From a virus, in the IMG/VR virus record IMGVR_UViG_3300032073_000320, positions 1 through 21,279 of that record: a stretch of DNA of 21,279 nucleotides; one strand, written 5' to 3'. Positions 1-21,279 of the stretch are shown here, piece after piece. The position numbers and the translations under genes are program-made. Every line of letters starts with the position of its first letter. Position 1 is the first letter of the stretch. The notes under the pieces are model-generated. The model was not told the DNA's origin. It saw nothing but the letters and a program-made list of their open reading frames with translations, and did not search any database.

Positions 1-518
1 TGTAACTTTTTTTTATTCTTGGGCGGTTGCATCTCTAAAAAGTCTTCGATAGTATCGTCAAGTGTTATACCTGTATCTCTAGCATCGAATTCTTCTAAGT
101 CAAATATATCGGGGTCTTGGTTGTTTAGAATCTTAGACATTGCATCTCTGATTCTTTTATCTAAATCTTTATGTATCTCTGAGGGTTTATTTAATGGTAT
201 GCTATTATCCATTATCATTTCAAACCATGTTGAACTTGCATTATCATAATGTGGTATAAACTGATCATTCATTGTATTTCTATGTACCACATGATCATAA
301 GGGATTGTTAATTTTTCTTCTGCACTTAATGGTGCATATGGATAAAAAACACACTGAGTCTTTCCTGTACCTGGTATCATGGTCAAATGACATATCATTG
401 GTAAAGTAATTTCAATACCTGTTTCTATATCTCTAGTCATGCCAACAATCTCTGCACCAGATCTGGTCTTCAATACTTCGTATTGTTGGGGTGATGTTAA
501 GTCTTTAGGTGTTGCCAT
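1..518 (-). CDS. Partial conserved hypothetical protein, possible Sm-like fold (C-terminus outside window)
   Basis: The reading frame opens at an ATG (518-516) and stays open to the window edge, giving 172 codons and more. The start overlaps the last 14 bases of the uvsW gene upstream, which suggests translational coupling. Residues about 13-45 (YEVLKTRSGAEIVGMTRDIE followed by a hydrophobic strand) resemble the 'variable strand, G-x-E-I-x-G, D, strand' pattern of Sm/LSm-type RNA-binding beta barrels. The rest is acidic and ends in a Lys-rich stretch near the edge. I do not recognise a T4 counterpart. The Sm-like assignment is inference from pattern only. Its place directly after uvsW suggests it is expressed with the recombination genes. 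Confidence 0.75.
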   Translation of the reverse strand, partial: MATPKDLTSPQQYEVLKTRSGAEIVGMTRDIETGIEITLPMICHLTMIPGTGKTQCVFYPYAPLSAEEKLTIPYDHVVHRNTMNDQFIPHYDNASSTWFEMIMDNSIPLNKPSEIHKDLDKRIRDAMSKILNNQDPDIFDLEEFDARDTGITLDDTIEDFLEMQPPKNKKKL

Positions 519-1926
519 GCAAGTCAAATTGTTTTAGTTCATAAGGAAAGTTTTCTTCATTATAGATATTTATTCTTTCTTTTAAGTGCTCTAATGTATA
601 ATTATCACATTGAAGATCATCTGATATATCGAACAGTCTCATAGAATCTTTTCCATCTGTCTTACGTAACCCTCTACCAATTGATTGTAGATTACGTATT
701 CTAGATTTCGAAGGACTTGCAAATACTATGTTGTCGATTCTTTTAATATTAACACCTGTAGAGAACGTTCCATATGATGCAAGTATAACACTTGACTCAC
801 TTTGCTCTACAAGTTCTCTAACTGTTTCTCTGTCTGCTGTATCTGTACCACCATATACGTAATGCAGATCATCTACTCTGCCATCTAACATAGGATATAA
901 TACTTCACCATGCTTCTCTACGTACTGAAATAATACTAATGTATTACCTTTTAATGATGCGACTAAATTTGTTATGAATTGATTACGTTCTTCTGAAGAA
1001 ACTAGATACTCCATTTCTTCTTGGTATGACATTGTATGACACTTCTTATGTTTTAATACAATACAATCAATCTCAATGTTTGCAATTGTACCTTCTTCCA
1101 TAAGTTCTGAAGATGTTATAACTTTCTTACATGGACCAAAGAGTCCTTCAAGTTGCAGTCTATGTACTTCTGATCCGTCTAGTGTACCTGTAGTACCTAT
1201 TCGAATTGCAGTAGACTTCATCTTTTCAAGAATACCTTTTAATGTCTGTGCTTTAAATAAATGTGCTTCATCTCCAACAACTACATCAAATGATTCTAGA
1301 ACTTCTTTAGGTGCCTTACTAAAACTTTGCCAAGTTGTAACCGTGATCTCTGCATCAAACACAGGTTGACCGCTATAAATTTTACAAATGTCTTTATCAT
1401 ATCCATACTCTTTAAAATCTTTTGTCATTTGTTCTACTAGTGAAGTTGTAGGAACTATAATAACTGTTTTCTTGTTATACCATCTTGCTAGAAGATATAT
1501 TATTAGAGACTTACCACTTGCTGTAGGAGACAATAAGAGTTGACGACCATACTTGAGTGTTGTTTCAACTGCTTCCATTTGATAGTCTCTGGGTTCAAAT
1601 GGTAGTTTGTATTCTTTCATGAAATACTTTTTAAGATCAAACTTAATATCAGTTTTCTCACCGATAACATCTGATATGCCTTCAAAATCATATCCTCTTT
1701 CACGACAAAATTCATCTACATATGGCAATAGACCAACGTATATTTGATTTGTTTTGATAGAGAATAATCTGACTTTGCCATCCCAAAATTTCTTTTTGTA
1801 TGACGGCATGAATTTAGCATTTGGTACAGTAAAAGAAAAGAAATCGTAAAGGTCTCTTGCGAGTCCATCATCGCAATTAACTTTCATGAAGACCTCATTG
1901 ATCTTCTCAACTGTAACTTTAGACAT
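505..1926 (-). CDS. uvsW: UvsW-like superfamily 2 DNA helicase (recombination, replication fork processing)
   Basis: A 473-aa SF2 helicase, close to T4 UvsW (about 500 aa), which unwinds R-loops and branched DNA and moves T4 from origin- to recombination-dependent replication. Visible motifs in order: an N-terminal domain (about 1-110), a RDYQ motif like motif Q (113-116), Walker A SPTASGKS (133-140), DEAH box (219-222), motif III-like GTTGTLDG (244-251), and motif VI QSIGRGLRK (414-422) with the arginine finger region. The ATG overlaps the end of the upstream oxygenase gene by 8 bases, and the gene end overlaps the next gene by 14, so the block uvsY-oxygenase-uvsW-hypothetical reads as one operon. 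No missing catalytic residue is seen. Function is inferred from the family. Confidence 0.95.
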   Translation of the reverse strand: MSKVTVEKINEVFMKVNCDDGLARDLYDFFSFTVPNAKFMPSYKKKFWDGKVRLFSIKTNQIYVGLLPYVDEFCRERGYDFEGISDVIGEKTDIKFDLKKYFMKEYKLPFEPRDYQMEAVETTLKYGRQLLLSPTASGKSLIIYLLARWYNKKTVIIVPTTSLVEQMTKDFKEYGYDKDICKIYSGQPVFDAEITVTTWQSFSKAPKEVLESFDVVVGDEAHLFKAQTLKGILEKMKSTAIRIGTTGTLDGSEVHRLQLEGLFGPCKKVITSSELMEEGTIANIEIDCIVLKHKKCHTMSYQEEMEYLVSSEERNQFITNLVASLKGNTLVLFQYVEKHGEVLYPMLDGRVDDLHYVYGGTDTADRETVRELVEQSESSVILASYGTFSTGVNIKRIDNIVFASPSKSRIRNLQSIGRGLRKTDGKDSMRLFDISDDLQCDNYTLEHLKERINIYNEENFPYELKQFDLHGNT

Positions 1927-2650
1927 GTCTTGGTCCGTGAAACCAACTTACTAGTGATATTCTAGTTCCTTTGGTCACGGGTTTTACTTGATGATACATG
2001 TATGAAGGAAATACTATTAATGATCCCCTTGCTTTTGCTGAATGACCAACTGTCTTAATGTGTTGATCTATGTCATATTTTCTTGAGTTGTCTTTAAGGG
2101 AATCAAATATACCATTAGGATCGATGTATTGAAATTGACCACCCTCGTAATCATCTGGAGCAGATAACTGAATAGTCGATGATAATTTTCTAATGAATCC
2201 TGGTTGCTGACCTTGATCGAAAGGTCCAGAGTCTTGATGCCATGTGTAATGATCTCCAGGAACTGCTGATCCATCTTTGACTGCATCAGACCATTCTTTA
2301 TCGTAATCTTCTCTATGATGATATACAGTAAATTGATGTGGTTCTACTTCAGACCATGCAAAGTTCCACCCAGATATATTATTACATGAGTTGATACCTT
2401 CACAAATTTTATTATCAAGTGCTTCTCCCATTGCCCCATGTTGGATCCATTTAACATCTGATTGTCTTATTTGCGAGTCTCTTTTTCCACCCATCTCTGT
2501 TGGTTTGCCATCTGCATCATAACCATTCTTTGGATGACCGCCAATCATTCCAGGATCCCATTCTAGTCTTTCTGCTACTGCTAGTATAGAATCACACTCT
2601 TCTGGTGTTAGAAAGTTTGGTATTACTGCTATTGGTGTTGAATAGTTCAT
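1919..2650 (-). CDS. 2-oxoglutarate/Fe(II)-dependent oxygenase (prolyl-hydroxylase-like) inside the uvsY-uvsW operon
   Basis: 243 aa with the facial triad of the 2OG-Fe(II) superfamily in a double-stranded beta helix: H138-x-D140 (in YTWHQDSGP), distal H220 (in YMYHQVKPV) and R230 as the probable 2OG-binding arginine (TRISLV). The core strand SSTIQLSAPDDYEGGQF (157-173) and 'GSLIVFPSYMYH' are typical of prolyl-4-hydroxylase/PKHD-type enzymes. The N-terminus (IPNFLTPEECDSIL) also fits that group. The gene starts one base after the uvsY stop codon and overlaps the uvsW start by 8 bases, so it is coexpressed with recombination genes. The substrate cannot be read from the sequence: a protein side chain is typical of this subfamily, while DNA or nucleotide repair as in AlkB is less likely because the AlkB signature is not seen. 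Confidence 0.88.
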   Translation of the reverse strand: MNYSTPIAVIPNFLTPEECDSILAVAERLEWDPGMIGGHPKNGYDADGKPTEMGGKRDSQIRQSDVKWIQHGAMGEALDNKICEGINSCNNISGWNFAWSEVEPHQFTVYHHREDYDKEWSDAVKDGSAVPGDHYTWHQDSGPFDQGQQPGFIRKLSSTIQLSAPDDYEGGQFQYIDPNGIFDSLKDNSRKYDIDQHIKTVGHSAKARGSLIVFPSYMYHQVKPVTKGTRISLVSWFHGPRHV

Positions 2651-2651
2651 A

Positions 2652-3095
2652 TTATTGCCCTGCCATAAATTTACGCCACTCTATTGTGTTCTTAATTGTT
2701 TGATGTCGCCATGTGATGTTATCCATACATCTTTTTATAAAGTCTACTACTTCTGTTAAGTATTCTATTTGTGCTCTTATCTTCTGAAGATCTGGATCTG
2801 CATCAAAGAATACACCCATGTCATTCTTCATGACTTTCAATCCATCAAACGGATCAGGATTCCAACCTAATTCTTTTATTCTATCATCGTCTAGTTTACC
2901 ATTAAACCATAACCACTTATCTTTTCTAAGTAATTGTAATTTGAATTGTAAGTCTTTTAACTTGATGATGTGATCAGTCAACATCTCTGAGTATTTTGCG
3001 TGAAGTTTTGGTACATCAAGAGACGATTTATCTAGTTCGATATCATCGATCTTTACGTCTTTATGCCATTGTTCTTTGATTTCATTTAGTGTCAT
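2652..3095 (-). CDS. uvsY: UvsY-like recombination mediator
   Basis: 147 aa against 137 aa for T4 UvsY. UvsY loads the UvsX recombinase on gp32-coated single-stranded DNA. The protein starts MTLNEIKEQWHKDVKID, comparable to the T4 N-terminus (leu/ile-rich helix followed by KDV-ID), and ends EWRKFMAGQ, like the T4 ending with F-x-AG-(K/Q). The middle has a basic-aromatic helix pair (LRKDKWLWF, about 56-64) consistent with DNA binding. It stands first in a tight operon with an oxygenase and uvsW, as uvsY and uvsW are neighbours in T4. The leader has only a weak GGA ribosome-binding site and an extended -10 promoter about 30 bases upstream of the start. The assignment rests on similarity of both ends, length and context. 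Confidence 0.85.
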   Translation of the reverse strand: MTLNEIKEQWHKDVKIDDIELDKSSLDVPKLHAKYSEMLTDHIIKLKDLQFKLQLLRKDKWLWFNGKLDDDRIKELGWNPDPFDGLKVMKNDMGVFFDADPDLQKIRAQIEYLTEVVDFIKRCMDNITWRHQTIKNTIEWRKFMAGQ

Positions 3096-3124
3096 AATAT
3101 ATAAAATTCCAATTTAATGCTTAT

Positions 3125-3133
3125 AGTATAGCA
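3125..3133 (-). promoter_or_regulatory. Extended -10 promoter (TGCTATACT) ahead of uvsY
   Basis: Reading the minus strand, TG-C-TATACT gives a TGn extended -10 element with one mismatch to TATAAT. Transcription would begin near 3118, leaving a leader of about 22 bases before the uvsY ATG at 3095. No clear -35 and no T4 MotA box (TGCTT) is seen at the expected distance. Two late-like octamers with one mismatch each (AATAAATA at 3134-3141 and CATAAATA at 3144-3151) lie just upstream, so early/middle and late transcription could both enter here. Confidence 0.5.
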
Positions 3134-3146
3134 TATTTATTGTTAT

Positions 3147-3683
3147 TTATGAAGTGTTTTTTATCTCATAGTATGTGAATCTTAGAGACACAGTTGCTAT
3201 AACTGGTTCTGATTCAGCACCAGACTCAAGTTCTATACCACTTAATGATATAGGAAAACAGTCATGAAACCTAAAGTATCTATTAGGTATATTCTTGTTT
3301 GTATTAGTAACTAGAGTTATATCTGAGTATTGATTGAGATCGTTATCAATAGATGCCATAACATTTGTATTGTTAGTTGCCGTCTCTGTATACGTACCAA
3401 ATAAAGATGGGTTTGATACAGGTACAATAGAATCCATCCAATCATATATCTCTTTAAAATTTTCTAAGTCTTCATCAACTAAAAAGTTTACATCTAATGT
3501 ATCAAATGAAACTTTATCACCAGGGAAGAATGCATTCACACCAACACCAGCAGGTTGTTCTGTTTCTGAGAAAGTCAAACCAGGAATAGTTACGTTTCTA
3601 ACATAGTATTCTACATTAGGAACTTTATCTATTAATAGTTTAAAGTTATTTTTGTTTAATATTGATTTATTAATTTGAGTCAT
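3147..3683 (-). CDS. Tail-tube-fold virion protein (paralogue of gp19 in this window)
   Basis: 178 aa. Set against the gp19 tail tube protein of this window, it shows the same succession of elements: a hydrophobic strand then 'IP' (YYVRNVTIPG 26-35 versus FLCQAAQIPA), 'PGDKVSFDTLDVNFLVDED' (54-72) versus 'AGDRTFEPWTVTIINDVEF', a Trp-containing helix (IYDWMDSI 79-86 versus LENWQTDI), and 'CFPISLSGIEL' (142-152) versus 'MFPTSIGAIDL', closing with alternating beta strands. This supports a tail-tube fold. In related marine myophages the gene between 23 and uvsY is often annotated gp3 (tail completion). A baseplate tube initiator like gp48/gp54 is an alternative, so no symbol is given. Its late promoter overlaps the start region (TATAAATA at 3689-3696) and no ribosome-binding site is visible. 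Confidence 0.8.
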   Translation of the reverse strand: MTQINKSILNKNNFKLLIDKVPNVEYYVRNVTIPGLTFSETEQPAGVGVNAFFPGDKVSFDTLDVNFLVDEDLENFKEIYDWMDSIVPVSNPSLFGTYTETATNNTNVMASIDNDLNQYSDITLVTNTNKNIPNRYFRFHDCFPISLSGIELESGAESEPVIATVSLRFTYYEIKNTS

Positions 3684-3688
3684 ATATC

Positions 3689-3696
3689 TATTTATA
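3689..3696 (-). promoter_or_regulatory. T4-type late promoter (TATAAATA) at the tail-tube-like gene
   Basis: A perfect TATAAATA octamer on the minus strand, ending 6 bases before the A of the ATG at 3683. With T4 late promoters the last A of the octamer is near -6, so the predicted +1 falls on the start codon itself. No Shine-Dalgarno sequence fits between. It lies back to back with the promoter for the divergent glycosyltransferase gene. Confidence 0.7.
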
Positions 3697-3701
3697 TAAA
3701 C

Positions 3702-3709
3702 GATAAATA
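3702..3709 (+). promoter_or_regulatory. T4-type late promoter (GATAAATA) at the glycosyltransferase gene
   Basis: Seven of eight bases match TATAAATA on the plus strand. The last A (3709) is 6 bases before the A of the ATG at 3715, so the predicted transcript starts at or next to the start codon. It is only a few bases from the oppositely directed late promoter at 3689-3696, forming a compact divergent late promoter pair. Confidence 0.55.
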
Positions 3710-3714
3710 CAACT

Positions 3715-4599
3715 ATGAAGATATTCGTATCTATTGCTTCGTTTATGGATCACCAACTTGAAGAGACGATTGATTCCTGTCTAGAGAATGCACACTTTAA
3801 AGACAGAATTAACATCGCAGTCTGCGATCAGTCAAAAAAGTTTAATCAAACTATACACGATAAAGTAAAGTATTATACATTTGTAGATTATAGATCAGCA
3901 AGAGGTCCTTGTTGGGCAAGACATCTGTTACAAACTATAATGCAAGATGAAGAATACTACTTACAAATAGATTCACATACTCTATTTGAAAAAGACTGGG
4001 ACGTTCATTTAGCAAATCATGTTGATAATCTAGGACATAATGCAATTATTTCTACATATCCTTTAGATCATGGCGATGATGAGTCTAAAAAAGATTGGAC
4101 TTGGACTTTAGTATTAGATAGAGATCAACTATTCGATAGATATACTTACTTCAATACACAACGAGGTGCTAATAAGTCTAAAACTATTCATAAAGGTTTT
4201 TTATTAGCAGGTGGATTTTTATTCTCTCATAGATCATTTGTAGAACAAGTTCCCTATGACCCTGTGTTTTACTTCACAGGAGAAGAACCTAGTCTCGCCC
4301 TAAGAGCATTTACACATAACTTTGATATCTATCATATACCCGATGTACCAGTAAGACATAATTACGTCAACGATGGTGAAAGACCATTACACTGGGAAAG
4401 AGATGAAGAATGGAAAAGATTACAGATCATATCAGAACATAGATTTTCTGATTTGATTAATGATGAGTTGCGTGGACCCTATGGTTTAGGATACCAGAGA
4501 TCGATATCAGACTACAGAAGATTCTGTGGTATTGATTATCCAAATCGTGCTATCGTTTCCGATATTGCGTTTGGCGATTCAACCCCTGGTACTTCTTAG
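3715..4599 (+). CDS. GT-A glycosyltransferase resembling the GlcNAc-transferase (GlcNAc/Skp1-type) family
   Basis: 294 aa and the only convincing protein gene on the plus strand. The N-terminus KIFVSIASFMDHQLEETIDS, then 'RSARGPCWARHLLQ' (60-73) and 'YYLQIDSHTLFEKDWDVHL' (81-99), match the pattern of the GlcNAc-transferase-like family in which the Asp-x-His (D86, H88) corresponds to the GT-A metal-binding DxD. A hydrophobic 'GFLLAGGFLFSHRSFVEQVPYDP' block and a 'F-TGEEPSLALRAF' acidic motif follow, as expected for the catalytic half. No signal peptide or membrane segment. Probable roles are modification of a virion protein or of host surface sugars. It is divergent from the tail-tube-like gene and its stop codon directly abuts the stop of the convergent 71-aa gene with no terminator between, so its transcript could run antisense into that gene. 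The inverted orientation suggests an acquired accessory gene. Confidence 0.85.
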   Translation: MKIFVSIASFMDHQLEETIDSCLENAHFKDRINIAVCDQSKKFNQTIHDKVKYYTFVDYRSARGPCWARHLLQTIMQDEEYYLQIDSHTLFEKDWDVHLANHVDNLGHNAIISTYPLDHGDDESKKDWTWTLVLDRDQLFDRYTYFNTQRGANKSKTIHKGFLLAGGFLFSHRSFVEQVPYDPVFYFTGEEPSLALRAFTHNFDIYHIPDVPVRHNYVNDGERPLHWERDEEWKRLQIISEHRFSDLINDELRGPYGLGYQRSISDYRRFCGIDYPNRAIVSDIAFGDSTPGTS

Positions 4600-4815
4600 T
4601 TACTTCTCGTTAACAAACTCATTGAGTTGTCTTGCAGTTACAATAACACTTTCAGTAGAAACGAACTGATCACCGTAAGGTTTTCTGTCGTTTGGAAAGT
4701 TGTTGTTGTGTTCTACAATCGCCTCGTTTGATCTATAGATATTTCCTTCTAATAGACCTTGTGCTTGATTGAGTAAGTCTGCTCGGATTTCAAATCCTGA
4801 TTTTGGTGTTGTCAT
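4600..4815 (-). CDS. Small conserved hypothetical protein downstream of the capsid gene
   Basis: 71 aa beginning MTTPKSGFEIRADLLNQAQG, mostly helical by composition, soluble, with no recognisable domain. I have the impression that short proteins with this start are common near gene 23 in marine T4-like phages, but I cannot name a function. The start is well supported by a strong ribosome-binding site (AGGAGG, 5 bases before the ATG). A late-like octamer TATAAACA lies at 4837-4844. The gene ends against the plus-strand glycosyltransferase stop with no spacer. Its location in the late region suggests a virion or assembly role, which is inference. Confidence 0.75.
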   Translation of the reverse strand: MTTPKSGFEIRADLLNQAQGLLEGNIYRSNEAIVEHNNNFPNDRKPYGDQFVSTESVIVTARQLNEFVNEK

Positions 4816-4836
4816 AATTCCTCCTGTGTGTATGTG

Positions 4837-4844
4837 TGTTTATA
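4837..4844 (-). promoter_or_regulatory. Possible late promoter (TATAAACA) for the 71-aa gene
   Basis: One mismatch to the T4 late octamer. Predicted start near 4831 would leave a leader of about 15 bases holding the AGGAGG ribosome-binding site. The gene needs its own promoter because the capsid gene upstream ends in an intrinsic terminator. Confidence is limited by the AT-rich background. Confidence 0.4.
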
Positions 4845-4874
4845 ACTAACCTTATATTTAGTGTATAAAAAAGG

Positions 4875-4904
4875 TTGACAATGACCCTCACTTTTTAGTA
4901 TACT
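4875..4904 (+). promoter_or_regulatory. Near-consensus sigma70 promoter for a plus-strand small RNA
   Basis: Perfect -35 TTGACA (4875-4880), an 18-base spacer, and -10 TATACT (4899-4904), five of six matches to TATAAT. The predicted start near 4910-4912 coincides with the 5' edge of a long stem in the RNA that follows. The absence of a TATAAATA element means it should be read by unmodified host RNA polymerase, so early in infection, unlike the late genes around it. No protein gene with a ribosome-binding site follows. Confidence 0.8.
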
Positions 4905-4908
4905 ATAT

Positions 4909-5049
4909 CTGTTAGTTCGAAATCGTAGTCTAATCAACTATCCTTCTAGAGAAGCGGCAAGACCAATTGATGATTGTGAGACCGAAGTTCGATAACAGAC
5001 CCCGACGGGAACTACTGAAGAGTATTGGATCGAAGTCGGGGTTGTTTTT
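4909..5049 (+). ncRNA. Putative structured small RNA of about 140 nt (family not recognised)
   Basis: The segment runs from the predicted start of a strong sigma70 promoter to the U-run of an intrinsic terminator. The 5' and 3' sides of the first 90 bases pair in register: CTGTTA (4909-4914) with TAACAG (4993-4998), then after a 2-base bulge TCGAA (4917-4921) with TTCGA (4988-4992), then an internal loop, then GTCTAATCA (4928-4936) with TGATT (4971-4975) plus AGAC (4979-4982) around a GTG bulge. The tip can form CTTC/GAAG around TAGA (4943-4954). The last third is the terminator stem. This looks like a long bulged rod followed by a terminator. It does not match tRNA, or the conserved bases I know of glutamine riboswitches. 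The rod with internal loops resembles 6S RNA only superficially. A 39-codon ORF (4970-5089) crosses it but has no ribosome-binding site. Role unknown: a trans-acting regulator of host or phage is possible. Confidence 0.65.
4999..5049 (+). terminator. Rho-independent terminator of the plus-strand small RNA
   Basis: ACCCCGAC (4999-5006) pairs with GTCGGGGT (5035-5042), 8 bp and GC-rich, followed by TGTTTTT. The 28-base loop can hold a nested TACT(GAAG)AGTA hairpin. It would also stop readthrough from the plus-strand glycosyltransferase gene upstream. Confidence 0.8.
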
Positions 5050-5058
5050 ATTTAAGAC

Positions 5059-5087
5059 AAAAAAAAGGACTCCGAAGAGTCCTTTTT
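5059..5087 (-). terminator. Rho-independent terminator of the major capsid gene (bidirectional in form)
   Basis: GGACTC (5067-5072) and GAGTCC (5077-5082) form a 6-bp stem. Read on the minus strand the loop is TTCG, a very stable tetraloop, and the stem is followed by eight T residues. A-T pairs (5062-5066 with 5083-5087) extend it to 11 bp. It begins 17 bases after the capsid stop codon. On the plus strand it has a five-T tail and could back up the small-RNA terminator. Confidence 0.9.
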
Positions 5088-5090
5088 AAT

Positions 5091-5102
5091 TCAGTATACT
5101 GA
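5091..5102. repeat. Perfect 12-base palindrome next to the capsid stop codon
   Basis: TCAGTATACTGA is its own reverse complement and sits one base past the capsid gene stop codon, between it and the terminator. It could be a protein-binding site or a weak RNA hairpin. A chance origin cannot be excluded at this length. Confidence 0.5.
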
Positions 5103-5103
5103 T

Positions 5104-6402
5104 TTATAGAATGTTAGATACTGCTAACTTTCTGTAGTATTGGTTACTACCATCAGATGCTAATCCACTTGAAGGTGTATCACCAACAAAAGGATTACTT
5201 ACCATACCGTAACGAGTTTTGAAACCAATTTTCGGTTGGAAAGTGTTCTCGCCAACTGCACGAACCATTTGTAATGGAACGTAAGGACAATAGAACATAC
5301 CAGCATCATAAGGATTACTTCCTCTATAACCAACTGTCATGTAGTCTGATCCAGCATATGGGTCAACATACACTTTAATTCTACCGTTAAGAACACCAGC
5401 AAAAGTATTACCAGTATCATCAACGTTTAAGTTAGTTGATAGAGCAGGTGTGTAATCTAATACGCCTGCCATTGAAAGAGCAGATGCTACATCAGATGAA
5501 CATAGGATAAAGTTACCTTTTCCTCTACGTGTATCTTTTGCAATCTTGTTTGATTCTCTTTCGATTTGGAATAATAGTCCTTTGAATTTCTCAACTGACC
5601 ATCTTCCGTTAGCATCAACGTCTAAGTTGAAAGTACCTGCACTTGCTGTTGCCTGGGCGCCAGTTTGTGCTTGGTTGTTTACTTCTCTTACAACTTCTCT
5701 GTTGATTTCTGCTAAAATTTCAGCAGACAGAATGTTTGCTAATTCTGATTCAGCATCAAGACCATGAATTGCTTTTAAGTCTTGTGCTAACTCTAGTGAG
5801 TATTCCGCTTTGAGTGCTCTTGAAACTGCTGTTACAGTTGCTTTCTCGATTGTGAAAGACATAGATGCGAAATTATTTCCACTTCCTAATGTCTCTGCTG
5901 CCGCAGTATTCATACCAGTTGTAGTTGCGTTTTGATACGCACTTGAACCGGCAAATGGATCGCCTTCAGGGTCGGAATCTTTTCCGTCTGTATTAGCATC
6001 TGCCGCGGCACTATGACCAGTTCTTGGTTCATTAACGCCCATTGCTTCAGAGTTTGCTAATCTGCTACCTGATGGATAATCTTGATATCTTGCTTTCATG
6101 GCGAAGATAAGTCCTGTCGGACCAGTCATTGGTTGAACACCGCAAATGTCGTAAGCAACGAGATTTGGCATAGCACGTCTTACTAATGAGATCAATATTG
6201 GATCCCAGTTAGAAATAGCGGCCCCAGTAGAGTTTAAAGGTGCTGCCTCAGATAAACTTTGTCTATCTTCCGCAAGTGCTTTCTCTTGGTTTTCGAGAAT
6301 CACTGCTGTAACCGCTTTCTTGTAGTTATCACCGATCTCAGGAAGATCGTTGTGCTCTAGAATAGGCGACCACTTTTCTTGTAAATTTTCTGATTGAAAC
6401 AT
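5104..6402 (-). CDS. 23: Major capsid protein gp23
   Basis: 432 aa, shorter than T4 gp23 (521 aa). Hallmarks: N-terminal 'LQEKWSPILEHNDLPEIGDNYKKAV' pattern (7-31), as in T4 'LLNKWKPLLEGEGLPEI', then 'VRRAMPNLVAYDICGVQPMTGPTG' (74-97), a signature of the family. Residues 50-53 (L-S-E-A) match the gp21 cleavage rule (L/I)-x-E, so a propeptide of 52 residues and a mature chain of about 380 are predicted. The C-terminus PKIGFKTRYGMVSNPFV is also typical. Ribosome-binding site AAAGGAGA precedes the ATG. The gene is 17 bases from the scaffold gene, has no promoter of its own in that gap, and ends in a strong terminator. Confidence 0.97.
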   Translation of the reverse strand: MFQSENLQEKWSPILEHNDLPEIGDNYKKAVTAVILENQEKALAEDRQSLSEAAPLNSTGAAISNWDPILISLVRRAMPNLVAYDICGVQPMTGPTGLIFAMKARYQDYPSGSRLANSEAMGVNEPRTGHSAAADANTDGKDSDPEGDPFAGSSAYQNATTTGMNTAAAETLGSGNNFASMSFTIEKATVTAVSRALKAEYSLELAQDLKAIHGLDAESELANILSAEILAEINREVVREVNNQAQTGAQATASAGTFNLDVDANGRWSVEKFKGLLFQIERESNKIAKDTRRGKGNFILCSSDVASALSMAGVLDYTPALSTNLNVDDTGNTFAGVLNGRIKVYVDPYAGSDYMTVGYRGSNPYDAGMFYCPYVPLQMVRAVGENTFQPKIGFKTRYGMVSNPFVGDTPSSGLASDGSNQYYRKLAVSNIL

Positions 6403-6419
6403 TACATTTCTCCTTTAAA

Positions 6420-7799
6420 TTAACCTAATGGTTTTAGTTTGCTTATTGCAGTAGTGTACTGATTCATAGTAGGGTCAAGAATAGTTTCTTTCTCTTCTGA
6501 GAATTCTCCTGTTCCTTCTTCTACTACAGTTTCTTCTGCAATCGTTTCACTATCAGCAGGAAAGTATGCTTCTTTGATTTCTGAAACCTTCTCTGAGAAG
6601 TCTTCTTCATTCATGAAGTCTACACCTTTTGCTAATGAAACTAGTTTTTCCACCTGAGATTCAGACAAGTCGGAACATGCCTCTCTCACGATGTTGTCTC
6701 TTTTAAGATTGTCTAACTCTTCGACCATTTCCATATTTTTAGATACTTCAGTGTCTAGTTTGTCTTCCATCTCATCAAGACGATTTGCGAGTTCGTCCAT
6801 GACGTTATACTTATCTTCTGGTACTTCAACATAATGTTCTACGAACAACTGCTTAAGTCCTCCAATAAAGTTTTCGGTCATTTCGGATCTCAATCCTCTT
6901 TCGATTGCGAGTTCGTTTTCTTTCGTCCACTCTTCCGCACAGAAAGTAAGATACTTATCAACTGCCTCTGCGAGGTCGTCTTTAACTGTATCTATTCCGG
7001 ATTTTAAATTCTCGGAGTACTCAGACTCCATCTGTTCTTTGATCTCTTCGACTTTAGATGATACCGCCGCCTTGAAGATTGTTCTTGCTTTCTCAGAATT
7101 TTCTTCTGATAATTCAAGTGCTTCAGAAATTTTAGATAGGTCGTCTTCTATTTCGATCTCTACTAGTGAAGATTCAACTTCTGTAGACTCTTCGACATCT
7201 TTTTTCTTCTTGTCGTCTTCGTCTTCATGCTCGTCTTCGTCTTCTTCTACTTCGTCCTTCTTTGGATCCTTCATAGAGTTTACTTTGTTATAACCTTCTT
7301 CAACGTCTTCATCATCTTTTTTCTTCATGAGTTCAACTATTGATCTTGCGATCTCTGCCTTAGTCAAGGATTCGTCCACTTCTTCTTCGTCAGACATGTC
7401 CATTTTCAACTTCATAAGTTCTTGCTTATCCATGCCTTTCATCTTGTCGACCATTGCCTTGATCATTGCCATTTTAGAAGGTTTTTCTTCTTCAGAATCT
7501 TCCTCTTCAGCAACTTTTTTCAACTTGGGTTGAGGTTCAGGTTTTGATGCACCTTTTTGTTGAGGATCGTTTGATACGTCCTTAACATTAGATGCTGACT
7601 TAACTGAATCAACTGCTTTGTCAACAGGATTTTCTTCAGGTTTGACGACTTCACCTTTCCCGCCTTCTATTTTAGCGGCGTCAGATGAACCTTGCTTAAC
7701 AGGTTTTTGATCCCCTTTCTCTGCTTTAGCATCAGGTTGCTGACCTTCGGTCATCACTTCTGCGATAGCATCGGATAGGTTTTTTTCTAAATCTGCCAT
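6420..7799 (-). CDS. 22: Prohead core scaffolding protein gp22 (enlarged, highly acidic)
   Basis: 459 aa compared with 269 in T4. The C-terminal half (about 215-459) is a coiled-coil-rich scaffold with 'ANRLDEMEDKLDTEVSKNMEMVEELDNLKRDN'-type heptads and the typical ending MNQYTTAISKLKPLG. The N-terminal half is low-complexity: Lys/Glu/Pro-rich to about residue 110, then helical, with an Asp/Glu run near 181-196 followed by KKKK. Position between protease gp21 and capsid gp23 fixes the role: it builds the prohead core and is then degraded by gp21. Numerous L-x-E or I-x-E sites fit that. A late promoter (7836-7843) and a CAGGAGA ribosome-binding site precede it. The Ser-rich ORFs on the other strand are shadows of the acidic codons. 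Confidence 0.92.
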   Translation of the reverse strand: MADLEKNLSDAIAEVMTEGQQPDAKAEKGDQKPVKQGSSDAAKIEGGKGEVVKPEENPVDKAVDSVKSASNVKDVSNDPQQKGASKPEPQPKLKKVAEEEDSEEEKPSKMAMIKAMVDKMKGMDKQELMKLKMDMSDEEEVDESLTKAEIARSIVELMKKKDDEDVEEGYNKVNSMKDPKKDEVEEDEDEHEDEDDKKKKDVEESTEVESSLVEIEIEDDLSKISEALELSEENSEKARTIFKAAVSSKVEEIKEQMESEYSENLKSGIDTVKDDLAEAVDKYLTFCAEEWTKENELAIERGLRSEMTENFIGGLKQLFVEHYVEVPEDKYNVMDELANRLDEMEDKLDTEVSKNMEMVEELDNLKRDNIVREACSDLSESQVEKLVSLAKGVDFMNEEDFSEKVSEIKEAYFPADSETIAEETVVEEGTGEFSEEKETILDPTMNQYTTAISKLKPLG

Positions 7800-7835
7800 T
7801 TTTTTCTCCTGTTTGAGTTTTGTAAATAACTCTTT

Positions 7836-7843
7836 TATTTATA
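7836..7843 (-). promoter_or_regulatory. T4-type late promoter (TATAAATA) for scaffold and capsid genes
   Basis: Perfect octamer followed by AAAG on the minus strand, overlapping the very end of the protease gene region. Predicted start near 7830 leaves a 30-base leader with a CAGGAGA ribosome-binding site 6 bases before the ATG. It should drive the most abundant late transcript, genes 22-23, up to the terminator at 5059-5087. Confidence 0.85.
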
Positions 7844-7845
7844 TG

Positions 7846-8499
7846 TTAAAGGTTCTCAACGAACTTTTTCCATAAATTTAACTTGGTTTCTTCTAGTTTA
7901 TTGAGTCTAGCAGTCTTCAATTCCCATTGCATTTGCTCTGCCTCTTTTGCTTTTAGAATACCATTTTCAAATATCCATTCAACTCCTTCCATGATTCCTT
8001 CTACGAAGGCCTCAGGTGCTGATGGATCAGCAACTATATCAGCGGCAGTTGCCAACTGAAAATCACTTTTAACATGCTGGGCGCCATTCTTTTGCTCTAG
8101 TGATCCTAGACCTCTAGATGAGACTCCCAGTTTTGCACCGTCATCGATTAAATTTCTAACGATTTGACCGTTTGGTGTACTTAAAATTTTTGCTCTTCCC
8201 ACATAGTTGTTACCATCTTCTTCGAGTTTAGTAATCAAATGTGAGACTTTGTCTAAATTGATTGTTGGTCCTTCTGGGTGTCCTAACTCCCCAAAAGCAC
8301 GACCTTGTTCGACAAATTCTTTGTTGTATCTCTCAACTTCTTTTGCCATTATTGCTTTAGGATATACACGACCATTTCTATTCTTGATCTCAGATTGCAT
8401 GAATACGCCTTCTATAAAGTATTCCTTTTGACCCTTATCGTTCTCTTCTATAATTACGGGTGATACACTATAGTCGTTAAATTCAGATATTAATTTCAT
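7846..8499 (-). CDS. 21: Prohead core protease gp21
   Basis: 217 aa, against 212 in T4. It is a serine protease of the herpesvirus-assemblin-like fold that digests the scaffold and trims the capsid protein. Visible signature: 'GRVYPKAIM' (43-51), catalytic histidine H74 in 'GELGHPEGPTINLDKVSHLI' (70-89), and 'LGVSSRGLG' (124-132), with the nucleophile at S127 or S128 and the usual R-G after it. The ATG overlaps the upstream core-protein gene by 17 bases, and an AGGAGC ribosome-binding site lies within that gene. Order 20-67-68-21-22-23 is as in T4. Confidence 0.95.
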   Translation of the reverse strand: MKLISEFNDYSVSPVIIEENDKGQKEYFIEGVFMQSEIKNRNGRVYPKAIMAKEVERYNKEFVEQGRAFGELGHPEGPTINLDKVSHLITKLEEDGNNYVGRAKILSTPNGQIVRNLIDDGAKLGVSSRGLGSLEQKNGAQHVKSDFQLATAADIVADPSAPEAFVEGIMEGVEWIFENGILKAKEAEQMQWELKTARLNKLEETKLNLWKKFVENL

Positions 8500-8788
8500 C
8501 TATTGCTCCTAAAATTTCTTCTTTAGAGATGTTTTCTTCACCCATCGTTAACATTACATTCTTTATATTCTTCATCTCTTTCTCTGCGGCCTTTATATTT
8601 TTGTAAGTGCCGATCTTAACATCGTCCATATATACATGAACTTTATTTCTTCTGTCTTGTCCGTAGACAATATTGACAGGTTTGCCAGAGACCTTATGTG
8701 TCTCTCTCTTTACTTCCTCTTGATCTTTAGGAAGTTTGAATTTGGCCTCATTCAGTTCCTGAGTTATCTGTTTCCAAGTCTTGCTCAT
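8483..8788 (-). CDS. 68: Prohead core protein, gp68-like
   Basis: 101 aa. Sequence similarity to T4 gp68 (141 aa) is not obvious by eye. The assignment rests on its position between portal/gp67 and protease gp21 and on its small, charged composition. A compact beta-then-helix block is seen (KPVNIVYGQDRRNKVHVYMDDVKIG, about 36-60, then 'TYKNIKAAEKEMKNIKNVM'), which looks like a small alpha-beta module rather than plain scaffold. The start overlaps the gp67-like gene by 41 bases, an unusually long out-of-phase overlap. The end overlaps the gp21 start by 17. The overlap means a later start could be used, but this is the first ATG in the frame. Confidence 0.6.
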   Translation of the reverse strand: MSKTWKQITQELNEAKFKLPKDQEEVKRETHKVSGKPVNIVYGQDRRNKVHVYMDDVKIGTYKNIKAAEKEMKNIKNVMLTMGEENISKEEILGAIDEINI

Positions 8789-8933
8789 TATTGTTCCAAT
8801 CTACTTGCATTTCAACTCTTTTCATGTCGACTGCATCTGCTGTTTTACTTTTGATATTATCAAAAATAGAATCTCTAGCATCATGCAATTTACCTGCTTC
8901 GATTTGATCTACGATTTTTCTTGCATCACTCAT
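8748..8933 (-). CDS. 67: Small prohead core protein, gp67-like
   Basis: 61 aa with a helical N-terminus (MSDARKIVDQIEAGKLHDAR) and an acidic, Asn/Asp/Glu-rich C-terminal tail. T4 gp67 (80 aa) has the same layout: a helical start 'IEAIKSNDLVAARKLF' then an acidic tail. It stands directly after the portal gene, as in T4. A GGAGGA ribosome-binding site lies within the last codons of the portal gene and the gene starts 2 bases after the portal stop. The role would be prohead core formation and shape control. The assignment is by layout and position. Confidence 0.7.
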   Translation of the reverse strand: MSDARKIVDQIEAGKLHDARDSIFDNIKSKTADAVDMKRVEMQVDWNNNEQDLETDNSGTE

Positions 8934-8935
8934 CT

Positions 8936-10474
8936 TTAGAATCCTCCGAATTCATCATTATCATCTTCTCCATCATCTCCACCTTCAGAATTTATCTCTT
9001 GATCCATAACTGCTATTTCATCATCAGTCATATTCAAAATCTTTCTTCTAACGTAAGAATTAGAGAAGTACTTACCTATATATGATTCGGCCGAAGAAAG
9101 TAAATCTAATCTTTCTTTCATAATCTCTTGCTCTTTTAATTCAGTGAAGTGATTATCAGTAGCAAAATCATATATTAAAAAGTCTGCGATAGCATCGAAC
9201 TCTTCACTTTTCATGATATTTTTCAATATCAATTGAGTTCTAAGCATATCTGTAAACACTCTTGCAAATTTATTTTGCAAACGTTTAGTGAACTTATTAA
9301 ACTTAAGTTCGTCTCTAGAAATCTCAGATGAACGACCCATATTGAATCCATTATCTGCTTCCATTCTAGTTACAGGAACATTGAGAGAACGATATAACTT
9401 CTTCTTGAAGTATTCTATATCATCTATATCTGACAGGTTTTGACCACCTGGTAGAGTTGTTATCTCTGTCCCTCGGCCACCTTCTCTTCTAGGTAACCAA
9501 AAATCTTCTAGCATTGACATGTGGCGTCTATCATCTTTGATCTCGCCAGTGTCTGCATTGTAAACAAGTTTATTTCTATACTTGTTCATGACATCGCCCA
9601 AGTATTGTTCTGCTTTTGCTTTTGGCAAGTTACCAACATCAATGTAGAAGATTCTTCTTTCTGGTGCTCTTGATATTCTGTAGATAACAAGTGCATCTTC
9701 CATCATTGCTAACTGGTTTGCAGTCTTCAATGCTTTGTGCATATATCCGATTACAATATTCTTAGTGTAATCTAACATTCCAGAAGTAGTATAACTTACT
9801 GCCTCTGGTGCTATTCTAAGAGTTGCGCCTTCGTTAGCACTGCTCTTATCGAAACCTTTGTCGTTGAATACGTAGAACTCTTCAACTTTTTTAATACGTA
9901 CGATCTGATCTTTGCCTTTTTCTTTCTCTACGTTTCGAACTTTCTTAATCTTTAACGGATCAACATTTCTGATGTCGACCATACCCCTATTAGGGTTTTT
10001 AGAGTCCACAACCTTATGGAAGTAGATTCTACCATCAACGTACCATTTTCTGAAGATTTCGTGAGAGTTCTGATTGAACTTCATCATTGATAAAATGTGC
10101 TTGAACTCATCTTGTATCTTCTTCTTAATACTGGCAGACAGTTGTAAAGATTCTAAATCTAAACTTACTGTTCTATCTTCTGTATCAGATATAACACATT
10201 CGTTAACGATATCTTCGATGGCCGCATCACATTCGGGAACTAGTGATGTTTCCCTGTATCTTCGGATGAGACCAACCTCATCTTTGATACCACCTTCCAT
10301 ATCGACATAAGAACCGTATGCCCCACCCGATATGAAACCCCCAGGTTGCTTACTAATGACGGGTGTGCCATCATCAGATTGTGGAGGTACAAAAGACGCC
10401 GCCGACGTCTTCTCTATATCTTTTCCTCGTAATTCTTCTTTCTTACGATTTATTTCAAACCCAAATATTTCCAT
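8936..10474 (-). CDS. 20: Portal vertex protein gp20
   Basis: 512 aa, near T4's 524. It forms the dodecameric portal at the unique vertex through which DNA enters. Family landmarks: 'LIRRYRETSLVPECDAAIEDIVNECVISD' (88-116), 'VDGRIYFHKVVD' (144-155), 'RISRAPERRIFYIDVGNLPKAKAEQYL' (about 266-292), and 'SLNVPVTRM' near 362. The long N-terminal Gly/Pro linker (about 25-55) and the acidic Asp/Glu-rich C-terminus are usual. No ribosome-binding site is visible: the ATG is preceded directly by AAATATATATT and by the late octamer at 10481-10488. Upstream is an 11-bp hairpin after the tail tube gene. Confidence 0.97.
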   Translation of the reverse strand: MEIFGFEINRKKEELRGKDIEKTSAASFVPPQSDDGTPVISKQPGGFISGGAYGSYVDMEGGIKDEVGLIRRYRETSLVPECDAAIEDIVNECVISDTEDRTVSLDLESLQLSASIKKKIQDEFKHILSMMKFNQNSHEIFRKWYVDGRIYFHKVVDSKNPNRGMVDIRNVDPLKIKKVRNVEKEKGKDQIVRIKKVEEFYVFNDKGFDKSSANEGATLRIAPEAVSYTTSGMLDYTKNIVIGYMHKALKTANQLAMMEDALVIYRISRAPERRIFYIDVGNLPKAKAEQYLGDVMNKYRNKLVYNADTGEIKDDRRHMSMLEDFWLPRREGGRGTEITTLPGGQNLSDIDDIEYFKKKLYRSLNVPVTRMEADNGFNMGRSSEISRDELKFNKFTKRLQNKFARVFTDMLRTQLILKNIMKSEEFDAIADFLIYDFATDNHFTELKEQEIMKERLDLLSSAESYIGKYFSNSYVRRKILNMTDDEIAVMDQEINSEGGDDGEDDNDEFGGF

Positions 10475-10480
10475 AATATA

Positions 10481-10488
10481 TATTTATA
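10481..10488 (-). promoter_or_regulatory. T4-type late promoter (TATAAATA) at the portal gene
   Basis: Perfect octamer ending 7 bases before the ATG at 10474, so the predicted late transcript has a leader of about one base. It overlaps the last four bases (10485-10488) of the 11-bp hairpin at 10485-10510. Confidence 0.75.
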
Positions 10489-10510
10489 TCACCCCAAGAG
10501 GGGTGATATA
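10485..10510 (-). repeat. Perfect 11-bp inverted repeat with 4-base loop between tail tube and portal genes
   Basis: TATATCACCCC (10485-10495) and GGGGTGATATA (10500-10510) are exact reverse complements around AAGA. On the minus-strand transcript the hairpin begins 7 bases after the tail tube stop codon and ends 10 bases before the portal ATG. It is not followed by a U-run, so it is not a standard intrinsic terminator. It could protect the 3' end of tail tube mRNA, weaken readthrough, or reduce portal translation from readthrough mRNA. The late promoter overlaps its 3' arm, and transcripts from that promoter lack it. Confidence 0.85.
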
Positions 10511-10517
10511 TCCGTTA

Positions 10518-11015
10518 TTAAACGACTCTTTCCCAGTGTGAATATTGGAATTCAACATCAAATGTCTCCAATGCATCGACTGTCTCGTAAGATAAGTCAA
10601 TAGCACCAATACTTGTTGGAAACATGTTAAAGAATTCGTATCTTGCTAACACTGAGTCGTCTTTGTTTAATTGCTCGACAAATGCTCTGTCTACTAAGTA
10701 ATCTAATGATGTAATACCTTCTCCAGAATCTAACTCTTGAATATCTGTTTGCCAGTTTTCTAGAGCGGTTCTTGCTGAGAACTCAACATCATTAATAATA
10801 GTTACTGTCCAAGGTTCAAATGTTCTGTCTCCTGCGAGTTTCAGAACGTGTCCTCTAAACTGTTGTTCTACTACACCTACTGTAGCGGCAGGGATCTGTG
10901 CGGCCTGACATAGAAATTCGATTTTGTCACCACTTCGAGGTAAAAAGACTCTGAATCTATTTGCTCTTGGGCCACCACCGATTAACTGTGCTTTAAATTG
11001 ATCTATTGTTGCCAT
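10518..11015 (-). CDS. 19: Tail tube protein gp19
   Basis: 165 aa, against 163 in T4. Hexamers stack to form the inner tail tube. Family features: 'MATIDQFKAQLIGGGPRANRFRV' start, 'GDRTFEPWTVTIINDVEF' (62-79), 'ALENWQTDIQ' helix, and 'NMFPTSIGAIDLSYETVDALETFDVEFQY' closing strands, all typical of the T4 gp19 family. Ribosome-binding site AAGGAG precedes the ATG. It is 10 bases from the sheath gene end and has no promoter of its own, so it depends on the sheath late promoter. A second protein in this window (3147-3683) follows the same plan. Confidence 0.95.
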   Translation of the reverse strand: MATIDQFKAQLIGGGPRANRFRVFLPRSGDKIEFLCQAAQIPAATVGVVEQQFRGHVLKLAGDRTFEPWTVTIINDVEFSARTALENWQTDIQELDSGEGITSLDYLVDRAFVEQLNKDDSVLARYEFFNMFPTSIGAIDLSYETVDALETFDVEFQYSHWERVV

Positions 11016-11025
11016 GCTTTACTCC

Positions 11026-13032
11026 TTAAACTGCTCCGTAGATTTCTTCGAACTCGACACCACTACGTGATGCAACGAAGTTCAATGTTATAAAGTTGAT
11101 AGACTTAGCAGGTTTGATAAAGATAGAACATACAAATTCGTTTCTATCTATAACTGAATCAGTGTTGTTTGTTTCATCACAAACTACTGAGAAGTCTACT
11201 AGTCCTCTTCTATTCTTAACATCTCTTAAGAAAGGTTCTACAGTTGATCTAAACTGTGCTCTAGTGAATGCATCGTTAAATTCGAACAGTTGTGCTTTAG
11301 CGGCAACTGATATTGCTTTCTCTAGTACCATGAACAATCTTCTTACATTGATTCTATCGAATGCTGAAGGACTTGTTAATGCAGTTTTGTCTCCGAAAAG
11401 AACTGTACCTTGTCCAGGGAATGTTACTATTGGATTGATTCTTTGCTTGTAAAGTTCATCTCTTGATGCTGACTTAGGATTATAAGCAAGTTTAGTAATT
11501 CCTAGATACTGACCTCTTGAGAATCCTGCTGGTGAATACCATGGATCTTGTAGTAAGTCTGATCTTGCCATTATACCTGCTGTATGGGCATTGCCAGGGA
11601 TCCAACAATATCTATCATTGAATCTGTCATATTGATATACCCAACCTGAATCGAATACTGCATAACTGCTTGAAGTTAATGGAGCAAAGTCCAATTTAAC
11701 TTGATCAGTTTGTGCTGATTCAGATGCTTGGTTAACTAAACTGTTTTTCTTAGGTGATGCAACAACTAGAATATCTTTTCTTAACTCTGCTATATTAATA
11801 GCGGCGTTAACTATTGAAGTGTGATCTGCTCTTATGTCTTGATCAACTCCTGATCCGTTATCTGTTCTTGTAGAACCTATAATCAAGAATGAATAATCTT
11901 GAGTTTCACCATCTTCAAAATGCTTTTGAAGTGCGGCAGTTTTTTCTCCTGCTGTTGGTGATCTACCATCAACACCACCTGCTAGTGATTTGTTGATTGG
12001 GAGAGCAGGTCTTAAGAATGCTTTACCTGATGCTAATGATCCTGCAAATGTTCTATCGTTTCCTGCTTCGCCAGATCCCATGATGAGAACATCATGTCCT
12101 GACCAGTAAATGTATTTACTGTTGTTTGCGATTACATCTTTATAATGATTTGAGTTACCTGCTGAATCTTTTCCATCTGACCCTAATGATACGAAACCGT
12201 ATGTTTCTAGAATTGAATTTTGAACTCCTGTCCAACTTCCATCTTCATCTGATACTACAACGTGAATTTCATCGTTTGCGGCACCATTTTGAGTCGCACT
12301 TGCAGATGTTCCTGGTGCTTTATCAAAAGCATCGTGGAATTCCCAGAATCTATCGATATTCTCGTCATCTACTACTGCTGTTAATAGTCCAGTACCTGCT
12401 GGTTGATTCAATGCTTCTATTGTTAAAGCATTAGTGTTGATTGCTGTAATTCTATATTTAGAACTGTGATTAGCAAACTTGATAATGTCTCTGACTCTGA
12501 AAGCAGTTCCGTCATCTACATCAATAGTAGATACTGTTACTGCGTGTCCGCCTGATTTATTAACTTTGTTTGCCGCGTCATTAAAAAATGCGTTACTTGA
12601 TCCACATATAGAAACTTTAAGTGAGTTACCTAAAGCACCTGGATATCTTGATACCCAGTTTCCTGCTGTAGATGCCTGACCACCATTCTTAAATGTGTTT
12701 ATATAATCGTCATCGTTCTTTAAATTTAATGTTGTGGCGCCACTTGCATTAGCAGATTTTAACCCTGTTGTGTTAATTCTTACTAGTTTCAGTGCTGATC
12801 CATATCTTAGAAAAGAGTCTGCTGAATAAAAATCTTCTGCTCCAGCATCTGAATTTGCGGGTTGATGTACACAATCCACTAACTCTTGTCCGCTTGAAAC
12901 TGTTTTTACTTCGTCAACAGGACCCCATTGAAAGACACCAGCATACGCCCCTACTGTTGAGGAAACTGCTGGAACAACATTCGAAAGATCAATTTCTTTG
13001 ATCTGAACGCCTGGTGATACTTGAAATGCCAT
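11026..13032 (-). CDS. 18: Contractile tail sheath protein gp18
   Basis: 668 aa, T4 659. N-terminal 'FQVSPGVQIKEIDLSNVVPAVSST' and 'GAYAGVFQWGPVDEV' are sheath hallmarks. The C-terminal domain 'DINVRRLFMVLEKAI'-type motif (here DRINVRRLFMVLEKAI, about 556-571) and 'FVCSIFIKPAKSINFITLNF' are conserved in contractile sheaths. Residues about 165-222 form a beta-rich module (VSTIDVDDGTAFRVRDIIKF, then ITAINTNALTIEAL) like small modules common in marine phage structural proteins, probably surface-exposed. Ribosome-binding site CAGGAGA precedes the ATG, with a late promoter 40 bases upstream. Repeated segments of the codon-shadow ORFs on the plus strand are not genes. Confidence 0.96.
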   Translation of the reverse strand: MAFQVSPGVQIKEIDLSNVVPAVSSTVGAYAGVFQWGPVDEVKTVSSGQELVDCVHQPANSDAGAEDFYSADSFLRYGSALKLVRINTTGLKSANASGATTLNLKNDDDYINTFKNGGQASTAGNWVSRYPGALGNSLKVSICGSSNAFFNDAANKVNKSGGHAVTVSTIDVDDGTAFRVRDIIKFANHSSKYRITAINTNALTIEALNQPAGTGLLTAVVDDENIDRFWEFHDAFDKAPGTSASATQNGAANDEIHVVVSDEDGSWTGVQNSILETYGFVSLGSDGKDSAGNSNHYKDVIANNSKYIYWSGHDVLIMGSGEAGNDRTFAGSLASGKAFLRPALPINKSLAGGVDGRSPTAGEKTAALQKHFEDGETQDYSFLIIGSTRTDNGSGVDQDIRADHTSIVNAAINIAELRKDILVVASPKKNSLVNQASESAQTDQVKLDFAPLTSSSYAVFDSGWVYQYDRFNDRYCWIPGNAHTAGIMARSDLLQDPWYSPAGFSRGQYLGITKLAYNPKSASRDELYKQRINPIVTFPGQGTVLFGDKTALTSPSAFDRINVRRLFMVLEKAISVAAKAQLFEFNDAFTRAQFRSTVEPFLRDVKNRRGLVDFSVVCDETNNTDSVIDRNEFVCSIFIKPAKSINFITLNFVASRSGVEFEEIYGAV

Positions 13033-13071
13033 ACTTTTCTCCTGTTAAACTAAAAAAGTTGTTTACTGTTT

Positions 13072-13079
13072 TATTTATA
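13072..13079 (-). promoter_or_regulatory. T4-type late promoter (TATAAATA) for sheath and tube genes
   Basis: Perfect octamer followed by AAAC, in the 67-base gap between terminase and sheath genes. The predicted start near 13066 gives a leader of about 33 bases with a CAGGAGA ribosome-binding site. Nothing else is seen in this gap. Confidence 0.85.
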
Positions 13080-13099
13080 ATCTTTGATATCTCACTAGA

Positions 13100-14704
13100 T
13101 TACTTGTTGCGATAAAACTCGTTAGAATCTGAAAACCATCGGTCTCCACTATCATCAACAAAAGTAGTTTCAACTCTTCCGTTCTGTTCGCCAAATACTC
13201 CGGGTGGTAGTAAATCTTCTTCTATGATCTTCTGTTGCTCGGAGTAAAGCAAATCTTTTATTTTTTTATCGGTTAGATTAGTAAAAAAGTCCGTTGTAAT
13301 AAACCAACTGAACAATACTAAGTTCATAACCATGTCATCGTGGTACCCTCTATCTGCTTCGAAGGACTTACCTTTGTTGATAAAAGTCATCAATTCTGTA
13401 ATTGTTGCTCTATCTTGTATAGTAAGTCTATTCTCTTCTAAGAGTTCTTTCATCGTAGAACAACCTATACGTTTGATCCTACGAGACATAGTGATACCAA
13501 TATCTTCTGCTTTAGTCATACCTTGTACAAAAACATTCGGATATTCTATGTCATAATGCAACTGACTTGCGACCATACTGCCTTCAGCATTATTTTCTAT
13601 TATTACCATTGCATCATTGTATGGTCTACAATACTTATTTAGTAAATCTGGGTATATCATGGGACTCACGGTATTGTCTCTATATGTACAAACTTGCTTA
13701 AAAGGTTTCGTAGATACATCAAAAACACTAAAAGTGGAGTAATCTAACCCCCTTCCTTTGGAAACATCTACTGTACAAATATAATCGTGTCCTGGTTTAG
13801 GTCTTTCGTATACATTTACACCCTCTTTATTCCACTCAGGTTCTATTGCTCTCATACCTAATAGTGTATCTGAGTTAATCAAAGTATTACCTGTACCAAG
13901 AAAGGAGTTCCCGTATTCTTGTTCAAACTGTGCCTCTGATGTATTTGCTATAGTTTCTTTTTTCCAATCTTCATCTCTACCAGGTACGTCAAACCAATTG
14001 ATTAAGAAGTGTTTATACTCTGAGTTACCATGTATAGCACTCTCATATATCTTATGGAACATATTACCAACACCATTTGCAGTAGATGTGATAATAACCT
14101 TTGAATTTTTACCAGATGTAATTACAGGATATGTTGCAGTATAGAATGTTTCTGCATCTTCTACGAATGCAAACTCATCAAGATATAACATATTAATTGA
14201 CATACCACGAATCGAACTTGAAGATGTTGCCGCGGCAACAAGTTTACTATCATTACCAAACTCTATATTACCTTTGTTAAGTATCTTAACACCAGGTTGT
14301 AAGAAGAATGGTACAGATTCTAACATAGTTACGATACGTGCAACCATCTCTCTTGCGATTGCGCCTTTGTTTGCTAATACGGCGACTGTAACTTCAGGGT
14401 TAAATAGTAAATACCAAAGCAGATATGCACATGATGTAATCGATTTACCAGACTGTCTTGATGCAAGAACAACTGAGAATCGATGTTCGTTATAATGATT
14501 AATTAAGTCTTCTTGATAACCACGAAGATCAAAAGGCACTAAACCCTCATCAAGTGCAATGATTTGTGTGTAGTTTTCTATAAAATATGTAGGGTTCTCT
14601 GTACATTTCAAGTATTCTTGCAGTTCTTCTTCTGTGTATTGGTGTTCAATACCTGCTCTCTTGATCAGTGGGTTCCCTAAATATCCCTCGTTTTGTGGTT
14701 TCAT
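13100..14704 (-). CDS. 17: Large terminase subunit gp17 (packaging ATPase and nuclease)
   Basis: 534 aa, shorter than T4 (610). ATPase: adenine-binding/Q-type region (FDLRGYQEDLI 58-68), Walker A SRQSGKS (82-88), Walker B MLYLDE (172-177) with catalytic E177, and motif III ITSTAN (205-210). Nuclease: RNase H-like acidic triad D313 (CTVDVSKGRG), E370 (VIIENN) and D456 or D457 (GYHDDMV), matching T4 D401, E458 and D542. All catalytic residues are present. The C-terminal tail (about 480-534) is acidic. The ATG overlaps the upstream methyltransferase gene by 4 bases (ATGA), which indicates translational coupling. Confidence 0.97.
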   Translation of the reverse strand: MKPQNEGYLGNPLIKRAGIEHQYTEEELQEYLKCTENPTYFIENYTQIIALDEGLVPFDLRGYQEDLINHYNEHRFSVVLASRQSGKSITSCAYLLWYLLFNPEVTVAVLANKGAIAREMVARIVTMLESVPFFLQPGVKILNKGNIEFGNDSKLVAAATSSSSIRGMSINMLYLDEFAFVEDAETFYTATYPVITSGKNSKVIITSTANGVGNMFHKIYESAIHGNSEYKHFLINWFDVPGRDEDWKKETIANTSEAQFEQEYGNSFLGTGNTLINSDTLLGMRAIEPEWNKEGVNVYERPKPGHDYICTVDVSKGRGLDYSTFSVFDVSTKPFKQVCTYRDNTVSPMIYPDLLNKYCRPYNDAMVIIENNAEGSMVASQLHYDIEYPNVFVQGMTKAEDIGITMSRRIKRIGCSTMKELLEENRLTIQDRATITELMTFINKGKSFEADRGYHDDMVMNLVLFSWFITTDFFTNLTDKKIKDLLYSEQQKIIEEDLLPPGVFGEQNGRVETTFVDDSGDRWFSDSNEFYRNK

Positions 14705-15504
14705 ATTTTACTAAGTGCTATGTTTTCTTCTGGGTCGTATGAAAATCTTGGGTCTGATTCAAAATATTGTCCTAAAGACCAGTGTGTTTCACAATTAAAG
14801 TTCTGATAAAATGACCCATCAGGAAACGTTACTTTCCATGCGATTCTATTTTCTGTACCAGCATATTCTGGTTTTACAAACATTGATATATCTAAATCTT
14901 TCATATGCCCATGAAATAGTTCTTCTTTTAATTTTACATGATGTAGATGACCATACATCTTTATGTCTTTGTATTCTGGTGCTATGTTTAATATAAAATC
15001 TTTTGTTGCTGGTTCAAATAAATCTTTATCGATATCTTCTTCTATACGATCATATGATTCTGATACGCAGTTCCAGATCTGGATATCAAACGGTGTTAAT
15101 GTGTCTGCGAAACCCTCATACTTTGCTCTTGCAAATAGAACAAGTAGTCCTTCATGAACTACATTATGTGCAATCATTTCATGTACATAAACATCACATT
15201 TTGGTATAGGATCACGTTCCCAGTTACGATGAAGTATCTCTACTCTGTCATCATCACCAAATAGTTTTTCTAATTTGTTTATACAATGTTTATTTCCTTC
15301 GTATGCATATACTTTCTTTGCACCATAATACAATGCTTGATAGCATAGTATACCAGAACCTGCTCCCAAGTCTATAAAAGTTTTATCTTTAACGTTGTCT
15401 TTTATCCACTTCTCGTATGCATTTGTACGATACCACTCTAACAAACAGTACTCTGTGGGTAGAACTTCATCTAAAATGTCATCATCATGTAATTGTATTT
15501 TCAT
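14701..15504 (-). CDS. Protein-arginine-methyltransferase-like SAM methyltransferase, set between the terminase genes
   Basis: 267 aa with a class I SAM fold: motif I FIDLGAGSG (43-51), then 'ALYYGAKKVYAYEGN' (57-71) with acidic E69 for the ribose, like 'AAKAGAKKVYAVE' in PRMTs. The segment HEMIAHNVVHEGL (108-120) gives two glutamates, E109 and E118, nine residues apart, the spacing of the PRMT double-E loop (E144 and E153 in human PRMT1). A T-H-W at 240-242 matches the PRMT THW loop. The usual dimerisation arm looks reduced, so the enzyme is short (PRMT1 about 370). It overlaps terS and terL by 4 bases each, so it is produced with the packaging motor. Possible substrates are arginines of terminase, other virion or host proteins. 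This is inference, and methylation of another nucleophile is possible. Confidence 0.82.
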   Translation of the reverse strand: MKIQLHDDDILDEVLPTEYCLLEWYRTNAYEKWIKDNVKDKTFIDLGAGSGILCYQALYYGAKKVYAYEGNKHCINKLEKLFGDDDRVEILHRNWERDPIPKCDVYVHEMIAHNVVHEGLLVLFARAKYEGFADTLTPFDIQIWNCVSESYDRIEEDIDKDLFEPATKDFILNIAPEYKDIKMYGHLHHVKLKEELFHGHMKDLDISMFVKPEYAGTENRIAWKVTFPDGSFYQNFNCETHWSLGQYFESDPRFSYDPEENIALSKI

Positions 15505-15899
15505 TTATTCTTCTTTAGAAACTTTTGTAACTCCGATGTTGATCCAACATATAAATGATTATGTTGTGTTCCTATTTTCTTTTCTTCACTTTCAACATCT
15601 TTAACTTTCTTTTGTAGATCGATAAGTTTCTCGGCAGTATCTGCCACAGTTTTGATAAGTTGACCTGCAACTTCATATGCTCTAGGGTGTTCTGTTTCTT
15701 TTGATAGTTCTAAGATACCATCGATAGCATCTTGTCCTCTCTCTACTAGATTATAGAGATTCTCTCTAGCATATCTGTAATCAGTATCTACGTGGTCTAT
15801 TTTCGCAGGAACTTTCTTGACTACTTCTGCTGTTTCTTTTTTAATTGTTGTTTCGATACCCATGATATCATTCAACTTTTGATCTACTTTATCATTCAT
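15501..15899 (-). CDS. 16: Small terminase subunit gp16
   Basis: 132 aa (T4 gp16 is 164). The central helices 'DYRYARENLYNLVERGQDAIDGILELSKETEHPRAYEVAGQLIKTVADTAEKLIDLQKKVKDV' (about 40-102) parallel T4 '[47 protein letters not shown]'. The end 'LYVGSTSELQKFL' mirrors T4 'VFMGSPTELMDEI'. T4 gp16 forms rings that regulate gp17 and recognise DNA. The N- and C-terminal arms are shorter than in T4. The ATG is 5 bases after the gp15 stop. The end overlaps the methyltransferase gene by 4 bases. Confidence 0.9.
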   Translation of the reverse strand: MNDKVDQKLNDIMGIETTIKKETAEVVKKVPAKIDHVDTDYRYARENLYNLVERGQDAIDGILELSKETEHPRAYEVAGQLIKTVADTAEKLIDLQKKVKDVESEEKKIGTQHNHLYVGSTSELQKFLKKNK

Positions 15900-15904
15900 A
15901 ATAT

Positions 15905-16951
15905 TTAACTAGCATCTGTAACTTTGTCTTCAGTAAATGTTGAAGATGCACCATCATCATAGAAGGTAACATTTTCAGCAACAACAAACGTATCGTTTGG
16001 ATTTACTGATCCGACAAACTTCAGTGTCTTCTTCTGTGATAATGTAATCGCGGCACTTAATACCACTGATTTCTTATCAGTTGCAATACTACTAATTGTT
16101 GGATTAGATGCATTACCTGTGTCGAAGACTTCGTTACCAACACTTATACTACTATTTATAGCAGTATCAAATGTTACTGTGGTGTTGTTACTCACAACGT
16201 TGGCAACGGCCGCAAATGCTGGTTCATAATGTTTCACTTCTTTAACTAGTCCTGCTTCATCAATTTGTGATGTAGTAAACTGACCAAGAGCACTTGATAC
16301 ATAATCTCTTTCAATAACGTTCTTGATAATCTTACCTGTATAAACAGGTCCGAAGAAGTATGTTTTCATTGTAAAGTCTAGAGTATATTCGATCACTCTT
16401 CGATCTTCGAAACTGCCTTCATATTGATCATCATAATTTACACTATTTAAAACAATAGGTACATCACGATTATCGGACAGATCGTCAATCATTTTCATTG
16501 TAACAGTATACTCTGGTTGGAAGTATGGAAGTATTTGCTCTACTATTTGAAGAGCATCGTTTTGATTCTTTGCTAATATACTAAGTGTAAAGTTTAAATC
16601 ATATGGTGCTGGTGCATATTGAAACTTTCTATTTGCATTGTCTGACTCCATAGAAGTCTTAGCATGTCTAATTAATTTGTTTTGTTGTCTCTGTGAATCG
16701 TACTGAAATCCTGAAAGTTCAAATGATATACGTGGTAAACTGATAGCACTTCTCATGTTATCTGATAAGTTTGGTTCTTCTGCAAGACGATCTATAAATC
16801 TTTGTGATGGTCCATATGATATAGGCACTTTGACTATTGTTAATACAGTGCCGTCTGCTTTTGTTTTTTTGACATCAATATTATTAAACATGGTACCAAA
16901 TACTGATACACATCGTTTAATAGTTTCATTGTAAAAATAAGTTCCGAACAT
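15905..16951 (-). CDS. 15: Tail sheath stabiliser/terminator gp15 with an added C-terminal beta domain
   Basis: 348 aa, T4 gp15 272. The N-terminus MFGTYFYNETIKRCVSVFGTMFNNI and the block 'DALQIVEQILPYFQPEYTVTM' (132-152) match T4 (MFGYFYN..., QIVEQILPYFQPHFNTTM). It caps the tail tube and sheath at the head-proximal end. Residues about 250-313 (VVSNNTTVTFDTAINSSISVG, then 'SSIATDKKSVVLSAAITLSQ') form an extra strand-rich module, a type often found in marine phage structural proteins and absent from T4 gp15. The start codon overlaps the gp14 stop (TAATG). A TATAAATA lies inside this gene at 16153-16160. Confidence 0.93.
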   Translation of the reverse strand: MFGTYFYNETIKRCVSVFGTMFNNIDVKKTKADGTVLTIVKVPISYGPSQRFIDRLAEEPNLSDNMRSAISLPRISFELSGFQYDSQRQQNKLIRHAKTSMESDNANRKFQYAPAPYDLNFTLSILAKNQNDALQIVEQILPYFQPEYTVTMKMIDDLSDNRDVPIVLNSVNYDDQYEGSFEDRRVIEYTLDFTMKTYFFGPVYTGKIIKNVIERDYVSSALGQFTTSQIDEAGLVKEVKHYEPAFAAVANVVSNNTTVTFDTAINSSISVGNEVFDTGNASNPTISSIATDKKSVVLSAAITLSQKKTLKFVGSVNPNDTFVVAENVTFYDDGASSTFTEDKVTDAS

Positions 16952-17814
16952 TATGGTTCTCCAAACGGATTAGTTTCAGATAGATCAAGATAGTTTGCAT
17001 CGTTCTGTTCGAACTCTAAGTTGTCTGCTTGTGGATCATTTTCCATTGTTAAGACATTGTCTATTGAAGATATGTTATAACTTGCTCCTGTAAGAGCACC
17101 AACGATTGTATCGTTTGCTTGTAGTGTTCTTGTTAAGTCTTTTAGTTTCAATGTACCACCTGTTCCAATTGCTTTCCAACTTACTACTTCACCAACTACT
17201 GCTCCAGATAATGTTACGTTCTCGTTTACTGCATAAGTTCCACTACCACCTGAAGTTGACATTGTCATTGTAGTGATGTATGCTTGTTCATCTTCTATCT
17301 GGTCTATTCTAGCAATATCAGTATCGAAATCTTCACCACTATATTCAAATAGTTCACACTGAAGTTTAAATACGAATAGTTTACCGACTTGATAGAATGG
17401 GTCTTCATGTTCTACAAACTTAATTTCGAACATTGAACCTGATAGTGGGAAATAAATTAGATCGCCTTCGTTTGGTCTGAGTGAAGATGCTAGATTACCA
17501 TCTAGTGATATGAATCTTTCCCATGATCTGAGAGATAATACAAATGTTGCTGAGTCTCTAACTTGTACACCAAACTTAGACATGAGATCGCCTTCACCTT
17601 CATAACCTTCTGTATTTTCAATATACATTTCAACTGAGTATGCATCACCATATCTAGATTGCACGTCTTCATTAAAGATAGTGTCTTCTTCTACAATCTC
17701 TCTTGGTAAATAAAATACTTCATGGCCGTAAATTCTCAACGACTCAACAACTAAATCTTCATATAGGTGTTGTTCAGTTTGCACTGCATGATTAAAAAAT
17801 ACATTTGTTGGCAT
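16951..17814 (-). CDS. 14: Neck protein gp14 with an inserted beta domain
   Basis: 287 aa, T4 256. Matches to T4 gp14: 'LVVESLRIYGHEVFYLPREIV' (21-41), 'GYEGEGDLMSKFGVQVRD' (70-87), and 'NEGDLIYFPLSGSMFEIKFVEHEDPFYQVGK' (115-145). The end SETNPFGEP parallels T4 SSPFDNDF. Residues about 182-252 (GSGTYAVNENVTLSG, then 'LQANDTIVGALTGASYNISSI') are a Gly/Thr/Val-rich module of the 'G-x-Y-x-V-x-E-x-V-T' kind seen in marine phage virion proteins, here inserted before the C-terminal tail. It forms the neck collar with gp13. The ATG is 2 bases after the gp13 stop, and the stop overlaps the gp15 start. Confidence 0.94.
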   Translation of the reverse strand: MPTNVFFNHAVQTEQHLYEDLVVESLRIYGHEVFYLPREIVEEDTIFNEDVQSRYGDAYSVEMYIENTEGYEGEGDLMSKFGVQVRDSATFVLSLRSWERFISLDGNLASSLRPNEGDLIYFPLSGSMFEIKFVEHEDPFYQVGKLFVFKLQCELFEYSGEDFDTDIARIDQIEDEQAYITTMTMSTSGGSGTYAVNENVTLSGAVVGEVVSWKAIGTGGTLKLKDLTRTLQANDTIVGALTGASYNISSIDNVLTMENDPQADNLEFEQNDANYLDLSETNPFGEP

Positions 17815-17816
17815 AA

Positions 17817-18632
17817 TTAACCTATCATGTCAAGAACTGGCATCTCATGATTCAGTCTTGATTCTTCTTCTAATCTTGTAATTTCCTCTTGCGCCTCTGT
17901 TTTAATTTGACTAGCATCGAGTTCGATACCACCTGGCAATTGTATTCCAGAGAACTTGGACAAGTTTTCACCCCACTGATATTTAACCAGTGCTGTAGCA
18001 TATCGTTTTAACCACATATCATTAAACACATCTGTAAATGTATTTGGATCTATTTTACGATAACACTCTATGATGATATACTCATCATTGTTTACTGCCT
18101 CAATATCCATATCTAGATACAATCTATTCATATGTTGGTTGTATCTAACTGGTTGACGACCAACTAACACTTTATCTAAGAGACTTATGTGTTGTTGTAC
18201 TTGTTCATAATACAATATATTTGTAGATGTAAGATCATATAAATCATTCAATCTTAATTGATATCTAAGATCAAACATATTGAGATTATTTTTATCATTG
18301 AAAGGGAATATGTTAACAACTGCTGTTACAAACTCTGGTAATACAACATAGTTCTTTTGTTGTAAATGTTGCTCGTCTGTATAGTCATGAGTACCAGCGG
18401 CGTTCTCTGTGAACGTCTCGTTAGTTTTCATTGTTGTTTTCTTACTTTCAGTAATCTTATGCTTGAGATATACTTTCATTGTACCATCGTAATGGTATGT
18501 GTAGAAGTATTGTAATGCCTCATCTACTCTATCATCTAATTGATCATCATCAACATTGATTTCTAGAACAGGTGCACCAAGTTTTCTCTTAATATACTCT
18601 TTTAATGATGCTTTTGAATTTGGTTCTGCCAT
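17817..18632 (-). CDS. 13: Neck protein gp13
   Basis: 271 aa, T4 309. The start 'SLKEYIKRKLGAPVLEINVDDDQLDDRVDEALQYFYTYHYDG' (9-50) is the family hallmark, as in T4 ([31 protein letters not shown]...EYHYEG). The middle has 'RYNQHMNRLYLDMD' and the end 'RLNHEMPVLDMIG' (about 259-271). It joins gp14 to the portal and sealing complex. A CAGGAA ribosome-binding site is 7 bases before the ATG and lies inside the loop of a 9-bp hairpin (18631-18659), and the ATG lies at the hairpin edge. A late promoter overlaps the upstream arm. Confidence 0.95.
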   Translation of the reverse strand: MAEPNSKASLKEYIKRKLGAPVLEINVDDDQLDDRVDEALQYFYTYHYDGTMKVYLKHKITESKKTTMKTNETFTENAAGTHDYTDEQHLQQKNYVVLPEFVTAVVNIFPFNDKNNLNMFDLRYQLRLNDLYDLTSTNILYYEQVQQHISLLDKVLVGRQPVRYNQHMNRLYLDMDIEAVNNDEYIIIECYRKIDPNTFTDVFNDMWLKRYATALVKYQWGENLSKFSGIQLPGGIELDASQIKTEAQEEITRLEEESRLNHEMPVLDMIG

Positions 18633-18659
18633 AGTAGTATTCCTGTCTGTTACTACTAT
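18631..18659 (-). promoter_or_regulatory. Hairpin holding the gp13 ribosome-binding site and start codon
   Basis: ATAGTAGTA (18631-18639) and TACTACTAT (18651-18659) are perfect reverse complements with an 11-base loop (18640-18650). On the mRNA the loop contains the CAGGAA ribosome-binding site, and the AT of the ATG lies at the base of the stem. Readthrough transcripts from upstream genes can fold it. A transcript started at the late octamer 18657-18664 (predicted +1 near 18651) lacks eight of nine bases of the 5' arm and cannot. Confidence 0.8.
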
Positions 18660-18664
18660 TTATG
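18657..18664 (-). promoter_or_regulatory. T4-type late promoter (CATAAATA) for gp13
   Basis: Seven of eight matches to TATAAATA on the minus strand, followed by GTAG. It overlaps the 5' arm of the gp13 hairpin. Predicted +1 near 18651 gives an 18-19 base leader with the CAGGAA ribosome-binding site freely accessible. Confidence 0.65.
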
Positions 18665-18670
18665 CAGATA

Positions 18671-18934
18671 TTAATCTTGAAAATAAGTTTTAGTCTGAAG
18701 TCTATCTAATTTTTCGTCAATTCTTTCCATTGTAGATATAAGTTTCTCTAAATCTTTTTCTAATTGCTCTCTAGTAACGTATTCTCTTGCTATTTCTTCT
18801 CTAGTTTTATTAACTAAAATATCTAAACGTTTCTGTTCTGCTAGTAAAGAACGTACCAAGAATCCTGCTGGTACGATGACTACAGTTATTATGATGTCCC
18901 ACAGAATATGTGGATCGATTGAGATTACTTCCAT
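18671..18934 (-). CDS. Small membrane-anchored coiled-coil protein
   Basis: 87 aa. A single hydrophobic segment (about 9-29, LWDIIITVVIVPAGFLVRSLL) is followed by a charged heptad helix with Lys/Glu/Leu spacing (about 33-82) ending in TKTYFQD. No Cys or cleavage motif is seen. It might be a holin-like or lysis-timing accessory, or a membrane-tethered tail factor. No recognised family. It has its own late promoter overlapping the leader, almost abutting the start, and it lies just upstream of gp13 in the late neck operon. The previous gene (2OG oxygenase) ends at 18944, so the promoter lies across the end of that gene. Confidence 0.75.
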   Translation of the reverse strand: MEVISIDPHILWDIIITVVIVPAGFLVRSLLAEQKRLDILVNKTREEIAREYVTREQLEKDLEKLISTMERIDEKLDRLQTKTYFQD

Positions 18935-18940
18935 GAGAAG

Positions 18941-18948
18941 TATTTATA
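18941..18948 (-). promoter_or_regulatory. T4-type late promoter (TATAAATACTTCTC) at the small membrane-protein gene
   Basis: Perfect octamer plus the CT that follows it in T4 late promoters. Its last A (18941) is 7 bases before the ATG at 18934, giving a predicted leader of about one base. It overlaps the stop codon region of the oxygenase gene upstream and probably serves the neck genes that follow. Confidence 0.8.
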
Positions 18949-19633
18949 CTTTTAAGTTGTACTCTGGAGTTATTTCGAATTGTAAACTGTGGTCGTTATT
19001 AGTAAAGTTTTCCTGATTATTATCTGACTCTACATTTAAGTTAAATGATATTGAGTATCTATCTTTATCAGTTAGATTGGGTTCGACCATATGCATCAGA
19101 CCACTTGGGAAAAGATGTAGATCACCTGTTTTTGGACTAAGTGAATGAGACTCACAGAGTTTTGGAGCATGTGGAAACCCACCAGCAATTTTATTATCTT
19201 TATCGATGAAGTTTATAGGACCTTCATCACCATCTCCTCTTATATAAAGAACACCAGAATAGAAACAACCATTATGTAAATGTGGTTTATTCCATGCACC
19301 CTTATCATTTATATTTGCCCATGAGTTATGTAATTGAGTTTTGAATGTATTAGGTTTAACTCCTAGATATGGCATCATTTCATCTTCTACTAATCTTCGT
19401 ATTGCTCTCATTGCCTTGACGAAAATAGGATTATTATCACAACCATCTTTTGATTGCCAACCCGAACTTGCATTCGATACTCTACGACCAACAGGATCAC
19501 GTAATCTCATTGCATCTATTTCATTCTTTAACAGATCGAAATATTCCTGTGTCATTGTAGCATCTACATCTGAATCTTTGCCTAGAAACTCTCTAGTAAA
19601 AACAAAGTTTGGAAACATTATATGTACACTCAT
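18944..19633 (-). CDS. 2OG-Fe(II) oxygenase, HxH type (2OG-FeII_Oxy_5-like)
   Basis: 229 aa. 'NSWANINDKGAWNKPHLHNGCFYSGVLYIRGD' (103-134) matches the family in which the first metal motif is H-x-H (H118, H120) instead of H-x-D. The distal histidine H181 (GLMHMVEPN) and R192 (DRYSIS) complete the site. The core 'KTGDLHLFPSGLMH' strand is typical. Many marine myophages carry this protein. The substrate is unknown. It could hydroxylate a virion or host protein. The start overlaps the end of the upstream gene by 4 bases (ATGA). The last codons contain the late promoter of the next gene. Confidence 0.88.
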   Translation of the reverse strand: MSVHIMFPNFVFTREFLGKDSDVDATMTQEYFDLLKNEIDAMRLRDPVGRRVSNASSGWQSKDGCDNNPIFVKAMRAIRRLVEDEMMPYLGVKPNTFKTQLHNSWANINDKGAWNKPHLHNGCFYSGVLYIRGDGDEGPINFIDKDNKIAGGFPHAPKLCESHSLSPKTGDLHLFPSGLMHMVEPNLTDKDRYSISFNLNVESDNNQENFTNNDHSLQFEITPEYNLKV

Positions 19634-20487
19634 TCTTCTTCCTTATTATGAAATGGACATTCAGGTGGTGGTCCATCTCCCTCTTTTGATTCTTTAAAAT
19701 TCCTATTTTTATTTACCCAATATCCTTCTCTTCTATATGGTCCCATTTCTAATGGATCTAATTCTTTCTCATCATAACCACGTCTTGCCCATGTATCCAT
19801 AGAATCAAATTCTTCATTACTTAACTGTGATGTTGCTGTTCTATTTTCATGTGCCGTTTTTGCATCTTGCCATTGATACGATGCATTCCATTGTTCTCTT
19901 TTAAATGGTAGTATTTGAAGTATCGGTGTACCTTTCTTAATTACAAATGATTCTTTTACTTTAGGGTATAATATAATCTGAGCATTATCTTGATTGTTCT
20001 TAAATCTATCAGTGTCAATGATACCCTGCCAGACACAGAAAGCACGTCCAGTAAACAGAAAAGGGTCTAGAAATAGTACTGAGTAACCAGGGGGTGTTTG
20101 AATGTTCCACGGGTTTCTAAACTTAAATGCATCTTTGATACCTTCATGTTCTACAGTTTCAAATAGATTCAACATTTGTTCAGCAGGGTGTGATGGTGAA
20201 GCATAATTGCCATCATCATTAACAGTTCCCCAATTTCTATTTTGTGTATTTTTAATTCTCTCATCACCATTTGAGATTTGGATATCTCTGTTTGCTAATA
20301 TATAATAACCAGATTTAGTCCAATCGTCCATTGCAGGACATGCCCGTATAGTTTGAACGAAGTCTGAGGCAATACCCATTTCCACTTTAGCAGTTTTCCA
20401 CCATTCGGGCATAACTGATCTTGCTAATACAGGTTTAAAATACTTTAAAGTATCAGCATTGTTAGTAACAAAGTTTATAGTTGGCAT
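19630..20487 (-). CDS. Conserved phage protein of unknown function
   Basis: 285 aa. Distinct blocks: 'MPEWWKTA' (25-33), 'TIRACPAMDDWTKSGYYILANRDI' (about 45-69) and 'NPWNIQTPPGYSVLFLDPF' (about 124-143), followed by 'GTPILQILPFKREQW' (about 191-205). It has a Cys near residue 50 and a C-terminal 'PPPECPFHNKEEE' with one more Cys and His. The pattern resembles uncharacterised DUF proteins found in phages and marine bacteria that sit next to 2OG oxygenases (DUF6065 is a possible name, not verified). It is sandwiched between two oxygenases with overlaps of 4 and 13 bases, so the three probably act together, for example as modifying enzymes and a partner. This is inference. Confidence 0.65.
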   Translation of the reverse strand: MPTINFVTNNADTLKYFKPVLARSVMPEWWKTAKVEMGIASDFVQTIRACPAMDDWTKSGYYILANRDIQISNGDERIKNTQNRNWGTVNDDGNYASPSHPAEQMLNLFETVEHEGIKDAFKFRNPWNIQTPPGYSVLFLDPFLFTGRAFCVWQGIIDTDRFKNNQDNAQIILYPKVKESFVIKKGTPILQILPFKREQWNASYQWQDAKTAHENRTATSQLSNEEFDSMDTWARRGYDEKELDPLEMGPYRREGYWVNKNRNFKESKEGDGPPPECPFHNKEEE

Positions 20488-21149
20488 ATTTCTACCTCAT
20501 CGCCCCTTAGAACGACTGATTTTCTATCGGCATATCTTGCCCTTTTGTTTGGTCCATCTGCACCATGACAAATTCTTCCATCAAACATTAACAATCTATT
20601 TGGCACAAAATCTACTTCACCTATTTGATGATTTTTAATATGTTCATCTCTGCCATCTAAACCCCACTGAGGACTATCATAGAATCTCAATTTACCACCC
20701 CAGTGTGGATTCCAAAACTTATTATAATAATATAAGAAAGATAAATTGTAATCATCTTCGTCTGCACAATCCATATGTGTTGTACCATGTTGATCATGTG
20801 TTTGACTATTACAACCCATATATTGAAATCTAGTCCATCTAAAACCAAAGTCTATTTGTATTTTTTCATTCAATGCTTTCATTATAAGATTTGATGGTGT
20901 ATGTTCGTGTTCCATTTTCATCTCTGGTCCACGAAAGAAACTTGTTCCCCAAAACTGATGATGTGGTAAACCTGTCGGACTATCACCGTGCACAGAATTA
21001 CATTTTGCCCAGATCATAGCACCAGATATTGTATCATCAATATGATGATGTAGAACTGTGGGTAAGTAATTATCAATTACATAAACTCTATCTAATGGTA
21101 ATTTAGATACCTTGATAGGTTTATCAATGTGCTCGATCTCTAAAGACAT
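20475..21149 (-). CDS. 2OG-Fe(II) oxygenase, prolyl-hydroxylase-like
   Basis: 224 aa. Metal site H125-x-D127 (GTTHMDCAD) and distal H195 (GRICHGADGP), with R209-K-S211 as the 2OG carboxylate motif. 'YNLSFLYYYNKFWNPHWGGKLRFYD' (134-158) and 'FVPNRLLMFDGRICHG' (181-196) are the beta-helix core strands of the family. The gene starts one base after the stop of the upstream partial gene. No clear ribosome-binding site is seen, so translation is probably by coupling. The gene end overlaps the next gene by 13 bases. The substrate cannot be inferred. Confidence 0.88.
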   Translation of the reverse strand: MSLEIEHIDKPIKVSKLPLDRVYVIDNYLPTVLHHHIDDTISGAMIWAKCNSVHGDSPTGLPHHQFWGTSFFRGPEMKMEHEHTPSNLIMKALNEKIQIDFGFRWTRFQYMGCNSQTHDQHGTTHMDCADEDDYNLSFLYYYNKFWNPHWGGKLRFYDSPQWGLDGRDEHIKNHQIGEVDFVPNRLLMFDGRICHGADGPNKRARYADRKSVVLRGDEVEICQL

Positions 21150-21150
21150 A

Positions 21151-21279
21151 CTATTTCAGAAGTTGTCTCATTGGTCCTGGTATTGCAGATAGGTAATTTT
21201 CATATGGTTTTAATGTATCTTCTCTAGTCATTTTGATTTCGTCTGATACACCAACATATGTTTGCCATACTACATCAGC
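21151..21279 (-). CDS. C-terminal fragment of an unidentified protein (start outside window)
   Basis: Open frame of 42 residues from the window edge to a TAG at 21151-21153, ending YENYLSAIPGPMRQLLK. Its place just before the oxygenase gene, with a one-base gap, says it is the upstream member of the same operon. I do not recognise it. A late-region structural protein is plausible from context. Confidence 0.55.
   Translation of the reverse strand, partial: ADVVWQTYVGVSDEIKMTREDTLKPYENYLSAIPGPMRQLLK

Follow-up and report, generated by a model that had tools for sequence, protein, structure and literature searches.

The window analyzed here (one IMG/VR record, 21,279 bases, taken at its full length) comes from a T4-like phage carrying gp23, gp20, UvsW, UvsY, and others. 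A gp3-like gene and a glycosyltransferase gene diverge within it (Table 1), their start codons 31 bp apart with two octamers in between. The minus-strand octamer, TATAAATA (3696 to 3689), is separated by GATAT from the gp3 ATG, whose A is at 3683; the plus-strand octamer, GATAAATA (3702 to 3709), is separated by CAACT from the glycosyltransferase ATG at 3715 (sequence reading and pattern search). The last A of each octamer thus lies six bases before the A of the ATG (a 5-nt spacer), and here the original prediction, which placed both octamers at these positions and at this distance, held exactly. Its claim that neither gene has a Shine-Dalgarno (SD) sequence also held, as duplex energies with the anti-SD tail were +0.4 kcal/mol for gp3 and +0.3 kcal/mol for the glycosyltransferase, compared with −10.3 for the neighboring open reading frame (ORF) at 4600 to 4815 and −8.7 for gp23. 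SD motifs are found elsewhere in this phage (AGGAGG at ORF 4600-4815, AAGGAG at gp23), and their absence from the two genes is therefore specific. Octamer sequences, spacing, and the lack of an SD are all directly shown.

Table 1. Coordinates of the divergent gene pair, its putative promoters, and related features of the window
Feature	Position	Strand	Basis or remark
gp3-like tail-completion/sheath-stabilizer gene	3147..3683	-	phrog_45 tail tube family; homology and gene order
Predicted +1, A of gp3 start codon	3683	-	Inferred from T4 octamer position (PMC1524935, PMC2988020) and spacing; no RNA data
Putative late-promoter octamer TATAAATA for gp3	3689..3696	-	Kept in 5/5 relatives with the divergent pair
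Putative late-promoter octamer GATAAATA for glycosyltransferase	3702..3709	+	ATAAATA and 5-nt spacing kept in 5/5 relatives; first base G, A, or T
Predicted +1, A of glycosyltransferase start codon	3715	+	Inferred from T4 octamer position (PMC1524935, PMC2988020) and spacing; no RNA data
Glycosyltransferase gene (PF11397, GlcNAc type)	3715..4599	+	Between gp23 and gp3, opposite orientation
Intrinsic-terminator-like hairpin and T-run after gp23	5062..5087	-	
TATAAATA 6 nt before portal gp20 ATG (10474)	10481..10488	-	6th base T; next purine is the A of ATG
TATAAATA 6 nt before ATG of ORF 18671-18934 (phrog_12220/phrog_462)	18941..18948	-	

The minus-strand gene had been called tail-tube-like, which held in part; its protein family is a tail tube family (Table 1), yet synteny and homology identify it as the gp3 tail-completion gene, and the tube protein gp19 was rejected as its identity on the same grounds. 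Gene order is gp23, small ORFs, gp3, uvsY, and uvsW in P-HM2, with the same core order in Mosig, Melnitz, and Syn9. A 2OG-Fe(II) oxygenase gene sits between uvsY and uvsW in the window (1919-2650, minus strand) and also occurs in Mosig and Syn9, not in P-HM2 or Melnitz. Relatives of the glycosyltransferase were found in 3 of 50,697 phage records, all of them distant, and in seven viral contigs, five of which have the same divergent arrangement.

The hairpin and T-run after gp23 should, by inference, stop minus-strand late RNA arriving from upstream. Since hairpin and T-run sequences also lie between gp23 and gp3 in Mosig and Melnitz, gp3 probably begins its own transcription unit. On the gp3 strand, the DNA upstream of this gene is antisense to the glycosyltransferase. 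After the terminator-like site, about 230 bases (4830-5062, minus strand) hold no listed gene and include a CCCCGAC...GTCGGGG stem; Rfam and tRNA searches of the window returned no match, this stretch included.

Counting octamers in the window was uninformative, as TATAAATA with up to one mismatch gave 62 matches against 58 expected, which is chance level. What is unusual is the spacing and not octamer abundance. The window contains two ATAAATA-N5-ATG matches where 0.20 would be expected; this number was reached in 2 of 100 shuffles, and the reversed control pattern had no occurrence in the window. On its own this is suggestive, and the case rests on the wider spacing test below. Two further octamers in the window stand 6 nt before a start codon (Table 1), and relatives have the 5-nt form at both genes (the portal of nine relatives; homologues of ORF 18671-18934 in contigs G005, G007, and G010). 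A perfect stem, ATATCACCCC-TCTT-GGGGTGATAT (10481-10509, minus strand), runs into the portal octamer, so that the portal promoter seems to be fused to the terminus of the unit before it.

Spacing (k) was counted in bases from ATAAATA to an ATG, provided that this ATG was the first in an ORF of 40 codons or longer. The clade set comprised the window and 11 related contigs (12 contigs); contig G003, whose places repeat those of G002, was omitted from the statistics, and close kin were kept (G004/G012, G005/G010, G006/G011). Repeated start regions were collapsed for the clade k counts, control 7-mers, start-codon counts, and start-base counts. They were not collapsed for the spacing and SD counts on 68 genes described below, which were also counted by family, nor for per-isolate k = 5 counts. 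A reversed-pattern control was used first and was later replaced by 7-mer and spacing controls.

With repeats collapsed, the clade had 45 genes at k = 5, 7 at k = 6, and 5 at k = 7; k = 0 to 4 held 3 in total and k = 8 to 14 held 8, and a broad second mode began at about 15 nt. Twenty other 7-mers made of five A's and two T's gave 0 to 2 genes each at k = 5 in the clade, versus the 45 of ATAAATA. When three isolates were included (HTVC008M and Mosig, both pelagiphages, and Melnitz, a methylophage; 15 genomes), 68 first-ATG ORFs from 34 protein families stood at exactly k = 5, and no gene at all stood at k = 1, 3, 4, 9, 11, or 13. Removal of repeats from this larger set left 66 genes at k = 5, 8 at k = 6, and 6 at k = 7, with 5 at k = 0 to 4, 12 at k = 8 to 14, and 100 at k = 15 to 33. 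ATAAATA-N5-ATG opened an ORF of at least 40 codons in 68 of 72 cases, versus 22% of all ATGs.

By isolate, there were nine k = 5 genes in HTVC008M (none for the 20 control words), seven in Mosig, and three in Melnitz. Annotated starts matched in all seven HTVC008M cases checked (two more k = 5 genes were left unchecked) and in 7/7 for Mosig. T4, RB49, Syn9, P-SSM7, and S-PM2 had no first-ATG ORF at k = 5, and P-HM2 had one. A coarser pattern search without an ORF filter, run on ten further records, gave nine k = 5 matches in HTVC008M and 0 to 2 in each of the other nine (KVP40, P-SSM2, S-PM2, RB49, DLP6, S-SM2, P-SSM7, B23, and ACG-2014f). The window pair is thus one case of a genome-wide spacing rule. 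We infer with high confidence that the 5-nt spacing is a selected design, applying to about a quarter of late octamers near start codons in this marine T4-like group. In portal and gp23 trees, the window grouped with the 11 contigs; cyanophages formed their own group among trait-bearing phages, so the trees cannot tell gain from loss.

Conservation of both octamers and both 5-nt spacings in the five relatives with the divergent pair is likewise shown. Three of these (L003, L004, and L005) have lost 7 bp between the octamers, leaving 24 instead of 31 bp between the start codons, with both octamers and both 5-nt spacers intact; the two octamers now overlap by two bases in a 14-bp palindrome, TATTTATATAAATA. 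The deletion provides a natural test, and it indicates that the two spacings are maintained independently of each other.

Among gp3 homologues, NATAAATA stands at 5 nt in L001-L005, L018, L019, L040, and L050 and at 6 nt in L020, and L049 has CTAAATA at 5 nt. The 5-nt spacing extends to gp3 homologues in other gene contexts (L018, L019, L040, L050, and Mosig, whose gp3 is 34% identical and reads GATAAATA-TTAGT-ATG). Six homologues (L021-L026) leave no base between GATAAATA and the ATG (0 nt). The octamer is missing from this region in most of the 80 gp3 loci, typically in those whose start seems to adjoin an upstream reading frame or to overlap it. The Melnitz gp3 region (L090:3935-3967) reads octamer-N5-ATG and then AAAAGGGAAAACAT-ATG; its first ATG begins a frame of just 8 codons, and the gene is annotated to start 17 nt downstream, behind an SD-like AGGG. 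A 5′-terminal AUG therefore need not be the gene start, and Melnitz gp3 is possibly an intermediate between leaderless and leadered forms.

Of the 11 clade contigs besides the window, 9 encode the late sigma factor gp55 and 7 encode gp45; Mosig, Melnitz, and HTVC008M encode both. Neither was found when looked for in the window, which is a 21-kb fragment. Virion genes at k = 5 include gp3 (in the window), portal, baseplate wedge, and a gp2-like end protector, and several k = 5 genes of Mosig are auxiliary, not structural. Across viral contigs, ATAAATAGTATTATG and a permuted-end control each gave at least 120 matches; these totals carry no comparison, and the ATAAATAGTATTATG matches were taken only as a sample. 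Of 119 distinct sites on 120 viral contigs, 98 were the first ATG of an ORF of at least 60 codons, versus 4.9% of ATGs in those loci. Seventy of these 98 proteins were classified, among them 7 tail tube, 7 baseplate wedge, 6 DNA end protector, and 3 head-tail adaptor proteins, families that are those of T4-type late genes. A peptide deformylase gene is also among the leaderless-type genes of the clade (L097:8844-9479 and relatives), at 5 nt in G001 and G002 and at 7 nt in G004.

In T4, the late octamer occupies −13 to −6 (PMC1524935; PMC2988020), so that with a five-base spacer +1 would fall on the A of ATG. This position is carried over from T4 and is inferred. Base composition bears on it separately. 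Among 100 genes with 15- to 33-nt spacing, the sixth base after the octamer was a purine in 85, as expected of a start point. Position −1 was a pyrimidine in 63 of 66 k = 5 genes, versus 47/100 at the same base in leadered genes; such a pyrimidine is, we infer, what would prevent the polymerase from initiating a base too soon. All 8 genes at k = 6 have a pyrimidine as the sixth base, which again leaves the A of ATG as the first purine. From sequence alone, and without using the T4 data, the sixth-base purine and the −1 pyrimidine agree with +1 on the A of ATG.

An SD duplex energy of −5 kcal/mol or lower was found in 7/68 genes at k = 5, versus 58% of 210 genes at 15 to 60 nt and 45% of 614 other ORFs; 61 of the 68 are thus weaker than −5 kcal/mol, and 7 keep a fair SD match. 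The scarcity of genes at k = 8 to 14 would fit, again by inference, since a leader in that range would lack room for an SD yet exceed what leaderless initiation permits. Start codons at 5 to 7 nt were 60 ATG, 1 GTG, and 0 TTG, and at 15 to 60 nt 150 ATG, 6 GTG, and 9 TTG, a weak comparison, since only 15/165 starts at 15 to 60 nt are non-ATG.

We propose that the 31 bp between the start codons contain two back-to-back T4-type late promoters, which would be read by RNA polymerase with gp55; each octamer would set the transcription start on the A of its start codon, and the gp3 and glycosyltransferase mRNAs would be leaderless, initiated by ribosomes binding the 5′-terminal AUG. We consider it very likely (probability of about 0.85) that gp55-dependent divergent late promoters give leaderless mRNAs for both genes. 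This is inferred from sequence alone, with no RNA 5′ ends at hand, and the use of gp55 in the window phage is itself an inference. The original prediction of leaderless late mRNAs with +1 on the start codon is accordingly supported by the spacing, the control 7-mers, the lack of SD, the start bases, the deletions, and the annotated starts in two isolates; where the RNA begins and how ribosomes load onto it stay inferred. A bolder reading, to which we lean by a narrow margin, is that a large group of marine T4-like phages has moved about a quarter of its late promoters onto the start codon, so that the base at which gp55 directs transcription to start would also start translation. Tight divergent overlap, as in the palindrome of the relatives, would then let the polymerase serve one gene at a time, a one-or-other switch between a structural gene and a glycosyltransferase; occupancy of one promoter at a time is inferred.

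Instead of a promoter, the AT-rich box could be an A/U-rich, S1-type element that acts in translation, within a longer mRNA begun upstream. The k = 5 genes do lack an SD, and genes with weak SDs often have A/U-rich upstream regions. Against this, the peak appears only for the exact late octamer and not for the 20 7-mers of the same letters, it is essentially one base wide, and the same octamer recurs 15 to 60 nt before genes that do have an SD; the terminator-like site after gp23 and the antisense position of the DNA upstream of gp3 also speak against a longer message. We give this alternative very little weight. Nor does it seem at all probable that the octamers are real late promoters whose start falls a few bases away, giving leaders of 1 to 4 nt or a start inside the codon. 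Within a single promoter class, the start point can shift by a base or two, and the few genes at 6 or 7 nt (8 and 6) would be left with 0 to 2 nt. But the −1 pyrimidine and the sixth-base purine of leadered genes mark the same base, and the pyrimidine in every k = 6 case leaves the A of ATG as the first purine.

The 5′-terminal AUG might also be a decoy or upstream start, with the real, SD-led start downstream, as in Melnitz gp3; 5′-terminal AUGs upstream of SD-led genes have been described in E. coli (PMC4965119). An SD-led start downstream had been named beforehand as a result that would refute the prediction. SD-preceded in-frame starts at codons 4 to 29 were no commoner at k = 5 (4/68) than in leadered genes (12/210), the relatives of both gp3 and the glycosyltransferase have alignments that begin at residues 1 to 4, and nearly all ATGs at this spacing (68/72) open ORFs of at least 40 codons. 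We consider a decoy very improbable. Our preferred reading remains that of leaderless late mRNAs, and the larger finding, inferred with strong confidence, is a layout of late promoters, used across the group, in which the start codon doubles as the transcription start.

If this is true, a marine phage group that includes SAR11 phages uses leaderless mRNA to produce a set of its virion proteins, an unusual route for a virus to its structural proteins. SD competition with host and early-phage messages would be bypassed, and 70S initiation would be favored late in infection. It would also offer a clean natural system in which one octamer fixes both the RNA and the protein start. The layout would also help in calling start codons for many phage genes, and the cultured phages HTVC008M, Mosig, and Melnitz, with known hosts, make the leaderless idea directly testable. 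In one alphaproteobacterium, many mRNAs are leaderless and are translated well (PMC4117421), Pelagibacter has been described as alphaproteobacterial (PMC9599517), and SAR11 belongs to the Alphaproteobacteria.

No description of leaderless late mRNA in T4-like phages was found in the literature searched, many subscription papers being outside its scope. The Melnitz paper predicts 15 late promoters and has the word “leaderless” only in a reference title; in the Mosig announcement, too, the word stands only in a reference title. A 2025 pelagiphage transcriptome paper (PMC12753301) covers different phages, and the term “transcription start” is absent from it.

The layout resembles T4 late promoters (gp55/gp33/gp45) in having the octamer NATAAATA upstream of virion genes and gp55 and gp45 homologues in the clade. 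It differs in that the octamer is 5 to 7 nt from a start codon at 0/65 and 0/31 ATAAATA sites of T4 and RB49, respectively, the nearest T4 start being at 12 nt. Cyanophage late promoters (S-PM2, Syn9) share the same octamer, with the first base free (PMC2984593), but the 5-nt spacing is missing from Syn9, P-SSM7, and S-PM2 and occurs once in P-HM2. Phage mRNA beginning at AUG is known from lambda cI and other single leaderless phage genes; those are single regulatory genes, whereas here it would be a class of late structural genes in marine phages. Also comparable are the leaderless mRNAs of Alphaproteobacteria (375 mapped in Caulobacter), with the start codon at the 5′ end, no SD, and efficient translation (PMC4117421); these are host genes under host promoters, whereas the marine phage trait would be built into the promoter of a phage sigma factor.

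Follow-up and report, generated by a model that had tools for sequence, protein, structure and literature searches.

A covarying non-coding RNA family, patchily distributed in marine T4-like phages, with a predicted promoter-driven member behind gene 23

In T4, Pnk (PseT) and RNA ligase repair tRNA that has been cut by PrrC. More generally, host enzymes cut tRNA that phage Pnk and RNA ligase then mend, and T4 Pnk has an additional influence on mRNA decay (PMC3014915), while phage-encoded tRNAs have been proposed as a counter to host tRNases (PMC10264068). The small non-coding RNAs of T4-like phages have long been a puzzle: RNAC (139 nt) and RNAD (119 nt), small stable RNAs of the T4 tRNA region that are classed as late (PMC9697503), are without known role (PMC3014915, PMC9697503). 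The Methylophilales phage Melnitz carries a two-piece tmRNA with a glutamine riboswitch (PMC9004378).

The RNA described here shares features with each of these systems. Like RNAC and RNAD, it is a small structured non-coding RNA of similar length in a T4-like phage, and in three of its relatives (L281-L283) it has tRNA neighbours. Homology with the two T4 RNAs is nevertheless unsupported, as searches of T4 with our covariance models R1 and R2 (see below) gave no match and the sole likeness found was between the 5′ GAGAAACC hairpin of RNAD and the relative L247 (p ~0.03 before correction), a likeness that is absent for the window RNA and for L280. Like the Melnitz tmRNA, it is a structured RNA behind an early-type promoter in a related marine phage, but it has no tmRNA or tRNA features and no Rfam match, and Melnitz-2 contains no R2 match. 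Finally, its neighbour in many relatives is a PNKP-type 3′-phosphatase gene, which has T4 Pnk as a solved relative; in contrast to the T4 system, this gene encodes the phosphatase domain only, the RNA has no T4 counterpart and the link is positional.

The window, meaning the whole 21.3-kb stretch of DNA analysed, is a fragment of a T4-like marine myophage with gene 23, scaffold, protease, tail tube and UvsY-like genes (PHROGs), and the closest isolates by its capsid protein include Melnitz, Mosig and HTVC008M (62-64% identity). The RNA gene is on the plus strand, flanked by gene 23 and by a conserved 71-aa ORF (Table 1). The first-pass annotation had proposed, opposite the capsid operon and between gene 23 and its neighbour, a non-coding RNA transcribed from a TTGACA-18-TATACT promoter; the promoter is present, and homologues and covariation support a structured non-coding RNA at this place. 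No second strict sigma70 site of this type was found on either strand of the 21-kb window. The first helix of the RNA, P1, begins at G4911, 6 nt past the −10 element, and the predicted RNA start lies 6-7 nt past that element. In relatives L082-L085 the 18-nt spacer and the −10 element are retained, as they are ahead of other payloads, and no gene stands between promoter and RNA in the window, in L082-L085 or in L264, L266 and L267. The host-type promoter suggests early expression, since the Melnitz study classed predicted sigma70 promoters as early (PMC9004378), and action in trans is suggested by the lack of anything in the window that the RNA could regulate in cis. The RNA is probably expressed early and probably acts in trans.

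Table 1. Predicted elements of the RNA gene and the features that flank it in the window
Feature	Position	Strand	Remarks
Sigma70-type (early-type) promoter, TTGACA-18-TATACT	4875..4904	+	11/12 consensus matches
P1 outer helix, 5′ strand GUUA	4911..4914	+	pairs with 4993-4996; GUUA/UAAC becomes GGUA/UACC in L282
P1 inner helix, 5′ strand UCGAA	4917..4921	+	pairs with 4988-4992; UUGAA/UUCAA in L282, GUAAC/GUUAC in L281
H1 hairpin, GUAGUC-UAAUC-AACUAU	4925..4941	+	loop consensus about UNRUY
H2 hairpin, CUUC-UAGA-GAAG	4943..4954	+	CCCG-UAGA-CGGG in L280, CCGG-UAGA-CCGG in L282, CCAG-UAAA-CUGG in L281
H3 arm	4955..4984	+	CGG/CCG at 4955-4957/4982-4984; CAAU/AUUG at 4964-4967/4973-4976; conserved core GAUUGUGAG at 4972-4980
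P1 3′ strands, UUCGA and UAAC	4988..4996	+	preceded by conserved GAAG at 4984-4987
P2 hairpin, GACCCCGAC/GUCGGGGUU	4998..5043	+	contains P2a, UACU-GAAG-AGUA, at 5013-5024
U-run	5045..5052	+	makes P2 a likely intrinsic terminator in the window member
Conserved 71-aa ORF, one hotspot flank	4600..4815	-	late-type promoter-like ACTAAATA before the ORF, near 4855-4862 (-)
Gene 23 operon terminator, separate from that of the RNA	5062..5087	-	similar hairpin in relatives without the RNA
Gene 23, major capsid protein, other hotspot flank	5104..6402	-	phrog_138, E 1e-160

The RNA is ~135 nt long, with a structured part (4911-5043) followed by the U-run. Its conserved fold is a four-way junction, in which P1 closes H1, H2 and H3, plus the 3′ hairpin P2. 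A GU bulge at 4915-4916 separates the outer and inner helices of P1. Both of these helices (GTTA/TAAC and TCGAA/TTCGA) had been drawn in the first-pass annotation as parts of a bulged rod, and both are present and covary in relatives; the GC-rich hairpin and U-run that it placed at the 3′ end are present as well. Its third rod helix, GTCTAATCA/TGATT+AGAC, did not hold up. The two stretches concerned (4925-4941 and 4964-4976) fall in separate conserved hairpins, so that the helix is displaced by H1 and H3, and its pairing is weaker on the same alignment (double changes in 2/9 pairs). Three of its pairs would join the H1 loop to the H3 loop; these stay complementary in nearly all cases, and the two loops may form a tertiary contact. 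The H1 stem is rewritten as CCUGAU/AUCAGG in L282, GAGGGU/ACCCUC in L280 and CGAGGU/ACCUUG in the diverged relative A′, while H2 consists of four pairs that are capped, in the window and in the distant members, by a UAGA or UAAA tetraloop. In H3, the outer CGG/CCG of the window becomes CAA/UUG in L084, and the arm also has CUCA/UGAG in L282 and GUAC/GUAC in L281. The GUGAG..GAAG stretch between H3 and P1 is conserved. P2 reads CCCCGAC/GUCGGGG in the window, CCCCARU/AYUGGGG in A′, GAAUCCUC/GAGGAUUC in L281 and GGCGGAUCUU/AAGGUCCGCC in L282. The U-run is not a family-wide feature, as A′ members have none directly after P2. In one example, L084:782-955 (-), the RNA is extended by a ~150-nt 3′ domain that is closed by a long helix, CUAGAAUCAC/GUGAUUCUAG, and followed by a U-run; the complete 307-nt fold of L084 has a z-score of −3.6.

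Folded as a single sequence, the window RNA has no excess stability (z-scores of −0.68 over 143 nt and of +0.77 for the rod), and the case is therefore made by comparison; single-sequence z-scores of A′ and the distant members range from −2.8 to −3.9. Alignment A5, which is fitted to the model, shows double changes in 26/33 pairs, with 92.9% of cells paired; shuffling gives 73.3% (0/500) and sliding no more than 50%. Because of this fitting, the count was repeated on A6, a MAFFT alignment made from sequence only, where double changes occur in 16/22 pairs and 85.7% of cells are paired, compared with 64.4% in shuffles and at most 44% when slid. P1, H1, H2, H3 and P2 are all kept by compensatory changes. 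It is almost certain that the RNA is conserved, covarying and non-coding, with a promoter sequence and changing genome positions.

In total, the family comprises 16 distinct sequences from 26 marine phage contigs, near-identical phages among them. The RNA and its promoter occupy the same place in L085, L083, L082 and L084 (99, 97, 96 and 89% identity, L085 being a nearly identical phage), and a partial copy is present in L173/L097. A′ follows a phosphatase gene in L247 and L251. Scanning with a degenerate pattern drawn from window-type and A′ sequences, for which less than one chance match is expected by our estimate, located A′ in 17 contigs: in 14 it stands behind the phosphatase gene in the gene 23 hotspot, and in L264, L266 and L267 it stands alone at another genome place behind TTGACA-18-TATACT. 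For covariance model R1, eight A′ sequences were used and the window was left out; it recovers the window RNA with a score of 40.1 bits (E 7e-7 over 241 kb, a rough value, as for all covariance model E-values here), and its scores for the window and for L082, L083 and L084 lie at 40-49 bits. Conservation and covariation in relatives, which the first-pass annotation had made tests of its proposal, are borne out, and its tests by Rfam and by the 4970-5089 frame likewise come out in favour. R1 also finds L280 (72 bits), L281 (48), L282 (38) and L283 (36), all at other genome places. No additional members came up when model R2, built from all 16 sequences, was run against ~165 contigs and isolate records, among them T4, HTVC008M, Mosig, Melnitz-2 and several cyanophages. 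R1 or R2 matches below 20 bits in L284, HTVC008M (L299), S-H38 and S-SCSM1 were treated as noise; pattern matches in L088-L092 lie inside genes and are due to chance, as is the single match of a genome contig scan, in a Sulfurimonas gene. The members are all metagenomic, with none in the cultured phages searched, and blastn of the window RNA against 50,697 phage records gave no match. The collections were reached by patterns, so that members without the pattern words would escape, and sampling by capsid neighbours is biased towards the gene 23 hotspot. Judged by these searches, this is a genuine family that occurs patchily among marine T4-like phages and travels as a cassette. It was previously uncatalogued.

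The setting of the window copy is that of an insertion hotspot. In most relatives whose gene 23 is 80-89% identical, the spacer is short (~95-150 bp) and holds the gene 23 terminator together with a late-type promoter; the window spacer is ~185 bp longer, with the extra part flanked by two AAAAAAGG stretches, and the majority of relatives are without the RNA. A survey of the spacers of relatives shows the early-type promoter with different payloads, namely the R1/R2 RNA, an unrelated structured RNA (RNA B) or a PNKP-type phosphatase gene. By sequence, the RNA gene is a promoter-driven cassette in the hotspot behind gene 23, and the spacer appears to swap early cassettes, two unrelated structured RNAs among them.

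The coding and known-class readings were rejected. The frame at 4970-5089 is not kept as protein: changes in L083 and L084 are mostly non-synonymous, the end differs and A′ has no start codon in the alignments. An Rfam search of the window RNA returned no family, with 6S RNA, riboswitches and leaders, and known ribozymes included, in agreement with the earlier remark that it matched no recognised family. A riboswitch or mRNA leader is further disfavoured by the lack of a plus-strand gene ahead of the U-run and of the gene 23 terminator. ARAGORN found no tRNA or tmRNA gene in the window RNA, which likewise has no tRNA hallmarks and no loop that resembles an anticodon loop, and the tmRNA/tRNA reading was discarded. 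We consider it likely, taking identity and action jointly, that the RNA is a free-standing member of a structured non-coding RNA family that acts in trans.

What the RNA might do is suggested by its neighbours. The phosphatase gene matches Pfam HAD_PNKP (PF25109, 4e-27), the PHROG polynucleotide kinase (5e-35) and, in the PDB, T4 Pnk (1ltq, 1e-8), and the RNA follows its stop codon directly in 14 A′ contigs and in L281. At a locus far from gene 23, in G006, promoter, PNKP, RNA, tRNA-Glu(TTC) and tRNA-Asp(GTC) stand in line next to helicase-, UvsX- and DNA polymerase-like genes (names read from translations). tRNAs lie downstream of the RNA in L281-L283, the distance from RNA end to tRNA-Glu(TTC) being ~10 nt in L282 and ~14 nt in L283. 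The RNA therefore accompanies the phosphatase in two unrelated genome places and tRNA-Glu in two. Other settings differ: an NT5C gene precedes the RNA in L280, and in L266 the RNA stands alone with an alternative-oxidase gene on one side and a small ORF on the other. The partnership with PNKP is not obligatory, because PNKP cassettes without RNA and RNAs without PNKP nearby (the window, L264 and L280) both exist. PNKP-type phosphatase genes without the RNA were seen in L230, L231, L232, L242, L246 and L249, in the same hotspot and with the same promoter type.

From this neighbourhood, RNA metabolism is the most likely field of action. On the likely reading given above, host polymerase uses the promoter of the RNA gene to transcribe the ~135-nt RNA opposite the capsid operon, probably at an early stage of infection; the RNA folds into the four-way junction with its conserved GUGAG..GAAG core, followed by P2, which in the window phage would, with the U-run, also terminate the transcript. 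In the mechanism we tentatively favour, the RNA would be a stable structured player in a contest over RNA and tRNA integrity, bound or cut by a host tRNA or RNA nuclease as a decoy or spare substrate, or alternatively serving a phage RNA-repair enzyme. Such a decoy or repair-substrate role is favoured because relatives lie directly behind PNKP-type 3′-phosphatase genes and directly before tRNA-Glu, and, although only a possibility, it is the likeliest mechanism, above each rival. Against it stand the non-obligatory partnership with PNKP, the lack of tRNA hallmarks and of anticodon-like loops in the RNA, and the many relatives that do without it. A narrower version is somewhat more doubtful: here the RNA would be devoted to counter-defence, as a structured decoy for, or a repairable substrate of, a host tRNA or anticodon nuclease, and would be transmitted with the 3′-phosphatase and tRNA-Glu as an RNA-repair cassette. 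With its well-determined fold, its presence in several diverged marine phages at differing genome positions, and its recurrent RNA-repair and tRNA neighbours, the R1/R2 family offers a testable handle on the small RNAs of T4-like phages.

The same neighbours could point to an origin in cis, in which the RNA is a 3′ UTR structure that protects, processes or terminates the preceding mRNA (PNKP, NT5C) or matures the following tRNA, with stand-alone copies derived. The position behind PNKP stop codons and the NT5C gene, the tRNAs that follow, and the terminator-like end formed by P2 and the U-run in the window all fit this reading. Against it, no gene stands between promoter and RNA in the window, L082-L085 and L264/L266/L267, no single neighbour is common to all members, and a terminator or 3′ stabiliser needs no H1-H3 with conserved loops, nor is the U-run general. 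We consider a cis origin unlikely. Still less probable is regulation of mRNAs by base pairing through the conserved single-stranded core or loops of the small RNA; the unpaired stretches (the H1 loop and the core GAUUGUGAG) are indeed conserved in all members, but they are short and set within structured contexts, and so elaborate a fold would be unnecessary.

6S RNA uses a long rod with a central open bubble. The early-type promoter and the autonomous cassette, which like 6S is a small structured RNA, would suit a 6S-like or protein-titrating regulator that, soon after infection begins, binds the polymerase of the host or some other host regulator, and a promoter mimic had been among the first-pass suggestions. 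That idea loses its support together with the bulged rod: the conserved fold is a multi-branched junction plus a hairpin, with no long rod with central bubble and no Rfam 6S match, and we regard such a regulator as improbable, marginally more so than base pairing. Weakest is a self-cleaving or otherwise catalytic RNA, which would trim the transcript that contains it, as between the PNKP mRNA and tRNA-Glu: the conserved unpaired purine-rich core (GAGAAAC, GUGAG..GAAG), the compact four-way junction and the positions between co-transcribed units would be in keeping with it, but no Rfam ribozyme matches, trimming is unneeded in the window copy, which starts at its promoter, and the hammerhead-like CUGAAGA belongs to hairpin P2a and is missing in L282 and L283, which makes catalysis very improbable.

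Several further features of the hotspot and its flanks were seen. In the leader of the 71-aa ORF (window 4816-4850, minus strand), a CA-rich stretch, ACACACATACACACAGGAGG, ahead of AGGAGG is strikingly conserved in nearly all relatives. Between this ORF and the tail tube gene the window carries a glycosyltransferase gene (3715-4599, plus strand; phrog_24687), which looks like a further insertion because relatives L003, L004 and L006 have no gene there. L005 contains two tandem glutamine riboswitch aptamers (L005:4381-4495 (+); RF01739, 58 and 63 bits) with a small ORF downstream, inserted in the hotspot on the gene 23 strand, and similar-looking inserts occur in L136, L162, L121 and others. 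RNA B, the second structured RNA, is ~280 nt long, is unrelated to R1/R2 and has the same spacer, orientation and promoter type. It is present at L009:3425-3715 (-), where an Rfam search gave no match, and in L110, L114, L116, L107, L184, L185, L189 and L233, with further carriers in L236, L237, L240, L241, L252 and L253. In an alignment of 10 RNA B sequences, five pairs of the predicted fold show changes in both partners, such as GGUCA/UGACC to GGUGC/GCACC.
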